From an uncultured Ruminococcus sp. (GTDB lineage: Bacteria > Bacillota > Clostridia > Oscillospirales > Acutalibacteraceae): a stretch of 64,000 bases of DNA. Location: contig CACXBF010000001.1 of the NCBI GenBank assembly GCA_902765855.1, positions 428,050-492,049 on the forward strand, read 5' to 3'. Each line of letters starts with the position of its first letter. The first letter of the stretch is position 1. The notes under the pieces were generated by a model. It was not told where the DNA came from. It searched no databases and worked only from the letters and a program-made list of their open reading frames with translations. The position numbers were made by a program, and so were the translations under genes. Positions 1-64,000 of the stretch are shown piece by piece.

Positions 1-2
1 AG

Positions 3-143
3 TGGATTGCAGAGAACAAGAATGGTCGTGCACACTTCAACGCAACTCGTGCTATCAAGGCTTCTCATGAACTCGAGAAGGTCGGTGCAGAGCTTAGAAA
101 GATGTATTCTTGGAATGCAACTGATAACAAGTACGCTGACTAA
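3..143 (+). CDS. C-terminal end of an unidentified, probably highly expressed protein (partial)
   Basis: An open frame enters from the left edge and stops with TAA at 141-143, giving the last 46 residues, from [10 protein letters not shown] to TDNKYAD. The third-position choices (AAC, AAG, GGT, CGT, ATC, CTC, GAG) match those of fba further on and differ from the AT-rich hypothetical genes, which suggests a highly expressed housekeeping gene. A strong terminator follows within 60 bp. I do not recognise the family from this fragment. The longer overlapping frame starting at base 7 is out of phase with this codon use and is rejected. Confidence 0.6.
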
Positions 144-200
144 TTTCTTTAATATTACAGAAAAGTCGCATAGCTACTTGATATATACTTCTTGTAAATA

Positions 201-252
201 AATAACCCCCGCACATTGATTATAGAAATCATAGTGCGGGGGTTATTTTATT
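201..252 (+). terminator. Rho-independent terminator
   Basis: A perfect 14-bp inverted repeat (201-214 with 234-247, core CCCCCGCAC) with a 19-nt loop is followed by a T-rich run. It closes the gene ending at 143. The stem begins with AATAA, so the minus-strand read also has a short U tract and it could serve asnB, which ends at 313. Confidence 0.85.
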
Positions 253-312
253 ATCTTTAAAGTGCTAAAAGTTTAAATTTTATTTTAGAGATTAAAGATA
301 TTATCCTCAGCC

Positions 313-2184
313 TTAGTCATCAATCTGATTTTCAGGGATTGGAGGAATTACTTTATCAGAACCGAAATAGATGTTATACCAAAGTAAGAAAACATAGATT
401 GTCCAAACCTTGCGGCTGTTATCTTCTTTGTTGTGAAAATGCTCGTCAAGAAGCTCAACAAGAACATCAGTGTTAAAGAACATTTCAGCAGTTTCAGATT
501 TAAACATATCCTTAACAATGTTATAGAATTTTTCGTCACGGAGCCAAACTCTTGTAGGAACAGGAAAACCAAGCTTTTCCTTTTGAGCAGTTTCCTTTGG
601 AAGATGACGGAGAGCAGCCATACGCATTGCATACTTTGTGTTCTTTCTATTTACACGAAGATTTGTAGGAAGCTTTCTCGCAACCTCAAAAACCTTTCTG
701 TCAAGGAACGGAACACGAAGTTCAAGAGAGTTAGCCATACTCATACGGTCAGCCTTGAGAAGAATATCACCGACCATCCAAAGGTTGATATCGAGATATT
801 GCATCTTGGTAACATCATCATAGCCACGAACTCTGTCATAAAACTTTTTGCAAAGGTCCTGTGGACGAGTTACGATTGAAGTATCCTTGAGGATTTCATC
901 TTTTTCTTTATCATCAAATAGGAAAGCATTACCTATGAACTTTTCTTCAGTAACTCTTTCGCCACGAAGAATAAAGCCTCTGCCCTTGATGTGTGGCATC
1001 TTGCGAGCCTTGTTAGCTAAAGCAGTTCTTGCCTTTTGGTTGAAAATCTTCTGATAGAGCTTAAATACATGAGGTTCATTATAGACAGTGTATCCGCCAA
1101 AAAGTTCGTCGGCGCCTTCGCCTGAGAGAACAACTTTTACATATTTACTTGCTAACTTTGAAACAAAGTAAAGTGCAATACATGATGGGTCTGCGAGAGG
1201 TTGGTCCATCTGATACTGAACCTTAGGAACAGCCCCCCAGAATTCATCAGAGCCGATAAGCTTTGTGTGGTGGTCAACGCCGATTTTTTCAGAAAGACGC
1301 TTTGCCCAGCTTATTTCGTTGTAGTGGTCGCCGAAGTCAAAACCGACAGTAAATGTCTTTTGGTCAGCAAAGTATGTTGAAACATAGCTTGAGTCAACAC
1401 CGCTTGAAAGGAAACAACCAACCTCAACATCACTGATTTTGTGAGCATTAACAGAATCCTCAAATACAGCCTCGATTTCATCAACAGCTTTATCAAGTGT
1501 GAGTGATTCATCAGGCTTAAAAGTAGCCTCGAAATATCTTGTAGTAGTAACCTTGCCGTCCTTATACCAAAGGTAATGTCCCGGTAAAAGACAGTAAATG
1601 CCCTCAAAGAAAGTTTCAGGCGGAACTACATATTGGAAAGAAAGGTAGTTATCAAGAGCCTTATGGTTGAATTTCTTTTTATATTTCGGATATTCAAGAA
1701 TACTCTTAATTTCAGAGGCATAGACGAAAGAACCGTCAACCATAGCGTAGTGCATAGGCTTTATGCCAAAGAAATCTCTTGCAATAAATAAAGAGCCGTC
1801 CTTTGTGTTGTGAATTGCAAAACCAAACATACCTCGGAGCTTCATAAGCATATCCTCGCCCCATTCTTCAAAGGCATGGATGAGAACTTCGGAGTCTGTC
1901 TGAGTATAAAACTTATGACCAGCCTCCATAAGTTCCTTACGCAAATCCTTATAGTTATAAATTTCTCCGTTAAACATAAGAACGAGTGATTTATCTTCAT
2001 TATATATAGGCTGACTACCTGCATCAAGGTCTATAATACTAAGACGGCGAAAGCCCATAGAAATCTTGTCGCTTGTATAGTAGCCGTAGCTATCAGGACC
2101 TCTGTGAGTGATAACATCGGTCATTCTTTTAAGGACATCATCTCTGTCGATTATTTCGCCAGTAAATCCGCATAATCCGCACAT
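313..2184 (-). CDS. asnB: Glutamine-hydrolysing asparagine synthetase family protein (AsnB type)
   Basis: Class II glutamine amidotransferase that moves glutamine nitrogen onto an acyl-adenylate, classically aspartate to asparagine. The mature protein starts MCGLCGF, so Cys2 is the expected nucleophile; the N-terminal half is the glutaminase domain. The synthetase half has the PP-loop LSSGVDSS near residue 260 and SGEGADELFGGY near residue 360. At 623 residues it has the length of the Bacillus AsnB group. Members of this family in Gram-positives either make free asparagine or amidate the meso-diaminopimelate of peptidoglycan (known for B. subtilis AsnB and Corynebacterium LtsA), and sequence alone does not separate these. 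It is divergent from a MurT/GatD-like operon, which makes a wall role worth considering. Start chosen at ATG 2184 with a purine-rich AAGGGAAG site upstream. Confidence 0.93.
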   Translation of the reverse strand: MCGLCGFTGEIIDRDDVLKRMTDVITHRGPDSYGYYTSDKISMGFRRLSIIDLDAGSQPIYNEDKSLVLMFNGEIYNYKDLRKELMEAGHKFYTQTDSEVLIHAFEEWGEDMLMKLRGMFGFAIHNTKDGSLFIARDFFGIKPMHYAMVDGSFVYASEIKSILEYPKYKKKFNHKALDNYLSFQYVVPPETFFEGIYCLLPGHYLWYKDGKVTTTRYFEATFKPDESLTLDKAVDEIEAVFEDSVNAHKISDVEVGCFLSSGVDSSYVSTYFADQKTFTVGFDFGDHYNEISWAKRLSEKIGVDHHTKLIGSDEFWGAVPKVQYQMDQPLADPSCIALYFVSKLASKYVKVVLSGEGADELFGGYTVYNEPHVFKLYQKIFNQKARTALANKARKMPHIKGRGFILRGERVTEEKFIGNAFLFDDKEKDEILKDTSIVTRPQDLCKKFYDRVRGYDDVTKMQYLDINLWMVGDILLKADRMSMANSLELRVPFLDRKVFEVARKLPTNLRVNRKNTKYAMRMAALRHLPKETAQKEKLGFPVPTRVWLRDEKFYNIVKDMFKSETAEMFFNTDVLVELLDEHFHNKEDNSRKVWTIYVFLLWYNIYFGSDKVIPPIPENQIDD

Positions 2185-2233
2185 AATTATCTTCCCTTCA
2201 TTTTATGAACAGTCATTTTACAAAACTATACCA

Positions 2234-2262
2234 ATTTTATCACACAGAGAATAATCTTTCAA
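2234..2262 (-). promoter_or_regulatory. Sigma-A type promoter for asnB
   Basis: On the minus strand, TTGAAA (2262-2257) and TAAAAT (2239-2234) are separated by exactly 17 bp, about 50 bp ahead of the asnB start. The 332-bp gap 2185-2516 holds this and the murT promoter; I see no structured leader in it. Confidence 0.7.
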
Positions 2263-2423
2263 CTATTTTGAAGTGGGTTTTATTCTATAAATATAATTAG
2301 CTTGTTTTTCGATGTAAACTTTGTAAAATATGTTAAGGTCAGAAGAAGTAATAAATTTAATTTACCCTGTAAATTTACTAAAATTACAGGGTGAAATCGT
2401 GAAAAAGCCTGATTTCTTGCCAC

Positions 2424-2452
2424 TTGTTTTTTGCTCTTGCGTATTGTATAAT
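2424..2452 (+). promoter_or_regulatory. Sigma-A type promoter for the murT-like operon
   Basis: TTGTTT (2424-2429), 17-bp spacer, TATAAT (2447-2452), about 65 bp before the murT-like start. Confidence 0.7.
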
Positions 2453-2516
2453 CAATTAGATAATTTTGTAATATGATTTGATTAAATCGTTTTTTATTTT
2501 AGGAGGAAATTATTAT

Positions 2517-3878
2517 ATGCTGAGATTTATTATTAGCCTTTGGGCATCAAAGCTGTGCCTATTTTTATTTAAGCATACAGGCAGAGAGCGTGACGACAGA
2601 CCGGGTATTCTTGCTCTCAGACTTTGCCCGAATTTTCTTGATAGAGTTAAGAAACCACCGCTTGTTGTCGCTGTTACAGGAACAAACGGTAAAACAACAA
2701 TATCAAATCTTGTCAGCAATATATTAAATCTTGAGGGAAAAAAGGTTGCGTATAATACATGGGGAGCTAACTATAAGGCAGGACAGGCAAGATGCTTGCT
2801 TGATGCTGTAAGTATTTTCAACAGACCTACTAAAGACGCAGCAGTTGTTGAAGTTGATGAACTTCTTTCATATAAGACTTTGCCGTGGATTCAACCGAAT
2901 TATGTTATAGTAACTAATATTTGTCGTGACTCAATAAGAAGAAATGCTCATCAGGACCTTATTTTCAGCAGAATAAATCAAGGCGTATCAAAGCTTCCAA
3001 ATGCTACGCTTATCCTTAATGCTGATGACCCGAATAGTAGTTTCTTAGGCGAAAATAACAATAAGCGTTTCTTTGCAATAGCGGACCAACACGCTGATGT
3101 TTTTGAAACAAATGTTTCAGACTTCCCTGTTTGTCCTAAGTGTGGAACTGTTCCGGTATTTAATTACCGCCATTATCGTGCAATCGGAAATTTCTATTGC
3201 CCTAATTGCGGTTTGAAATCCAAGACAGGAGATTTCATTGGAACTAAGCTTGATTTTGATAAAAGAGAAATGCTTGTCAAAGAAAAGGACGGAGAATTTA
3301 AATATCCGCTTGTTTCTGATACAATTTTTAATGCCTTTAATATTATGGCTATCATCACACTTTTCCGTACTATTGGATATTCCCCGGAGGTTATTGCTGA
3401 GCATATTAAGCATATTAAGCTTCCTGAAAACAGAGTTGCCTGTGAAGATTTGGGCAAGATAAAAATGTACACATTCTCCGCAAAAGGACAGAATGTTTCT
3501 GCGGCCTCTACCGTATTTGAATATCTCGCAAAAGAACCATCAAAGAAAGAGCTTATTCTTTTGCTTGATGAACATTACGGAGATGACCCTAATATTGAAA
3601 CAATCACTTGGTTATATGAAACTGATTTTGAATATCTCAACAATGAGAATATAAAAAAGATTATCGTTGCAGGTCAGCGTTACCTTGATTATAAGCTTCG
3701 TTTGCGTCTTGCAGGAATCCCTGTTGAAAAAACCGTTTGCGTTTTTGATGAACAAACTATTCCGGATTATGTATCAACAGACGGAATCGAATCAATCTAT
3801 GTTCTGCACGATGTTACAACAGTTCTCAGAGCTAAGAAGATTAAGGACAAAATTAAAGAAAAAATCACAAACCAATGA
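2517..3878 (+). CDS. MurT-like Mur ligase family protein
   Basis: MurT is the Mur-ligase subunit of the MurT/GatD enzyme that amidates the D-glutamate of lipid II in the cytoplasm. Seen here: ATP loop TGTNGKTT around residue 58, LNADD in the central domain, a four-cysteine zinc ribbon (CPKC and CPNC about 20 residues apart, near residues 205-230) diagnostic of MurT, and a DUF1727-type C-terminal domain. The ADGxDVSWIWD-like motif of typical MurT is replaced by GDDPNIETITWLYE, a clear divergence. Start ATG 2517 is preferred over the upstream in-frame ATG at 2478 because AGGAGG lies 10 bases before it; this gives 453 residues. It forms an operon with the GatD-like gene 17 bp downstream. Confidence 0.85.
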   Translation: MLRFIISLWASKLCLFLFKHTGRERDDRPGILALRLCPNFLDRVKKPPLVVAVTGTNGKTTISNLVSNILNLEGKKVAYNTWGANYKAGQARCLLDAVSIFNRPTKDAAVVEVDELLSYKTLPWIQPNYVIVTNICRDSIRRNAHQDLIFSRINQGVSKLPNATLILNADDPNSSFLGENNNKRFFAIADQHADVFETNVSDFPVCPKCGTVPVFNYRHYRAIGNFYCPNCGLKSKTGDFIGTKLDFDKREMLVKEKDGEFKYPLVSDTIFNAFNIMAIITLFRTIGYSPEVIAEHIKHIKLPENRVACEDLGKIKMYTFSAKGQNVSAASTVFEYLAKEPSKKELILLLDEHYGDDPNIETITWLYETDFEYLNNENIKKIIVAGQRYLDYKLRLRLAGIPVEKTVCVFDEQTIPDYVSTDGIESIYVLHDVTTVLRAKKIKDKIKEKITNQ

Positions 3879-3895
3879 GCCAATAAGGAGGATAT

Positions 3896-4627
3896 ATGAA
3901 AATAGAAGTACTTTACCCCGAACTTTCTAATCTTTACGGAGATTATTACAACGCTAAATATCTTGCTATGTGTATTCCGGATAGTCAGACAGTTTTTACC
4001 TCAAATAATGATAAACCCGCTTTTCTTAGCGAAAAAGTTGATATAATCTGTATGGGTTCTATGTCAGAAAGAAATCAGGAATTTGCAATTAAACATCTTA
4101 TGCCATATAAGGATAAAATCAAAGAGCTTGTAGATAATGGAACTTTCTTTCTTGCAACCGGAAATTCCTTTGAAATTTTCGGCGACCATATAGAAGATGA
4201 CGGCAAAAAAATAGAATGTCTTGGCGCTATAGATTTTTATTCAAAGCGTCAGATGAATGATAGAAGAAATTGCTTTTTCCTTGGAGATTTCCAAACAGAA
4301 AAAGGTGAAGATATTAAAATAGTAGGTCATAAATCGCAGTTCTCATTCTCGCATGGAAAGGCTACCGAAAAGCCATTTATAAGTGTTGAGGGTGGTTTTG
4401 GAATAAACCTTGATAGCAAGAACGAAGGCGTTCATTATAAGAATTTCTTTGGAACATATATCCTTGGTCCGTTTATTATGCTTAATCCGCAATTTTTAAA
4501 GTACCTATTAAGGTCAATGAATCTCAATGATAGCTTACTTTATGAAGAAGAAATCAATAATGCATATGCTGACAGATTAAAAAGGCTTCAGCGTGAAGGC
4601 ACAGAATTTCTTATGGGAGCGGAATAA
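3896..4627 (+). CDS. GatD-like class I glutamine amidotransferase homologue lacking catalytic Cys and His
   Basis: GatD normally hydrolyses glutamine to supply ammonia to MurT. The fold is recognisable: N-terminal LYPELSNLYGD, a central MGS...RNQEF segment, and a C-terminal NFFGTYILGP. However, the nucleophile elbow that reads AICGGYQ in CobQ/GatD proteins reads ATGNSFE here (codons GCA ACC GGA AAT around 4153), so the catalytic Cys is Gly; and GTYLHGP reads GTYILGP, so the catalytic His is Leu. I infer loss of glutaminase activity, by manual alignment. AAGGAGG precedes ATG 3896. Typical length for the family (243 residues), no frameshift. It may still be a structural partner of the MurT-like ligase or bind another ligand. 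Confidence 0.82.
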   Translation: MKIEVLYPELSNLYGDYYNAKYLAMCIPDSQTVFTSNNDKPAFLSEKVDIICMGSMSERNQEFAIKHLMPYKDKIKELVDNGTFFLATGNSFEIFGDHIEDDGKKIECLGAIDFYSKRQMNDRRNCFFLGDFQTEKGEDIKIVGHKSQFSFSHGKATEKPFISVEGGFGINLDSKNEGVHYKNFFGTYILGPFIMLNPQFLKYLLRSMNLNDSLLYEEEINNAYADRLKRLQREGTEFLMGAE

Positions 4628-4654
4628 TTTTATCAAAGGTTTGGTGTTTATAAT

Positions 4655-5653
4655 ATGGGAAAAGTCGGGTTTCTTATTAAGCGTATAGCGACTCTTGATT
4701 ATAAAAATCTTATGAAAACAGCAGGCGAAGTTCATAAGGCAAGCGGAAAGAGCAGAATTTCAGCTTTTACAGATATAGTTAAGTGCGGAATGAAATATCA
4801 GGCTGGCTATATGGATTATAAGCTTTTTAAGATGTATGAGCTTAGCAATGAAGAAAGAGCAAAAATTCTTACTCGTGGCAAAAATGATGCATATGTCCGC
4901 CGTCTTAATGATAAGGAGTATGTCGGAATCTTCTCTGATAAAGCTGAATTTAATAAGCATTTTGATAAGTACCTTTGCCGTGAATGGATTTTGCTTGATG
5001 GAAATAATGAAGCTGATTTCGCCAAATTTATTCAAAATAAGGAACAGATTATAGTAAAGCCTTTAGGCTTGTGCTGTGGTAGAGGAATTGAGATTTTAGA
5101 CCCAAGAAAATATAGTGTACATGAACTTTATGACTATCTTATGAAAAATCAAAGCTACCTTGTTGAAGAAGTTGTAAAGCAAAGTGCCGAAATTTCAGCA
5201 ATTTACCCTTCATCTGTAAATACAATAAGAATAGTTACAGTGCTTAGCGATAATAATGTTCCGTCTATTGTCGGTGCATATATGAGAATAGGAACAGGCG
5301 GAAATGTTGTTGATAACTTCAACCATGGTGGAATAACAGCTCCTATAAATATAGAAACCGGAAAAATTGAGCATAAGGCTCGAAATAAGAGCAATGTATA
5401 TTTCAGCAATCATCCGGATACAAACGCTCAGATTCTTGGATTTACAATTCCAAATTGGTCTGGACTTACTGATTATGCGAAAAGCCTTGCTTTGGTTATG
5501 CCTAAGATGAGATATGTCGGTTGGGATATTTGCATTACAGAAAAGGGCTTTGCGGTTATCGAAGCAAACGAATATCCGGGCAACGACCTCTATCAGATTC
5601 CAAAGGAAGATATTGGAACAGCAAATCTTATAGAAGATGCTCTTAAAAAATAA
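4655..5653 (+). CDS. ATP-grasp protein of the sugar-transfer-associated type
   Basis: A 332-residue protein with the ATP-grasp core: QIIVKPLGLCCGRGI (ATP-binding lysine and glycine-rich loop, residues ~131-145), LVEEVV (adenine hinge), SVNTIRIVTV (the conserved N/R segment), and the metal-binding C-terminal GWDICITEKGFAVIEANEYPG. These motifs match the ATP-grasp family often found in exopolysaccharide or wall clusters, whose substrates are mostly undefined. It follows the GatD-like gene by 27 bp with the same direction, so is probably in the same operon, but its ribosome site is weak. The combination MurT-like, GatD-like, ATP-grasp suggests a carboxylate-amine ligation pathway, possibly at the envelope. 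Substrate unknown. Confidence 0.8.
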   Translation: MGKVGFLIKRIATLDYKNLMKTAGEVHKASGKSRISAFTDIVKCGMKYQAGYMDYKLFKMYELSNEERAKILTRGKNDAYVRRLNDKEYVGIFSDKAEFNKHFDKYLCREWILLDGNNEADFAKFIQNKEQIIVKPLGLCCGRGIEILDPRKYSVHELYDYLMKNQSYLVEEVVKQSAEISAIYPSSVNTIRIVTVLSDNNVPSIVGAYMRIGTGGNVVDNFNHGGITAPINIETGKIEHKARNKSNVYFSNHPDTNAQILGFTIPNWSGLTDYAKSLALVMPKMRYVGWDICITEKGFAVIEANEYPGNDLYQIPKEDIGTANLIEDALKK

Positions 5654-5699
5654 TTGTTACATCTTAGAAGACTATTGTTTAGCTAATACACTTATTTAG

Positions 5700-5838
5700 A
5701 CAAATAAAAGTTTCGCTCGAGGTGGCAAGTCGCCACAGCCGAGACGCGTAATCGCTCGATAAGTCTCGCTCGTAGTGTATATGGTAAGTTAATTGACGCG
5801 AATGTGGAAACTACCGATGAGCTACCATATGGGCGAAC
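5700..5838 (-). repeat. Modular intergenic repeat, copy U1 (inverted)
   Basis: Read on the minus strand it shows the box order shared by U1-U5: ATCGGTAG (about 5817-5810), CGCGT, then CGAGCGAGACTTATCGAGCG followed by ATTACGCGTCT (about 5772-5740), a short palindrome GTGGC-gactt-GCCAC, and GAGCGAAACTTTTA (5720-5706). The gap 5654-6026 holds this element and the rpmE promoter and nothing else I can identify. Confidence 0.7.
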
Positions 5839-5957
5839 ACAGTTTGATCCTACACTTAAATCATTAGTATATTTTTGATAATTTTAAAAAATATTATTAA
5901 CCAACATCTATTATCAAACTTGCGTTAATTTATTATAGATTTTTCTTGAAATTTATC

Positions 5958-5986
5958 TTGCATTTTCTGTTTTGTTGTGGTATAAT
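5958..5986 (+). promoter_or_regulatory. Promoter for rpmE with extended -10
   Basis: TTGCAT (5958-5963), 17-bp spacer ending TGG, TATAAT (5981-5986). The TG one base before the -10 hexamer is the extended element. It lies 40 bp upstream of rpmE. Confidence 0.75.
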
Positions 5987-6026
5987 TGATTTTGTTATGT
6001 AGCAGTGTTGAAAGAGGTGAACCGAA

Positions 6027-6230
6027 ATGAAAGAGAATATTCATCCAAATTATAAGCAGACAACTATTACCTGTGCTTGTGGTAATGTTATCGAAACAGG
6101 CTCCACAAAGCAGGATATCCGTGTTGAAATATGCTCAAAGTGCCATCCGTTCTTTACAGGCAGACAGAAGCTCGTAGATACAGGCGGTCGTGTCGATAAG
6201 TTCAGAAAGCGTTACGGCATGGGCAAATAA
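6027..6230 (+). CDS. rpmE: 50S ribosomal protein L31
   Basis: 67-residue protein beginning [10 protein letters not shown] and ending FRKRYGMGK, the standard bacterial L31 form. It is the zinc-containing type: CAC near residue 16 and CSKC near residue 36. AGAGGTGA precedes the ATG by a good distance. It has its own promoter and its own terminator, so it is monocistronic. Confidence 0.97.
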
Positions 6231-6246
6231 TTATGTTTTATGAAAG

Positions 6247-6273
6247 GACGACACAGTTTGTGTCGTCTTTTTT
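6247..6273 (+). terminator. Rho-independent terminator of rpmE
   Basis: GACGACAC (6247-6254) pairs with GTGTCGTC (6260-6267), followed by six T. Its position inside the longer possible frame of the next gene argues for that gene starting later, at 6291. Confidence 0.85.
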
Positions 6274-6290
6274 GTTTGGTGGGATATTTT

Positions 6291-6914
6291 ATGGAGATAT
6301 ATAAAACAATTAAAAATGAAGCTCAGGACGAATTTGTCGAACGCCGTTCAAAATTTATAGGTTATATCAAGCCTGTTCAAAAGGAACAAGAAGCTATCGA
6401 CTTTATAAACGAAAAAAAGCGTATCCACTGGGACGCAACTCATAATGTATATGCTTATATTTTGCGTAATGGTCAGATAAAGAGATATTCCGATGACGGA
6501 GAGCCTCAGGGCACAGCGGGTATTCCTGTACTTGATGTTTTGCAAAAAGCCAGAATCGTTGATGTTGTGGTAGTAGTTACAAGATATTTCGGCGGAATAC
6601 TTCTTGGCGGTGGAGGACTTGTCAGAGCATATTCTCACGGAGCGTCCATTGCCGTTAATGCAGGCGGAATAATTACAATGGAAAAATCCCTAAAAGTTGC
6701 TTTGAACTGTGATTATAACCAGTATGGTAAGCTTTCAGGTTTAGTTCCGTCATTTGGTGGAAATATATACAATAGTGAATTTACAGATTGTGTTGGCTTG
6801 GAATTTTATTTGCCAAAGGATAAATATGAGCCTTTTATAAAAGAACTTGCAGATGTAACTTGTGGAAGTGTTGAAGCAGAAATTATAGGCGAAGAATGGG
6901 TAGAGGCAAGTTAA
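6291..6914 (+). CDS. yigZ: IMPACT / YigZ family protein
   Basis: 207-residue member of the UPF0029/IMPACT family. Diagnostic stretches: EFVERRSKFIG near the N-terminus, ATHNVYAY, SDDGEPQGTAGIP (residues ~60-72) and TRYFGGILLGGGGLVRAY (~88-105). Bacterial members are soluble proteins of poorly defined function linked to translation or proteolysis in other systems. Start ATG 6291 is preferred to the in-frame ATG at 6240 because the upstream 17 codons run through the rpmE terminator and do not match the family N-terminus; GGTGGGA precedes 6291. The gap to the next gene (6915-7121) holds only a promoter. Confidence 0.92.
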   Translation: MEIYKTIKNEAQDEFVERRSKFIGYIKPVQKEQEAIDFINEKKRIHWDATHNVYAYILRNGQIKRYSDDGEPQGTAGIPVLDVLQKARIVDVVVVVTRYFGGILLGGGGLVRAYSHGASIAVNAGGIITMEKSLKVALNCDYNQYGKLSGLVPSFGGNIYNSEFTDCVGLEFYLPKDKYEPFIKELADVTCGSVEAEIIGEEWVEAS

Positions 6915-7012
6915 CTTCATAAGGCAATAGTATTCTGTATTTGTAATAAAATTATTGGCTTTCTTTGACAATATTTTTACATCTGGCAGCTCAATATATT
7001 ATTGTTTAAACA

Positions 7013-7041
7013 TTGACAAAGGGATAAATAAGGTCTAAAAT
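7013..7041 (+). promoter_or_regulatory. Promoter for the ectB-like gene
   Basis: Consensus TTGACA (7013-7018), 17-bp spacer, TAAAAT (7036-7041), about 80 bp before the coding start. Confidence 0.75.
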
Positions 7042-7121
7042 TTATTCTGTTAGAAAGCAACTTGTTTTGAATGGCATTTTGCCAGAACAAAACAACTTAT
7101 AATTGGAAGGGGTATGAATTT

Positions 7122-8387
7122 ATGAATACCGAAGTTTTTGAAAACTATGAATCCAGCGTTCGTTCATATTGCAGAAGATTTCCTACAGTTTTTAAGAAAT
7201 CTAAGGGTGCGTTTATGTATGACGAGAACGGCGAAAGATATATCGACTTTTTCTGCGGTGCAGGTGCAGTAAACTACGGACATAATAATGATTATATCAA
7301 GCCAAAGCTTATTGAATATATTGAGAATGACGGCATTATGCACGCTCTTGATATGTATACAACTCCAAAGAGAGAGCTTATTGAATATCTTGAAGAAAAC
7401 ATTCTCAAGCCAAGAGGACTGAATTTCAAGGTTATGTTCCCAGGACCTACCGGTACAAATGCAGTCGAGGCTGCTTTAAAGCTTGCTCGTAAGGCAAAGG
7501 GAAGAAGCAATGTATTTTCTCTTATGGGTTGTTTCCACGGAATGACTCTTGGTGCATTGGCTCTTACAACTGATTCAGCAGCAAGAAAGGGTGCAGGTGT
7601 TAAGCTTAACGATGTAACACATATTCCTGCTCCTTATATGTATCCTGGTTTTGATACTATTAAGTATATGCAAGATTTGCTTGACGATGACCATTCAGGT
7701 ATAGAGAAGCCGGCAGCACTTGTTATAGAAACAGTTCAGGCTGAGGGCGGAATTCATGTTCTTGATGTAGAATGGTTAAAGGCTGCAAGAAAATTCTGCG
7801 ATGATAATGATATAGTTCTTATCGTAGATGATATTCAGGTTGGCTGTGCAAGAACAGGCACATATTTTTCATTTGAGAGAGCTGGAATAGTTCCTGATAT
7901 TGTTGTCCTTTCAAAATCAATCGGTGGCTATGGTTTACCGCTCGCATTGACACTTGTTAATCCTGCAATCGACTGCTTTACACCGGGCGAACATAACGGA
8001 ACTTTCAGAGGCAATCAGCTTTCATTCATTGCCGCTAAAGCCGGTCTTGAATATATGCTCGAAAATAAGGTTGAAAAGCAAGTTCAGGAAAAAGCACCTA
8101 TCGTTAAGGAATTTATCGAAAAAGAAATTCTTCCACTTGATAGCCGTTTGAAGCTTCGTGGAATTGGTCTTATCTGGGGTATTGATTGCTCAGAATTCCC
8201 TGATAAGAATTTCAGCGATAAGGTTACAAGAAAGGCATTTGACCATAAACTTATAATAGAGCTTGCAGGTAGAGACAATTCTGTTGTAAAACTTATGCCT
8301 CCGCTTGTAATTGACAAAGAAACTCTTATAGAGGGACTCAAAGCTCTTAAAGCGGCTGTTGAAGATTGCCTTAAAGAATTAAACTAA
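7122..8387 (+). CDS. ectB: Diaminobutyrate--2-oxoglutarate aminotransferase (EctB-like)
   Basis: PLP-dependent class III aminotransferase that makes L-2,4-diaminobutyrate from aspartate semialdehyde and glutamate. The N-terminus MNTEVFENYESSVRSYCR followed by FCGAGAVNYGHNN is the EctB signature; GCFHGMTLGALALT and the PLP-lysine segment LSKSIGGYGLPLAL (around residue 270) are intact. Length 421 is normal. Start ATG 7122 has GGAAGGGG upstream; the earlier in-frame ATG at 7071 lacks a site. No ectA, ectC or diaminobutyrate decarboxylase lies beside it, so ectoine synthesis is not supported here. Diaminobutyrate could instead feed 1,3-diaminopropane, a siderophore or peptide. It has its own promoter and so appears to be a single-gene unit. 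Confidence 0.88.
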   Translation: MNTEVFENYESSVRSYCRRFPTVFKKSKGAFMYDENGERYIDFFCGAGAVNYGHNNDYIKPKLIEYIENDGIMHALDMYTTPKRELIEYLEENILKPRGLNFKVMFPGPTGTNAVEAALKLARKAKGRSNVFSLMGCFHGMTLGALALTTDSAARKGAGVKLNDVTHIPAPYMYPGFDTIKYMQDLLDDDHSGIEKPAALVIETVQAEGGIHVLDVEWLKAARKFCDDNDIVLIVDDIQVGCARTGTYFSFERAGIVPDIVVLSKSIGGYGLPLALTLVNPAIDCFTPGEHNGTFRGNQLSFIAAKAGLEYMLENKVEKQVQEKAPIVKEFIEKEILPLDSRLKLRGIGLIWGIDCSEFPDKNFSDKVTRKAFDHKLIIELAGRDNSVVKLMPPLVIDKETLIEGLKALKAAVEDCLKELN

Positions 8388-8450
8388 AGATAATTTAAAG
8401 TTGAAACTTTTAACATTAAAATCTATTTGCATATTTTTTAGGGAAAAGGC

Positions 8451-8479
8451 TTTATATTTTCATCAGAATATTGTATAAT
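8451..8479 (+). promoter_or_regulatory. Promoter for fba
   Basis: TATAAT at 8474-8479 with TTTATA 17 bp upstream (8451-8456). The -10 is perfect, the -35 poor. Confidence 0.55.
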
Positions 8480-8542
8480 ATATATGCAACGCAAGGCGAA
8501 TATAAAGTAGCAATGCGTAAATAATTATGGAGTGTGATAAAA

Positions 8543-9409
8543 ATGCCATTAGTTAATGCAAAGGAAATGCTTACAAAGGCAAAGGCAGGTCATTATGCTG
8601 TCGGTCAGTTTAACATCAACAATCTCGAATGGACAAAGGCTATCCTCCTTACTGCTCAAGAGCTTAACTCACCAGTTATCCTCGGTGTTTCAGAGGGTGC
8701 AGGTAAGTATATGTGCGGCTATAAGACAGTTGTGGGTATGGTTAACGGTATGCTCGAGGAACTCAACATCACAGTTCCTGTTGCTCTTCACCTTGACCAC
8801 GGCAGCTACGAAGGTGCAAAGAAATGCATCGAGGCTGGCTTCAGCTCAATTATGTTCGATGGTTCTCACTATCCAATCGCTGAAAATATCGAAAAGACAA
8901 AGGAACTCGTTGCTATCTGCAATGAGAAGGGACTCAGCATCGAGGCAGAAGTTGGTTCTATCGGTGGTGAAGAAGACGGCGTTATCGGTATGGGCGAGTG
9001 TGCAGACCCTAACGAGTGCAAGCAAATTGCTGACCTCGGCGTAACAATGCTCGCAGCTGGTATTGGTAACATTCATGGTAAGTATCCTGCAAACTGGAAG
9101 GGACTTAGCTTTGAAACTCTTGATGCTGTTCAACAGCTCACAGGTGCTATGCCACTCGTTCTTCACGGTGGTACAGGTATCCCTGCAGATATGATTAAGA
9201 AGGCTATTTCTCTTGGCGTTTCTAAGATTAACGTTAATACAGAGTGCCAGCTTGCATTCGCAGATGCTACAAGAAAGTACATCGAAGCAGGCAAGGATCT
9301 CGAGGGCAAGGGCTTCGACCCAAGAAAGCTTCTTGCACCGGGCTTTGAGGCTATCAAGGCTACTGTTAAGGAAAAGATGGAACTCTTCGGTTCTGTTGAC
9401 AAGGCTTAA
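8543..9409 (+). CDS. fba: Class II fructose-bisphosphate aldolase
   Basis: Zinc-dependent aldolase of glycolysis and gluconeogenesis, splitting fructose 1,6-bisphosphate into dihydroxyacetone phosphate and glyceraldehyde 3-phosphate. Visible: LHLDHGS (catalytic Asp and first zinc His, near residue 82), EAEVGSIGGEEDG, AAGIGNIHGKYP (zinc His), LHGGTGIP (zinc His) and KINVNTECQ (phosphate binding). 288 residues, normal length. ATG 8543 is chosen over GTG 8534 because GGAG at 8529-8532 is correctly spaced only for 8543. Codon use is strongly biased to C-ending codons, as expected for high expression. Confidence 0.97.
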   Translation: MPLVNAKEMLTKAKAGHYAVGQFNINNLEWTKAILLTAQELNSPVILGVSEGAGKYMCGYKTVVGMVNGMLEELNITVPVALHLDHGSYEGAKKCIEAGFSSIMFDGSHYPIAENIEKTKELVAICNEKGLSIEAEVGSIGGEEDGVIGMGECADPNECKQIADLGVTMLAAGIGNIHGKYPANWKGLSFETLDAVQQLTGAMPLVLHGGTGIPADMIKKAISLGVSKINVNTECQLAFADATRKYIEAGKDLEGKGFDPRKLLAPGFEAIKATVKEKMELFGSVDKA

Positions 9410-9454
9410 TCTGATTTTATAAGTTTATTCTCCCTGTTTGAGGAGGTTATTCTG

Positions 9455-9643
9455 ATGGTATATGTAATAACTGCAATTATTGTAATTATACTTTTAGTTG
9501 TTGGCAATAAAATGTCCAAAGACCAAGGGTATACTATCGGTAAGGGTATGTTTAAAAACAGTGAACATTATCTCGATGAGGATAATGAAAAATCAAAGGA
9601 TGCAAGTGACTTTGACTATTGGAACAAGAGCCAACTTAAATAA
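9455..9643 (+). CDS. Small single-pass membrane protein, unknown function
   Basis: 62 residues: an N-terminal hydrophobic helix (residues 2-18, rich in I and V) and a charged tail ending DYWNKSQLK. No signal cleavage site is evident, so it is probably anchored with the tail in the cytoplasm. GAGGAGG lies eight bases before the ATG, which supports real translation. It follows fba by 45 bp and shares its terminator, so may be co-transcribed. I do not recognise a family. Confidence 0.7.
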   Translation: MVYVITAIIVIILLVVGNKMSKDQGYTIGKGMFKNSEHYLDEDNEKSKDASDFDYWNKSQLK

Positions 9644-9681
9644 GCATAGAATATAAATTTAATTTCAAATTTAGTAATCAT

Positions 9682-9717
9682 AAAAATGCCGTATCTCAAT
9701 CGGGATACGGCATTTTT
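9682..9717 (+). terminator. Rho-independent terminator
   Basis: AAAAATGCCGTATC (9682-9695) pairs perfectly with GATACGGCATTTTT (9704-9717) around an 8-nt loop. Serves the fba operon. Confidence 0.88.
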
Positions 9718-9738
9718 GCATTTAAAAGTTTTTAATTA

Positions 9739-9817
9739 TGTAGGGACGAACGATATTCATTCGTCTTATCACATAATATTAATATAAGTTAGAGCGAAAC
9801 TTTTAATTTTTATCAAA
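9739..9817 (+). repeat. Fragment of the modular intergenic repeat family
   Basis: Starts TAGGGACGAA with a small hairpin GACGAA / TTCGTC and ends GAGCGAAACTTTTAATTTTTATC, which is nearly identical over 25 bases to the end of the element inside the his operon (about 41688-41712). Confidence 0.6.
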
Positions 9818-9836
9818 ACTATATTAAATAAAATAT

Positions 9837-9870
9837 AAAAGCTAAGCAGAATAAAACTGCTTAGCTTTTT
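9837..9870. terminator. Bidirectional terminator
   Basis: AAAAGCTAAGCAG (9837-9849) pairs with CTGCTTAGC plus TTTTT (9857-9870). It lies just past the flavodoxin stop on the minus strand. Confidence 0.8.
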
Positions 9871-9897
9871 GTATGTTACTTATCAGATTAAGATTTA

Positions 9898-10320
9898 TTA
9901 TGCAAGAGCCTTGCCAAGCTCTTTAAGAGCTTCAAGTGTGTCTGCCTCAGGAGCGTCATTGCAGATAACAGGTTCTGCAACAAGAACCGCACCATCATTT
10001 TCGCAAGTTGCTTGCCAGTTTCTCATCCATTCGCCATCGCCCCAGCCGTATGAGCCAAAGAGAGCAATTTTCTTGCCTTTGAGATTAGATTCACAATCGT
10101 TGAACATTGGCTCAAATTCGCTGTCTTCAAGCTGTTCGCTACCCATTGAAGGGCAACCGAAAGCAATAGCGTCAAAATCATTTACCATTCCGCCATTAAA
10201 ATCACTTGCACTAAATTTAGAGCATTCTGCACCGGCAGCCTCTACGCCTTCAACAACAGCGTCAGCCATAGCTTCTGTATTGCCTGTACCGCTCCAAAAT
10301 ACTACTGCTATTTTACTCAT
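9898..10320 (-). CDS. Flavodoxin
   Basis: Small FMN electron carrier, 140 residues. The phosphate loop is WSGTGNTEAMA at residues 9-19; FGCPSMGSEQLE and LFGSYGWGDGEWM are the two flavin-contacting loops. Flavodoxins replace ferredoxin under iron limitation in many bacteria. AAAGG precedes ATG 10320. It is 78 bp downstream of the DUF3793 gene in the same direction, with no terminator between, and the promoter region ahead of that gene carries DtxR-type palindromes, which fits iron or metal control. Confidence 0.95.
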   Translation of the reverse strand: MSKIAVVFWSGTGNTEAMADAVVEGVEAAGAECSKFSASDFNGGMVNDFDAIAFGCPSMGSEQLEDSEFEPMFNDCESNLKGKKIALFGSYGWGDGEWMRNWQATCENDGAVLVAEPVICNDAPEADTLEALKELGKALA

Positions 10321-10398
10321 TATAAATTCAACCTTTCTAAATATTAGATATGTATATATTATCGCACCAGATTTTATCTAATGCGAAAATACGCGAAA

Positions 10399-10965
10399 TT
10401 ATTTTGCCACAGTTGCGGCGGTGAGATACATAAGAGGTTTTCCTCCATTGTATAACTTCTGGTAGACCTTTCTGCACTTTTTATATTTTTCAAAGGTTTT
10501 CAGAGCTTCATTTTTATTGCAATAAACCTTCCAAAAGCCAGTGTATAGACTATTTTTTCCTTTGTTTTCGATAAACCCCATAACATCTCCAATAGGATAC
10601 CCAAGAAACAAACCTATCTCGTGAGGGAAGCTTTTTGATTCGCAAATTCTTTTGCTTAGTCTTTCGATACAACCTTGAATATTAGTAATATCATATCCAC
10701 AAGAGAAAAGAAATTCAGCAACGCCATTTTTGTTGAAATCCTCTTTAAGCTGCTTTTCACGATATACATAAAGCAGAGCGTTTCCTTTTGAAAATCTTAG
10801 AATCTTTAGTGAAACACCTTTAGAATTAAGCCGTCTGTTCCAAAGAGCGAGTATAAAGGCGAGTTCTGCACGAGAATGTGAACCATATGGGTAGTTAAAA
10901 AGATTTGCAGTTTTGATTCCTGCAAGAGTAGGAGAGCAATATTCTACAAGCAAATTAGCAAGCAT
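10399..10965 (-). CDS. DUF3793 family protein
   Basis: 188 residues. The pattern of an N-terminal cysteine and PTLAGIKTANLF, a RAELAFILALWN stretch, GVSLKILRFSKGNALLYVY, FPHEIGLFLGYPIGDVMGFI and a C-terminal FWKVYCNKNEAL is that of DUF3793, a Firmicute family commonly found next to flavodoxin or ferrous-iron genes. Its biochemical role is not known. The start ATG 10965 is preceded by GGAGGTG. It is first in an operon with flavodoxin. A perfect 20-bp palindrome (10984-11003) lies in the untranslated leader. Confidence 0.82.
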   Translation of the reverse strand: MLANLLVEYCSPTLAGIKTANLFNYPYGSHSRAELAFILALWNRRLNSKGVSLKILRFSKGNALLYVYREKQLKEDFNKNGVAEFLFSCGYDITNIQGCIERLSKRICESKSFPHEIGLFLGYPIGDVMGFIENKGKNSLYTGFWKVYCNKNEALKTFEKYKKCRKVYQKLYNGGKPLMYLTAATVAK

Positions 10966-11033
10966 TTTCTACACCTCCAAAGTAAACTATTTATAAATAG
11001 TTTTTCCCGAAATTCAAAGAGAAAGCCATTTAA

Positions 11034-11062
11034 ATTATGGAATTAGATATAACTAACCTCAA
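11034..11062 (-). promoter_or_regulatory. Promoter P1 of the DUF3793-flavodoxin operon with a DtxR-type operator in the spacer
   Basis: On the minus strand TTGAGG (11062-11057) and CATAAT (11039-11034) are 17 bp apart. The spacer is filled by the palindrome TTAGTTATATCTAA (11056-11043), which resembles the TTAGG..CCTAA operators of the DtxR/IdeR family. A repressor there would block RNA polymerase directly. Confidence 0.6.
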
Positions 11063-11114
11063 CTTAAAAATATAAAGTTTGTTATATTCTATCTAATATA
11101 AAACAATTTCATAA

Positions 11115-11168
11115 TTAGTCTAAACTAACCAGCGGAACTATAATAGCATAGAATTATTATAAAGTCAA
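11115..11168 (-). promoter_or_regulatory. Promoter P2 with downstream DtxR-type operator
   Basis: On the minus strand TTGACT (11168-11163), 17 bp, TATTAT (11145-11140). The near-palindrome TTAGTTTAGACTAA (11128-11115) starts about 11 bases after the -10, the same layout as at the transporter gene near 48.66 kb. Confidence 0.55.
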
Positions 11169-11188
11169 GCGGTGTATACGAATTTGTG

Positions 11189-11202
11189 TTAGTTTAACCT
11201 AA
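11189..11202. promoter_or_regulatory. Third DtxR-type palindrome
   Basis: TTAGTTTAACCTAA, flanked by G and C that extend the dyad to 16 bp. The three boxes in this gap (10966-11436) are spaced 72 and 74 bp, close to seven helical turns. Confidence 0.55.
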
Positions 11203-11358
11203 CAAAACGATTTTTTGTCAGATATTTGTATATATTTATTTTTTGAAACTAAAAATGCACAGTCCTAAAAAATCAACTCTGCAAAAGCGATAAAAGCCGT
11301 AAAATTGACATTAGGTAGGAGTTGTATTATAATAAATGCAAGCTTAAAGAAAAATATC

Positions 11359-11387
11359 TTGACAACTTAAGTTTGATTTGTCATTAT
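11359..11387 (+). promoter_or_regulatory. Promoter for the cytidylyltransferase operon
   Basis: TTGACA (11359-11364), 17-bp spacer, CATTAT (11382-11387), 50 bp before the coding start. Confidence 0.6.
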
Positions 11388-11436
11388 TAGAGCATAATTA
11401 AATATATAATTATAAAATTAAAGGGCGGTTGAAATT

Positions 11437-12177
11437 ATGGTAAACGCAATGATATTTGCAGGAGGTACTGGCACTCGTATGAAAACCTCCGATATTCCTA
11501 AGCAGTTTATTGAGGTTGACGGAAAGCCTATTATTATAAGAACACTCGAAAATTTTTCAAAACACCCAGAGGTTGACGGAATAGTTATTTCCTGCCTTGA
11601 GGCTTGGATTGATGAACTTTGGAAGCTTATTGAAAAGTGGAAGGTTGCCAAAATAGTTGATATAGTTAAGGGCGGTTCAACAGGTCACGAATCAATCCAT
11701 AATGGACTTGTTCGTGTAGATGAATTTACAAAGCCTGAAGATATTGTTCTTATCTGCGATGGTGTTCGTCCGGTTATGAGTGAACAGCTTATTTCAAATT
11801 GCATTAAACTTGCAAGAGAATATGAAACAGCAGTTCCTGTAACGCCAAGTATAGATTCTGTTCTCTGGAGCGATGACGGAGAACACTGCTCTAAGGCATT
11901 GCCAAGAGGTTCTATGTATATAACCCAAGCTCCACAGGGTTATACTATGAGAAAGATTATGGGAGCACACCTTGAGGCTGAGAGGCGTGGAATAGTTTCG
12001 CCTACATCTTCAAGCGAGCTTCTTATAGAGCTTGGACAGGAAATTCATATTTATATAGGTGAGCGTGATAATATCAAAGTAACAACGCCTGAAGATTTAT
12101 TGACATTGCGTTCACACTATTATTATGAGAGATATAAGAGCTTTGCTCGTGAGGAATTGAAGTACGGACTTGAGTAA
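11437..12177 (+). CDS. IspD/TarI family cytidylyltransferase, probably alditol-phosphate type
   Basis: Transfers CMP from CTP to a polyol phosphate. The N-terminal nucleotide loop FAGGTGTRM followed by PKQFIEVDGKPII, the CDGVRP motif near residue 108, and the C-terminal NIKVTTPEDL are typical. IspD makes CDP-methylerythritol for isoprenoids, whereas TarI makes CDP-ribitol for wall teichoic acid; the AGGTGTRM...PKQF version and the TagF-like gene next door favour a TarI-type role. 246 residues, normal. Start ATG 11437 follows GGGCGG. It probably forms an operon with the large gene 66 bp downstream. Confidence 0.82.
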   Translation: MVNAMIFAGGTGTRMKTSDIPKQFIEVDGKPIIIRTLENFSKHPEVDGIVISCLEAWIDELWKLIEKWKVAKIVDIVKGGSTGHESIHNGLVRVDEFTKPEDIVLICDGVRPVMSEQLISNCIKLAREYETAVPVTPSIDSVLWSDDGEHCSKALPRGSMYITQAPQGYTMRKIMGAHLEAERRGIVSPTSSSELLIELGQEIHIYIGERDNIKVTTPEDLLTLRSHYYYERYKSFAREELKYGLE

Positions 12178-12184
12178 TTTTCAA

Positions 12185-12208
12185 AATTCTGAATTGTAGT
12201 TCAGAATT
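12185..12208 (+). other. Intercistronic hairpin
   Basis: AATTCTGAA (12185-12193) pairs perfectly with TTCAGAATT (12200-12208) between the cytidylyltransferase and the TagF-like gene. There is no strong U tract, so it is more likely a processing or weak attenuation site than a terminator. Confidence 0.45.
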
Positions 12209-12242
12209 ATTTAAAGTATATAGTGTTTAATCGGGGTAGGGT

Positions 12243-15200
12243 ATGGCTAAAGATTATAAATTCAGTATAAGTGTGTATATAGATAACGAGGAACTTTTGC
12301 CTGCTACTATTGCATCAATTACTGCTGATAAGGAATTTTTCCGCAATAGCATACAAATTGTTTTAATCGACTCTCTTGTAACAAAAGAGAGTACCGAGTT
12401 ATGCCTTAAATACACCGATGATTACCCTGAAAATATATATTTTGTTGACTGCCAAGGCGAAAATATGGCAGAGTGCTTTAGCGATGCAAGAGTTATTTGC
12501 ACAGGAAGTTATGTAAGCTTTATTCGTGCCGGAGATGAATATTCTCACGAAGCACTTAAAAGACTTTCAGAAGAACCTGCATTTATGAAAGCTCCTGCAA
12601 TATGTATTGCCGCTGAAACTTCTAAACGCCGAAATAGCTTGGTTCCGTATAATTTCGGTGCTAAAGACGGAACAATTCGACTTAAAACTAATCCTGATAA
12701 ATTAAGTCTTATTCTTGGGGCATACTTTTTTAGAAGCGATACCATTACTAATGTTCGTTTCAAAAAAAGCCTTTCAAGTGATTTTACAATGGCGTTTATC
12801 CTTGATTATTTCTATCATATCGCTTCTTATGTTTATACATCAAAGTTTAAATTTATATCGCCATATCCTGCCGAGAATGATATAAAAAACCTAAAGGAAC
12901 AGTATAATAAATCATATTTCACAGATTCTATAATGAGATTTGCTATACCTATGCTCGAAACAAAGGGTAATTCTGCTGTGATTATGAATATGGTAATGTA
13001 TTTAATTTACATAAAGCTTGCTTGTGGGCTTGGCGAAAGATATATGTTTACTATGGGTCCTAATGGTGTAAATGATTTTTTTAACCTTATAAGCGATGCT
13101 ATGAAAAATATAGACGATGCCGTTATTCTTAATAGAAATATAGCAAGAAGAGCTTTGTTCCCATCAACGCTCACTTTTAAAATGCTTAGGTTGAAATATC
13201 ATAATAAGGCACTAAAGCCTGACTTGGATTTCTTTCCTATCGGAAATTTAAGTCAGTTTGAATTTAGAGATGCATCGCTTCGTCCCCGTAAGATGAAAAC
13301 AAATGGTGGGTTTATAGCAACTCTTGGCGGTGCATTGATTTCATCATCAGAACATATTGATGTTAAGATTATGTCGCTTAAGGCTGAAGGTTCTAATCTT
13401 CATATAAGTGGTTGTGTTACAGATATTTCGTTCCTTGATAGAATAGAATATAAGTTGTTTGCTGTTTCAAATAGAGAAAAAATACCATTTAAGGACTATC
13501 CTTTCTATTCTCTTAAAACTCTTTTTGAAATCCCTTTTGATAAAGATCACGGTTTTACAATTACTGTTCCACTTAAAAATATAAAGGAAATGACAGTTAT
13601 TTCTTTCTATATTTCTATTGATAAGATAAACTATAAGCTAAGATTTTCCTTCGGTGCAACGGCGGCTCACCTTACTGAAAAATTTCCGCATAGCTATTGT
13701 GTTTCAGGTGGCAGACTGATTACCTTTGATTTGGAAAAACGCTCTATAACAATTCGTAGAGCAACATCTTTTATGCAGAGCCACCATGAGAGGCTTTTCC
13801 TTTCTGATGTAAAGAAAGCAGTTCCTGTTCAGAAATATCTAAAAATTAAGCGTCTTAGAAAGCGCTATCATTCAACTATTGAAAAATATGCTGAAAGACG
13901 AATTTGGCTTATGTGCGATAGTAAGAATGCCAATTCGGAAGATGCTCACGATATATATAACTACATCAACTCGTTGCACGATAAGCGAGGTATAGAGGTA
14001 TTCTATTCGCATAGGGAGATTAACCCTGACGATAGTTTTATTATGACAGCATTCCAAAGCAACAATCTTGCAAGTGGTACTTTGACTCAAAAAATTATTG
14101 CAATGAATGCCGATGTGATAATTTCAAACGGACATAATGTTTATAAAAATCTTGGCTTTGAAGATGGAGAGGAAATCTACTATCGAGATTTGCTTATGGC
14201 AGATATAGTTTCCTTTGGCGATGGAGTATCTATGCTTCGTTCCGCGCAATTTGAGAACAAGATGTACGATAATACAGCATTGCGTTTTTGCAGTTCTGAA
14301 CAAGAATATGAAAGACTTATTCACCCAATATATGGATATGACCAAAAGCACCTATTTGCGTTTGGTTATCCTCATATGGATACTCTTATGTCGGTGCCAT
14401 CAAAGCAGATTCTTGTATGCCCGGCTATGCGCAGAGGCTTTGCAAAATATGCCCATATTGGTTACCAGAATTTCACGACAGAACCGCTTTATTCTGTGTT
14501 CAATTCGTTTATTGCAGATAAAAAGCTTCTTTCAGCGCTTCACGAAAATAAATGCAATCTTATTTTGATTTTGCCGGAAGAGCTTGCCAAGCAGGAATAT
14601 TTATGGAATAAGAGCGAATATGTTTCTGTTTCATCATTTGAAAATTTAGGATATAAAGAAACAGTGGAAAAATCAGCTATGCTGATTACGGATTACAGCA
14701 ATATAGCATTTGATTTTGCGTATATGCGAAAACCTGTAATTTACTATCAAAATCCAAGCGTTTCTTTACAAAATAATATTTCATCCTTTAGCTATTGTGA
14801 GAATGGTTTTGGTGATGTGATTATCGATTCAGATGAACTTGTAGAAAAGGTTATTTCAGCAATAAATTCAAAATTTGAGGTATCTGCAGAATATCTCAAA
14901 CGCCGAAAAGAATTTTTTGCGTTTGATGATAGAAATAACTGCAAGCGCATTGCGAATGCAATTTACGATTTTGAATATAGTAATAAAATTCCTACTGCTG
15001 ATGTTAAAGGAGGTTTTGGAGAAGTAAAACCAAAACCTGAGCCGCAGCCTATTATAAAACAAGCTCCTAAGCAAGAGAAAGTTGAAAAAACTACAAATCC
15101 AGTTGAAAAGAAATTACAACAGCAGCCTAAAAAGGTTACTGAACCAAAAGAGGAGTATGAAGAAGTAGAGCATCAGGGAATAATATATTCTGATGTCCCT

Positions 15201-15803
15201 AAAAAACAACAGGTTGGACATTCTGAAGAGCAGAAAATTTCACAGACATATCGTCCAAGACCAACCGAGCCACCTCGTCAATCAGAACAGCATACAGCTG
15301 AAAGGCGAGTACAGCCACAGCGACAGCAAACACAGCAAATTCGCTATGCAGAAGCTCCTCCAAAAAGACAGCAATCAACAGAACCGCTTCGTCAATCGGA
15401 ACAGCATACAGCTGAAAGGCGAGTACAGTCACAGCGACAGCAAACGCAACAGATTCGTTATGCAGAAGCTCCTCCAAAAAGACAGCGACCAACAGAACCG
15501 CCTCGTCAATCGGAACAGCATACAGTCGAAAGGCGAGTACAACCACAGCGACAGCCAACACAGCAGATTCGCTATGCAGAAGCTCCTAAAAGACAAACGA
15601 GACCTGCACAGCCACAGCGTTCAAGTGGTGGTGCGAGATATGCAAACCCGAATCAACAGAGAGGTTCCCAAAAACCTTCAGAGGCAAGGCGAGTTGCACA
15701 AAATCAGCGAAAAGCACCAACTTCACAAGAGCGTGTAAAGCAAACAACAGCTCAACCAAAACACGCTGATAAAAAATCTAAAAAAGGTTTCAGAATTTTC
15801 TGA
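12243..15803 (+). CDS. GT2-like plus TagF-like fusion protein with basic repeat tail, probably catalytically altered
   Basis: 1186 residues in three parts. Residues ~1-250 follow a family 2 glycosyltransferase fold (SISVYIDNEE, IVLIDS, SYVSFIRAGDEY), but the metal-binding DDGS and DxD positions read IDSL and RAGD. Residues ~540-930 follow the CDP-glycerol glycerophosphotransferase (TagF) domain: ITDYSNIAFDFAYMRKPVIYYQ is well kept, but the QHGV motif with the catalytic His reads GDGV and the RYD motif reads HMD. Residues ~930-1186 are Pro/Gln/Arg-rich and disordered, with three 38-residue repeats, ending KKSKKGFRIF. It lies after a TarI-like gene, so teichoic-acid-like polymer work is the natural context. 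I infer reduced or changed catalysis from motif loss. No signal peptide, so cytoplasmic or membrane-associated. GGGTAGGGT precedes the start. Confidence 0.78.
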   Translation: MAKDYKFSISVYIDNEELLPATIASITADKEFFRNSIQIVLIDSLVTKESTELCLKYTDDYPENIYFVDCQGENMAECFSDARVICTGSYVSFIRAGDEYSHEALKRLSEEPAFMKAPAICIAAETSKRRNSLVPYNFGAKDGTIRLKTNPDKLSLILGAYFFRSDTITNVRFKKSLSSDFTMAFILDYFYHIASYVYTSKFKFISPYPAENDIKNLKEQYNKSYFTDSIMRFAIPMLETKGNSAVIMNMVMYLIYIKLACGLGERYMFTMGPNGVNDFFNLISDAMKNIDDAVILNRNIARRALFPSTLTFKMLRLKYHNKALKPDLDFFPIGNLSQFEFRDASLRPRKMKTNGGFIATLGGALISSSEHIDVKIMSLKAEGSNLHISGCVTDISFLDRIEYKLFAVSNREKIPFKDYPFYSLKTLFEIPFDKDHGFTITVPLKNIKEMTVISFYISIDKINYKLRFSFGATAAHLTEKFPHSYCVSGGRLITFDLEKRSITIRRATSFMQSHHERLFLSDVKKAVPVQKYLKIKRLRKRYHSTIEKYAERRIWLMCDSKNANSEDAHDIYNYINSLHDKRGIEVFYSHREINPDDSFIMTAFQSNNLASGTLTQKIIAMNADVIISNGHNVYKNLGFEDGEEIYYRDLLMADIVSFGDGVSMLRSAQFENKMYDNTALRFCSSEQEYERLIHPIYGYDQKHLFAFGYPHMDTLMSVPSKQILVCPAMRRGFAKYAHIGYQNFTTEPLYSVFNSFIADKKLLSALHENKCNLILILPEELAKQEYLWNKSEYVSVSSFENLGYKETVEKSAMLITDYSNIAFDFAYMRKPVIYYQNPSVSLQNNISSFSYCENGFGDVIIDSDELVEKVISAINSKFEVSAEYLKRRKEFFAFDDRNNCKRIANAIYDFEYSNKIPTADVKGGFGEVKPKPEPQPIIKQAPKQEKVEKTTNPVEKKLQQQPKKVTEPKEEYEEVEHQGIIYSDVPKKQQVGHSEEQKISQTYRPRPTEPPRQSEQHTAERRVQPQRQQTQQIRYAEAPPKRQQSTEPLRQSEQHTAERRVQSQRQQTQQIRYAEAPPKRQRPTEPPRQSEQHTVERRVQPQRQPTQQIRYAEAPKRQTRPAQPQRSSGGARYANPNQQRGSQKPSEARRVAQNQRKAPTSQERVKQTTAQPKHADKKSKKGFRIF
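15258..15596 (+). repeat. Tandem 114-bp coding repeats
   Basis: Three head-to-tail copies (15258-15371, 15372-15485, 15486-15596), each coding for about 38 residues of the pattern RPTEPPRQSEQHTAERR then RYAEAPPKRQ. The third copy lacks one codon. High DNA identity between copies points to recent expansion. Confidence 0.9.
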
Positions 15804-15830
15804 TAGACCATAAGACTAAGTAAAATCTAA

Positions 15831-15924
15831 AATAAAAAGGTAGCCAATTCTGATGCTTGCACCTAAAAGTCAGATTAAAAGCTGACTAATTATAGGGCAG
15901 GTTAGAATTGACTACCTTTTTATT
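15831..15924. terminator. Long-stem hairpin between convergent genes
   Basis: A 21-bp inverted repeat with one mismatch (15831-15851 with 15904-15924, AATAAAAAGGTAG on the outside) flanks a 52-nt loop that has its own stem AGTCAG / CTGACT (15868-15873 with 15882-15887). Both strands end in a U-rich arm, so it can terminate both convergent genes; the long structured loop is unusual for a simple terminator. Confidence 0.7.
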
Positions 15925-15931
15925 CTGATTT

Positions 15932-16393
15932 TTATAATAATTCCATTTCATCATTCATTTTTGTGAAACCATATTTTTCGTACATAGGGCGTCCCATAGC
16001 AGTAGCCTCAAGAGTAATATGTTTAACCCCTTTTTCCTTTGTCGCTTTAACGAGTAAATCAAGCGTTTTATAAGCGATACCTTTTCGTCTATATTCGGGA
16101 ATGGTATAAATATTCATAAGATAAGCCTTTTTGCCGGTAGGATTGTGGCAGGTCGGCATAACTCTGAAAAAGCTAACTCCGCCACAGCCGATTAACTTAT
16201 CATCATCAAAAACGAGATAGGCTATACATTCACCATTTGGAATAGCTTGTTTGTAATAATCATAAGATTGAGTTTCAATCTCTGACATATCTGCGGAATC
16301 ATCTAAGTGGTTAGCTTCACGAAGAACGATTATTCTTGATTTTACTAAAAGCTCTATATCGTCAAGATTTGCTTGTTTATATGTAATACTCAT
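15932..16393 (-). CDS. GNAT family N-acetyltransferase
   Basis: 153 residues. Acetyl-CoA-binding segment YTIPEYRRKGIAYKTLDLLV (around residues 95-115) has the RxxGxA/G loop; LEATAMGRPMYEKYGF is the usual end of the fold. Substrate unknown. Its ATG overlaps the stop of the HIT gene by four bases (16390-16393), so the two are translationally coupled. It is the last gene of a four-gene minus-strand group. Confidence 0.9.
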   Translation of the reverse strand: MSITYKQANLDDIELLVKSRIIVLREANHLDDSADMSEIETQSYDYYKQAIPNGECIAYLVFDDDKLIGCGGVSFFRVMPTCHNPTGKKAYLMNIYTIPEYRRKGIAYKTLDLLVKATKEKGVKHITLEATAMGRPMYEKYGFTKMNDEMELL

Positions 16394-16848
16394 TCTGAAA
16401 ATCCTTTCAATCTGATAATTTCATTCTTTAATTCTTTGGTTCTCAGCTCTAATTCTTCTTTGCTGGGACGGAATTTATCATTCCACATTTCTTCTCTCGG
16501 AAGCCACCATACAGGGCCTTTTGTCGGAGTATCTCCCTCAACTCTCGGAAATAAATGCCAATGAATGTGAGAATCACCGTTTCCGAGAAGCTCATAGTTC
16601 ATTTTTTCCGGTTTATAGATGTTATAAACAGCTTCAGCAACGAGTGACATTTCCTCAAGATATTTCATCTTGAAATCATGCGGAAGTTGATGAAGCTCTG
16701 TCGCATGATTTTTGCATAAAAACAGCGTATATCCTTTAAAGCATTGATGGTCGCCTAAGACGACATAGCCCGTTTCGAGTTCACAAACAAAATATGGATT
16801 TATACCGTTTTTAATCATTTCTATTCTCTCACATATTAAGCAATTCAT
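16390..16848 (-). CDS. HIT family protein
   Basis: 152 residues with the histidine triad HIHWHLF near residue 96, the nucleotide phosphate-binding and catalytic motif of HIT hydrolases. The N-terminus MNCLICERIEMIKNG and ELETGYVVLGDHQCFKGYTLFL belong to a clostridial HIT subgroup. Likely hydrolyses nucleoside phosphoramidates or dinucleotides; the natural substrate is not known. The ribosome site is weak. Confidence 0.92.
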   Translation of the reverse strand: MNCLICERIEMIKNGINPYFVCELETGYVVLGDHQCFKGYTLFLCKNHATELHQLPHDFKMKYLEEMSLVAEAVYNIYKPEKMNYELLGNGDSHIHWHLFPRVEGDTPTKGPVWWLPREEMWNDKFRPSKEELELRTKELKNEIIRLKGFSE

Positions 16849-16874
16849 AATATTATATATTTTCTCTCAAAATA

Positions 16875-17543
16875 TTATTTAATTCCAATGACTCCTACTT
16901 GCATATTAGAAAGCCAGATTATTTCTGTCTGTTTAAAGCCTGCTGATTTAAATAATTCTATAATTTGTGATAGCGTGTATGGAAAATAATCTTTTTTATA
17001 TCTATTTATGTGATTTTCGGCATCTTGAGGATTTTTTCCGTTTCTAATCTGAAAGCGTTTCCAACGCTCCAAAAATAATTTTTCGCCAGCTTGTGTAAAG
17101 GGAGCAAAGTTTTCGAAGGAAATAAATAAGCCATTCTTTTTGAGAGATTTAAAGCAATTAGAAACAGTTAAACGCCTTTCGGAATCACTTAAAAAGTGAT
17201 TTACCATAATAGATGTTACAACATCAAATTCTTCTGAGAATTTGATGTTTTGAGTTGGTGAAATAATAAATTCCGAATGTGTATTTTTAAAGCGTGATTT
17301 TGCAATATTTATCATATCTTCAGAGATATCGCAAAAAACAAAACGCTCTATACTAAATTCCCGAAAAGCTGTTTCAGCCATTTTGCCGGTTCCACAGCCA
17401 AGGTCAAGCCAGCTTATTTTTTCATTAAAACAACAGTGAAGAATATCAGAAATCTGCTTATAAAAATCTTCATAATAAGGAAGAGTAGCAGCGATTTTTT
17501 CGTCATATTTATCAGAGCTAAACGCGGGATTGTAAATGCTCAC
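16875..17543 (-). CDS. Class I SAM-dependent methyltransferase
   Basis: 222 residues with motif I WLDLGCGTGKMAE at about residues 46-58, the acidic end of strand 2 (FCDIS), and motif IV region FDVVTSIMVNHFL. This is the small soluble UbiE/Methyltransf_25 type; the acceptor is unknown. The start is GTG at 17543, nine bases after GGAG. It lies 20 bp after the unknown 186-residue gene. Confidence 0.85.
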   Translation of the reverse strand: MSIYNPAFSSDKYDEKIAATLPYYEDFYKQISDILHCCFNEKISWLDLGCGTGKMAETAFREFSIERFVFCDISEDMINIAKSRFKNTHSEFIISPTQNIKFSEEFDVVTSIMVNHFLSDSERRLTVSNCFKSLKKNGLFISFENFAPFTQAGEKLFLERWKRFQIRNGKNPQDAENHINRYKKDYFPYTLSQIIELFKSAGFKQTEIIWLSNMQVGVIGIK

Positions 17544-17563
17544 ACTGCAAATCTCCTTTCAAT

Positions 17564-18124
17564 TTACACAAACAACGCCTCAAAAATTTTCTGAGTTTCT
17601 TCACTCATTTTTCTAACAACAGAGCTTACAGACAATATAGATGGTTTCCCGTTTTTATCAAAGCGTAACCCTTTTTCTTTACTTTTGCTTGGACCAAAAC
17701 GCAATTCCTCAAGTAATTCGTTTGGAATTTGACGAGATTCTATGGTAGAACCGCTTGTGCTTGTCGCTGCCAATTTCGCACAGCAGTTAAAAGGTTCCTG
17801 ATGTTTTTTGTGTGGAAGTAGGGGAGTATAGTAATAAGTTTTCCAATCAATACCGTCTGGTACTAATGCTCCGCAAGAATTGCCGAGTTCACGCACAAGA
17901 TAATCATAAGCTATTTCAATATTCTCAACAGGTAAGCGTGCAATAGCATATAAATTTCCGTTCATAATAGTAACAGGGTATATAATATCCCCGATTTTTA
18001 CAGATTGTATTGATGGCATTTTTGTATGTATGCTCCCGAAAATTACTTTAATAGATCTATAGTCCTTATCTTTTTCTAAAGTCTTGATTTGTTCTTTTGG
18101 AAAATAGGTTATATAACCAGCCAT
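17564..18124 (-). CDS. Conserved hypothetical protein, unknown
   Basis: 186 residues, soluble. Features seen: IGDIIYPVTIMNGNLYAIARLPVE (beta-rich, first half), a two-Cys site FNCCAKLAA, and a helical C-terminus. I do not recognise the family. AGAGGT precedes ATG 18124. It is first in the minus-strand group and divergent from speD, sharing the 180-bp gap 18125-18304. Confidence 0.65.
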   Translation of the reverse strand: MAGYITYFPKEQIKTLEKDKDYRSIKVIFGSIHTKMPSIQSVKIGDIIYPVTIMNGNLYAIARLPVENIEIAYDYLVRELGNSCGALVPDGIDWKTYYYTPLLPHKKHQEPFNCCAKLAATSTSGSTIESRQIPNELLEELRFGPSKSKEKGLRFDKNGKPSILSVSSVVRKMSEETQKIFEALFV

Positions 18125-18304
18125 TTTAATATACCTCTTTTTATATCATTGCAGCTTAATAAAATCATTTCTCAAATTATACCCTAATTTTTATTTGTAT
18201 TCAATATCAGTAAATAAGAAACACTTAAATTCTTACCAAATATTATTGCTTTCCTTTATATTTTGTGATATAGTAAATTGATGTATTTTGCCTGAAAGGT
18301 CGTG

Positions 18305-19105
18305 ATGTTAGGGTTGGAAAAAAGGCTTAAGCTATATGGCTTTAACAACCTCACAAAAACTCTTAGCTTCAATATCTATGATGTTTGTTATGCTAAATCT
18401 CAGCGTGAGCAAATAGACTATATAAAGTATATAGACGAGCAGTATAATTCTGAGCGTTTAACAAATATTCTTTGCGATGTTACAGATATGATAGGAGCGA
18501 GTGTGCTTAATATCTCTAAGCAAGATTATGACCCACAAGGAGCGAGTGTAACCTTGCTTATTTCTGAAAAAGGTTATCCTGAAACGATAGATGAATCCTG
18601 CAACTGTGGCAGATGGCGTGAAGAAATTGCAGCACATCTCGATAAAAGCCATGTTACAGTTCATACTTATCCGGAATATCACCCGGATAATGCTATTGCA
18701 ACATTCCGAGTCGATATTGATGTATCAACTTGCGGAACAATTTCCCCGCTTAATACACTCGATTTCCTTATTGATAGCTTTGATTCTGATATTATCACGA
18801 TAGATTATAGAGTTCGTGGCTTTACTCGTGACCAAAGCGGCAAAAAGTTGTTTCTTGACCATAAAATGACCTCAATTCAAGATTATATCCGAGAGGAAAC
18901 TCTCCGCAGATATGACGCTATTGATGTTAATGTTTATCAGTCGAATATTTTTCATACTCAGATGCTCATTAAAGAGATTGAGCTTCAAAATTATCTATTC
19001 AAAACTGATGTTTACGAGCTTCCGCCGAAAGAACGCCTTGAAATCTCAAGTAATCTCCGCAAGGAAATGATAGAGATTTTCAGCGGTACAAATGTTTATG
19101 ATTGA
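18305..19105 (+). CDS. speD: S-adenosylmethionine decarboxylase proenzyme (E. coli type)
   Basis: Pyruvoyl enzyme that makes decarboxylated SAM, the aminopropyl donor for spermidine. [14 protein letters not shown] (around residue 120) holds the self-cleavage site before Ser, and the protein has the 266-residue length and C-terminus of the E. coli SpeD class, not the short Bacillus class. [20 protein letters not shown] segment supplies the conserved catalytic Cys region. ATG 18305 is chosen over GTG 18302 given AAAGG at 18295. It leads a polyamine operon, 11 bp before the decarboxylase gene. Confidence 0.93.
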
Positions 19106-19116
19106 GGTAAGCAGAA

Positions 19117-20562
19117 ATGAGTCTTTCACAAAATGACGCTCCACTTTATGAAGCACTTTTAGAATATAAAGAAAACAGAATAGTTTCATTCGATGTCCCA
19201 GGTCATAAACAGGGAAAAGGCAATAGTGAGCTGACGAATTTCCTCGGTAAGCAGTGTATGAGCGTAGATGTCAATTCTATGAAGCCGCTTGATAATCTTT
19301 GCCACCCCGTAAGCGTTATCAAAGAGGCACAAGAGCTTGCAGCAGAGGCATTTGGTGCGGCTCACGCATTTTTTATGGTGAACGGAACATCAAGTGCAGT
19401 ACAGGCTATGGTTATGAGTGTCTGTAAGCGTGGCGAAAAGATTATTATGCCGAGAAATGTTCATAGAAGCTCTATAAATGCCCTTATCATCTGCGGAGCT
19501 GTTCCCGTATATGTTGACCCAGGGCTTAATACCCGCCTTGGCATACCGCTTGGAATGGCTGTTGAAGATGTACAGCGAGCTATTGACGAAAATCCTGACG
19601 CAAAGGCTGTCATAGTAAATAATCCAACCTATTACGGTGTATGTTCCAATCTTCGTGAAATTGTTAAGATTGCCCATAAAGCCGGTATGAAGGTTCTCGT
19701 TGATGAAGCACATGGAACACATTTCTATTTTGGCGACTATATGCCTCTTGCGGCTATGCGTGTCGGAGCGGATATGTCTGCTGTAAGTATGCACAAAACA
19801 GGCGGTTCGCTCACACAAAGCTCAATATTGTTGCTTGGTGAAGGTATGAATGTCGGTTATGTCCGCCAAATTATAAACCTTACCCAGACAACAAGCGGTT
19901 CATATCTTTTGACTTCATCTCTCGATATTTCACGCAGAAATCTTGCTCTTAACGGCAAAAAGATTTTCGAGAATGTAACAATGCTTGCAAATTACGGCAG
20001 AAGTGAAGTAAATAAACTAGGCGGATATTATGCGTTTTCCCGTGAACTTATTAATGGAGATACAGTTTTCGACTTTGACCCGACAAAGCTTTCTATACAT
20101 ACAAGAGATATTGGTTTAGCGGGAATAGAAGTCTATGATTTACTTCGTGATAAGTATGAAATTCAAATAGAATTTGGCGATATTGGCAATATTCTTGCTA
20201 TAATTTCTGTTGGTGACAGAATTTTAGAAGTCGAAAGGCTTGTTGCAGCACTTTCAGAGATTAAGCGTCTTTATTCCAAGACAAGTGCTGGCTTGCTCGA
20301 CCACGAATATATAAAGCCAATAGTAGTATGTTCTCCACAGGACGCATTCTATAATGAAAAAGTACAGCTTCCCATAGAAGAAACTGTCGGCAAAGTTTGT
20401 GCGGAATTTGTTATGTGTTATCCGCCTGGAATACCTATTCTTGCTCCGGGTGAGCTTGTAACAAAGGATTCGCTCGATTATATTCTCTATGCCAAGAAAA
20501 AGGGTGCAACACTTCTCGGCACAGAGGATATGAACACAGAAAAGCTGAATGTTCTGAAATAA
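19117..20562 (+). CDS. speA: Orn/Lys/Arg decarboxylase, probably arginine decarboxylase (aspartate aminotransferase fold)
   Basis: 481 residues, the length of Bacillus SpeA. N-terminal FDVPGHKQGKG, HRSSINALI, DEAHGTHFYFGDYMP and the PLP lysine in VSMHKTGGSLTQSS (around residue 227) are all present, as is the C-terminal CYPPGIPILAPGE. The family decarboxylates arginine, lysine or ornithine; between speD and speE the arginine or ornithine role (agmatine or putrescine supply) is most likely. No agmatinase or agmatine deiminase is in the window. GAGGTAAG precedes the ATG. Confidence 0.9.
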   Translation: MSLSQNDAPLYEALLEYKENRIVSFDVPGHKQGKGNSELTNFLGKQCMSVDVNSMKPLDNLCHPVSVIKEAQELAAEAFGAAHAFFMVNGTSSAVQAMVMSVCKRGEKIIMPRNVHRSSINALIICGAVPVYVDPGLNTRLGIPLGMAVEDVQRAIDENPDAKAVIVNNPTYYGVCSNLREIVKIAHKAGMKVLVDEAHGTHFYFGDYMPLAAMRVGADMSAVSMHKTGGSLTQSSILLLGEGMNVGYVRQIINLTQTTSGSYLLTSSLDISRRNLALNGKKIFENVTMLANYGRSEVNKLGGYYAFSRELINGDTVFDFDPTKLSIHTRDIGLAGIEVYDLLRDKYEIQIEFGDIGNILAIISVGDRILEVERLVAALSEIKRLYSKTSAGLLDHEYIKPIVVCSPQDAFYNEKVQLPIEETVGKVCAEFVMCYPPGIPILAPGELVTKDSLDYILYAKKKGATLLGTEDMNTEKLNVLK

Positions 20563-20577
20563 TTGGAGGCAAATATT

Positions 20578-21246
20578 ATGGAACAAAGATTTTGTTATAA
20601 AGACCAAAGAATAAATATAGGCGATATATTGATGTTTATTGTAATGTTTATGCTGAATATAGGTTTATTCTTTGCAAGTCTTGTTATGGGCTTAAAGGGC
20701 GAACTTGATTATGTAGCAAAATTAACTATCTTAGTATTAGTCATTATTTTCAATGGACCAATTATTGCATATTTTATTCTGAAGCTTTCGACTATGATTA
20801 AATTTAAAAGAAAGATAAATAGATTTAAGGCTGATGGCAAAAAGTTCAGAGCAAAGATAATAGATGAAAAGCTCGGCAAGCCACTTATGGAATCCGAGAT
20901 ACAAACAATATATACATATTATCCTGTTGTAAAATTTTTTGATTCTGAAACTCAAAAAGAAATAACTCTTACATCTAATTATCCTATGTGTGCGTCATAT
21001 GAAAAAGCTTTAAGCCTGAATTCGGTTACAATATATGTTATGGACGAGGATTTTTTAATATTTGATTTTGCCGAAATAGGTGATAAGGAATATAGCCTTG
21101 AACGCAGAACAAGCAATGGCAGGGCGATTGCAGATGTTACCGAGAAAATATACAAGATAAAACAGATTGCTTATGAAGTAGGTATGTTAATATCTTGCCT
21201 TATTCTTCTTGGAATACAAGTTCTTAAATATTTTCTGATTGGATAG
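20578..21246 (+). CDS. Membrane protein with DUF3592-like layout, unknown function
   Basis: 222 residues: two N-terminal membrane helices (about residues 12-38 and 47-72), a soluble beta-rich middle with YTYYPVVKFFD and VTIYVMDEDFLIFD, and a C-terminal helix (about 195-220). The arrangement resembles DUF3592 proteins, in which the helices flank a small extracytoplasmic beta domain; this is a weak match. ATG 20578 follows TTGGAGG by seven bases; the TTG at 20563 is the ribosome site itself. It sits inside the polyamine cluster but nothing in it suggests polyamine chemistry. Confidence 0.65.
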   Translation: MEQRFCYKDQRINIGDILMFIVMFMLNIGLFFASLVMGLKGELDYVAKLTILVLVIIFNGPIIAYFILKLSTMIKFKRKINRFKADGKKFRAKIIDEKLGKPLMESEIQTIYTYYPVVKFFDSETQKEITLTSNYPMCASYEKALSLNSVTIYVMDEDFLIFDFAEIGDKEYSLERRTSNGRAIADVTEKIYKIKQIAYEVGMLISCLILLGIQVLKYFLIG

Positions 21247-21293
21247 TATTTTTATAAAATTTACTCATATAATATTTAAATTTCAAATAAGTG

Positions 21294-21302
21294 TGGTATA
21301 AT
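21294..21302 (+). promoter_or_regulatory. Extended -10 promoter for speE
   Basis: TGG then TATAAT (21297-21302), 34 bp before the TTG start; the -35 is poor. speE can thus be transcribed separately from speD-speA. Confidence 0.5.
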
Positions 21303-21335
21303 TTATTTGCAGATATTTTTTAAGGAGTTGATTTT

Positions 21336-22178
21336 TTGGAGCTTTGGTATACTGAAGAGCAGACAAAGAATGTCCGCTTTTCGATTCGCTGTGATAAGCA
21401 GATTTATGCGGCAGAATCAGACTATCAGAGAATAGAAATTTTTTCTACTCCCGAGTTTGGTAAAATTCTTATCCTTGATGATAGAATTATGCTGACTGAA
21501 AAGGACGAATTTATATATCACGAAATGATAACGCATGTTCCGCTTTCTGTTAATCCGAATATTAAGAATGTTCTTGTTATCGGAGCAGGCGATGGCGGAG
21601 TAACTGCTGAACTTACAAAGTATGATAGTATAGAGCATATAGACCTTGTCGAGATAGATAAAATGGTTGTTGATGCCTGCCTTGAATATTTACCAGATGT
21701 TTCAAGCAAGCTCCTCGACAAAAAGGTTACTATACATATTGATGATGGTTTGAGATATGTCCGTAGCTGTGAAAATCAGTATGATTTAATTATAGTAGAT
21801 TCCACTGACCCGGTAGGCCCTGGCGAGGGACTTTTCACACAGGAATTTTACGGTAATTGCTATAAGGCTCTCAACGAGAGCGGTATTCTTGTAAACCAAC
21901 ACGAAAGCCCATATTATTCAGTTTACGCAAGGGCTATGCGTCTTGCTCATAAGAAGATAGCGGACTTTTTCCCGATAGTAAGGGTATATCAGGCACATAT
22001 TCCAACCTATCCGTCAGGTCATTGGCTTTTTGGTTTTGCCTCAAAGAAGTTTGACCCGATAAAAGACCTTGATGCAGATGCGTGGAATAAGCTTGACTTA
22101 AAGACAAAATATTATAATACAGAACTTCATAAGGGTAGTTTTGCCTTGCCAAATTATGTATTAGAACAGCTTGACTAA
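21336..22178 (+). CDS. speE: Spermidine synthase
   Basis: Aminopropyltransferase, 280 residues, joining decarboxylated SAM to putrescine. ELWYTEEQTKNVRFS at the N-terminus, GAGDGGVTAELTKY (SAM loop, residues ~87-100), DDGLRYV and IIVDSTDPVGPGEGLFTQEFY (catalytic Asp loop, ~152-172) are intact. Start is TTG at 21336, eight bases after TAAGGAG; there is no usable ATG nearby and the start matches the family N-terminus. Confidence 0.95.
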   Translation: MELWYTEEQTKNVRFSIRCDKQIYAAESDYQRIEIFSTPEFGKILILDDRIMLTEKDEFIYHEMITHVPLSVNPNIKNVLVIGAGDGGVTAELTKYDSIEHIDLVEIDKMVVDACLEYLPDVSSKLLDKKVTIHIDDGLRYVRSCENQYDLIIVDSTDPVGPGEGLFTQEFYGNCYKALNESGILVNQHESPYYSVYARAMRLAHKKIADFFPIVRVYQAHIPTYPSGHWLFGFASKKFDPIKDLDADAWNKLDLKTKYYNTELHKGSFALPNYVLEQLD

Positions 22179-22189
22179 GAGTTAAAATA

Positions 22190-22666
22190 ATGGAACAATC
22201 TCAAATATTTAAAACTAAATTTATAGAAAAATTTAGTGAATATAATATTAAAGAAAGCATAGAAGATGATTGTTTAGAGATAGAAATCATAAATTATGAA
22301 GATAAAAATATTATTATACATTTTGATGAAAATGAAATAATATTTTTCTTTTTAGAATATCATATGCATATTTATTATGACGATGATAGTTTTCAATATT
22401 TAGTTGATATAACCAAGAAAGTTTTATCATCAGAATATGTAGTTATGGTTGTTTATAGTAATAAAAGATGGTTATGTAGCAATCTCTTGAAATTTGAAGA
22501 TGTTCCAATGAATTCATTATCAAAATTTTTGAAGTTTTGCTTTCCAAATACAAAAGAATTTAGAAATGAATTAAAAAATGGTGGAAAAGTATATTTTAGT
22601 TTTTGGGATAGCAGTAAAAATATGATATATAAGGTTCAAGATGGTAAACTATCTTGTGAAAAATAA
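22190..22666 (+). CDS. Hypothetical protein, very AT-rich
   Basis: 158 residues, acidic N-terminal half and a WLCSNLL / YFSFWDSSKN C-terminal half. Base composition is clearly more AT-rich than speE and the dehydrogenase on either side, and codon choice is unlike theirs (many AAA, ATA, TTA). No ribosome site better than AAGAG. I do not recognise it; the small size, acidity and composition recall the immunity-type or orphan proteins that move between clostridia, but that is only a resemblance. Confidence 0.6.
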   Translation: MEQSQIFKTKFIEKFSEYNIKESIEDDCLEIEIINYEDKNIIIHFDENEIIFFFLEYHMHIYYDDDSFQYLVDITKKVLSSEYVVMVVYSNKRWLCSNLLKFEDVPMNSLSKFLKFCFPNTKEFRNELKNGGKVYFSFWDSSKNMIYKVQDGKLSCEK

Positions 22667-22699
22667 AAGTATATTTTAGTATAATTGGGGGTAATCAAA

Positions 22700-23899
22700 A
22701 TGTCAAAGGCATTGATAATTGGTGCAGGTGGTGTTGCGAGCGTAGTAGTTCATAAGTGCTGCCAAAATTCAGAAGTTTTCGAGGAAATTTGTATCGCAAG
22801 CCGTACAAAGTCCAAGTGCGATGCACTCAAGGAAAAGCTTGACGGCGGAAAGACAAAAATTACAACTGCTCAGGTTAATGCAGATAATGTTGCAGAGCTT
22901 GTTGCTCTTATCAATAAAGAAAAGCCTGATATTGTCATAAATGTTGCTTTGCCATATCAGGATTTAACAATTATGGATGCTTGCCTTGAAACAAAGACAG
23001 ACTATGTTGATACAGCCAACTATGAACCACTCGATACGGCAAAATTCGAGTATAAGTGGCAGTGGGCATATCGTGAGAAATTCAAGGAGGCAGGAATTAC
23101 TGCTCTCTTAGGCAGTGGCTTTGACCCAGGCGTAACAGGTGTTTTCTCAGCTTATGCACAGAAACATCAGTTTGATGAAATCAATTATATTGATATTCTC
23201 GATTGCAATGCAGGCGACCACGGCTATCCGTTTGCAACAAACTTTAACCCTGAAATCAATATTCGTGAAGTTTCCGCAAAGGGAAGCTACATTGAAGATG
23301 GCAAATGGGTAGAAACAGAGCCTATGGAAATTAAGAGAGTTTATAATTTCCCAGAGATAGGCGAAAAGGATATGTATCTTCTTCACCATGAGGAATTAGA
23401 GTCGCTGGCACTTAATATCAAAGGCATTAAGCGTATTCGTTTCTTTATGACCTTTGGACAGAGTTACCTGACGCACCTCAAGTGCCTTGAAGATGTTGGA
23501 ATGACTTCTATTGAACCTATTGAATTTGAGGGCAAGCAAATTGTTCCGCTTCAGTTCTTAAAGGCTGTTCTTCCTGACCCTGCATCTTTAGGACCACGCA
23601 CAAAGGGTAAGACAAATATAGGCTGTATCTTCCAGGGTAAGAAGGACGGTAAGGATAAAACATATTATCTTTATAATGTTTGTGACCATGAGGAATGCTA
23701 TAAGGAAGTAGGCTCACAGGCTATTTCTTATACAACAGGCGTTCCTGCAATGATAGGCGCGTCTATGATTCTCACAGGCAAGTGGAAAAAGCCGGGCGTA
23801 TATAACATAGAGGAGTTTGATCCAGACCCATTTATGGACGCACTCAACAAATGGGGGCTTCCATGGAAAGAAAGCTTCAACCCAGATTTAGTAGATTAA
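22700..23899 (+). CDS. Carboxynorspermidine/carboxyspermidine dehydrogenase (saccharopine dehydrogenase family)
   Basis: 399 residues. Condenses aspartate semialdehyde with a diamine (putrescine or diaminopropane) and reduces the Schiff base with NADPH. N-terminal Rossmann loop IIGAGGVASVVVHKC, CIASRTKSKCD, NVALPYQDLTIMDACL, GFDPGVTGVFSAYA, and DILDCNAGDHGYPFATNFNPEINIRE match the CASDH/Lys1-like group. The partner decarboxylase NspC, which usually follows, is absent; a repeat element occupies the next 200 bp. ATG 22700 follows TTGGGGGT. With speD/speE this cell would have two separate routes to spermidine. Confidence 0.87.
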   Translation: MSKALIIGAGGVASVVVHKCCQNSEVFEEICIASRTKSKCDALKEKLDGGKTKITTAQVNADNVAELVALINKEKPDIVINVALPYQDLTIMDACLETKTDYVDTANYEPLDTAKFEYKWQWAYREKFKEAGITALLGSGFDPGVTGVFSAYAQKHQFDEINYIDILDCNAGDHGYPFATNFNPEINIREVSAKGSYIEDGKWVETEPMEIKRVYNFPEIGEKDMYLLHHEELESLALNIKGIKRIRFFMTFGQSYLTHLKCLEDVGMTSIEPIEFEGKQIVPLQFLKAVLPDPASLGPRTKGKTNIGCIFQGKKDGKDKTYYLYNVCDHEECYKEVGSQAISYTTGVPAMIGASMILTGKWKKPGVYNIEEFDPDPFMDALNKWGLPWKESFNPDLVD

Positions 23900-23925
23900 T
23901 TTTTTAATTTATAAATCTTATGTTA

Positions 23926-24056
23926 GACGCTTAAAAGTTTTGCGCAGGGCGGAGTACCTCTGATGTCAAGACGCAGAATCACTCGGCATTGCCTTGCTCG
24001 TAGTTGGTTAGATAAGATTGCTGCCGCGACTGAAGAAACTACCGATTAGCTAATAA
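23926..24056 (-). repeat. Modular intergenic repeat, copy U2 (inverted)
   Basis: On the minus strand: TAATCGGTAG (24048-24039), CGCGG, a CGAGCAAGGC...CCGAGTGATTCTGCGTCTTG block (down to about 23967), a partial palindrome and GCGCAAAACTTTTAA (23945-23932). Same box order as U1, U3, U4 and U5. Confidence 0.65.
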
Positions 24057-24134
24057 ACTTTTCAAAGGTTCACAGTTTCTAAAGGCAGAGTCTTTGGTCT
24101 CTCTCAGCATAGAGCGGAACACCTTATCTTTCTC

Positions 24135-24205
24135 AAAGAGCAGGAAGGTAGAAAAACATTCCAGTGTAATGTTTTTTGTAGGAAAATCTCACAGAGGTTT
24201 ACCTG
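24135..24205 (+). repeat. Conserved 70-bp intergenic module, copy C1
   Basis: Shares about 70 bp with 49582-49653. The core is AGAAAAACATTCC, a short loop and AATGTTTTTTGTAGG, followed by CAGAGG and ACCTG. The hairpin core resembles a terminator, but the conserved flanks do not belong to one. The remainder of the 508-bp gap 23900-24407 holds U2 and the leader described next. Confidence 0.65.
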
Positions 24206-24287
24206 AAAAATAAATCTAAGCTAAAAGTAGGGTGAACTGTTTTCGCCCGTTTTAGAAAATAATTTTTAATTTAAAGGAGATAGTTGT

Positions 24288-24323
24288 TTGAAGAAATATT
24301 TGGTATCGGAGATTGTACACTAA
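24288..24323 (+). CDS. Possible 11-codon leader peptide
   Basis: TTG at 24288, eight bases after AAAGGAG, opens a short frame reading MKKYLVSEIVH and stopping with TAA at 24321. It sits directly before the hairpin at 24326 and the RNHCP gene. Only the good ribosome site and position support it. Confidence 0.35.
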   Translation: MKKYLVSEIVH

Positions 24324-24325
24324 CC

Positions 24326-24400
24326 GGGAGGTTTGTGAAAAAACAATCTTAATCCAAGCCTCCCAAAAGAGTTATTATTTATATATGACTTTTAGGAGGA
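24326..24400 (+). promoter_or_regulatory. Candidate ribosome-site-sequestering leader of the RNHCP gene
   Basis: GGGAGGTTTG (24326-24335) pairs with CAAGCCTCCC (24355-24364, one G-U pair). The same CCTCC could instead pair with AGGAGG (24394-24399), the ribosome site of the next gene. This gives two exclusive structures, one freeing and one hiding the start. Confidence 0.4.
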
Positions 24401-24407
24401 TAATCTC

Positions 24408-24836
24408 GTGAATAGAGAAAATAAAAGAAAACAATACGAAAAAGCTTATTATAAAAATCATAAATGCAATGAAAGTTTTACCTGCAAAATGTGTGGCAGA
24501 CTTGTTGTGCCAATGGGAGCAGGTAGTGACCATCGCAATCATTGTCCGAATTGCCTGTGCAGTCTACATCTCGATATAGAACCAGGTGACCGTCAGGCTG
24601 ATTGTGGCGGTATAATGGAACCCATTGCAGTATGGGTACGCAAGAATGGCGAATGGGCTATTATTCATCGTTGCCGAATATGCGGAGAACTTTCTTCAAA
24701 TCGTATAGCGGCAGATGATAACCCTATGAAGTTGATGTCTATTGCAATGAAGCCGGTTGCACTTCCACCATTTCCACTTGAAAAGATAGAGGAAATGACA
24801 AAACAAATGGCAGGCGATGGAACATTAAATTTATAA
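24408..24836 (+). CDS. RNHCP domain protein
   Basis: 142-residue zinc-binding protein. CKMCG near residue 26, then the name motif RNHCPNCL near 44, and a second pair CRICGE near 93 give a zinc-ribbon pattern. The remainder (PGDRQADCGGIMEPIAVWVRKNGEWAIIHRC) is the conserved RNHCP body. Function in the family is not established. The start is GTG 24408 with AGGAGGA seven bases upstream. Ends before a strong bidirectional terminator. Confidence 0.88.
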   Translation: MNRENKRKQYEKAYYKNHKCNESFTCKMCGRLVVPMGAGSDHRNHCPNCLCSLHLDIEPGDRQADCGGIMEPIAVWVRKNGEWAIIHRCRICGELSSNRIAADDNPMKLMSIAMKPVALPPFPLEKIEEMTKQMAGDGTLNL

Positions 24837-24851
24837 GCTTTTAGTAAAAAT

Positions 24852-24900
24852 AACAACTCGAATTATTTACCTGAATAGGTTATAATTCGAGTTGTTTCTT
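24852..24900. terminator. Bidirectional terminator
   Basis: AACAACTCGAATTAT (24852-24866) pairs with ATAATTCGAGTTGTT (24882-24896), between the convergent RNHCP gene and the GGDEF gene. Confidence 0.88.
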
Positions 24901-24913
24901 TTTGGGATTATTT

Positions 24914-27900
24914 TTAAATTTTTTGCCAAACCTTAAAATCGTGTTTAGTGCCCTTTTTTATATCATAAAGGGCTGAATCAGCGTGTTTCAGACATTCCAT
25001 AATTGATTCTTGATTGTATTTTTGCGTCGTTGAGATACCAATAGAGCAAGAAATTCTGTGTTTTGTATCAATTTTTATAGGTCTCTTTAACGCTTTAGAA
25101 ATATCATTTATAAAGTATCCGTTTTTTTCAATTTGCTCGTAAATTTGTTTTGAAATTTTTACACCATATTCAGTTGAAGAATCGGGAAGAACGATTATAA
25201 ACTCATCTCCACCATAACGGACACAATAGCCTTTGTCACCAACTATTTCAGTAAATAGTGATGAAAGTTTCTTTAGCATAAGATCACCAATATCATGACC
25301 GAAAGTATCGTTGCAGTATTTGAAGTTATCAAGGTCAATATATAGAATAGTTGTCTCTTGTTCCTCAAAGTTTTGCTTTGTTGAATAATCTGAGAAATCC
25401 TCAAGCTTTTTCGCAAATCCCTGACGATTAAGCAAGCCTGTAAGCAGGTCTGTAATCGAGCTTTTTTGTAGTTTTGCGTTTATAGCTTTAATTTCTATCT
25501 TAGCATTAAGTCGTTCAACGGCGTCCATAATTTGTAAAGCTGCAAACTTAAATATAATAAGTTCAGTGCTTCCGAAGAAATATATATTAGATGATAAGTT
25601 TTCGTGAACTTTTACAGTAGCAATCATTACACCTTGAAGAACCTCATTATTATACATAGGTATACATATCAATGATGCTACTTCTATTTTTCCGAAGATA
25701 TTAAGAATAATATCATAATCATCAAAAGTTTTATCAAAACGAGATGTAATAAATTCTTTTCGATAATCTAAGAAGAAATTAGTTATATCTTTTATATCCT
25801 TATTAGTTAGATTAAGACTTTTGCTCATATATGAAACCTTAGGGCTATGATTTTTCATTTCTATAAAGAGAGCATAATCAATATTGTAGCTATTCTGAAT
25901 ATTATTCATAGCATTATTAACAAGCTCTTTATCAGTAGAATAATCCTTATTGAGCAAGTCTTGCCACGAAATAAGAAAATTTATACCCTTATTTTTATTA
26001 CTAAGCTCGTGTTCAATTTTGCAACGCTTAGACATAGATTCAAGTTGTTTTTGTGTGACGCTTTCAAGTTTGAGTTCAATTTTTTGATGTGGAAACGGTC
26101 TGCCCTCAAGCTTTGCTCGAAGAATTTCAGCTTTAAATTCATAACTATGTGTTTCGCAAAATTCGAGCGCTTCATTTAATATCTTAACAGCGTCATCATG
26201 TCTTTCCTGAATTTCATAGAGGTCAGCTTGTGCAATAGCAAATTGATAATATGCAAAAAACAGATTTCCTGTTGAGCGGAAAAGATGGATTTTTGCTCTG
26301 TCAAAACATTTCTGTGCCTTTTCAATATCTTCATCTTTGGCAATTAGACCTGCTGTGAAGAAGTAGAAAAACATATCATCGTCCCAAAGATAGAAGCTTG
26401 ATTCGATAGGCTTTTTGAGCATATGAGAAACTGACCTTTCAAGCTTACTGAAATAGAGATTTGCATTATATTCTATTCCAAGATAACAGTTGCAGAGAAC
26501 AAGGAAACCGTAAATCTTACCAAGGTTACAAATTCTGAGCTTATGCTTATCAAGTGCATCGAGAAATTCAAGAACAATAGTCAGATATGTAATAGCTGAA
26601 TAGTATTCGTGTGCAAGAATGGCATTAGTAGCCATATTATATAGAGTTTCGCAAACCATATCAGGATTATTAAGCTCATAAAGGATAGCCAATGCTTTAT
26701 TAAAGTATTCATTTGCAATGCCATATTTTTCACTAACTATACGATTATAGCCAAGCCCGTTATATGTATTTGCTTCTTCGAATTTATTATTTTGCCCTTC
26801 AATAATTTCAAGAGTTTTCTTATAAAAATAATCAACAGATGAGAAGTAGCCATAAGAAGACGCCATCATAACATTTTTTTGCCAAGCTTTTATCATCAAA
26901 GATTCATTATTAAGCATTTTAGCCAAAGCCATACCTCGTTTAAACGACTCGGCTTCTTCGATGCTTTTTTCTCCATTGGCAAAATAAATAATATCATTGC
27001 AAGTTCCGAAAAGATAGATATATGCCAAATGATTATAATATTTATACTTGATTGCCTCGTTAGCAAAGTTATCGTCTACAATGAGGTTAACGTCCCAAGA
27101 ATAAATATTTTTCCAACAGTTAAGAGTAATAATATAATCAAGAAGCTTTGCTTTAAAATGGTATTCATCATTATCAATTTCTTCTGCAATATCAAAACAT
27201 TTTTGAATATACTTATTTGCAATATCCTTTTGACCGTATATAAACTGAGATAATGCGGAAATATATGAACAGCTGAATTTTTCCTCAAGACTTGTAGTTT
27301 TTTTGATAGAACTATTGATATTATCACAAAGCATAAGTGCAGTTCTTGAGTTATCAAGACATAGTGCGACGAGGCTATAAAGCTTGAGATAGGAAAGTTT
27401 ATCCATCAGTGGAATAGTGATTTTTTCAACCTCGAATTTATTATGAATTTGCTCGAGATAATAGTTAGCCTGATTTATCATTGCACAGGAAACCATATTG
27501 TTAATAAGTCTGACATATGTATTCAAGTCTTTGGGAATAGGGTCAAAAAGTTCTATTCTTTCGCTTTCTGAAGTGTGGCTGTCTTGCAGACTCCAATCAA
27601 CAATCATATTATGACTATCAATATAGTCAATCATAGTATTCCAATCTTTTTTTATATATTCCGGAACATTATAAACTTCATTATAGTTTGCAAGGAAAGC
27701 AAGATTTTCCTTGCCATGTTTTATAAGCTCAATAAGAAGCTTTATAGTAGATTGTTCAGAAAAATGAAGTTTGTTAAGAAGCATGAAGAGAGTATGCTTT
27801 TTAGAAACATAGGCAAGAATATTATATATAGATTCTGTAAATCTTTTTTCTTCATATTCGTATTCTATGAAAATAATATTTTCATTTCGATGACATACTC

Positions 27901-28240
27901 CGGTTTCAATATAGCTTTTTATAACGGGACGAGCCTGAAAATATACGCCGGCTTTTTCGAGAAATTCATCAACAGTAATATCGCTATAAAATCTCTGATA
28001 AAGTTCCATTATCCAATCAAGAAAAGGCTCGAATACACTATGCATATATTTTGAAGAAAATTCATGATATAAAAAAACAATATCCTCTTCTTGAGATTCA
28101 AAAACCTCTCTTAATTCAGATTCCCTAAGATTTAAAGTATTATAATATTTAACAAAAATTATGTTATTATGTCGCTGCTTTAAATTATTTAGAATAGAAT
28201 CTATTATTTTATGAATATATAACTGTGAGCATGATTCCAT
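24914..28240 (-). CDS. Diguanylate cyclase with degenerate ATPase-like, TPR and GAF regions
   Basis: 1108 residues. The last ~170 form a GGDEF domain (TDLLTGLLNRQGF, DLDNFKYCNDTFGHDIGD, RYGGDEF), so c-di-GMP synthesis is expected. No RxxD inhibitory site precedes GGDEF (the position reads GDKG). Residues ~770-920 look like a GAF sensor (SLICIPMYNNEVLQGVMIAT). Residues ~260-740 are helical repeats of TPR type (ANTYNGLGYNRIVSEKYGIANEYFNKAL). Residues ~1-250 resemble the AAA_16/STAND ATPase of similar regulators, but no Walker A is visible and the Walker B position reads LLNKLHFSEQS. No membrane segment. ATG 28240 is preferred to GTG 28255 because GGAGG lies between them. Monocistronic. Confidence 0.87.
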   Translation of the reverse strand: MESCSQLYIHKIIDSILNNLKQRHNNIIFVKYYNTLNLRESELREVFESQEEDIVFLYHEFSSKYMHSVFEPFLDWIMELYQRFYSDITVDEFLEKAGVYFQARPVIKSYIETGVCHRNENIIFIEYEYEEKRFTESIYNILAYVSKKHTLFMLLNKLHFSEQSTIKLLIELIKHGKENLAFLANYNEVYNVPEYIKKDWNTMIDYIDSHNMIVDWSLQDSHTSESERIELFDPIPKDLNTYVRLINNMVSCAMINQANYYLEQIHNKFEVEKITIPLMDKLSYLKLYSLVALCLDNSRTALMLCDNINSSIKKTTSLEEKFSCSYISALSQFIYGQKDIANKYIQKCFDIAEEIDNDEYHFKAKLLDYIITLNCWKNIYSWDVNLIVDDNFANEAIKYKYYNHLAYIYLFGTCNDIIYFANGEKSIEEAESFKRGMALAKMLNNESLMIKAWQKNVMMASSYGYFSSVDYFYKKTLEIIEGQNNKFEEANTYNGLGYNRIVSEKYGIANEYFNKALAILYELNNPDMVCETLYNMATNAILAHEYYSAITYLTIVLEFLDALDKHKLRICNLGKIYGFLVLCNCYLGIEYNANLYFSKLERSVSHMLKKPIESSFYLWDDDMFFYFFTAGLIAKDEDIEKAQKCFDRAKIHLFRSTGNLFFAYYQFAIAQADLYEIQERHDDAVKILNEALEFCETHSYEFKAEILRAKLEGRPFPHQKIELKLESVTQKQLESMSKRCKIEHELSNKNKGINFLISWQDLLNKDYSTDKELVNNAMNNIQNSYNIDYALFIEMKNHSPKVSYMSKSLNLTNKDIKDITNFFLDYRKEFITSRFDKTFDDYDIILNIFGKIEVASLICIPMYNNEVLQGVMIATVKVHENLSSNIYFFGSTELIIFKFAALQIMDAVERLNAKIEIKAINAKLQKSSITDLLTGLLNRQGFAKKLEDFSDYSTKQNFEEQETTILYIDLDNFKYCNDTFGHDIGDLMLKKLSSLFTEIVGDKGYCVRYGGDEFIIVLPDSSTEYGVKISKQIYEQIEKNGYFINDISKALKRPIKIDTKHRISCSIGISTTQKYNQESIMECLKHADSALYDIKKGTKHDFKVWQKI

Positions 28241-28544
28241 AATTTCAGCCTCCACACGATATTTAATTTATTATACCAAATAGAACTTCAATTTTCAATA
28301 TTATTTTATTAATTTTAGCTATAAGCAGTTTAATACAAAACGATACATTTTTTAGAATGTTAACATGTTGATATGTTATTGTCTATTTTAATTTATAATT
28401 AGTTTGTGGAAATTTTTAAATGAGTAACGCTTTTAGAAATTAATTTATTGCAAGTATACTTTTTAGAAAATTTTAATATTTGGAATTTTTATATGTAAAT
28501 ATTGGATGATATCTGATGATTTTTCATCTGTGAGATGACTATGC

Positions 28545-28573
28545 TTGATATTTTATAGGAAATCTGTTAAAAT
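28545..28573 (+). promoter_or_regulatory. Promoter for pyrB
   Basis: TTGATA (28545-28550), 17 bp, TAAAAT (28568-28573). Transcription would start about 25 bp before the ATG, leaving no room for a PyrR attenuator. The rest of the gap 28241-28603 is AT-rich with a small GATGA/TCATC hairpin and nothing else I can name. Confidence 0.7.
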
Positions 28574-28603
28574 ATAGGGAAAATAGGGAAGGAATGATTT
28601 TTT

Positions 28604-29680
28604 ATGTTATCTAAAAACCTTATTGACCTTGAGGATCTCTCTGTTAAGGAGATTCTTGATATAATCGACCTTGCCAATAAGATTAAAGCTAATCCGTCTG
28701 AATATGCAAATGCTTGTCAGGGAAAAATACTGGCAACTCTTTTTTATGAACCGTCAACGAGAACCAGAATGTCGTTCTCAACAGCTATGATGCGTCTTGG
28801 CGGTAATGTTATAGGCTTTGATAATCCGATGAATTCATCTGTTTCTAAGGGCGAAACTCTTAAAGATACTCTTACAGTTATAGGCGGATATGCGGATATT
28901 ATTGCAATTCGTCACCCGCTTGAGGGTTCTGCTGAAGCTGCTGCAATGTATTCGCCTGCACCTATTATAAATGCCGGTGATGGCGGTCATCTTCATCCAA
29001 CACAAACCCTTGCTGATGTTGTAACATTATATAACGAAAAAGGCAGACTTGATAATCTCTGCATTGGTCTTTGTGGAGATCTTAAATATGGTAGAACAGT
29101 TCATTCTCTTATAAAAACTATGAGTAGATTTAAAGGCAACAGTTTTGTTCTTATATCTACTCCTGAACTTGCAGTGCCACAATATATTAAAGATATTATG
29201 AATAATGCTGGTTGTAAGTACACTGAACTCACAAGCCTTAAAGAAGCTATGGGCGAACTTGATGTTCTTTATATGACAAGAATACAAAGGGAACGCTTTG
29301 AAAATGACGAGGAATATGAACGCCAAAAGGGTGTTTTCATACTTGATAAGGAAAAACTGGATTTAGGAAAATCTGACCTCCGTATTCTTCACCCACTTCC
29401 AAGAGTTGATGAGATAGATTATGAAGTTGATGATGACGAAAGGGCTAAATATTTCCAACAAACCGTTTATGGAATGTATGCAAGAATGGCACTTTTTATG
29501 ACAATGCTTGATGGCGAAAAAAAGGTACTTAAAAAGTATAAAAATGATAGTCCTTATAAAGATGTTATCTGCACTAATGAGCATTGTATAACTCATCAGG
29601 AAACATATTTGCCTAAGAGATTTAAGAAATATGGTGATATGCTTGTCTGCGAATATTGTGAAAACAGCACTCATAAATAA
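28604..29680 (+). CDS. pyrB: Aspartate carbamoyltransferase fused to a PyrI-like zinc domain
   Basis: Second step of pyrimidine synthesis: carbamoyl phosphate plus aspartate to carbamoyl aspartate. FYEPSTRTRMSF (carbamoyl phosphate site, residues ~47-58), SVSKGETLKDT, IIAIRHP, HPTQTLADV and HPLPRVDEI are all intact. After the usual ~305 residues a tail follows with CTNEHC and CEYC (Cys at 323, 328, 349, 352), matching the CPNSNC ... CKYC zinc site of the regulatory chain PyrI. The allosteric nucleotide-binding domain of PyrI is missing. So the zinc part alone appears to be fused to the catalytic chain. No separate pyrI is in the window. GGGAAGG precedes the ATG. Confidence 0.93.
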   Translation: MLSKNLIDLEDLSVKEILDIIDLANKIKANPSEYANACQGKILATLFYEPSTRTRMSFSTAMMRLGGNVIGFDNPMNSSVSKGETLKDTLTVIGGYADIIAIRHPLEGSAEAAAMYSPAPIINAGDGGHLHPTQTLADVVTLYNEKGRLDNLCIGLCGDLKYGRTVHSLIKTMSRFKGNSFVLISTPELAVPQYIKDIMNNAGCKYTELTSLKEAMGELDVLYMTRIQRERFENDEEYERQKGVFILDKEKLDLGKSDLRILHPLPRVDEIDYEVDDDERAKYFQQTVYGMYARMALFMTMLDGEKKVLKKYKNDSPYKDVICTNEHCITHQETYLPKRFKKYGDMLVCEYCENSTHK

Positions 29681-29702
29681 TAATCAGGAGAACAAGCCTT
29701 TG

Positions 29703-30257
29703 ATGCTTGTTCTCTTTTCCTCTCCAAGAAAAAACGGCTATACTAAAAAACTGCTTGAATCTTTTTTGATGGTTGCGGAAAATAAGTATGATATTAAAAT
29801 TTTAGATTGCTATAAGCTTATGCCCAAGCCCTGCATACATTGCGGAAAATGTGAAAAAGCTGATGTTTGTATATTTAATGATTTAGATGAATATGATGCA
29901 CTTCTTAGTGAGGCGGAGGCTTTGGTTTTTGCGAGTCCTGTATATAATTTGTCTGTTCCAGCACCGCTGAAAGCTTTGGTGGATAGGAGTCAGAGATATT
30001 TTTCAAAGAGATTTTCGCTCGGTATTAAACCGCCGATAAAAAAGCATAAAAAGGCTGTTTTATTGCTTACTTGTGGAAGTAATGATGAAAGTGGTTTTGA
30101 AATTATAGAAAAACAGCTTTCACGAATGTTCACAATTATGAACACTGAACTTTTTGGAAAAATTTGTGTTGCAGAAACAGATAGGATTAAGGATATTGCT
30201 GAATATGAAAAGCAAGCTTATGAACTGGCAAAGAACTTGACTGATACGATTAACTAA
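29703..30257 (+). CDS. NAD(P)H-dependent FMN oxidoreductase / iron-sulfur flavoprotein type
   Basis: 184 residues of the flavodoxin-like fold: LFSSPRKNGYTKKLLESF binds FMN phosphate, and FASPVYNLSVPAPLKALVDRSQRYF is the second family motif. The CIHCGKCEKADVC cluster (Cys-x2-Cys-x2-Cys-x5-Cys, residues ~41-53) is typical of this group and can hold an iron-sulfur centre or a disulfide. ATG 29703 is chosen over a frame reaching back into pyrB; AGGAGAA lies at 29686. It follows pyrB by 22 bp, probably in the same transcript, and ends at a strong terminator. Confidence 0.87.
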   Translation: MLVLFSSPRKNGYTKKLLESFLMVAENKYDIKILDCYKLMPKPCIHCGKCEKADVCIFNDLDEYDALLSEAEALVFASPVYNLSVPAPLKALVDRSQRYFSKRFSLGIKPPIKKHKKAVLLLTCGSNDESGFEIIEKQLSRMFTIMNTELFGKICVAETDRIKDIAEYEKQAYELAKNLTDTIN

Positions 30258-30292
30258 TTTTTAATTTTAAACTTACACAAATTTATATTAAA

Positions 30293-30334
30293 AAACCTCC
30301 TATATCAGAAATTATAATCTGACATAGGAGGTTT
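30293..30334. terminator. Bidirectional terminator
   Basis: AAACCTCCTAT-a-TCAGA (30293-30309) pairs with TCTGA-c-ATAGGAGGTTT (30318-30334), between convergent genes. Confidence 0.87.
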
Positions 30335-30336
30335 GT

Positions 30337-32187
30337 TTAGATTGGAGAAGGATTTTCTCCAACAATATTTCCATAAAGAGATAGAGAAGTATGTTTTTGA
30401 TCGAACGGATTTGTTATAACAAGTCTGGCATTTTTACTAGAAACATTATCATTAAAACCGAGATTTTCTATTGCGGCAAACTCAACCCATTCTGTTGAGC
30501 CGGCATTGTGTTTGAGTGTATATATTATATCATTTTCAATTTTATACTGACCCTTGAAGGTTTCGTAATCTTTTTCCTTACTATGTGTAGTGCAGTAACG
30601 ATATAATGAATATGTTCCATCATCGTTAAAAACAAACCTATATACAAGGGTAGGCGAATGGCATTTTGTACATTGCATAGTTGTATTTTCCCAGACTGAC
30701 GAACCTCCGCCAATATGAATTGATGTGCTTAGTATTTTTTTAAGAGCATCAAGTTTTTTGAGAATTAAATCTACATGGTCATAACCTGATAGAGAGTCAT
30801 AAAGCTTGAGTGCCTCGACATATTTATTGGTTTCATATAGATAATTTGCCTGACTTAGTGTTGCGGAATTTGCTTGTTCAAGAGCATCAGCATTTTTAGT
30901 TATATTATATATCTGCATAAAAAGTTCGCTTGCTTCTGAATAATGCTTTTTATTATAAAGTGCAGACGCTTTACTCATCAGAGAGTCTTCAACTTTTTTT
31001 GCCAGTTTTTCTGAATTTTCATAACCGTCTAAATTTATGAGCGTTTTAAGAGCGGAAATGTAGTCCTTTTGAGAATAAAGATATTCACCGTATTTATACA
31101 TAGATTCGAGGTATTTCTCAGAAGAATCGCTGTAATTTATTTGGCTAAAAATCTCAGCCGCCGATAAATATTTTTCGTTGCTAAAAAGAGTTTTTGCTTT
31201 GAGGTATTTTGCACGAAGAATTTCCTGTTCGCTATCACCATATCCATTTAGCTTTGAAAGAGCGTCTATTGCTTGGTCATATTTTCCTTCACTTATAAGT
31301 GCGGTTGCATGATAATAATTGCTTGCAGGAATAAGAAAATAATAGGTGCAGAAAGTTAGTACTGCAATAATAAGAAGTATTATTGTGAATGCAGTTATTT
31401 TCTTTTTTTTGCTTTTAGCCTTTACCTTTTTTCTTTTTGAGGTTTTTGAAGGCTTTGGTTGAGTGTTAAGTGAATTATTCTGTTTTTTGGGGGAAATATT
31501 TTCAGTTTTTGTTGTTAAAGACTCTGTTTCATTGCTTTGATGTTTTAGAAAATTTTCATTTTGGTTCATAGTTGATACATCGGTACTTTCAAGAAGCCAT
31601 TCAAGTTCAGCACCGCATTCACAACAGGTTTCCTCAACCGGCCAGTTGAATGTACCACATACGCAAAGCCAATAGTTGGTTCCTATTTGTGGTGCATAGA
31701 GAAGTTTATCGTCAGGTAGCCCTTTTTCCGACCATAAATCCCTAAATTTTCCGAAGTATCTACCCATATATGAGGAAATACTATTTTGCTTAATTGGAAT
31801 ATTAAAAGCTTGAGAGCTTTCATTAATCCATTCTTCACCGTCAGAATCAGAAGCACTTTTTAGAATAATATCAATCGCCATAGTTTCAGAATTTTCTATG
31901 GGAATTAAATTTTCATCTCCGAAACACTCATTTCTTTTTGCATTGAGATTTTCAAAGGTGTAATTTTCAATTCGTGAAATTTCATTTCTGATTATACCAT
32001 AGCATATAATGTCTATTCTAATAGATGTAAGTATTTCGGGTTGGATATTTATAAATTTTACATTGGCAAAAAGTTTATCAGAATCATTTTCTTTATATAA
32101 ATTAGCACAGCAAATGAAAAGCGGTGAGCCGTCAAACCAGCGAATTTCATTATTTGAATTTATTATTTGAAAATTAGATTCATTCAT
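30337..32187 (-). CDS. Zinc-ribbon, single-TM protein with TPR-like repeats, unknown function
   Basis: 616 residues. Residues ~1-165 are a beta-rich domain; CVCG...CCEC (about 175-192) is a zinc ribbon with WNWP-like spacing; ~195-265 is a low-complexity Ser/Thr/Lys linker; KKKKITAFTIILLIIAVLTFCTYYFLI (about 264-290) starts with the stop-transfer lysines and is one membrane helix. Then four or five repeats of the form YxxAxxLxxxGxYxxAxxxFxxLxGYxDS (to ~495), and a C-terminal beta domain with CTKC and a further Cys. The orientation puts the zinc ribbon inside and the repeats outside. Clostridia have many such proteins; role unknown. AGGAGG fits ATG 32187, not GTG 32193. Confidence 0.75.
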   Translation of the reverse strand: MNESNFQIINSNNEIRWFDGSPLFICCANLYKENDSDKLFANVKFINIQPEILTSIRIDIICYGIIRNEISRIENYTFENLNAKRNECFGDENLIPIENSETMAIDIILKSASDSDGEEWINESSQAFNIPIKQNSISSYMGRYFGKFRDLWSEKGLPDDKLLYAPQIGTNYWLCVCGTFNWPVEETCCECGAELEWLLESTDVSTMNQNENFLKHQSNETESLTTKTENISPKKQNNSLNTQPKPSKTSKRKKVKAKSKKKKITAFTIILLIIAVLTFCTYYFLIPASNYYHATALISEGKYDQAIDALSKLNGYGDSEQEILRAKYLKAKTLFSNEKYLSAAEIFSQINYSDSSEKYLESMYKYGEYLYSQKDYISALKTLINLDGYENSEKLAKKVEDSLMSKASALYNKKHYSEASELFMQIYNITKNADALEQANSATLSQANYLYETNKYVEALKLYDSLSGYDHVDLILKKLDALKKILSTSIHIGGGSSVWENTTMQCTKCHSPTLVYRFVFNDDGTYSLYRYCTTHSKEKDYETFKGQYKIENDIIYTLKHNAGSTEWVEFAAIENLGFNDNVSSKNARLVITNPFDQKHTSLSLYGNIVGENPSPI

Positions 32188-32320
32188 ATCCACCCCTCCT
32201 TATAAAAATATATATTTATTCTATTATAAATCTCGGTTTATGTCAAGGAAAAATTCACAGAAAGTTCATAATTTGTAAATAGAAATATGGCTAATCAACG
32301 ATTTTTTGAATCACTTAGCA

Positions 32321-32349
32321 TTGAAATTTGTTGAAATATGCTGTATAAT
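32321..32349 (+). promoter_or_regulatory. Promoter for the fumarase operon
   Basis: TTGAAA (32321-32326), 17 bp, TATAAT (32344-32349), about 58 bp before the first coding start. Confidence 0.72.
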
Positions 32350-32406
32350 ATATAAATATGGCTGTTTTTAAAATTGAGATAATATTAAATGATAGGAGCT
32401 TCAGAA

Positions 32407-33255
32407 ATGGAGATACGGACTATTAAAGCGGAAACTATTACTAATACAGTAGAAAAGCTTTTTAAAGACTTGAATTATAATATTGGAGATGATATAAGCG
32501 AGGCTCTTTGTGACGCACAGAAAAATGAGGAATCGCCTGTCGGAAAGGCTGTTATTGCTCAGCTTTTAGAAAATAATAAAATTGCTGCTGAAGAAGAAAT
32601 TCCTATTTGTCAGGATACAGGAATGGCTGTACTTTTTGTTGAATATGGAGAGAGGGTTGTTATTGACGGCAATTTTAAAGAAGCTATTGAAGAAGGCGTC
32701 CGTAGAGCATATGTCGGCGGATATTTGAGAAAATCCGTAGTTGCCGACCCGGTTTTTGATAGAATTAATACTAAAGATAATACCCCTGCAATTATTTATA
32801 CGGATATTGTTGAGGGCGATAAAATTAAAATTCTTGCAGGTTGTAAGGGCTTTGGCAGTGAGAATATGTCGCAGATTAAGATGCTTACGCCGTCTGCCGG
32901 AATTGATGGTGTAAAGCAATTTATACTTGATGCAGTTGAATATGCAGGACCTAACCCATGTCCACCGATTGTTGTCGGCGTTGGAATCGGTGGAACATTT
33001 GAGAAAGCGGCGCAGCTTGCAAAAAAGGCTACTCTCAGACCGATAAATACTAAAAACGAAGACCCGCGCTATGCAAAGCTTGAAGACGAACTCATAGAAG
33101 AAATCAACAAAATGGGTTTTGGTCCGGCCGGTCTTGGCGGAAATACAACGGCAATAGGCGTTAATGTTGAAACATATCCTACACATATTGCGGGTATGCC
33201 GGTTGCAGTTAATATCTGCTGTCACGCTGCAAGACATAAGGAGGCGGTTATATGA
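32407..33255 (+). CDS. fumA: Class I fumarate hydratase, alpha subunit
   Basis: Iron-sulfur hydratase half that carries the [4Fe-4S] ligands. ICQDTGMAVLFVEYG, AGCKGFGSENMSQIKML and NPCPPIVVGVGIGG supply the three cysteines (near residues 67, 145, 183). 282 residues is the normal size for the split enzyme. Fumarate/malate is the usual substrate pair; tartrate dehydratase is the close alternative. ATG 32407 is chosen because GGAG lies eight bases before it; the ATG at 32389 has none. The stop overlaps the beta-subunit start by four bases. Confidence 0.93.
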   Translation: MEIRTIKAETITNTVEKLFKDLNYNIGDDISEALCDAQKNEESPVGKAVIAQLLENNKIAAEEEIPICQDTGMAVLFVEYGERVVIDGNFKEAIEEGVRRAYVGGYLRKSVVADPVFDRINTKDNTPAIIYTDIVEGDKIKILAGCKGFGSENMSQIKMLTPSAGIDGVKQFILDAVEYAGPNPCPPIVVGVGIGGTFEKAAQLAKKATLRPINTKNEDPRYAKLEDELIEEINKMGFGPAGLGGNTTAIGVNVETYPTHIAGMPVAVNICCHAARHKEAVI

Positions 33256-33821
33256 TTACAAAGAAAGATGACGGAAAAATCAAGATAACTCTTCCGCTTA
33301 CAGATGATGATATAAAAGAACTTCATGCAGGAGATAGCGTTCTTATCTCAGGCAGTCTTATTACAGGTCGTGATGCCGCTCACAAAAGGCTTTATGAACT
33401 TATTGAAGAAGGAAAGGAACTTCCTGTTGATATTAAAGGTGAGGTTATTTACTATGTAGGTCCTGCACCCGCAAAACCTGGTCACGCAGTAGGCCCGGCC
33501 GGCCCTACATCAAGCTATCGTATGGATAAATATTCGCCAATTTTGCTTGATTTAGGCTTGAAAGGTATGATAGGTAAGGGTGCAAGAACTCAGCCTGTTA
33601 TTGACGCTATCGTTAGAAACAAGGGTATTTATTTTGCAGCAATAGGCGGTGCGGCGGCTCTTATTTCAAGAAGTATTAAGAGCAGTGAAGTTCTTGCCTA
33701 TGAAGATTTAGGTACAGAGGCTATATATCGCTTTGTTATAGAGGATTTTCCGGCAGTAGTTGCTGTTGATTCTTTTGGCAATGATGTATATAAATTCGGT
33801 GCAGAAAAGTACAGAAAATGA
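33252..33821 (+). CDS. fumB: Class I fumarate hydratase, beta subunit
   Basis: 189-residue partner of the alpha subunit. LHAGDSVLISGSLITGRDAAHKRL at the N-terminus, YYVGPAPAKPGHAVGPAGPTSSYRMDKY and LGLKGMIGKGA are the conserved substrate-binding stretches. ATGA overlap with the upstream gene indicates coupling and a fixed subunit ratio. No terminator follows directly; a hairpin chain begins at 33909. Confidence 0.93.
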   Translation: MITKKDDGKIKITLPLTDDDIKELHAGDSVLISGSLITGRDAAHKRLYELIEEGKELPVDIKGEVIYYVGPAPAKPGHAVGPAGPTSSYRMDKYSPILLDLGLKGMIGKGARTQPVIDAIVRNKGIYFAAIGGAAALISRSIKSSEVLAYEDLGTEAIYRFVIEDFPAVVAVDSFGNDVYKFGAEKYRK

Positions 33822-33908
33822 TGCTTGACATAATGGCTTTGAAAAATTATTAATTTAGAAGTTACGGTCAGCGTTTATTTTTTAGAAAAATAGTTACCAA
33901 AAGCGTTA

Positions 33909-34027
33909 ATTGGCGGACTTTGTCCGCCAATTTAGGGGCAAAGAAATGTTAAGGGCTTTGCCCTTAAAACCCACGAGGGACTCCGTCCCTCGACCCTGCA
34001 AGCTTTTGAAAAAGCTTGAGCAAAACT
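33909..34027 (+). repeat. Hairpin-chain repeat, copy D1
   Basis: Four small hairpins in a row, each with a 3-4 nt loop: ATTGGCGGAC/GTCCGCCAAT (33909-33931), AAGGGC/GCCCTT (33951-33965), GAGGGAC/GTCCCTC (33975-33991) and CAAGCTTT/AAAGCTTG (33999-34018), ending GAGCAAAACTTTTA. The spacers TTAAAACCCAC and GACCCTG recur in D3. The gap 33822-34237 is filled by D1 and U3. Confidence 0.75.
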
Positions 34028-34080
34028 TTTATCTGTCTTAGATAAGTTAGTAAACTATTGTAGGGGCGAAATATATTCAC

Positions 34081-34212
34081 TCACTCGGTAGCTACTTTCT
34101 CCGCGTGAACAAGCTGCTTATGCTTACTACTATCGAGACTTGTCGAGCGATTCTGCGTCTTGTCCTGTGCGGTCACGCACCGTGTCTTGACTGCGGAGGC
34201 ACTCCGCAAAAT
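34081..34212 (+). repeat. Modular intergenic repeat, copy U3
   Basis: Boxes in order: CTCGGTAGC (34083), CTCCGCGTGAA (34100), CGAGACTTGTCGAGCGATT-CTGCGTCTTG (34134-34161), then GCGGAGGCACTCCGC, a short palindrome just before the next gene's ribosome site. Confidence 0.65.
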
Positions 34213-34237
34213 TATAATCAGAGAGGAAATGAAAACT

Positions 34238-35428
34238 ATGAGCAATACCAATGAAAAACAAAGCTTCGCTACCCGTGCCGTACACGCTGGCAATGGTATC
34301 GATACTAACACAGGTGCTATTAAGCACGCTATCACAATGGCTAACAGCTATGTACTCCCTTATGACGCAACAACTCTTAACTGGAGTGACGCAGATGTAA
34401 ACATCTACACAAGAAACGGCGGTGCTAACCAAGGTTATCTCCAAGAAAAGCTTGCTTCTCTTGAAGGCGGTGAGGATTGCGTAGTTCTTGCAAGTGGTGT
34501 TGCGGCTCTTTCAGGCCTTTTCTTTGCACTTCTAAAAAGCGGCGACCATGTTATTTTCTCAAGCGTTACATATATCGCTGTATATCGCCTTTTGAATGAA
34601 CTTTTCAATAATAAGTTTAATATTGAAACTACTATTGTTGATACAACAGATATTGAAGCTGTAAAGGCGGCTATTCGTCCTAATACAAAGCTTATTCATA
34701 TCGAAACTCCAGGTAACCCTACCCTTAATGTTACTGATATTAAGGCTATTGCAGACCTTGCACACGAGCATAATATTCTCCTTTCTTGCGATAATACTTT
34801 TGCTTCGCCTTATAATCAGCGTCCTTGCGAGCTTGGTGCAGACTTTACTGTTGAAAGTCTTACAAAGTATATCAATGGTCATGGCGATGCTATGGGCGGT
34901 GCTATTATCGGTAAGAAAGAATACCTTGATATTATCAGAGCACAATCTCAGGTTAATCTCGGCGCTACAATCAGCCCGATGAATGCTTGGCTTATTATGC
35001 GTGGTTCTGTTACACTTCCACTCAGAATGAAAAAGCACAACGAAAATGCTCAAGCTGTTGCAGAATACCTTGAATCACTTCCTTGCACAAGCTTTGTTGC
35101 ATATCCAGGACTTAAGAGAAGTAAGTATTATGAGCTTGCAAAGAAGCAAATGCCAAACGGTTGCGGTGGTGTATTCTCATTCGGACTTAAGGCTGACCAT
35201 GATACAATCAACAAGTTTATCAGCGAGCTTAAAATGATTGTTTCTGCCGTTTCTCTTGGACACGAGGGAAGCCTTATCGTATTTCTCGGCGAAGATGACG
35301 AAAGACAGTATCTCTATCCAGAAGAATTCCATAACGGTTTTATGCGTTTCTCTGTCGGTCTTGAGGACGCTGAAGATATTATTGCTGACCTCGACCAAGC
35401 ACTTCGTAAGTCTGGTATTCTAAAATAA
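34238..35428 (+). CDS. Trans-sulfuration family PLP enzyme (methionine gamma-lyase / cystathionine gamma-synthase-like)
   Basis: 396 residues of the Cys/Met metabolism PLP family. TRAVHAGNGIDTNTGAI at the N-terminus, LEGGEDCVVLASGVAAL, IETPGNPTLNVTDI, DNTFASPYNQRP and the PLP lysine in VESLTKYINGHGDAMGG (residue ~210) are clear. The usual YSRxGNPT motif reads YTRNGGANQG, so the exact reaction (gamma-lyase, gamma-synthase or sulfhydrylase) cannot be called. ATG 34238 is favoured over 34229 by spacing from AGAGG at 34222. Codon bias suggests good expression. The upstream 400 bp is repeat sequence, so its promoter lies within or next to a repeat. Confidence 0.87.
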   Translation: MSNTNEKQSFATRAVHAGNGIDTNTGAIKHAITMANSYVLPYDATTLNWSDADVNIYTRNGGANQGYLQEKLASLEGGEDCVVLASGVAALSGLFFALLKSGDHVIFSSVTYIAVYRLLNELFNNKFNIETTIVDTTDIEAVKAAIRPNTKLIHIETPGNPTLNVTDIKAIADLAHEHNILLSCDNTFASPYNQRPCELGADFTVESLTKYINGHGDAMGGAIIGKKEYLDIIRAQSQVNLGATISPMNAWLIMRGSVTLPLRMKKHNENAQAVAEYLESLPCTSFVAYPGLKRSKYYELAKKQMPNGCGGVFSFGLKADHDTINKFISELKMIVSAVSLGHEGSLIVFLGEDDERQYLYPEEFHNGFMRFSVGLEDAEDIIADLDQALRKSGILK

Positions 35429-35549
35429 TTGAAATTTGATGACAGCTTGAGTTTTGAGAAGTATAAACGGTTTCTTTGAAAAATGCAAGCTTTTAGCTGT
35501 TTTAGGGTTGATTTTATATCAGCCCTATTTTATTATAAGGAGGAAAATT

Positions 35550-35780
35550 ATGGCTTTTACTTATGATGAAGTCCTTAAACTCAAAAAGTATATGGACGAA
35601 AAACTTTCTGTCTATGTTCATTTTCACGATGCCTGCGGGGGTCAATATTTTAATCTTGATGAACCAAATGAGGACGCTAAGCATGAGCTTGAAAGATATT
35701 TTGCAAAGCTAAATAAATCAGTTAAATTCGCAGAGGATAATATGACTTTTACTGTCGAGGAGGGTAAGAATAGTGGTTAA
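35550..35780 (+). CDS. Small conserved protein (RDAC-like), unknown function
   Basis: 76 residues with VHFHDACGGQYFNLD in the middle; the HDACGGQYF stretch resembles the small clostridial family named RDAC, an identification from memory. AAGGAGG lies eight bases before ATG 35550; the upstream extension to 35454 has no ribosome site and is rejected. It overlaps the NUDIX gene by eight bases, and its 3' end supplies that gene's GAGGAGGG site. Confidence 0.7.
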   Translation: MAFTYDEVLKLKKYMDEKLSVYVHFHDACGGQYFNLDEPNEDAKHELERYFAKLNKSVKFAEDNMTFTVEEGKNSG

Positions 35781-36216
35781 ATTTTATGACAGCGTTGATG
35801 ATAGTTTACTAAAATTTGCAGTTATTTTTGCTATGTACGACGGAAAATATATTTTCTGCAAGCATAAGCAAAGAGATACCCTTGAAATCCCTGGTGGGCA
35901 TCGTGAAGAAAATGAAGCCATAGATGATACCGCAAAGCGTGAACTTTATGAGGAGACTGGTGCGATAGATTTTGACATTGAGCCTGTCGGAGTTTATTCT
36001 GTTACTGAAAAGAATAATTTTAATGGTGCGGAAACCTTTGGTATGCTGTATTATGCGAATATCAGGAGTTTTGAAACGGAATTGCACAACGAGATTGAAA
36101 AAATTATTATAACCGATAAAGCTCCAATAAGCTGGACTTACCCAACAATTCAGCCTAAGATTTTTGAGTATATAGACAAGATGAGGTGGAAATATGATAA
36201 AAACCAAAAGGCTTGA
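35773..36216 (+). CDS. NUDIX hydrolase
   Basis: 147 residues. The NUDIX box GGHREENEAIDDTAKRELYEETGA (residues ~43-66) matches GX5EX7REUXEEXGU and coordinates magnesium for hydrolysis of a nucleoside diphosphate linked to another moiety. Substrate unknown. The start is GTG 35773, eight bases after GAGGAGGG. It overlaps the next gene by 23 bases, so three genes 35550-36697 are coupled. Confidence 0.93.
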   Translation: MVKFYDSVDDSLLKFAVIFAMYDGKYIFCKHKQRDTLEIPGGHREENEAIDDTAKRELYEETGAIDFDIEPVGVYSVTEKNNFNGAETFGMLYYANIRSFETELHNEIEKIIITDKAPISWTYPTIQPKIFEYIDKMRWKYDKNQKA

Positions 36217-36697
36217 ATTAGTTAGATTTGATAATAAATACGCAAAAGATTTATTTGAGCTATGGAGCGACTATGAGGTAATAAAATATACATATATGCC
36301 ACAGCTAAAATCTATTGATGAGTGTTCTGAAAAGATAGAAATGTTTATCAACTATACAGATGATGAAGTTGTGAATAACTTTATTATATTATTAGATGGT
36401 AAGGCTATTGGAATAGTTGGTTCTCCTATCATTGATAAAAATAAGGCAGTTTTTGGTTTGTATTATCAGTTAATGAAAAAATATTGGGGTAAGGGATATA
36501 TAAGCGAGGCGGTAGAAGCTTTTATAAATTATATACGGGGTAAATTTCCAAATGCTGAATTTAATGCAGAAGTTGTTTGTGAAAATCCTGCAAGTGAAAC
36601 AATATTGAGAAAAATTGGGTTTAGCAAAGTTGGTATTGAAAAAAACGGATTTACCCTAAATAAATTTACACTTGATATTGTTAAATTTATAGGTTGA
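36194..36697 (+). CDS. GNAT acetyltransferase, RimJ/RimL-like
   Basis: 167 residues. TKRLELVRFDNKYAKDLFELWSD is the typical start of the ribosomal-protein-alanine acetyltransferase-like group; YWGKGYISEAVEAFINYI holds the acetyl-CoA loop, and ENPASETILRKIGFSKVG is the conserved end. Acceptor unknown. GAGGTGG precedes the ATG. Confidence 0.9.
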   Translation: MIKTKRLELVRFDNKYAKDLFELWSDYEVIKYTYMPQLKSIDECSEKIEMFINYTDDEVVNNFIILLDGKAIGIVGSPIIDKNKAVFGLYYQLMKKYWGKGYISEAVEAFINYIRGKFPNAEFNAEVVCENPASETILRKIGFSKVGIEKNGFTLNKFTLDIVKFIG

Positions 36698-36732
36698 GTG
36701 TGTTTAATATTATTTGAAAATTTGGTGATAAT

Positions 36733-37581
36733 ATGAAATTTAGTCAAAGACACCCTTATTTGTTTTGGGAACTTATAGGTTTGGCAGTGCTGTTTATTGA
36801 TTTTGTACTTATTGTCTGCTTTTTTGGTTTGCTTAATTTAAAGGGCGATGCAGTTTATGCAACGATTGTTTTCACTGCAATTTTTGCAGGGGCTATTATG
36901 TTCCTTTCGCCTATTATAATATTTTTCAGGCGTAGAAAATTTGAAAGTTCAATAAGATATGATAATTTTGCAGAGGCAATAATATTTGAGAAAAAATCAG
37001 ATGTTTGGAAAGCAATAATTGTTTTTATAATTAGTTTACTTGTATGTGTGGCAGTTATTGGATTTATGTGCTATACTGGATTTGTGATTTTTGCACCGCT
37101 TGGGGTTTATGCAGCAGCTGCGGTTTATATTCCTTGGAGAAAATATATGCTTTCTAAGTTCTATAAGATTAAAAATGCTGAAAAGTATTGCGAAATAATT
37201 TGTGCTGATGGCAGTGATTTTCTTGATAGGCTGGATAAAGAATATACATTGACAGCTTTTAATATTGGTAATAAACCGAATGATGAGCTTTTGAATTTCT
37301 TATATAATGCAATGAATTTTAAAGGCTTTATTAAAGATAACAAGCTTAGAATTTATATTCTGGATAATGCTTTTATAAGCAAAAATTACAGCTTTAAAAC
37401 TAACCCTAATCTGTCATTATTATGTATCCTTCCCGATGATTTGAACCTTTCAGATAAAAATGAACTTAGCAAGTTGTTTTATAATCGCACAAATACTATA
37501 TTTGATAGCTATGAAACAGTTATACATACACTGATGGCAGACTACCTACTATATATAAACTATAATGCACATTTGGAGTAA
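36733..37581 (+). CDS. Membrane protein, unknown function
   Basis: 282 residues: four hydrophobic helices in the first half (about residues 11-35, 42-66, 95-116 and 120-138) and a soluble C-terminal half rich in Asn, Lys and Leu (NLSLLCILPDDLNLSDKNE). No recognised motif. GGTGATA precedes ATG 36733. It and the next gene look like local, lineage-specific genes between the NUDIX group and the his operon. Confidence 0.65.
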   Translation: MKFSQRHPYLFWELIGLAVLFIDFVLIVCFFGLLNLKGDAVYATIVFTAIFAGAIMFLSPIIIFFRRRKFESSIRYDNFAEAIIFEKKSDVWKAIIVFIISLLVCVAVIGFMCYTGFVIFAPLGVYAAAAVYIPWRKYMLSKFYKIKNAEKYCEIICADGSDFLDRLDKEYTLTAFNIGNKPNDELLNFLYNAMNFKGFIKDNKLRIYILDNAFISKNYSFKTNPNLSLLCILPDDLNLSDKNELSKLFYNRTNTIFDSYETVIHTLMADYLLYINYNAHLE

Positions 37582-37632
37582 TTGTTGAATGTAGTATATA
37601 AGTAAATTGAGTATGTGTGGAGAATAAGTTTT

Positions 37633-38304
37633 ATGAAAAAAATAAAAAAGATACTTTCAGTGATATGGATTATAGTGGGACTTTTGCTCCATTTATCTAT
37701 ATTTATTATTATAAAAACTAAAGATGATAGGTCTTTACTTGGATTTATAATATCGGTGATTGTTTGGTGGATTATAAGTGCATTATTATTGAATCATAAG
37801 GTAAAAACAGCGAATAAAGAAGCTAAGGAATATCGTGAAAAATTTATATCGACTGAAATAATAGAAAATGATAAATTCGGTAAGGTATCTTTTGAAAAAG
37901 ACTCAAAGACTAATGAGCTTTATTGCGAATGTTTTAGCCTACCATTTGGAAATTTTAATCCCTCAATATATATTATTGATTATAATGATAAATTTAAGAC
38001 TTTATATTTAAAAAGCCTGGAGGAAATTTATGATAATCAAGAAAAGATATTGAGCGATTATTATGATGAAGCAAAGAAATTCTGTGATAATTGGGATGAA
38101 AAAGATTCAGATGGCAATTCAATAAGCATAGAGTACATAAAGAAAAATCTCAGTGTAGATGACATTGATATTTTTGAGAGCGATGATGAAATTACAATAG
38201 TTATAAACGGCAACTTTGAAGATACTAATATTTTAGGTGGTCATACCATAACTGCTTCTATAAACTGCAATACTAAAGAAATCATTTATGACCTTGCTGG
38301 TTGA
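37633..38304 (+). CDS. Two-helix membrane protein, unknown function
   Basis: 223 residues: two N-terminal helices (about 6-28 and 37-54), then an acidic soluble domain ending in a short beta region (ITIVINGNFEDTNILGGHTITASINCNTKEIIYDL). ATG 37633 has GGAG ten bases upstream; the frame from 37615 lacks a site. Not recognised. Confidence 0.65.
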   Translation: MKKIKKILSVIWIIVGLLLHLSIFIIIKTKDDRSLLGFIISVIVWWIISALLLNHKVKTANKEAKEYREKFISTEIIENDKFGKVSFEKDSKTNELYCECFSLPFGNFNPSIYIIDYNDKFKTLYLKSLEEIYDNQEKILSDYYDEAKKFCDNWDEKDSDGNSISIEYIKKNLSVDDIDIFESDDEITIVINGNFEDTNILGGHTITASINCNTKEIIYDLAG

Positions 38305-38330
38305 AAGATTTATTTAATGCAAGAATATGG

Positions 38331-38359
38331 TTGACAAAATCATATGCTTGTGTTATCCT
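38331..38359 (+). promoter_or_regulatory. Promoter of the his operon
   Basis: Consensus TTGACA (38331-38336), 17 bp, TATCCT (38354-38359). The short leader carries a GTGCT/AGCAC hairpin (38374-38390). No T-box or run of His codons is visible. Confidence 0.75.
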
Positions 38360-38412
38360 ATTATTACATTAGCGTGCTAAAGTAAAAGCACGAAATTGAG
38401 ATGAGGTATATT

Positions 38413-39609
38413 ATGAAAAATTACAGCAAAATTACTCCTGAGGGTACAAAGGATTTTCTTTTTGAGGAATGCCTTTCCACAAGGACAGTTTCACATATTT
38501 TGGGCGAGGTCTTTTCTCAGAGAGGATTTCATGAAGTTCTGACTCCCGGAGTTGAATTTTATGATGTTTTCTCAAATCCTGCTGCATTGATTCCGCAGGA
38601 AAATATGTTTAAATTGAGCGATTCTAAGGGCAGACTTATGGTTGTTCGCCCGGACTCAACTCTCCCGATAGCAAGAATGACTGCTACAAGACTTCAAAAT
38701 GAAGTTTTGCCAATCAGACTTTATTACAATCAGAGAGTTTATAGAAATAATCGTGGTCTGACAGGCAGAAGCAACGAGGTTATGCAGACTGGTATAGAGC
38801 TTTTGGGTGTTTCTGGAAAGCGTGCAGACCTTGAGATTATTACTACTGCTATTGAGGCATTGACAAGATGTGTTCCTGATTTTAGAATAGAACTTGGTCA
38901 CGCCGGTTTCTTTAAGGCTCTTTTGAATAAGCTGCCTGTATCTGATAATGAGCGCGAAGATATACATTCATTCATCGAGGCAAAGAACTATTCCGCACTT
39001 AATAGTTTTCTTGATACTCTTGAGCAAACTAAGGCTGTTGCAGCAATCAGAAGATTGCCAAGACTTTTTGGCGGTGAGGAAGTTCTTAACGAGGCGTCTG
39101 AGCTTTGTGATGATAAGGACGCACTTCGTCCCCTTGAGTATCTCAAGGAAATCTATGATTGCCTTACAAAGTTTGGTCTTGGTGAAAGGCTTATGATTGA
39201 CCTCGGACTTGCCCAAAGAAACGACTATTACAGTGATATAGTTTTCTCAGGCTATGTTGAGGGTTCAGGCGAGCCTGTACTTATCGGTGGTCGTTATGAT
39301 AAGTTGCTTGATATTTTTGATTCATCTATGCCTGCAAGTGGTTTTGGTATAAATGTAGACGCTCTTGCAAAGGTTATGCTTTCAAGAGGTCAGATTAAGA
39401 TGAAACCATTGCCTGATGTACTTGTTCATGGTGATAATAGCTTTGAGGTTAAGTCTATCAAGCATTATCAGGCTCTTACACAGAGTGGACTTATCTGCGA
39501 GAACAGCGTATTCTCTACAAGAGATGAAGCTATTGCATATGCAAAGAAAAAAGGCATAGTAAGAATCGATTTCGTTAATGAAGAAGTCGAAACTGTTCTC
39601 TTAAATTAA
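38413..39609 (+). CDS. hisZ: ATP phosphoribosyltransferase regulatory subunit
   Basis: 398-residue HisRS-like protein that forms a hetero-octamer with short HisG and confers histidine feedback. TPEGTKDFLFEE, VEFYDVFSN, VRPDSTLPIARM, RLYYNQRVYR and GYVEGSGEPVLIGGRYDKL follow the class II synthetase core. True HisRS would carry an anticodon-binding domain and be longer. ATG 38413 has GATGAGG upstream. First gene of the operon. Confidence 0.92.
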   Translation: MKNYSKITPEGTKDFLFEECLSTRTVSHILGEVFSQRGFHEVLTPGVEFYDVFSNPAALIPQENMFKLSDSKGRLMVVRPDSTLPIARMTATRLQNEVLPIRLYYNQRVYRNNRGLTGRSNEVMQTGIELLGVSGKRADLEIITTAIEALTRCVPDFRIELGHAGFFKALLNKLPVSDNEREDIHSFIEAKNYSALNSFLDTLEQTKAVAAIRRLPRLFGGEEVLNEASELCDDKDALRPLEYLKEIYDCLTKFGLGERLMIDLGLAQRNDYYSDIVFSGYVEGSGEPVLIGGRYDKLLDIFDSSMPASGFGINVDALAKVMLSRGQIKMKPLPDVLVHGDNSFEVKSIKHYQALTQSGLICENSVFSTRDEAIAYAKKKGIVRIDFVNEEVETVLLN

Positions 39610-39631
39610 GATTTGAAAGGATTTTATATAT

Positions 39632-40282
39632 ATGAAGCCATTAAGAATTGCTCTTACAAAGGGCAGACTTGAAAAGGATACAATAGGCTTGCTTGAATCG
39701 GCAGGATATGACTGCACAGCCGTTCGTGAAAAGGGCAGAAAGCTCATTCTTCCGATAGGCGACGGAGATATTGAGGTTGTTCTTGCAAAGGCTGCCGATG
39801 TTATTACATATGTAGAAAATGGTGTATGCGATTTAGGCGTTGTCGGAAAAGATACAATTATGGAAAACGGTAGTTGTTTCTTTGAGATACTCGACCTTGG
39901 CTTTGGTAAGTGCCGTTTTGCACTTGCAGGTAAGGGTGGAAGAAGTGCTGAGGAATTTTTCTCAGGTTATGGCGAAAAAACTATCGCAACTAAATATCCT
40001 AATGTCGCAAGAAACTTTTTCGAGGGCAAGGGTATGGATATAAGAGTTATCAAGATTGAAGGCTCTGTTGAGCTTGCGCCGCTTCTCGGACTTGCAGACG
40101 CTATTGTTGATATAGTTGAAACAGGTTCTACTCTCAGAGAAAACGGACTTACTATTATAGAGGATAATGTCGCTCAGATTTCTGCAAGACTTATTGCAAA
40201 TACAGCAAGTCTGAAGCTTAGAAAAGCAGAAATTGAGGCATTGGCACAAAAGATGGAAGAGGAAAGGAGAAAATCCTCATGA
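39632..40282 (+). CDS. hisG: ATP phosphoribosyltransferase, short form
   Basis: First step of histidine synthesis, joining ATP and PRPP. At 216 residues it is the short HisG that needs HisZ. RIALTKGRLEKDT at the N-terminus, GVCDLGVVGKDT, KIATKYP-like TIATKYPNVARNFF, and the PRPP loop AIVDIVETGSTLRENGL (residues ~150-167) are present. ATG overlaps with hisD by four bases at the other end. Confidence 0.96.
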   Translation: MKPLRIALTKGRLEKDTIGLLESAGYDCTAVREKGRKLILPIGDGDIEVVLAKAADVITYVENGVCDLGVVGKDTIMENGSCFFEILDLGFGKCRFALAGKGGRSAEEFFSGYGEKTIATKYPNVARNFFEGKGMDIRVIKIEGSVELAPLLGLADAIVDIVETGSTLRENGLTIIEDNVAQISARLIANTASLKLRKAEIEALAQKMEEERRKSS

Positions 40283-41565
40283 TTAGAAAAATTAAAGCAG
40301 ATGGTGTTCAAGAAGTAGAATTTCTTGCAAAACTCGGCGAAAGAAGCCGTAACACCAATAAAGATGTAACAGAAACAGTAAGTGAAATCATCAATAATGT
40401 TATGATGAACGGTGACAAAGCTGTTCGTGAGTATACTGTTAAATTTGACGGTAAGGCTCCTGATGCTTTTGAAGTTCCAAAGGAAGAGCTTACAGCCCTT
40501 ACTGCTAATTGTGACCCTGAATTTATTGCAACTCTTAAAAAGGCTGCTGATAATATTCGCAATTTCCATGAAAGACAGAAACAACAAAGCTGGCTTACAA
40601 CTAAAGACAACGGTGTTATTATGGGACAGCGTATTCGTGGCTTAAAGTGTGTAGGTCTTTATGTTCCGGGCGGTACAGCAGCTTATCCGTCATCTGTTCT
40701 TATGAATGCTATTCCTGCAAAAATTGCCGGAGTTTCTGAACTTATTATGGTAACTCCTCCTGGCAAGGACGGCAAGCCTAATCCAGATATTATGGCAGCC
40801 GCAGCCATTGCAGGCGTTGACAGAGTTTTCCTTATGGGTGGCGCTCAGGCTGTTGCGGCTCTTGCATACGGTACAGAATCCGTTCCTAAGGTTGATAAGA
40901 TTGTCGGCCCTGGTAATATCTTTGTTGCTACTGCAAAGAAATTGCTTTACGGAACAGTTGATATTGATATGATTGCAGGTCCAAGCGAAATTCTCGTTCT
41001 TGCAGACGAAAGTGCAAATCCAAAATTCCTTGCGGCTGACCTTATGAGTCAGGCTGAACACGATAAGCTCGCTTCTGCTATTCTTATTACAACTTCTGAT
41101 AAATTGGCAGAGGATACAACAAAAGAAATTTACAGACAGGTTGAGGAACTTTCAAGAAAGGATATTATTGAATATTCTCTCGATAACTACGGTGTTATTA
41201 TCGTTTGTGACACTATGGAGAGAGCAATAGAGCTTGCAAATGAGCTTGCCCCTGAACATCTTGAGGTTTGCTGTGAAAATCCTATGGAGTATGTCGGCAA
41301 GCTTGATAATGCAGGTTCTGTATTTTTGGGTAACTATTCTCCGGAACCGCTTGGAGATTATTTTGCAGGCCCTAACCATGTTCTTCCAACGTCAGGTACA
41401 GCAAGATTTTTCTCACCGCTTTCTGTTGATACTTTTGTTAAGAAATCAAGCTTTATTTACTATACAGAGGACGCTCTCCAAAATGACAGCGATGACATTA
41501 TAAGATTTGCGAACACAGAGGGCTTAACCGCTCACGCAAATTCTATTATTGTTAGAAAGAAATAA
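40279..41565 (+). CDS. hisD: Histidinol dehydrogenase
   Basis: Zinc and NAD enzyme for the last two oxidations to histidine, 428 residues. GLYVPGGTAAYPSSVLMNAIPAKIAGV, KIVGPGNIFVATAKKLLYG, DMIAGPSEILVLAD, DLMSQAEHDK (zinc His) and NHVLPTSGTARFFS (catalytic His) are intact. GAAAGGAG precedes the ATG. Confidence 0.97.
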   Translation: MIRKIKADGVQEVEFLAKLGERSRNTNKDVTETVSEIINNVMMNGDKAVREYTVKFDGKAPDAFEVPKEELTALTANCDPEFIATLKKAADNIRNFHERQKQQSWLTTKDNGVIMGQRIRGLKCVGLYVPGGTAAYPSSVLMNAIPAKIAGVSELIMVTPPGKDGKPNPDIMAAAAIAGVDRVFLMGGAQAVAALAYGTESVPKVDKIVGPGNIFVATAKKLLYGTVDIDMIAGPSEILVLADESANPKFLAADLMSQAEHDKLASAILITTSDKLAEDTTKEIYRQVEELSRKDIIEYSLDNYGVIIVCDTMERAIELANELAPEHLEVCCENPMEYVGKLDNAGSVFLGNYSPEPLGDYFAGPNHVLPTSGTARFFSPLSVDTFVKKSSFIYYTEDALQNDSDDIIRFANTEGLTAHANSIIVRKK

Positions 41566-41580
41566 GAACAAGCTTTCCAG

Positions 41581-41604
41581 ACGGGAATCCGTAAGGATTC
41601 CCGT
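41581..41604 (+). other. Perfect hairpin after hisD
   Basis: ACGGGAATCC (41581-41590) and GGATTCCCGT (41595-41604) with a 4-nt loop. The trailing tract is only TATTTA, so it is a weak terminator or attenuation point inside the operon. Confidence 0.6.
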
Positions 41605-41613
41605 TATTTATCG

Positions 41614-41712
41614 AATGTTAAGGGCGTTGTCCTTAAAACCCACCAAAGGCTTTGCCTTTGGAAACTACGAGCCTTTAAAAAGGCTCGAGCGAAACTTTTA
41701 ATTTTTATCAAA
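41614..41712 (+). repeat. Hairpin-chain repeat, copy D2, inside the his operon
   Basis: AAGGGC/GTCCTT (41620-41634), CCAAAGGC/GCCTTTGG (41643-41661) and CGAGCCTTT/AAAGGCTCG (41668-41687), followed by GAGCGAAACTTTTAATTTTTATC. Spacers match D1 and D3 while the arms differ and stay complementary. Confidence 0.78.
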
Positions 41713-41725
41713 AGGAATGATTTTT

Positions 41726-42790
41726 ATGTCATATATTTTATGCGAAAAGGTTCGTTCGCTTGAACCTTATGAGCCTATAAGTGGTACATATAATATTCGC
41801 CTTGATGCGAATGAATCTTGCTATCAGCTTCCTGAATCATTAAAAGCTGATATTCAAAAGGCTATTGAAAATGTTCAGTTTAACCGCTATCCTGACCCAA
41901 CAGCATCTGAACTTATAAAGGCTTTCTCAAATTACTATAAGCTTTCTCCGAAAACAGTTACCGCTGGAAATGGTTCTGATGAACTTATTTCTCTTATAGT
42001 TTATACAATGATTGAAGATGACGGAGTTGTTTTGACAGTAAATCCTGATTTTTCAATGTATGGCTTTTATGCCGCAACAGGCGGTCATAGAGTTGTTACA
42101 GCAAGCAAGAATGATGACTTAACATTCAATGTTGATGAGGTTATCAAAAAAGCTAATGAAGAAAATGTCGCTTTGATTATTCTATCGAACCCTTGCAATC
42201 CGACAAGTTTGGGTGCGTCTAAGGAAGATATGCGAAAACTGATTACAAGCGTTAATGCTATGGTTGTTCTTGATGAAGCATATATGGATTTCTGGAATGA
42301 ATCACTCTTAGATGAAGTTGAAAAGTATGATAATCTTATCATTTTAAAGACAGCGTCTAAGGCTGTTGGTTCAGCGTCATTGCGTTTAGGCTTTGCAATA
42401 GCTAATGAAACTATTACAAAAGCACTTAGAAGTGTTAAAGCACCGTACAATGTGAACTCAATTTCGCAGGCAATCGGTACAATTATATATAAAAATACAG
42501 AAATTTTGGAAAATTCCCGTAAAAGCCTTATATTTTTAACAAAATCACTGTATAATGGAATTATGGCATTGAAAGAGAAATATTCTGTGCCAATGACTGT
42601 TTATCCGACTTGCACTAATTTCTTATATATAAAGACTGATTTATCAAAAGAGATTACAGACTTCCTTGCTGAAAATAGTATAGCTATCCGTTTGTTTAAG
42701 GACGGCCACATCAGAATTTCAACAGGTACAGAGGAAGAAAATAAAATCGTTCTTGAAGTTCTTGAAAAGTTTTTTGCGAAGTTAGGCTAA
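41726..42790 (+). CDS. hisC: Histidinol-phosphate aminotransferase
   Basis: PLP class I/II aminotransferase, 354 residues. RLDANESCYQLPE, GNGSDELISL, LSNPCNPTS, DEAYMDFW and the PLP lysine in LKTASKAVGSASLRLGF (residue ~212) are typical HisC. ATG 41726 is chosen because AAAGGA at 41711 is spaced for it and abuts the other ATG at 41717. It follows the D2 repeat, whose last bases lie next to its ribosome site. Confidence 0.95.
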   Translation: MSYILCEKVRSLEPYEPISGTYNIRLDANESCYQLPESLKADIQKAIENVQFNRYPDPTASELIKAFSNYYKLSPKTVTAGNGSDELISLIVYTMIEDDGVVLTVNPDFSMYGFYAATGGHRVVTASKNDDLTFNVDEVIKKANEENVALIILSNPCNPTSLGASKEDMRKLITSVNAMVVLDEAYMDFWNESLLDEVEKYDNLIILKTASKAVGSASLRLGFAIANETITKALRSVKAPYNVNSISQAIGTIIYKNTEILENSRKSLIFLTKSLYNGIMALKEKYSVPMTVYPTCTNFLYIKTDLSKEITDFLAENSIAIRLFKDGHIRISTGTEEENKIVLEVLEKFFAKLG

Positions 42791-42826
42791 ATCGGAAAAC
42801 CGACAGTAAAGGAGGTTGCTTAAAAA

Positions 42827-43402
42827 ATGAGAAGTGCAAAGCTCGAAAGAGTTACAAAGGAAACGAATGTTTCAGTTTCGCTCAATCTTGACGGCGGAGA
42901 TGTAAAGATTGATACAGGAATAGGTTTTTTCGACCATATGCTTACAGCATTTGGTGTTCATGGCGGTTTTGGTCTTGAGGTTAAAACAAAGGGCGACCTT
43001 GAGGTTGACTGTCACCATACTATTGAAGATACTGCTATCGTTCTCGGAAAGGTACTCGGAGAAGCTCTCGGAGATAAGTCGGGTATCGCAAGATACGGTT
43101 CATTCTATATTCCGATGGACGAATCACTTGCTTTTTGTTCGCTTGATATAAGTGGCAGACCGTTCCTCGTTTTTGATGCTGAATTCAAAGAGGAGAGAAT
43201 GGGCGGTTATGATTCCTGTATGACAGAGGAATTTATGAGAGCCTTGGCTTTCAACGCAGGAATTACACTTCATATTAAGCTGTTATACGGCACAAATTCA
43301 CATCATGCAACAGAGGGTATTTATAAGGCTGTTGCACACGCTCTTGCTGTGGCTGTGAAAGAAACAGGCAAGGGAACTCTTTCGACAAAGGGTGTTCTTT
43401 GA
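42827..43402 (+). CDS. hisB: Imidazoleglycerol-phosphate dehydratase
   Basis: Monofunctional enzyme, 191 residues. GFFDHMLTAFGVHGGF, DCHHTIEDTAIVLG and LYGTNSHHATEGIYKAVAHAL carry the manganese-binding histidines. There is no N-terminal phosphatase domain, so histidinol phosphatase must be encoded elsewhere. AAAGGAGG precedes the ATG. Confidence 0.97.
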   Translation: MRSAKLERVTKETNVSVSLNLDGGDVKIDTGIGFFDHMLTAFGVHGGFGLEVKTKGDLEVDCHHTIEDTAIVLGKVLGEALGDKSGIARYGSFYIPMDESLAFCSLDISGRPFLVFDAEFKEERMGGYDSCMTEEFMRALAFNAGITLHIKLLYGTNSHHATEGIYKAVAHALAVAVKETGKGTLSTKGVL

Positions 43403-43439
43403 TAAAAATGTATTTTCTTAAATTTAAAGGAGAATAATT

Positions 43440-43853
43440 ATGGAAATTCGTATGTTAAAGTTATCTGAGGATAAAGATCCAAGATTAAGCAGTATGGATA
43501 TTTCATCTATATATTTAGGATATTTTGTAGTAAATGGTAAAGTAACATATTCAACTCATGTACCCATTGCTAGCAAGCCAGATTATGTGCTTTTAACATT
43601 AGGAAATGATGATAGCATTTGCTATTTGTGTCATGTCGAAAAATATGATTATAAAGGCAAAAGTATATCTTTTTCACCTGATGAAAAAGATATACAGAAC
43701 TACATACCAGAAATATATAAATCTGAAGAGAATGTTTCTTGGTTACTATTGGATTCAATGCAAAAAATTTCATTAGACTTTTTATGTGGTCTTTGCAAAG
43801 ATGAAAAGATGGTAGAGTTTGTTAAAAATAGAGCAAACAATAAAATTATATAA
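43440..43853 (+). CDS. Hypothetical protein inserted in the his operon
   Basis: 137 residues, soluble, with four Cys in pairs (SICYLCHV and LCGLCK). AAAGGAG lies before ATG 43440. It is more AT-rich than its neighbours. It occupies the slot where hisH often lies, but shows no amidotransferase motif (no nucleophile elbow, no HGE), so it is not HisH. Not recognised. Confidence 0.65.
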   Translation: MEIRMLKLSEDKDPRLSSMDISSIYLGYFVVNGKVTYSTHVPIASKPDYVLLTLGNDDSICYLCHVEKYDYKGKSISFSPDEKDIQNYIPEIYKSEENVSWLLLDSMQKISLDFLCGLCKDEKMVEFVKNRANNKII

Positions 43854-43919
43854 ATAAAATATTTTAAAATTAATAATTAAACAGTTTGTGGGTAAGCCCC
43901 ATAGAAAGGGTGGTTTTTA

Positions 43920-44681
43920 ATGATTATTTTACCTGCTATTGATATTAAAGATGGTGCTTGTGTTCGTCTATATAAGGGCGATTTTTCTACCGTTCATAAG
44001 GTCGCTGAAAATGCAGTTGATACTGCAAAAAGCTTTGCTGAGCAGGGTGCAAAATGGCTGCATATGGTAGACCTTGATGGTGCTAAGGACGGCGAAAGAA
44101 AAAATTCCAAAGTTATACTTGATGTCCGAAAGAATACTTCACTTCATATAGAAGTCGGCGGCGGTATTCGTGATATGGCTTCTATAGAGTATTATCTTAG
44201 CCAAGGCATAGACAGAGTTATTCTTGGTTCTGCGGCTGTTAAGAATCCGGAGCTTGTAAAAGAGGCTGTAAAGGAATACGGCGTAAAGATTGCCGTAGGA
44301 ATTGACGCACTCAACGGAATGGTTTCTGCTGAGGGCTGGACTGATACATCAGAAATCAGCTTTACAGAACTTGCAAAGCGTATGGAGCAAATTGGTGTAA
44401 GCTGTATTATTTTCACGGATATTTCTAAGGACGGTATGCTTTCAGGCCCTAATCTTAATCAGCTTGATGAGCTTAAAGCGGCTGTTTCTTGCAGAATTAT
44501 TGCTTCTGGCGGTGTCGCCAACCTCAAGGATATTATCAATCTTACTGACCTTGATGTTTATGGCGCAATCTGCGGAAAGTCGATTTATTCAGGAAGTCTT
44601 GATTTAAGAGCAGCTGTTGAAATTGCTCATGCTGCCGAAAACAAGGGAAAGGGTGCAAGCTATGACTACCAGCAATCTTGA
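43920..44681 (+). CDS. hisA: Phosphoribosylformimino-5-aminoimidazole carboxamide ribotide isomerase
   Basis: TIM barrel isomerase, 253 residues. [19 protein letters not shown] with catalytic Asp8, [20 protein letters not shown] with the second Asp near residue 130, and TDISKDGML are HisA features and distinguish it from HisF. AGAAAGGGTGG precedes the ATG. The last 20 bases overlap hisI. Confidence 0.96.
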
Positions 44682-44994
44682 TTTTATAGAGGATTATTTT
44701 CAGAAATCTGAGCTTATTCCTGCGATAATTCAGGAAAAAGATACAGGAGAGGTTCTTATGCTTGCGTATATGAACCGTGAATCTATGCGTAAAACCTTTG
44801 AAACAGGCTATACATGGTTTTATAGTCGTTCAAGACAGGAACTTTGGAATAAAGGTGCAACTTCTGGACATCTTCAAAAGGTTATTTCTATCAAGGGTGA
44901 TTGCGATAAGGATACACTGCTTGTAACGGTTGAACAAACAGGAGCGGCTTGCCATACCGGAAGTCATAGCTGTTTCTTTAGGGATTTACTTTAA
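44662..44994 (+). CDS. hisI: Phosphoribosyl-AMP cyclohydrolase
   Basis: 110-residue single-domain enzyme. [34 protein letters not shown] and [11 protein letters not shown] provide the zinc and magnesium ligands. ATG 44662 gives the family start; the ORF could reach to 44617 inside hisA but would add residues foreign to the family. HisI and HisE are separate here, unlike the common HisIE fusion. Confidence 0.95.
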
Positions 44995-45016
44995 AATAAT
45001 GAGAGGTATGATTAAA

Positions 45017-45346
45017 ATGACAAACGATACATTAAAGGCACTTTATGAAACAATTCTTGACAGAAAATCCAATAAGCAAGAGGGGTCTTATACTTGCTAT
45101 CTTTTTGATAAGGGTTTAGATAAGATTCTTAAAAAGGTTGGCGAGGAATGTAGCGAAACAATTATTGCTGCAAAAAATGGCGATAATTCCGAAACAGTTC
45201 TCGAAATTTCAGACCTTATTTATCACCTTTTCGTTATGATGGTTGACCAAGGTATCGCCGTTGAAGATGTTATGGCAGAGCTTGATAAGAGAAGTAACAA
45301 GACCGGCAACCTCAAAAAATTTCATCAGGTAGACAAGAACACCTGA
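45017..45346 (+). CDS. hisE: Phosphoribosyl-ATP pyrophosphatase
   Basis: 109 residues of the MazG-like all-helical fold: KKVGEECSETIIAAKNGD (EExxE metal motif) and EISDLIYHLFVMM (ExxD). ATG 45017 is spaced from GAGAGG at 45001. Last gene of the operon as seen here. Confidence 0.95.
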   Translation: MTNDTLKALYETILDRKSNKQEGSYTCYLFDKGLDKILKKVGEECSETIIAAKNGDNSETVLEISDLIYHLFVMMVDQGIAVEDVMAELDKRSNKTGNLKKFHQVDKNT

Positions 45347-45420
45347 TTTTATAAAAGTTATAATAACACTTCTTTAAATGAAAAATAAAGAAAAAACAAA
45401 AAAATAATTTGATTTTAGCG

Positions 45421-45448
45421 ACACGCAGGATTATTTCTTGCGTGTTTC
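45421..45448 (+). terminator. Probable his-operon terminator
   Basis: ACACGCA (45421-45427) pairs with TGCGTGT (45439-45445), extendable by three pairs including one G-U, followed by a short T run. Confidence 0.5.
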
Positions 45449-45465
45449 TAAATATGGGGGATTTT

Positions 45466-46629
45466 ATGGATATAATAAATGCAAAAATTTTCACAATGAA
45501 TGATAAAGATACTATCGTAGAAAATGGCTATATAAAAATTAAAGATGGAAAAATTTTTGAAATAGGGGATATGCTAAGCTATGTTTCAAATGGTGATGAA
45601 TTTATAGATGCTGATGGTGCAAGTGCTTATCCGGGCTTTATAGACGGACATACGCACTTAGGTATGTTCGAGGACGGACTTTGCTTCGAGGGCGATGACG
45701 GAAATGAATCCACAGACCCGATTACACCACAGCTTCGTGCGATTGACGCTATAAATCCATTTGACCGAGGTTTTGAGGAGGCTTTAGAAGGCGGAATTAC
45801 AACTGTTCTGACAGGTCCGGGAAGTGCAAATCCGATTGCGGGACAATTTGCCGCAATCAAAACCTATGGTAAGCGTATCGACAAGATGATTATATCCGCT
45901 CCAGCGGCTATGAAGTTTGCACTTGGAGAAAATCCTAAGAGTGTTTATAACGATAAAAGTCAGATGCCTGTTACAAGAATGGCTACGGCGGCACTTATCC
46001 GAGAAACTTTATATAAGGCTAAACGCTATATGGAAGATAAAGCAAAGGCACAGGCTGATGACGAGCTTGACGAACCTGAATATGACGCAAAATGCGAGGC
46101 TTTGATTCCACTTTTAGAGAGAAAAATTCCTGCACATTTTCACGCGCACAGGGCAGATGATATTTTTACAGCGATACGCATTGCAAAGGAATTTAATCTT
46201 GATTTAGTATTAGTTCATGCAACAGAGGGATATATGATTCTTGACGAACTTAAAGAGGAAAATATTCCGGTTCTTGCAGGTCCTTATATGACGGATAGAA
46301 GTAAACCCGAATTAAAAAATCTGAGCAGAGCGGCAACTGGAATAATGAGCAACAATGGCATTAAGACTGCTATTATTACCGACCATCCGGAAACTCCGAT
46401 TCAATTTTTGCCATTGACGGCGGCTGTTGCAGTTCGTGAGGGTATGGACGAATATGACGCTATTCGTTCAATTACGTCAACTACGGCAAAAATTTGTAAA
46501 ATATATGACAGGGTAGGCTCAATAGAAGTCGGAAAAGATGCTGATATTGTACTCTTTAACGGTTCTCCACTTGATGTTATGAAAAAGCCAAAGGCTGTTA
46601 TAGCAGGAGGCAAGTTCATAAATTCGTAA
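45466..46629 (+). CDS. Amidohydrolase (imidazolonepropionase-like)
   Basis: 387-residue metal-dependent hydrolase. AYPGFIDGHTHLGMF (metal HxH), PAHFHAHRADD, LVHATEG, AIITDHPETP (metal Asp region) and the C-terminal GSIEVGKDADIVLFNGSPL are all characteristic. Substrate unknown; it follows the his operon, but that alone does not link it to histidine use. ATG 45466 has GGGGGA upstream; an alternative start at 45454 lies four codons earlier. Confidence 0.9.
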   Translation: MDIINAKIFTMNDKDTIVENGYIKIKDGKIFEIGDMLSYVSNGDEFIDADGASAYPGFIDGHTHLGMFEDGLCFEGDDGNESTDPITPQLRAIDAINPFDRGFEEALEGGITTVLTGPGSANPIAGQFAAIKTYGKRIDKMIISAPAAMKFALGENPKSVYNDKSQMPVTRMATAALIRETLYKAKRYMEDKAKAQADDELDEPEYDAKCEALIPLLERKIPAHFHAHRADDIFTAIRIAKEFNLDLVLVHATEGYMILDELKEENIPVLAGPYMTDRSKPELKNLSRAATGIMSNNGIKTAIITDHPETPIQFLPLTAAVAVREGMDEYDAIRSITSTTAKICKIYDRVGSIEVGKDADIVLFNGSPLDVMKKPKAVIAGGKFINS

Positions 46630-46693
46630 TTTATGATAAATTTAATAACATTCTGATAATTTTCAAAAAAATGCTTTTCTTTTTTTGTTTATT

Positions 46694-46703
46694 GTGATAT
46701 AAT
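46694..46703 (+). promoter_or_regulatory. Extended -10 promoter for hpf
   Basis: GTGA then TATAAT (46698-46703), 45 bp before the hpf start; the -35 region is T-rich without a clear hexamer. Confidence 0.5.
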
Positions 46704-46747
46704 TATCTTAGCAAAGGTCCTAATGATTAATCAAGGAGGCACTAAGT

Positions 46748-47287
46748 ATGAATGTTAATATCGTTGGAAGAAAGGTCACACTAAAAGACAATTTTAAAGA
46801 GCGTGTAAACAAGAAGCTCGGCAAATTTGAGCGTATTTTCAGTGAAGATGCAAATGCTACTGTTACTGTAACAGTTGAAAAGAATCGCCAAGTAGTCGAG
46901 GTTACTATTAGAGATAATGGAATGTTGTATCGTGCAGAAAGTTCAGCGTCAGAGATGAACGATGCACTCGACAGCGTTGTAGATATTTTAGGTGGTCAAA
47001 TCAGAAAGAATAAGGCTAAGCTTAGTAAGCGTTTGCGTGCTGATTCTATTGACCAATATTTCGCTCCGGTTGACGAAACAGATAGTGAAGCTATTGAGGA
47101 AGAATATAAGGTCGTCAGAACAAAGCGTTTTCCTGTTAAGCCACAAACTATTGATGAGGCTATTCTTGAGATGAACCTTATCGGACATCAATTCTATATG
47201 TTTAGAAATGGTGATACAAACGAAATCAATGTTGTTTATATAAGAAATGACGGCACATATGGACTTCTTGAACCAGATGCTGGTTAA
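46748..47287 (+). CDS. hpf: Long-form ribosome hibernation promoting factor
   Basis: 179 residues. The N-terminal RaiA domain (MNVNIVGRKVTLKDNFKERVNKKLGKFER) binds the 30S decoding centre; the C-terminal domain (VVRTKRFPVKPQTIDEAILEMNLIGHQFYMFRN) drives 100S dimer formation. This long form is standard in Firmicutes. CAAGGAGG precedes the ATG. Monocistronic between a promoter and a terminator. Confidence 0.96.
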   Translation: MNVNIVGRKVTLKDNFKERVNKKLGKFERIFSEDANATVTVTVEKNRQVVEVTIRDNGMLYRAESSASEMNDALDSVVDILGGQIRKNKAKLSKRLRADSIDQYFAPVDETDSEAIEEEYKVVRTKRFPVKPQTIDEAILEMNLIGHQFYMFRNGDTNEINVVYIRNDGTYGLLEPDAG

Positions 47288-47305
47288 TAAAATTTAAACT
47301 CAATG

Positions 47306-47340
47306 AATGGAGCAGTTCATTTTGTACTGCTCCATTTCAT
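47306..47340 (+). terminator. Rho-independent terminator of hpf
   Basis: AATGGAGCAGT (47306-47316) pairs with ACTGCTCCATT (47326-47336), 9-nt loop. Confidence 0.8.
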
Positions 47341-47430
47341 TTGTAATAATTGATACTTGAATATTGCATAAAATTATGTTAAAATAATAAAAATAATCTA
47401 TAAAATTTTACACTAATAGAGGTGAGAAAT

Positions 47431-47826
47431 TTGAGAATTCACGAATCTGCAGAAAATTATCTCGAAACTATACTAATGTTGAGAATTAAAAATCCTTATG
47501 TTCGTTCTATTGATATTGCAAACGAGCTTGGTTTCTCAAAACCAAGCGTCAGTGTCGCTATGAAAAATCTTCGTGAGAATGGCTATGTTAATGTTGACGG
47601 TGACGGATATATAACCCTTACTGATAAGGGCAAAAAGATTGCTGAAACTATGTATGAGCGTCATAAGTGGATTTCTACTTGGCTTATGCGCCTTGGTGTA
47701 AATGAGAAAACTGCTGTTGAGGACGCTTGCAGAATAGAGCATGTTATAAGTGCAGAAACCTTTGAAGCTATTAAAGGCTTTACAAAGGAATTTATGTCTA
47801 AAGCAAATATTAAAAATGATGACTAA
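47431..47826 (+). CDS. DtxR/MntR family metal-dependent transcriptional regulator
   Basis: 131 residues. The start RIHESAENYLETILML and winged helix IDIANELGFSKPSVSVAMKNLRENGYV are the DtxR family DNA-binding domain, followed by the metal-binding/dimer domain with ERHKWISTWLMRLGV and ACRIEHVIS. No SH3 domain, as in MntR. Iron or manganese is the usual corepressor. The start is TTG 47431 just after AGAGGTGAG; the GTG at 47422 lies in the ribosome site. A good candidate to bind the TTAG..CTAA palindromes at 11.0-11.2 kb and 48.66 kb. Confidence 0.92.
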   Translation: MRIHESAENYLETILMLRIKNPYVRSIDIANELGFSKPSVSVAMKNLRENGYVNVDGDGYITLTDKGKKIAETMYERHKWISTWLMRLGVNEKTAVEDACRIEHVISAETFEAIKGFTKEFMSKANIKNDD

Positions 47827-47828
47827 AT

Positions 47829-47866
47829 AAAAATGCTTGCAGAGTTGATTTTCTGCAAGCATTTTT
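47829..47866. terminator. Bidirectional terminator
   Basis: AAAAATGCTTGCAGA (47829-47843) pairs with TCTGCAAGCATTTTT (47852-47866), between convergent genes. Confidence 0.9.
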
Positions 47867-47867
47867 G

Positions 47868-48629
47868 TTACTTTCTTTTTGTTACAAGCTGTATCGGTAG
47901 GGCAAAGAGGATTGCTCCGCCGACCATATTCCCAAGTGTTACGAATATAAAATTGTTTATTACTTCTTGTGTTGGAAGTCCGCCGAGCAAGAAACCTGAT
48001 ACGGTAAAAATTCCCATATTTGCTATGCAGTGTTCAAAACCTGCAATGACAAAGGCGGTTATTATACAGAACATAATGACAAGCTTTCCGCTTTCAGTTT
48101 TCATTCTTGTGCCAATGAATACCGCAAGGCATACAAGATAGTTACAAAGTATTCCGCGGATAAATAATGTCAAAGGGTCAAGCTCTAATTTTCCCGGTAT
48201 GATTGCTGAATAGTAATCAGTTAATATTCCGCTTGCACAACCGCTTAAAACTAATAATCCACCAATGATAAATGTTCCTATAAAGTTTCCTATATAGCTC
48301 ATACCCCAGATTCTTAAAGCACTGCCAAACTTTACTTTTTTGTTATAAAGCCCAAAAGCCATAGTCATATTGTTGCCTGTGAAAAGGTCACCGCCAACAA
48401 AGACTATAAGTACGATTGCTATTGGAAACAAGATCGAACCAAGAAACTTTGAAAGTTCAGGAGAACTTTTGTAAAAAACCGCAGCGGTGATATTAGATAG
48501 GATAATTGCAACATCAATGAAAAAACCTGCGATAATTGCTGAAGTCATATATCTAAGCGGAGAATTTTTCGACATATCGCTTTTTTTGACAGCAGCATCA
48601 CATAATGAGTCTATTTCTTTACTAAACAA
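47868..48629 (-). CDS. Formate/nitrite transporter family channel
   Basis: 253 residues with six membrane helices. FVGGDLFTGNNMTMAFG (omega-loop region), GILCNYLVCLAVFIG and the FEHCIANM motif with the central His are FNT marks. It moves formate, nitrite or hydrosulfide as acid or anion; formate is the likely cargo in a fermenter. The start is TTG 48629, six bases after GAAGGG. The operator-like dyad just downstream of its promoter suggests control by the adjacent regulator. Confidence 0.92.
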   Translation of the reverse strand: MFSKEIDSLCDAAVKKSDMSKNSPLRYMTSAIIAGFFIDVAIILSNITAAVFYKSSPELSKFLGSILFPIAIVLIVFVGGDLFTGNNMTMAFGLYNKKVKFGSALRIWGMSYIGNFIGTFIIGGLLVLSGCASGILTDYYSAIIPGKLELDPLTLFIRGILCNYLVCLAVFIGTRMKTESGKLVIMFCIITAFVIAGFEHCIANMGIFTVSGFLLGGLPTQEVINNFIFVTLGNMVGGAILFALPIQLVTKRK

Positions 48630-48651
48630 GCTGAACCCTTCTTTACTTTTT

Positions 48652-48703
48652 ATAGGTTAAACAAACCAAACTATATTATAATAAATCGTTCGCCAAAATA
48701 CAA
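48652..48703 (-). promoter_or_regulatory. Promoter of the FNT gene with DtxR-type box at the start site
   Basis: On the minus strand TTGTAT (48703-48698), 17 bp, TATAAT (48680-48675), then TTTGTTTAACCTAT (48665-48652), which matches the 11.19-kb box TTAGTTTAACCTAA at 12 of 14 positions. The geometry is like promoter P2 at 11.14 kb. Confidence 0.5.
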
Positions 48704-48886
48704 CTATTTTTGCCTATTTTATTATATTGAAAGAATTTTTTACTAAAAGATTTGAATTGTTTTGTTTTTATATAATTGTAATTGATTATTTAGAAAAAAC
48801 TGTTATTTTGATAATTGACCTAAAAGATTTGGTACTATATAATAGCAATGTTGTTTTTAATTAGAGAAGTGTTAAGAGGTGCTTTT

Positions 48887-49447
48887 ATGACCTTAGGAAG
48901 ACCAGTAGCATTTTTTTCTGGAATAGTGGCTTTAATTTTTTGGATAATTGTTTCTTGCATAACTAAAAAAGATCGTTCTAAAAAGATACTGATTTCGTTA
49001 TTTATTGTATATATGACGGTTGTAGTTTCAATTACAATTTTTCCGCTAATTATTGACCCAGAGCTAATGCCTATAAATGATAGAAGTATAATTTTAGTTC
49101 CATTTTCAACGATTACAAATCTTCTTGAAAATGCTACATTATGGACTATAGTTTTACAAATTATAGGAAATATAATTATGACAATTCCTTATGGAATTTT
49201 TATACCGTTTATGGTTAAGAGGAAAAGATGGTATAATTATTTAGTGTATACTTTGATATTTCCGCTTGCTATTGAATTGACACAGCTTATAATTTGTATA
49301 TCAACTAATAGTTTTTATCGCACTGTTGATATTGATGATGTTATATTAAATTCGATTGGAATTATTATCGGATATGGGATATATAAAATCTTACCTAAGT
49401 TTGTAAAAGAATACTTTGAAAATAATAATACAGAGAAAAATTCATAA
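48887..49447 (+). CDS. VanZ-like membrane protein
   Basis: 186 residues with about five membrane helices. FRTVDIDDVILNSIGIIIGYGIY-type C-terminus (here YRTVDIDDVILN) and the NIIMTIPYGIFIPF helix are VanZ-family features; the family includes teicoplanin-resistance VanZ but most members are of unknown role. ATG 48887 follows AAGAGGTG by six bases; the ATG at 48848 lacks a site. Confidence 0.82.
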   Translation: MTLGRPVAFFSGIVALIFWIIVSCITKKDRSKKILISLFIVYMTVVVSITIFPLIIDPELMPINDRSIILVPFSTITNLLENATLWTIVLQIIGNIIMTIPYGIFIPFMVKRKRWYNYLVYTLIFPLAIELTQLIICISTNSFYRTVDIDDVILNSIGIIIGYGIYKILPKFVKEYFENNNTEKNS

Positions 49448-49468
49448 AAATGTTAGCTTGATAAAAAA

Positions 49469-49530
49469 TTAAAAGTTTCGCTCGAGCCTTTTCTACACCA
49501 GCTTTGCTGGTGAAAGTTGCTCGTAGATCA
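49469..49530 (-). repeat. Hairpin-chain repeat, copy D4 (inverted)
   Basis: Reads AAAAGTTTCGCTCGAGCC on the plus strand, the reverse of the end of D2, followed by the hairpin CACCAGC-ttt-GCTGGTG (49496-49512) and GCTCGTAG. Confidence 0.65.
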
Positions 49531-49581
49531 AGGGCGAAGCCATTGTCGACGTCCGCAGACGGCGAAATACTTTATACTTCA

Positions 49582-49653
49582 CAAAGCGTAGGAGGATAGA
49601 AAAACATTCCACCGGAATGTTTTTTGTAGGGAATCCTCGCAGAGGGTGACCTG
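49582..49653 (+). repeat. Conserved 70-bp intergenic module, copy C2
   Basis: Second copy of the module at 24135-24205; here the stem ACATTCC-acc-GGAATGT is perfect (in C1 it is degraded). Flanks GTAGGAGGATAG, TCCTCGCAGAGG and GACCTG are shared with small changes. Confidence 0.65.
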
Positions 49654-49683
49654 TTTAACTGACGTTGATATTAAAAGAAAAAT

Positions 49684-49790
49684 AGCGGCGAATTTTATCC
49701 GCCGCTTAGTAGAGTAAAGAATGTTAAAGGCTTTGCCCTTAAAACCCACGAGGGACTTCGTCCCTCGACCCTGCAAGTTTTTAATTGTCT
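49684..49790 (+). repeat. Hairpin-chain repeat, copy D3
   Basis: AGCGGCG/CGCCGCT (49684-49706), AAAGGC/GCCCTT, GAGGGAC-ttc-GTCCCTC, then GACCCTGCAAG and TTTTTAATTGTCTTA. The spacers are nearly identical to D1. Confidence 0.72.
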
Positions 49791-49800
49791 TAAAGAATTT

Positions 49801-49940
49801 GCTAACTAATCGGTAGATTAGTCCTCCGCGTAAATAAACCTCCCTAACTCATTGCGAGCGAGACTTGTCGAGCGATTACGCAACTTGGGAGCGGCGGCTC
49901 GCCGCCTTGAGGGAAATTTTTAATCGTCTTAGGAAAATTT
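49801..49940 (+). repeat. Modular intergenic repeat, copy U4 (tandem unit 1)
   Basis: TAATCGGTAGATTAG, CCTCCGCGT, GCGAGCGAGACTTGTCGAGC-GATTACGC, palindrome GGCGGC-tc-GCCGCC and GGGAAATTTTTAATCGTCTTAG. The following 102 bp (49941 on) repeat its start with only a handful of changes, giving a 140-bp period. Confidence 0.85.
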
Positions 49941-50045
49941 GCTAACTAATCGGTAGATTAGTCCTCCGCGTGAATAAACCTCCCTAACTTATTGCGAGCG
50001 AGACTTGTCGAGCGATTACGCGACTTGGGAGCGGCGGCTCGCTGC
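49941..50045 (+). repeat. Modular intergenic repeat, copy U5 (tandem unit 2, truncated)
   Basis: Nearly identical to 49801-49902; ends at GGCGGCTCGCTGC, where the ABC gene's terminator begins. The gap 49448-50095 contains only these repeats and that terminator. Confidence 0.85.
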
Positions 50046-50046
50046 G

Positions 50047-50082
50047 AAAAATGACTTACTCGAAAACGGGTAAGTCATTTTT
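50047..50082 (-). terminator. Terminator of the ABC exporter operon
   Basis: AAAAATGACTTAC (50047-50059) pairs with GTAAGTCATTTTT (50070-50082), just past the permease stop on the minus strand. Confidence 0.85.
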
Positions 50083-50095
50083 GTTATTTGAGAGG

Positions 50096-53000
50096 TTATT
50101 CAACAGATTTCAGAGATTCGACCATATCTATTTTTTTCATCTTGCGATACATTATGATATTTACTATTGCTGAGAATACCGCTGTTAGTACAAAACCCCA
50201 TACAAAGCTCATTGGATTATTTTCTTTAGAGAACATAACCATATCCATCTGAATAGTTTCTACAACAAATTTTGTGAATACTGAACCTAAGAGAAGTCCG
50301 ACTATTGCACCTACTATTGTAAGAACTATATTCTCGCGATAGATATATGCCGCAGTTTCTCCATTATAGAATCCAAGCACTTTGATAGTAGCAATTTCTC
50401 TGACACGCTCTGCGATATTGATATTTGTAAGGTTATAGAGAACAACTGTTGCTAAAGCACCTGCACAAATGATTAGTACAAGAACGATAACATTCAATGA
50501 TTGAAGCATATCATCAACAGACGAGATAATATCAGAAACAAAGCTTATTGTAATAATATTATCATTTTTCATCCATTTAGTTGCGAGAGAACTTTCAAGC
50601 TCACTATTTGTATTGTTTATCTGAGCATAAATGGTGTTATATCGAATATTATTTCCTGTGATTTGCTCATAATAACTGGGCATCATATAGATATAGTTGC
50701 TTGCATAGTTTTCAGTAATGCCTGTGATTGTAACCTCGTAAGGTTCATCAGATATAAGCATTGTGAATTTATCGCCTATGCCTACACCAAGTATATCTGA
50801 CATACGCTCAGTTACTACAACGCCTTTGTTTGTGAGTTCAACAGGTGTTTTATTAACACGAGTTCTTAGGTCAATAAGCTTTTTGAAATCTTCATTATTT
50901 TGTGGAATTATACAGCTGAGTTCAAGCTGTTTCTTTGAAGAATCTACATAAGCTTTTGTACTGCTTGTGTTACTTGCGAGTATAGTTGAGAAGTTCTTGT
51001 CTTTTGAAAGTTCATCAAGTAGAGGCTTGCACTTCTCATAGCGTTCAGATTCTTTAAGTGCCATAACCGCACTGTATTTTGTAATATCTCCGAACTGCTT
51101 TTCTGCAACAACTGAAATAGATGCTTTCAATCCAAAACCGGCAACTATAAGTGCTGTACAGCCTGCAACACCTATAACTGTCATAAGGAATCTTGCTTTA
51201 TATCTGAAAAGATTTCTTGCTGTAACTTTAGATGTGAAGTTGATATGCTTCCATATGAATGGCATCTTTTCAAGAAGAATACGCTTGCCTGGTTTAGGTG
51301 CTTTAGGTCGCATAAGAGTTGCGGCATTAAGTTTTAATTCCTTTACACAAGTGAATATTGCGACTGCACAGGTTGCGATTATAGCAACGGCTGATGATAT
51401 TAACACAACTCCATAATCTACTGAAAGGTGCATTTCTGGGAGAGTATAAAGTATGCCGTAGGTTTGAACTATAATTCTTGGCAGTGTCGCAATACCTATG
51501 AGCGAACCTATGATACTTCCTAAGATAGCCGCAATAGCAGCATATAGGAAATATTTCATTATAATTGAGAACGGAGTGTAGCCAAGTGCTTTTAGTGTAC
51601 CGATTTCTGTTCGGCGTTCCTCGACAAGTCTTGTCATAGTTGTAATGCAGACAAGAACAGCAACTATAAGGAAGAATACAGGGAATACAACGGCAACGGA
51701 GTTGACTCTTTCGGCGTCTTCTCCAAGTCCTGAATAGCCCTTGTTGTCATCTCTGTTATATACATACCATTTATATTTAGGAATATCTGCGATTTTATCC
51801 TCTGCATCTTTGATTTTTTCTTCGCCCTCAGCGAGCTTTTCTTCGGCTTCTTTTTTGCCTGATTCATATTCAGACTTACCCGCATCAATTTTCTTTTGAC
51901 CGGCTGTTTTTTGAGTTTCAAGCTCTGTTTTTCCTGCGGCGAGTTTTTCTTCTCCGTCAGATATTTCTTGCTCGGCATCTTTGAATTTTGCTTCGGCAGA
52001 AAGTTTTTGAATTTGAAGTTCAAGCTTGCCTTCACGAAGTTCACTTTCTGCACTTGTGATTTTATCCTTGGCGGCATCTAAAGTAGCCTTACCTTCACTG
52101 CTCTTTGTATCAAGTTCTTTTTGAGCAGAATCAAGCTTTTGTTTAGCCTCCGCAAGCTTTTTTTCGCCGTCATTGAGTTGTTTCTTGCCAGCTTCGTATT
52201 GAGCTAAACCCTCATCATATTGCTTTTGGTATTCAGCAATTTTTGTTTCAAGCTCTTTGATTTTCTGTTTTTGTGAATCCGTGAGATATTCCTCCGGAAT
52301 TTTTTTCAAAACATCTAAAGAAGCATTGGCAACAGTTAGAAGTGTATCAAGGTTGTTAAGCTGTTCCTTTGCGTCATTTAGTTTTTCCTCGGCTTGAGGT
52401 TTGGTTTCGTAGGTAAATTTATTATATTGTTCCTGATATTCAGAATTAGCAGTATCAATTTTTTGCTGGGCTGCTTTGATTTCTTTGTTATACTTATCAA
52501 GTCCGTCCTGATATTCTTGCTTGCCATTTTTAAGCTGTTCTTCACCGTCTTTAAGTTTTTTTTCAGCGGCGGCGATTTGCTCATTATAAGTTTTCTTAGA
52601 GGACTCAAGTTCTGCTTTGCCGTCTTTTAGCTTTTGTTCGTTTTCTTTGATTTCTTTTTCAGCGGCGGCAATTTTTTCATCAAACTCTTTTTGTCCGTCA
52701 TCTAATTTTTTCTTAGCGTCTGCAAGCTGTTGTTCTGCTTCGGCTTTTTTATCAGAATATTCTTTTTTAGCATCGGCTAATTTCTTTTTAGCGTCTGCGA
52801 GAGTGCCTGAGTTAAAGCGTTCTGCGGCATCTTTTGAGAGATTCTCAAAAGTAGTGGTTTCGTCCTTAATCATATTTTTATAATCGTCGGAAATCGCTGA
52901 ATATCCACTGGCAGATGCCTTTGTTTTGACATAAAGCTCGGTATATTTTTCATATGCGAAATCTTCCGCAGGAATCATTGCAAAAAATGAAATTGTTCCG

Positions 53001-53584
53001 TTTCCGACATTAGTATTGCCGTGCTGAAAGGTTATGTACATAGGAGATTCTACCTTACCGACAATTTTAAATTCGGTCTTTTTAAGATATGTGCTTGTTT
53101 TGGTATCTCCGACATTTGGCTGAATCTTTAGTGTATCGCCGATATTAAGATTGCCATAGCTGAGAGTTGAATTTTCTATGACACATTCGCCAGAATTTTG
53201 CGGGAATCTGCCCTCAATAATATTAAGCTTATTGATTGGCGTACCGCTTTCGGATTCCGGTACAGAATGTATTCTTACAACGGAATCGTGATTTCCAAGA
53301 GTTGTAATGACATCTGCCATATATGACGGCATAACCTGCATTACATCTTCAGCTTTTTCTATTGCGGAAATATCGTCATCATCAAAACCGACCGTTGAAA
53401 CAAGTCTGAAATCCATAAGATTATTATCAATAAAGTAATCGTCGGCCGTCTTTATAAGACTTGGTGCAGATGACTTTATTCCGGAGAAAAATCCGATACT
53501 CAAAGCAATGATTGCAAGTATTGAAATAAACCTCGACTTTGTTTGCCAGATTTCTCGGAATATATTCTTTCTGAGAGATTTCAT
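50096..53584 (-). CDS. FtsX/MacB-type ABC transporter permease with large coiled-coil ectodomain
   Basis: 1162 residues. N-terminal helix (about 16-38), an extracytoplasmic MacB-like core (~50-240), then a long coiled coil (~255-620) of Lys/Glu/Ala/Gln heptads, then an FtsX domain with three helices (~635-780; RLVEERRTEIGTLKALGYTPFSI is the cytoplasmic coupling stretch), a second ectodomain core and a second FtsX domain at the C-terminus (VREIATIKVLGFYNGETAAYIYRE). Such transporters use mechanical movement to act on extracytoplasmic substrates or partner enzymes; the coil suggests reach towards the wall. AGGTGATAT precedes the ATG. It follows the ATPase by 33 bp. Confidence 0.92.
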   Translation of the reverse strand: MKSLRKNIFREIWQTKSRFISILAIIALSIGFFSGIKSSAPSLIKTADDYFIDNNLMDFRLVSTVGFDDDDISAIEKAEDVMQVMPSYMADVITTLGNHDSVVRIHSVPESESGTPINKLNIIEGRFPQNSGECVIENSTLSYGNLNIGDTLKIQPNVGDTKTSTYLKKTEFKIVGKVESPMYITFQHGNTNVGNGTISFFAMIPAEDFAYEKYTELYVKTKASASGYSAISDDYKNMIKDETTTFENLSKDAAERFNSGTLADAKKKLADAKKEYSDKKAEAEQQLADAKKKLDDGQKEFDEKIAAAEKEIKENEQKLKDGKAELESSKKTYNEQIAAAEKKLKDGEEQLKNGKQEYQDGLDKYNKEIKAAQQKIDTANSEYQEQYNKFTYETKPQAEEKLNDAKEQLNNLDTLLTVANASLDVLKKIPEEYLTDSQKQKIKELETKIAEYQKQYDEGLAQYEAGKKQLNDGEKKLAEAKQKLDSAQKELDTKSSEGKATLDAAKDKITSAESELREGKLELQIQKLSAEAKFKDAEQEISDGEEKLAAGKTELETQKTAGQKKIDAGKSEYESGKKEAEEKLAEGEEKIKDAEDKIADIPKYKWYVYNRDDNKGYSGLGEDAERVNSVAVVFPVFFLIVAVLVCITTMTRLVEERRTEIGTLKALGYTPFSIIMKYFLYAAIAAILGSIIGSLIGIATLPRIIVQTYGILYTLPEMHLSVDYGVVLISSAVAIIATCAVAIFTCVKELKLNAATLMRPKAPKPGKRILLEKMPFIWKHINFTSKVTARNLFRYKARFLMTVIGVAGCTALIVAGFGLKASISVVAEKQFGDITKYSAVMALKESERYEKCKPLLDELSKDKNFSTILASNTSSTKAYVDSSKKQLELSCIIPQNNEDFKKLIDLRTRVNKTPVELTNKGVVVTERMSDILGVGIGDKFTMLISDEPYEVTITGITENYASNYIYMMPSYYEQITGNNIRYNTIYAQINNTNSELESSLATKWMKNDNIITISFVSDIISSVDDMLQSLNVIVLVLIICAGALATVVLYNLTNINIAERVREIATIKVLGFYNGETAAYIYRENIVLTIVGAIVGLLLGSVFTKFVVETIQMDMVMFSKENNPMSFVWGFVLTAVFSAIVNIIMYRKMKKIDMVESLKSVE

Positions 53585-53617
53585 TTTTATATATCACCTC
53601 CAATAAATGCCATCTGA

Positions 53618-54322
53618 TTACCATTCAATGTCTTCAACATTCATAGGCTCTTTATTGATGGTGTTGCTTACAACCTGACCGCTTCGCATACTTATAACCC
53701 TGTTTGCCATAGGTGTAATGGCTGAGTTATGAGTGATAAGAATAACTGTCATTCCGTCCTCACGGCATTTACTTTGGAGAAGCTTGAGGATATTTTTACC
53801 TGTATTGAAATCCAAAGCACCTGTCGGTTCGTCACAAAGTAAGAGCTTAGGCTTTTTTGCTAAAGCTCTTGCAATTGAAACTCTCTGCTGTTCACCACCT
53901 GAAAGCTGTGCGGGAAAGTTATTGATTCTATGTCCGAGTCCAACATCAACGAGAACATTTTCTGCATCGAGAGAGTCTTTACAGATTTGAGTTGCAAGCT
54001 CAACATTTTCTTTTGCTGTTAGGTTTGGGATAAGATTATAAAACTGAAAAACGAAACCTATATCATATCTTCGATAGGCTGCCAATTCTTTACCTCTTAA
54101 TCGGCTTATTTCACGACCGCCAACAAATATTCTTCCTTTTGAGCAGTTGTCTATTCCGCCAAGAATATTTAGTATGGTTGTTTTGCCCGCACCGCTCTGA
54201 CCTACAACAACAGCAAATTCGCCCTCATTGATTGCAAATGAAACATCATTGACAGCATTTATCTCAATTTCCCCCATTTTATAGGTTTTGAATACATTTT
54301 GAAATTCAACAAAAGCAGGCAT
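53618..54322 (-). CDS. ABC transporter ATP-binding protein (MacB/LolD type)
   Basis: 234 residues. Walker A GQSGAGKTT (~39-47), Q-loop FQFYNLIPNLTAKEN, signature LSGGEQQRVSIARAL (~140-154), Walker B LLCDEPTGALD and H-loop ILITHNSAI are intact. Partner of the permease downstream; together an exporter of the MacB superfamily. No substrate or regulator gene is adjacent. GGAAGTG precedes ATG 54322. Confidence 0.96.
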   Translation of the reverse strand: MPAFVEFQNVFKTYKMGEIEINAVNDVSFAINEGEFAVVVGQSGAGKTTILNILGGIDNCSKGRIFVGGREISRLRGKELAAYRRYDIGFVFQFYNLIPNLTAKENVELATQICKDSLDAENVLVDVGLGHRINNFPAQLSGGEQQRVSIARALAKKPKLLLCDEPTGALDFNTGKNILKLLQSKCREDGMTVILITHNSAITPMANRVISMRSGQVVSNTINKEPMNVEDIEW

Positions 54323-54751
54323 AAATTTTCACTTCCTTAATTTAGAAATTCTTACAACATATAATGTAAGAGAATTGTTTATATCGAAAAGTAGGTATTT
54401 ATACTATTCCGATAATACAATATAATTCTACCTTTTAATGTGCATAATGTCAATAAACAAGATTTATTAAATGCAATTATTTGGAGTTAATTTGAAGAGA
54501 ATATTTGAAAAGTGCTCATAATGTATCATATCTTTATAATGAATGATTTTGTATATTTTTTATATCCACTTTATAAATTGATTTGAAAAAGAAAATTATG
54601 ATTTTAAATTGTGTTGATAATTTTTGAAAATTGTTAAGAAATTAAGTTAAATGATAAAATTTATTCATTATTTATTCATATTTATTAAGCATATTAACTA
54701 AAATAAAAAAGTGCCATTTAGTCAACCATACAAAATACTGAAATTTAGTCA

Positions 54752-54757
54752 TATAAT
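54752..54757 (+). promoter_or_regulatory. Possible promoter region for the first amylase
   Basis: TATAAT at 54752-54757 without a good -35; instead the 9-mer ATTTAGTCA occurs twice just upstream (54716-54724 and 54743-54751, 27 bp apart), as might bind an activator. The gap 54323-55024 is otherwise very AT-rich and holds the leader below. Confidence 0.35.
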
Positions 54758-54856
54758 TACAATAAGGAATTAAAAAAAGGCAGAAAAAGGTTATCTTTTT
54801 ATATGAAGATTAAGGAAAGACTTGTTCTTTAATCACCGTTTAATCAACTATTTGAA

Positions 54857-54957
54857 AGGCGTTATGGAGGTGAATTTACGCCGGGCTGACGAAGCCATCA
54901 AAGGTAGTTTCGTGATAAGCTGTAAATAATTATTGGGGGTTTTTATTTTAGCTTATC
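54857..54957 (+). ncRNA. Candidate structured leader RNA ahead of the first amylase
   Basis: Stem GGCGT/ACGCC (54858-54862 with 54878-54882), stem GGCT-gacga-AGCC (54884-54896) whose loop ACGA can pair with TCGT at 54910-54913, and a final hairpin GATAAGCT/AGCTTATC (54914-54921 with 54950-54957). The layout resembles a small pseudoknotted aptamer plus expression platform. It does not match any riboswitch class I can recall. Confidence 0.4.
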
Positions 54958-55024
54958 TAAGGAATTATTTTCGTAGCTAAAAACAAACTAATTGACTAAA
55001 CAACAAAGGAAAGAGGGAAAAAAT

Positions 55025-58000
55025 TTGTTTAAAACAAAAACAAAATTCAGCACAAGAGTAATGAGCATATTTATGTCGCTACTTATGGCAGCATCTATGC
55101 TCACTGTTCTTATGTCAACTCAGCCGACAGAGGAAGTTTCTGCGGCTAATGATTATGGTCTTGCGGACAAGGCAGAAGAAGGTGTTATTCTTCATGCTTG
55201 GAACTGGTCATTTACTGCTATTAAGAATAATATGAAGGATATTGCTGAAGCTGGATATACTTCTGTTCAGACATCACCTGTTCAGCGTCCTAAGGATTAT
55301 TCACAAGGCAGTGATCAGACAGGTTGGTGGAAGGTTTATCAGCCTACTACAATCTGCTTCGCTCCTGAAGGACACCCATGGTTCGGCACAAAAGCTGAAT
55401 TTAAAGCAATGTGCGACGAAGCTGAAAAGTATGGAATTAAAGTTATCGTTGACGTTGTTGCTAACCATATGGCAAATAATACTGGTCATATTGGTAACAC
55501 CAGAGCTGATATTTCTGACCAAAATGACCCGACATTCCGTGATGATGACAGTTGCTGGCATTTGAATGGTTCAACTGGTATTGACTATAATAATCAGCAT
55601 CGTAACGGAGATACATCAAGCCTTACACACGGTTTCGGCGGTTGGCCTGACCTTAATACAGGTAACAAGAAGGTTCAGAACGCTGTAATAGACCTCTTGA
55701 AAGAATGTATCGACCTCGGTGCAGATGGTTTCCGTTTTGATGCTGCAAAGCATATTGAGCTTCCAACAGATCCAGGCGGAGCTTCTGATTTTTGGCCAAC
55801 AGTAATAAATGGTGCTAATAATTATGCGGCATCTAAGGGTGTAAATATCTTCTGCTATGGTGAAATTCTTGATGACTCTGCAACAGATATTACTAACTAC
55901 ACAAAGTATATGGCCGTTACAGACAACAGATCAGGAAATGCAACTCGTTATGGTGTTAAAAATGGAAATATAGGTGAGGCAGCTAATTCTTCACTTAAAT
56001 ATAATGGAGTACCTGCAAATAAAATAGTTCTTTGGTCTGAATCTCATGATACGTATGCAGCTAATGGATTTACAGGCGAATCTACAAAGTTCTCTCAAGA
56101 TGAAATTAACAGAGCATGGGCTATTGTAGCAGCCCGTGCTTTCTGTGCGTTGTATTATGTCCGTCCAAGCAATTTTAATGCTCAGATGGGTGAAGCAAGT
56201 GGCAACACAAGTTGGAAAAATCCAGAGGTTGCTGAAGTTAATAAGTTCCACAACGCATTTGTAGGACAATCTGAGTATATGTCCAGTAGCGGTAATAATG
56301 TTCTTGTTGAGCGTGGAACAGAGGGTGTTGTTATTGTTAATATTAACGGCAACTCTCAGCAAATCAATGCTAAAGTCAACAAGATGAAGGACGGCACATA
56401 TACTGACCATGTTTCTGGTAACACATTTACAGTTTCTGGTGGTCAGATTAGCGGTCAGATTGGTAACAAGGGTATCGCAGTTGTTTATAAAAATGTTATA
56501 AGCGGTAGCGTTTCTGCAACACCTGCAACAGGCACAACATTCACCACAGATACACTTTCTGTTACATTGGGTGCTAAAGATGTTACAAACGCTAAGTACA
56601 CAACATCTGAAGGTGCATCAGGTTCTTACACAGACGGTCAGAAGATTACAGTAGGTGCATCTACTGCTGTCGGCGGTACTGTTAAGGTTACTCTCTCAGG
56701 TACCAAGTCAGATGGTTCTACTGCAACAGCAGAGTATATCTACACAAAGAAAGACCCGAATGCAGTTACAAAGATTTACTTTGATAACTCAAGCTACAAC
56801 TGGAGCAATGTTTACGCTTATGTATATGGTGAAAGCGGCGGCGGAAGCAGCGGCGGTGGCGGTACAACAGTAACAACTGGTGATATTTGCTTTACAGACA
56901 GTTTGAACTGGGGTAATGTATACGCATACTTCTTCAATGATAGCGGAACATGTGGTTCAGAATGGCCTGGAACTCAGATGTCCAGCTATGAAACTAATCC
57001 ATTTGGACAAACAAATTACAAAATCTCAATACCAAGTGGAGCAACAAGTGTTGTATTTAATAATGGTAATGGTACACAGACAGGCGATTTGACACTTAGC
57101 GGAGTTACAGGCTATTATCTTGATGGTTCTGCCGATAACGCAAAACCATGGGATGCAAGTGCTATGCAAAGTTTGTCAGAATCAACTGTATCAGTTAAGG
57201 CAGTAGCTACTCAGGTAAGTGCTTCTTCAGCAACAGAAAATGCTGCATGGCCAGGTGTTGCAATGACAAAAAATGCTGATGGACTTTATGAATATAAGGT
57301 TCCGGATAATCTTGTAAATGGTAGAGTAATTTTCTCTGATGGAACAAATTCCGCAACAAACAGATACCCTGCTGATATGGAACCAGGTCTTGAGATTGGC
57401 GATTCTTCAAAAATCTTTAAGGCTGGAAATAAGTGGGAAAATTATACATCAGTTACTCCAACAACAGATCCAACTGTAACAGCCGATAAGGCTTCAGGCT
57501 CTTCTTTCACAACAGAAACTTATGATGTTACACTTGGTCTTTCAAATGCCGTATCAGGTACATATTCTGTTGATAACGGTCCTACAAAGACTTTCACAAG
57601 CGCAACAAAGGTTACAATAGGCGAAGGTAAAATCGGTGACTCTGATGTAACAATCAAAGCTACTGCAACAGATTCTAAGGGTACAACAAAGAATTATACA
57701 TTCACCTATAAGAAGACATATGTCAAGAAGACATCTTCAACTAAAAAACTTTCAACTAAGGCGGCTGCAAGAGCAGTAGCAGCTACAGCAGCAAGCAATT
57801 CATCACTTGCAAGCTACTATAAGACAAATGCAGTAGGTAAGGGTTCTAGTAAGACAATAACAGTTGACGGTGATGTTTCTGATTGGAATAGCTCAATGCT
57901 TATTGCACAGGGTGCAGCTAATGATGACCCTCGTGTATACCGTCCAAACTCAATGTACGAAATCCCATATGATGCTTATGCACTTTATGGTGCTTGGGAC

Positions 58001-60121
58001 GACAAAAATCTTTATCTTATGATAGAGATGACAAATGTTCAGGATGTAGTTGCTTCTAATGATCGTCACCCATTGGATAATGATGCATCAGTTGATAATA
58101 TTCCGATGTTTATCTATATTGACACAGGCAAGAGTGATGCTATCGGAAACAACGGTAAGACTCAAAAAGGCGGCACACTTTGGGATTGCAACACAACTGT
58201 TACAAGTAGTTTCAACAGAGTTATTGCTATGTCATCAGGTGTTGGTAAAAACGGTCCTTATATTTATGGTGGCGACAGTACAGGAATAAATCCGGTAGAA
58301 CTTGGAAATTCAACAACCTCCGGTATTGTATACAAAACAGGCAAGGGCATACTCAGCAAAGAGGTTTGGGGTATCAACGGTGCTTATGGCGAATATAATA
58401 ATCGTGTAATCGGCGATATGTGCAGTGATTCTGCCGATTGGGTAGACTTTAATACAAAGAGCCATAACAGTGCAACAATGGACTACAACTATGAAGTTTC
58501 CATTCCGCTCAGCCAGCTTGGTATAACAAAGAGCGATATAGAAAACAGCGGTATTGGTGTTCTCTTCGTTCATAGTTCAGGTGCTTCGGGTATGGATTGC
58601 ATTCCGTATGATATTACAATGAACGACAATGCAGACCAGTCAGATCCAGGATCTAACCCAGAGAACAGCTTTGAAAAGGGCGATGAAGACAATATCACAA
58701 CTTCTTTCGCAAGAATAGGTAACGGTACTACACCACCACCTCCTCCTGATCCAGATCAAGATCTTCCACTTCAGGTAAACTTCGGTGCTGACCGTTCTGC
58801 TCCTCAGGAGGCTGGCACAGCTCTTACACTTAAGGGTATCGGCTACGGTGGTTCAGAAACAGGCTACAAGTATGAGTTCATCGTTGATGGCACAACAGTA
58901 CAGGCAAGCTCCTCTAAGGACAGCTATACTTGGAATCTTACAAGCGGCAAGCACATAATCAAGTGCATTATCACTGATTCAAAGGGTGCAACTGCTACAA
59001 CATCTAAAACTTATACAGCAGAAGGTGGCGTAGATCCACAATTACCTCTCAAGAATAATTCAACAATCAGTGCTACAACTATCAATAAGGGTAGTTCTGT
59101 AACAATGAAGGCAGCAGCAACAGGTGGTACAGCTCCTTATACTTATACATACTTATGCCAATCACCTTCAAGCTCAAGCTACACAACACTTAAAACAACA
59201 ACGGCAACAAGCTATAAGCATACTCCAACAAGTGCAGGCACATATTATTATGCAGTTAAGGTTACTGACGCAGCAGGCGATAGCCAAACTAAGAAATTTA
59301 CAGTTACTGTAAAGGCTACTACAACAGCACTTGCAAACAATTCAACAATCAGTGCAACATCAATCAATCTTGGTTCATCAATTAAGCTTACAGCAAAGGC
59401 AACAGGCGGCACAGCACCATATAAGTATGTATATTTCTACAGACTTCGTGGTGCCCTCGATTGGACAGCTCTTACAGGCACAACAACAGCAACAACATGC
59501 ACACATAAGCCAACTAAGGCTGCTAACTATCAGTATGCAGTAAGAGTATTTGATTCAACAGGTAAGTATCTTACAAAGACATTTGATGTAAATGTTAAGA
59601 AGGTTGCAGCTCTTGCAAATACTTCTACAATTAGTGCAACATCAATTAACCTTGGCTCATCAATTAAGCTTACAGCAAAGGCAACAGGCGGCACAGCACC
59701 ATATAAGTATAAGTATTTCTATAGACTTCGCGGAGACCTCGATTGGACATCTCTTACAGGCGTAACAACAGCAACAACATGCACACATAAGCCAACTAAG
59801 GCAGTTAGCTATCAATATGCAGTAAGAGTATTTGATTCAACAGGTAAGAATCTTACAAAAACATTTAATGTAAATGTTAAGAAGGTTGCAGTTCTCGCAA
59901 ATGCTTCTACAATCAGTGCAACATCAATTAACCTTGGCTCATCAATTAAGCTTACAGCAAAGGCAACAGGCGGCACGGCACCATATAAGTATGTATATTT
60001 CTACAGACTTCGTGGAGACCTCGATTGGACAGCTCTTACAGGCACAACAACAGCAACAACATGCACACATAAGCCAACTAAGGCTGCTAATTATCAGTAT
60101 GCAGTAAGAGTATTTGATTGA
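55025..60121 (+). CDS. Secreted multidomain alpha-amylase (GH13, AmyE-like), C-terminus cut by a 4-bp duplication
   Basis: 1698 residues. Signal peptide ~1-42 (basic start, hydrophobic core, cleavage after VSA). GH13 domain ~45-460 with region I DVVANH (Asp143), region II GFRFDAAKH (nucleophile Asp239), region III acid Glu280, region IV SHD (Asp342), closest to Bacillus AmyE. Then two CBM26-like starch-binding modules (~616-702, ~716-808; WNWGN/WPG motifs), a module like the first linker (~816-898), a DOMON/CBM9-like domain (~939-1232), a PPPPPDPDQ linker, an Ig-like domain and tandem 94-residue repeats. No dockerin or sortase signal is seen. TTG 55025 is preferred over TTG 54992, being eight bases after GAGGG. 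The stop at 60119-60121 comes from a GATT duplication. Confidence 0.9.
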   Translation: MFKTKTKFSTRVMSIFMSLLMAASMLTVLMSTQPTEEVSAANDYGLADKAEEGVILHAWNWSFTAIKNNMKDIAEAGYTSVQTSPVQRPKDYSQGSDQTGWWKVYQPTTICFAPEGHPWFGTKAEFKAMCDEAEKYGIKVIVDVVANHMANNTGHIGNTRADISDQNDPTFRDDDSCWHLNGSTGIDYNNQHRNGDTSSLTHGFGGWPDLNTGNKKVQNAVIDLLKECIDLGADGFRFDAAKHIELPTDPGGASDFWPTVINGANNYAASKGVNIFCYGEILDDSATDITNYTKYMAVTDNRSGNATRYGVKNGNIGEAANSSLKYNGVPANKIVLWSESHDTYAANGFTGESTKFSQDEINRAWAIVAARAFCALYYVRPSNFNAQMGEASGNTSWKNPEVAEVNKFHNAFVGQSEYMSSSGNNVLVERGTEGVVIVNINGNSQQINAKVNKMKDGTYTDHVSGNTFTVSGGQISGQIGNKGIAVVYKNVISGSVSATPATGTTFTTDTLSVTLGAKDVTNAKYTTSEGASGSYTDGQKITVGASTAVGGTVKVTLSGTKSDGSTATAEYIYTKKDPNAVTKIYFDNSSYNWSNVYAYVYGESGGGSSGGGGTTVTTGDICFTDSLNWGNVYAYFFNDSGTCGSEWPGTQMSSYETNPFGQTNYKISIPSGATSVVFNNGNGTQTGDLTLSGVTGYYLDGSADNAKPWDASAMQSLSESTVSVKAVATQVSASSATENAAWPGVAMTKNADGLYEYKVPDNLVNGRVIFSDGTNSATNRYPADMEPGLEIGDSSKIFKAGNKWENYTSVTPTTDPTVTADKASGSSFTTETYDVTLGLSNAVSGTYSVDNGPTKTFTSATKVTIGEGKIGDSDVTIKATATDSKGTTKNYTFTYKKTYVKKTSSTKKLSTKAAARAVAATAASNSSLASYYKTNAVGKGSSKTITVDGDVSDWNSSMLIAQGAANDDPRVYRPNSMYEIPYDAYALYGAWDDKNLYLMIEMTNVQDVVASNDRHPLDNDASVDNIPMFIYIDTGKSDAIGNNGKTQKGGTLWDCNTTVTSSFNRVIAMSSGVGKNGPYIYGGDSTGINPVELGNSTTSGIVYKTGKGILSKEVWGINGAYGEYNNRVIGDMCSDSADWVDFNTKSHNSATMDYNYEVSIPLSQLGITKSDIENSGIGVLFVHSSGASGMDCIPYDITMNDNADQSDPGSNPENSFEKGDEDNITTSFARIGNGTTPPPPPDPDQDLPLQVNFGADRSAPQEAGTALTLKGIGYGGSETGYKYEFIVDGTTVQASSSKDSYTWNLTSGKHIIKCIITDSKGATATTSKTYTAEGGVDPQLPLKNNSTISATTINKGSSVTMKAAATGGTAPYTYTYLCQSPSSSSYTTLKTTTATSYKHTPTSAGTYYYAVKVTDAAGDSQTKKFTVTVKATTTALANNSTISATSINLGSSIKLTAKATGGTAPYKYVYFYRLRGALDWTALTGTTTATTCTHKPTKAANYQYAVRVFDSTGKYLTKTFDVNVKKVAALANTSTISATSINLGSSIKLTAKATGGTAPYKYKYFYRLRGDLDWTSLTGVTTATTCTHKPTKAVSYQYAVRVFDSTGKNLTKTFNVNVKKVAVLANASTISATSINLGSSIKLTAKATGGTAPYKYVYFYRLRGDLDWTALTGTTTATTCTHKPTKAANYQYAVRVFD

Positions 60122-60416
60122 TTCAACAGGTAAGTATCTTACAAAAACATTTAATGTAACTGTTAATAAGGCTACAGAACTTGCAAATACTTCTACAATC
60201 AGTGCAACATCAATTAACCTTGGCTCATCAATTAAGCTTACAGCAAAGGCAACAGGCGGCACAACACCATATAAGTATGTATATTTCTACAGACTTCGTG
60301 GCGCCCTCGATTGGACAGCTCTTACAGGCACAACAACAGCAACAACATGCACACATAAGCCAACTAAGGCTGCTAATTATCAGTATGCAGTAAGAGTATT
60401 TGATGTTACTGTAAAA
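59048..60416 (+). repeat. Five tandem 282-bp coding repeats
   Basis: Repeat starts at 59048, 59330, 59612, 59894 and 60180; the intervals are 282, 282, 282 and 286 bp. Each encodes an Ig-like module of the type STISATSINLGSSIKLTAKA then TGGTAPYKY. Repeats 2-5 are nearly identical in DNA. The 286-bp interval contains an extra GATT, and the last copy lacks 33 bp before its end. Confidence 0.92.
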
Positions 60417-60419
60417 TAA
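60122..60419 (+). pseudogene. Out-of-frame remainder of the first amylase gene
   Basis: Downstream of the premature stop the frame shifted by one (codon GAT at 60120) continues with STGKYLTKTFNVTVNKATE and one more Ig-like repeat, to a TAA at 60417-60419. It has no start codon context of its own, so it is the old C-terminus of the 55025 gene. Confidence 0.85.
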
Positions 60420-60454
60420 TTTAAATTGCATAGCAATTAAATTCTAATAAGAAT

Positions 60455-60488
60455 ACCTCCTATTGGGTTTTCCATAGGAGGTGTTTTT
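60455..60488 (+). terminator. Rho-independent terminator
   Basis: ACCTCCTAT (60455-60463) pairs with ATAGGAGGT (60474-60482), followed by GTTTTTA. It lies after the old stop at 60419, further evidence that the amylase gene used to end there. Confidence 0.85.
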
Positions 60489-60699
60489 ATGGTTTGATAA
60501 GATAGCTTGAATATAAATTAAATATTATTACATTATTATTTTAAAATAGAATATTAGCATAATTATTAATTATTATTGGTGAAAATGCTCAATAAGACTG
60601 TTAAAAATAGCTATATTATGCTTTAATTGTAGATTTATTTTTATTTCTTATGTAGAATAAAAAATCTGTAAAATTAAGGTATGATAAATATGCGAAATT

Positions 60700-60736
60700 G
60701 TACGAAATTATATATTGTGCTGTGATGATTTCGTAC
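60700..60736 (+). promoter_or_regulatory. Operator-like inverted repeat ahead of the second amylase
   Basis: GTACGAAAT (60700-60708) and ATTTCGTAC (60728-60736) form a perfect 9-bp dyad with 19-bp spacing, preceded by a further direct copy of GCGAAATT (60692). It lies 34 bp before the start. The rest of the gap 60420-60769 is AT-rich with nothing I can name. Confidence 0.45.
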
Positions 60737-60769
60737 TGCTTAACAAAAATTTGAAAGGAAGGTTTTGCA

Positions 60770-63700
60770 ATGCAAAAAAGAAAAAGTACTGCTGGAATTC
60801 TCAAGCGTTGTCTTTCAGGATTTCTGGCAGTAGCTGCTGTTGCAACAAGCGGATTATTTATTAATCCGATAAAAGCAGAAGCAGCAAGCTCAAATGTTCT
60901 TTCTAACTCAGAAAGAGGCGTTATTTACGCAAATTCTCGTACAGATTTCCGTGATGAATCTATTTACTTCTTGATTACTACAAGATTCTATGATGGAGAT
61001 CCAAGCAACAATGCTCGTACTTCTGAAGATGAAAAAGCTAAGAACCCTGAGAGTGACCCATCTTGGCGTGGCGATTTTAAAGGACTTATTGACAAGCTTG
61101 ATTATATCAAGGCTCTTGGCTTTACTGCAATCTGGATTACTCCAGTTGTAGAAAATAATTCAGGTTACGATTATCATGGTTATCATGCATATGATTTCAG
61201 TGCAGTTGATAAGAGATATGAATCTAATGGTATTACATATCAGGATTTGATTGACGCCGTTCATGCAAAAGGTATGAAGGTTATTCAGGATGTCGTTCTT
61301 AACCATACTTGTAACTGGGGTGAAAAAAATCTTCTTAAGATTGATAACCCTGTTTATGGTGGTGGACGCAGTAACTATGTAATGCCGTCTGGTGCAAGTT
61401 TAGATACTGAAAATATTTATCATCACAATGGTTTCTGTGGTGGCGGTGACTGGGATAACTACGAGGCTCAAAGAAAAACTATCGCTGATGACTGCTTCGA
61501 CCTCGAAACAGAAAATCCAAAGGTCTATAACTATTTAGTAGATTGTTATACAAAATATATCAACATGGGTGTTGATGGCTTCCGTGTTGATACAGTTAAG
61601 CATATTAATCGTCTTACATTGAATACTGTATTTATGCCGGCTTTCCAAAAGGCAGGTGGAGATAACTTCTATATGTTTGGTGAAGTTTGTACCAAGGGAC
61701 ATGATGTATGGTATCGTGACCAGCCCGGTATATCGACCAGTTTCTATACATGGGACGATGATAATAGTTGGAAGAGTCGTTGGACAACAAACACAGCGTC
61801 TAACGAATCTTTGGTAGAGGAACATTATAAGTCACATAATGATACAAGCAAACAGCCAACAAGTGATAATGCTTTCCTTAAAGGAAATGAATATCATACA
61901 CCTAACTATTCTGATAAATCAGATATGAATGTTATTGACTTCCAGATGCACTGGAGCTTTAATAGCGCTAATGGAGCATTTAACACAGCTCGTGGAGAAG
62001 ATAAATATTTCAACGATTCTACTTGGAATGTTGTTTATGTTGATTCTCACGACTATGCCCCAGATGAATGCCAAACTTTAAGATATACAGGTGGTACTGA
62101 TGCTTGGGCAGAAAACCTTTCACTTATGTTTACATTCCGCGGAATCCCTTGTGTTTATTACGGAAGTGAAATAGAGTTCCAAGCTGGTAAGCCAATAGAT
62201 GTTGGTCCTAATTCCCCTCTTAGTCAAACAGGTCGTGCATATTATGGTGACCACATTGAAGGTACGGTTTCTACATCTGACTTCACAGTTTTCGGAAATA
62301 TAAGCGGTGAGGTTCAGAATACACTTAATTCTACACTTTCACAGCACATTATGAGATTGAACAGAATCCGTCAGGCTATCCCTGCTCTTAGAAAGGGACA
62401 ATATTCAACAGAGGGTTGCTCTGGTAATATGGCATTTAAGCGTCGTTATACAGACTCTAATACAGATAGCTTTGTATGCGTAGCAATTTCTGGCGGTGCA
62501 ACATTCTCAGGTATTCCTAATGGTAGATATGTTGATGCCGTTACAGGCGATGTTCAGAATGTAAGCGGCGGAACACTTACAGCAAATGTTTCCGGCAAGG
62601 GTAACATGAAGGTTTATGTTCTTGATACAGCTAAGACTCCTGCTCCTGGCAGAGTTATTACAAACGGCAAATATCTCACAGACGGTGGTGCAGCAGAACT
62701 TATCGGACCTGAAACAATAGAGCAAATTCCTGCAACTGGTATTACAGTAAGCAAGTCTTCTGTTTCTATCCTTGAGGGCAATTCTGAAACTGTTACTGCA
62801 AAGGTTACACCTGATAACGCAACAAATAAGACTGTTACTTGGACATCAAGCAATCCAACCGTTGCAACAGTTGCAGGCGGAAAAATTACAGGTGTTTCTG
62901 TAGGTACAGCTACAATTACAGCAAAGACTTCTAATGGACTTACTGCAACAGTTTCCGTTAAAGTAAATGAGAATCCAAATATAGTAAAACCAACAGGCGT
63001 TACCATTTCTCCTACATCAGCTACTGTTGAGGCAGGAAAAGAAACAACGCTTACAGCAACAGTAACTCCTTCAAATGCAACTAATAAAGAGGTTACTTGG
63101 ACATCAAGCAACACATCTGTTGCCACTGTATCTGGTGGAAAGGTAAAGGGTGTTGCAGAGGGTACTGCTGTTATTACGGCTACAACTTCTAATGGCAAAA
63201 CTGCAACCGTAACCGTAACCGTCACTGGTAAGACAATTACATATCTTGATGGTGACGGTGTATACTTTGAAAAGCCGTCTGGCTGGGGTTCTAATATTAA
63301 TGTATACTTCTTTAGCAATAATCAGACAGTAGGTGCTTCGTGGCCTGGCACAGCCATGAAAGACCTCGGTGATGGTCTTTACGGTTTTAAATATGACACA
63401 ACAGATTCCAACTTAATGGTTATATTCAATGATGGCAGTAATCAGACTGATGACCTCAAGTATGTCAAGAATGGTTACTACAATTCAAGCGGTTATGTTA
63501 GAACTGTTGAAAGAGTAACGGAAATTAAGCCAACGGCGATTACTCTTAACAAAACAAATATTGATATTGATGTTACAGCTACAGAACAGCTAACAGCAAC
63601 AATTACTCCGTCAAATGCAACAAACAAATCAGTTACTTGGACATCAAGCAATACTTCTGTTGCGACGGTATCAAACGGCTTGATTACACCTAAGTCAGTG

Positions 63701-64000
63701 GGTGTAACTACTATTACAGCTACTACCTCAAACGGTCTTAAAGCGACTGCAAATGTAACCGTAGCTGAAAATTACACATATGAGCTTATGAACACTTCAA
63801 CAATCAGTGCGACATCTATTAAAAAAGGTAGTTCAATTACAATGAAGGGTTCAGCAGAAGGCGGCAGATCACCTTATACCTACACATATTTATGCAAGTC
63901 GCCTTCAAGCTCAAGCTACACAACGCTTAAAACAACAACGGCAACAAGCTATAAGCATACTCCAACAAGTGCAGGTACATATTCTTATGCGGTTAGGGTT
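60770..64000 (+). CDS. Secreted multidomain GH13 amylase (partial, runs off the window)
   Basis: 1077 codons without a stop to the right edge. Signal peptide ~1-43 (MQKRKSTAGILKRCL, hydrophobic stretch, AEA-A). GH13 domain ~45-620: SIYFLITTRFYDGDP, region I DVVLNH (Asp174), region II GFRVDTVKH (nucleophile Asp274), region III Glu305, region IV DSHD (Asp428); this resembles the amylase/cyclomaltodextrinase-like GH13 groups rather than AmyE. Then two Big_2 Ig-like domains (~655-820), a CBM26-like module (~822-907), a third Big_2 and an Ig-like repeat of the same type as in the first amylase. GGAAGG precedes ATG 60770. A starch-degrading partner of the first enzyme. Confidence 0.92.
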   Translation, partial: MQKRKSTAGILKRCLSGFLAVAAVATSGLFINPIKAEAASSNVLSNSERGVIYANSRTDFRDESIYFLITTRFYDGDPSNNARTSEDEKAKNPESDPSWRGDFKGLIDKLDYIKALGFTAIWITPVVENNSGYDYHGYHAYDFSAVDKRYESNGITYQDLIDAVHAKGMKVIQDVVLNHTCNWGEKNLLKIDNPVYGGGRSNYVMPSGASLDTENIYHHNGFCGGGDWDNYEAQRKTIADDCFDLETENPKVYNYLVDCYTKYINMGVDGFRVDTVKHINRLTLNTVFMPAFQKAGGDNFYMFGEVCTKGHDVWYRDQPGISTSFYTWDDDNSWKSRWTTNTASNESLVEEHYKSHNDTSKQPTSDNAFLKGNEYHTPNYSDKSDMNVIDFQMHWSFNSANGAFNTARGEDKYFNDSTWNVVYVDSHDYAPDECQTLRYTGGTDAWAENLSLMFTFRGIPCVYYGSEIEFQAGKPIDVGPNSPLSQTGRAYYGDHIEGTVSTSDFTVFGNISGEVQNTLNSTLSQHIMRLNRIRQAIPALRKGQYSTEGCSGNMAFKRRYTDSNTDSFVCVAISGGATFSGIPNGRYVDAVTGDVQNVSGGTLTANVSGKGNMKVYVLDTAKTPAPGRVITNGKYLTDGGAAELIGPETIEQIPATGITVSKSSVSILEGNSETVTAKVTPDNATNKTVTWTSSNPTVATVAGGKITGVSVGTATITAKTSNGLTATVSVKVNENPNIVKPTGVTISPTSATVEAGKETTLTATVTPSNATNKEVTWTSSNTSVATVSGGKVKGVAEGTAVITATTSNGKTATVTVTVTGKTITYLDGDGVYFEKPSGWGSNINVYFFSNNQTVGASWPGTAMKDLGDGLYGFKYDTTDSNLMVIFNDGSNQTDDLKYVKNGYYNSSGYVRTVERVTEIKPTAITLNKTNIDIDVTATEQLTATITPSNATNKSVTWTSSNTSVATVSNGLITPKSVGVTTITATTSNGLKATANVTVAENYTYELMNTSTISATSIKKGSSITMKGSAEGGRSPYTYTYLCKSPSSSSYTTLKTTTATSYKHTPTSAGTYSYAVRV

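Follow-up and report, generated by a model that had tools for sequence, protein, structure and literature searches.

A MurT/GatD-like pair without the GatD catalytic residues, joined to an ATP-grasp gene, and its relatives in a widespread family

RESULTS

The pair is a relative of MurT/GatD without the glutaminase residues

A locus of an uncultured Ruminococcus sp. encodes a MurT-like ligase and a GatD-like protein from which the glutaminase residues are missing, and this pair belongs to a widespread family with repeated losses of the GatD cysteine. The best explanation, at about even odds, is that the locus encodes a glutamine-independent relative of the lipid II isoglutaminyl synthase, in which the Mur-type ligase would put an amino acid, rather than GatD-made ammonia, on D-Glu. 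In the window (the whole stretch of 64,000 nucleotides that was analysed), the murT-like, gatD-like and ATP-grasp genes form one run at positions 2517-5653, all on the plus strand and with gaps of 17 and 27 bp, and an AsnB-like gene lies divergent from murT. The features are as follows.

313..2184, minus strand: AsnB-like glutamine amidotransferase, 623 aa, N-terminus MCGLCGF, Cys2 present; TIGR01536, 499.6 bits
2517..3878, plus strand: MurT-like ATP-dependent ligase, 453 aa; PF08353 (MurT_C), 80.1 bits; NF045635, 148.8 bits against a cut-off of 800; dN/dS 0.020
2679..2696, plus strand: Walker A loop GTNGKT of MurT; G68, N70, G71 and K72 present in 22/22 pairs of the window's clade
3132..3209, plus strand: MurT zinc ribbon, four Cys
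3600..3602, plus strand: Thr codon at the S. aureus MurT Asp349 column
3896..4627, plus strand: GatD-like pseudo-glutaminase, 243 aa; PF07685 (GATase_3), 45.6 bits; dN/dS 0.045; model pLDDT 92.0, best match 6gs2_A
4160..4162, plus strand: GGA (Gly89) at the position of the nucleophile Cys94
4463..4465, plus strand: CTT (Leu190) at the position of His189
4655..5653, plus strand: ATP-grasp ligase, 332 aa, Sugar-transfer-associated ATP-grasp family; ATPgrasp_ST PF14397, 176.5 bits

A GGAGG sequence precedes the murT-like ATG at 2517; residue numbers for the window MurT (68-72, 125-128, 154, 319, 336 and 408) are counted from an upstream TTG at 2478. The MurT_C score (80.1 against a Pfam cut-off of 25) and the GATase_3 score (45.6 against 27 bits) place the two adjacent genes in the broad MurT/GatD superfamily, MurT also scoring 48 for the Pfam domain Mur_ligase_M, and the ATP-grasp protein lies well above the PF14397 gathering score (176.5 against 31.4 bits). 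Like the MurT/GatD synthase of S. aureus, S. pneumoniae and S. pyogenes, the pair has the murT-gatD order, a Mur core with GTNGKT, a four-Cys zinc ribbon and the GatD fold. Unlike that enzyme, it is without the nucleophile Cys94, His189 and MurT Asp349, has an ATP-grasp partner and falls far below the NCBIfam equivalog cut-offs (148.8 against 800 for MurT and 82.2 against 400 for GatD). The archaeal MurT-like proteins, described in an excerpt of PMC11915815 as MurT homologues without a GatD glutaminase, offer a further parallel; in the bacterial window, however, the GatD protein is retained and its catalytic residues are gone.

The AsnB-like product may make asparagine or, like some of its relatives, amidate meso-DAP, an activity given for AsnB of Listeria and others in part of PMC8554201. 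The MurE of the window genome has DNSR in place of the usual DNPR, which suggests that the organism carries DAP at position 3; a type B wall is not implied. As to whether a canonical murT-gatD exists besides the odd pair, the only other MurT of the window genome belongs to a second dead pair.

GatD has lost its glutaminase site but is under purifying selection

The preliminary description had read glycine for the nucleophile cysteine and leucine for the catalytic histidine of the GatD homologue. Both readings are borne out when the protein is aligned by HMMER with S. aureus GatD (5n9m, 6gs2): Gly89, encoded by GGA, falls on Cys94, and Leu190, encoded by CTT, on His189. Among the 22 pairs of the window's clade, compared by sequence, no GatD column carries Cys in at least half of the members, and one carries His in exactly half, at a position that is mostly V or R in canonical GatDs; a displaced catalytic Cys or His thus finds no conserved candidate in this clade. 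A sequencing error is very unlikely, because the identical two codons, GGA and CTT, recur in another species of the genus. In S. aureus, C94G or C94S, and likewise MurT D349N, abolish or severely reduce amidation, according to extracts of PMC6113224 and PMC6085368. From the alignments, then, the glutaminase function of the window GatD has almost certainly been lost.

The view that this is not simple decay held up, since frame and fold are kept, the dN/dS of the pair genes (0.020-0.045) indicates purifying selection, and the AlphaFold2 model of GatD (mean pLDDT 92.0) has S. aureus GatD as its nearest solved structure (6gs2_A, TM 0.78, 26% identity). In the three main dead clades the losses extend beyond Cys and His to a conserved His at GatD 148 and to parts of the oxyanion stretch Gly-Gly-Gly. 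The gate Tyr, an acidic residue where Sp has Asp32 and, in 98% of members, the Arg that captures glutamine persist in the core dead clade, so that GatD may still admit a small ligand; the window's clade and the Eubacteriaceae clade no longer have this Arg.

MurT retains its ligase core

Residue comparison across the window's clade agrees with the earlier reading that the ATP loop and zinc ribbon of MurT are kept and that its ADGxDVSW-type motif is altered, the window having GDDPNIETITW where S. aureus has ADGRDTSW. At the column of Asp349, the residue that completes the triad in S. aureus (PMC6113224, in part), the window has Thr, the window's clade has Asn in 59%, and the core dead clade has D or E in 99%. 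E125, D127, E128 and K336 are invariant in every clade, R319 and R408 reach 91-100%, and in the dead clades the zinc cysteines are kept at 93-100%. Conservation is lower outside the ligase core, and at window 154, in the MurT loop next to GatD, each of the three main dead clades has another residue in place of the conserved Asp. The pair is very probably a still active ligase.

Loss of the GatD cysteine is widespread

Across 196 genomes of the class, Cys is absent in 29 of the 104 readable GatDs. By parsimony, a tree of 311 pairs needs seven changes between Cys and non-Cys, and 150 of the 162 non-Cys pairs fall in one group. The pair is not an isolated oddity but a member of a widespread family. 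Cys and non-Cys pairs occur together in three genomes read (G054, G267 and G502), so that a dead pair need not take the place of a canonical one, and the idea that it arises only by such replacement is weakened.

Partner genes of the dead pairs

The joining of an ATP-grasp gene to the pair, proposed in the preliminary description, reflects a real partnership by both co-occurrence and adjacency. The window-type ATP-grasp was found in 11/28 non-Cys genomes against 3/168 others (P = 1.9e-8, a value that, like all P values here, is uncorrected for the kinship of genomes and comes from a profile of dead-linked sequences), and it lies within 3 kb of 13/138 non-Cys loci against 0/86 Cys loci, in non-random samples for which dead loci were deliberately sought. 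In these locus counts, dead means any GatD without Cys, including two Ser/His loci (L075 and L434). The profile was built from six sequences encoded next to dead pairs or close by, in which E303, N305 and PG308-309 are invariant, and the cut of 250 bits was chosen after a score gap (251 to 192) was seen. The gene also occurs alongside a canonical pair (G124) and without MurT (G112, G130). Its product resembles RimK and other ATP-grasp amino-acid ligases in predicted fold, these being the nearest solved structures, with RimK 4iwx as top match at 14% identity. Similarity to RimK is nevertheless low (the two TM scores of that match are 0.46 and 0.51), other enzymes, carbamoyl phosphate synthetase among them, come out about level, and fold matches of this low-confidence model (pLDDT 75.9) are only suggestive.

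Other lineages have other neighbours. FemAB overlaps or abuts gatD in all three non-Cys genomes read of one genus, and in two of these, the two compared, the remainder of the dead GatD is nearly canonical; FemAB also lies within 3 kb of 2/86 Cys loci. An ornithine-racemase-like (Orr) gene overlaps the dead gatD of G091 and is not grouped with the Eubacteriaceae racemases in a racemase tree. Among Eubacteriaceae, Orr-like genes were found in 28/28 genomes with only divergent MurT, E. limosum ATCC 8486 being one, and in 0/8 with canonical MurT; they are near full-length and score 398-447 bits, all below the curated cut-off of 480. Orr tracks divergent MurT only within this family: as a class-wide marker of non-Cys genomes it failed (5/28 against 22/168, P = 0.34, kinship ignored), it is absent from the window genome, and G267 and G268 gave no Orr match, though G267 has a dead pair. 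In those Eubacteriaceae loci that were read, Orr does not neighbour known wall genes. Several Eubacteriaceae pairs have next to them a gene of the phosphoglucomutase family, perhaps glmM, and within 3 kb murJ-like flippase genes were found at 5/138 non-Cys against 0/86 Cys loci and AsnB at 4/138 against 0/86.

DISCUSSION

The conserved residues suggest that MurT would bind ATP and activate a carboxyl as an acyl phosphate, most likely the alpha-carboxyl of D-Glu in the lipid-linked peptidoglycan precursor. GatD, being without glutamine hydrolysis at the residue level, would serve as a structural or amine-admitting subunit. The nucleophile would most likely be an amino acid that differs by clade, with D-ornithine in the Eubacteriaceae clade, and the ATP-grasp ligase (in another lineage FemAB) would probably act on the same branch, for example by adding a second residue. 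That another amine or amino acid is ligated, as was first surmised, draws indirect support from the FemAB and ornithine-racemase partners and the Eubacteriaceae pattern, but free ammonia is its main rival, and we hold the chances of an amino acid over ammonia to be about equal.

An ammonia-dependent isoglutaminyl synthase would still amidate D-Glu, using the free NH3 of ammonia-rich anaerobic habitats, with a decayed glutaminase and GatD as a scaffold. S. aureus MurT/GatD uses NH3 at pH 8.5 and still requires GatD (PMC6085368, as excerpted), which would explain a conserved dead GatD, and many of the 80 named holders are gut or rumen MAGs. On the other hand, Cys and non-Cys pairs share the three genomes named above, Eubacterium limosum and probably also Acetobacterium woodii hold only the dead pair, simple amidation has no obvious need of the ATP-grasp, FemAB and Orr partners, and the conserved Asp in the MurT loop near GatD is replaced in the three main dead clades. 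Ammonia use is rather unlikely. Action on another carboxylate, of a teichoic, capsular or soluble precursor rather than lipid II D-Glu, is less probable still and appears doubtful: the ATP-grasp belongs to the Sugar-transfer-associated family, the two pairs of the window genome may need two substrates or steps, and MurT is less conserved outside its core, but gene order and zinc ribbon are retained, and the murJ-like genes and the possible glmM count against it. It is very unlikely that the dead GatD is an allosteric sensor of glutamine or another amino acid, with AsnB next door or some other glutaminase supplying MurT with ammonia, because AsnB, though seen only near non-Cys loci, is rare there, and the glutamine-capturing Arg, so constant in the core dead clade, is lost in the window's and Eubacteriaceae clades. 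A decaying pseudogene or assembly error, for which the missing catalytic residues might be taken, is refuted by the low dN/dS, the same codons in a second species and the group of 150 non-Cys pairs.

Returning to the ligation of an amino acid, we know of no enzyme that attaches bridge amino acids to D-Glu, and none was among the literature matches listed. Tentatively, and with the odds somewhat against it, MurT with pseudo-GatD could be the missing ligase that starts group B cross-bridges and related substitutions, placing an amino acid (D-ornithine in Eubacterium/Acetobacterium, others elsewhere) on the D-Glu alpha-carboxyl; repeated loss of the GatD nucleophile would then mark such walls, and ATP-grasp or FemAB would extend the branch. 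Type B walls occur in Microbacteriaceae, which are Actinobacteria, and in Acetobacterium woodii, on whose wall no direct statement was found in the literature searched on Acetobacterium and E. limosum walls. Printed data give Ala, Glu, Lys, Orn and Ser for the E. limosum wall and list B2alpha as well as A types for the genus Eubacterium. Type B1delta is given for Erysipelothrix and Holdemania filiformis in PMC4062643, and a glycine-substituted D-Glu is given for Intrasporangium in a passage of PMC3035309. One genome of the Erysipelotrichaceae order (G617, 3.6 Mb) has a canonical pair; it could be Holdemania, and would then count against the type B link.

Because the catalytic residues have been lost and selection is maintained, many gut bacteria and their relatives probably add to their walls not ammonia from glutamine but another group, perhaps an amino acid that starts an unusual cross-link. 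If so, a plain sequence mark, Gly in GatD where Cys is expected, would forecast unusual walls in many uncultured gut Clostridia and relatives of the Erysipelotrichaceae, and would single out candidates for the enzyme that puts bridge amino acids on D-Glu. If free ammonia is used instead, these pairs would represent a natural experiment in which an amidotransferase has been uncoupled from its glutaminase.

Loss of the glutaminase residues in the window pair

The locus comprises a run of three genes next to an AsnB-like gene:

313-2184, AsnB-like gene, directed away from the three-gene run
2517-3878, + strand, murT-like gene, first of the run
3896-4627, + strand, gatD-like gene, 17 bp after the murT-like gene
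4655-5653, + strand, ATP-grasp gene, 27 bp after the gatD-like gene

Pfam and NCBIfam assign the first two products to MurT and GatD, with NCBIfam equivalog scores far under the cut-offs (148.8 against 800 bits for MurT, 82.2 against 400 bits for GatD), and the third product is ATPgrasp_ST (Pfam). HMMER alignment to the solved S. aureus proteins places Gly89 over the GatD nucleophile Cys94 and Leu190 over the catalytic His189, bearing out both replacements proposed in the preliminary description; the MurT stretch over Asp349 also differs, as proposed. The S. aureus catalytic triad is described as GatD C94 and H189 with MurT D349, and lipid II amidation as stopped by C94G or C94S (PMC6085368, PMC6113224). 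The predicted GatD model (pLDDT 92.0) has S. aureus GatD (6gs2_A) as its best solved match, and a column-wise search for a displaced Cys in the GatDs of the window's clade found no column with Cys in half of the members. At the level of sequence, these comparisons show that the glutaminase residues of GatD are lost.

Comparison with another species of the genus gives dN/dS values of 0.020 for MurT, 0.045 for GatD and 0.037 for the ATP-grasp protein, and the Gly and Leu codons of GatD are identical, indicating that the pair is indeed no case of simple decay. The window genome also holds a second pair that is dead, that is, whose GatD lacks the nucleophile Cys:

L070 5041-7145 (G000:C1 ~390.1-392.2 kb), second dead murT-gatD pair, core clade, outside the window

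In this GatD (at ~390-392 kb), Gly replaces the Cys and Thr the His; the pair is followed by a recD2-like helicase gene and then an mreB-like gene. A MurT_C search of the window genome found no third MurT; the only other MurT is thus that of the second dead pair. Elsewhere in the window (11437-15803), a nucleotidyltransferase-like ORF precedes, on reading of the translation, a 1186-aa ORF whose long tail is repetitive and rich in Gln and Pro.

Spread and phylogeny of pairs lacking the Cys

The dead pair is a family, not a single case. Among 196 sampled genomes of the window's class, MurT_C was matched in 108 (111 matches), and GatD was typed in the stretch fetched around each match: 75 matches had a GatD with the Cys, 29 one without it (26 Gly, 2 Ser, 1 Ala) and 7 no profile-detectable GatD in that stretch (L051, L329, L432, L437, L440, L446 and L449). 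The match at L449 is a broken fragment. Counted by genome, 73 had Cys only, one Cys plus an unreadable match, 27 non-Cys only, one both, and six were unreadable. A scan of named contigs favours dead GatDs because dead GatDs were the queries; its best 80 of 577 loci contained 81 GatDs, every one of which has Gly for the Cys and lacks the His, in records that included Ruminococcus bromii, Erysipelotrichaceae and Bacilli. Archaeal MurT-like proteins differ in that GatD is described as absent (PMC11915815). Among the open-licence papers listed on MurT/GatD amidation, type/group B peptidoglycan and GatD pseudoenzymes, none concerned an inactive GatD as judged from its title and the beginning of its abstract.

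The 311 MurT+GatD pairs analysed, 149 with the Cys and 162 without it, gave a midpoint-rooted tree on which seven changes between Cys and non-Cys are needed; 150 non-Cys pairs form one group (support 1.0) and the others fall into six groups of 4, 3, 2, 1, 1 and 1. In a tree of 266 pairs, three clades make up the big group: a core clade with 100 pairs, the window's clade with 22 and a Eubacteriaceae clade with 28. When this tree is rooted at its midpoint, the Eubacteriaceae clade is placed on the side of the canonical pairs (0.93), and support for joining the core clade to the window's clade is weak (0.15). From the wider class I amidotransferases, we infer that Cys is the older state. Three non-Cys pairs of one genus (L073, L074 and L447) are placed within the canonical part of the 311-pair tree, and in the two of them included in the residue comparison GatD is nearly canonical apart from the lost sites; the nucleophile and His were therefore lost first there. 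Among single loci, L046 (486-3065) has one 860-aa frame fusing MurT and GatD, with Gly for Cys and the His kept; L077 (5044-9827) has a canonical murT and gatD with phosphoesterase and HAD-hydrolase genes between them; and L436 and L445 keep the Cys, with Asp at the catalytic His position.

Conservation of MurT and partner genes

Alignment shows the predicted ligase residues of MurT to be conserved. E125, D127, E128 and K336 (window numbering, from the upstream TTG at 2478) are present in every row whatever the clade, and conservation of the Walker loop, R319 and R408 is ~90% or more (gaps counted against). For the four zinc cysteines it is 93-100% in the dead clades (one of them is kept in 83% of the canonical clade), so that the ATP loop and zinc ribbon are kept as first described. 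In the core clade, 99% of members have D or E in the Asp349 column, which is directly preceded there by a new S-R-K/R-Y stretch; the window's clade has Asn (59%) or Thr (18%) in this column, and the Eubacteriaceae clade has Asn throughout. Conserved Asp 154, whose loop lies at the GatD interface according to the S. pneumoniae paper, is replaced in all three dead clades. The glutamine-capturing GatD Arg is kept in the core clade and mostly lost in the other two.

The pair, besides being under selection, has partner genes. A profile of the window-type ATP-grasp (six sequences, all adjoining or near dead pairs), at a cut of 250 bits or more chosen after the scores were seen, matched 14 of the 196 class genomes: 11 of the 28 with a non-Cys GatD, one canonical genome (G124) and two without MurT (G112, G130). 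The association with non-Cys GatD has p 1.9e-8 with kinship ignored, and the 11 holders span seven families; one of them (G140) has a stop codon within the match. Among loci of 7 kb or more, the gene lies within 3 kb in 13 of 138 non-Cys loci versus 0 of 86 Cys loci (p 0.0015). This co-occurrence and closeness uphold the proposed joining of the ATP-grasp gene to the pair. At L132 (2690-6732), the gene lies on the opposite strand, flanked by two dead pairs that belong to different clades. In one genus (g96), each of the three non-Cys loci read has FemAB overlapping or abutting gatD; among the 86 Cys loci, two have FemAB within 3 kb. The window genome has one FemAB gene, distant from the pair. 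At L062, an ornithine-racemase-like gene overlaps a dead gatD (NF040742, 411 bits, under the cut-off of 480).

A possible source of the amine

We propose that MurT would activate a carboxyl group of a precursor, most likely that of D-Glu, as an acyl phosphate, that an amine of non-GatD origin would attack it, and that the ATP-grasp or FemAB partner may act on the same branch. The chief rival is that this amine is free ammonia, which we consider unlikely but well short of negligible: the S. aureus enzyme is described as accepting free ammonia at pH 8.5, with GatD still required (PMC6085368).

Evidence bearing on this choice comes from the Eubacteriaceae, in which 36 of 40 genomes have MurT. Twenty-eight hold only a divergent MurT (G235, G244 and G259 by MurT score alone), and the GatD Cys and His are absent in all 25 whose GatD was read; eight hold a canonical MurT, all with GatD Cys and His. 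Two of these eight have a second, weak MurT match, with one GatD (L289) read as dead. A canonical pair together with a dead one, a combination to be looked for according to the preliminary description, occurs in this genome and in one of the 196 class genomes, and the MurT_C search found none in the window genome. Matches to ornithine racemase of 398 bits or more occur in 28/28 divergent-only versus 0/8 canonical genomes, the curated cut-off being passed by none of the 40. Class-wide there is no such tie (5/28 non-Cys genomes versus 22/168), the window genome yielded no ornithine racemase, and no known wall genes were found beside it in the Eubacteriaceae loci read.

In B2alpha walls, a D-diamino acid is attached to the alpha-carboxyl of D-Glu. 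E. limosum and probably A. woodii are among the divergent-only genomes. We take E. limosum to be one of the Eubacterium species with a B wall type, and A. woodii murein is presumably type B. If so, a type B wall occurs where the sole MurT is dead, and that MurT would therefore hardly serve plain amidation. The E. limosum wall is reported to contain Ala, Glu, Lys, Orn and Ser (PMC4791908), and B2alpha is listed for Eubacterium besides A1gamma, A4alpha and A4beta (PMC11382707).

The MurE of the window genome (L334) has DNSR in place of the usual DNPR; position 3 is therefore probably occupied by DAP, and this does not imply a type B wall for the window organism. A capped D-Glu would fit this organism, by analogy with Intrasporangium calvum, where glycine on D-Glu is described (PMC3035309).
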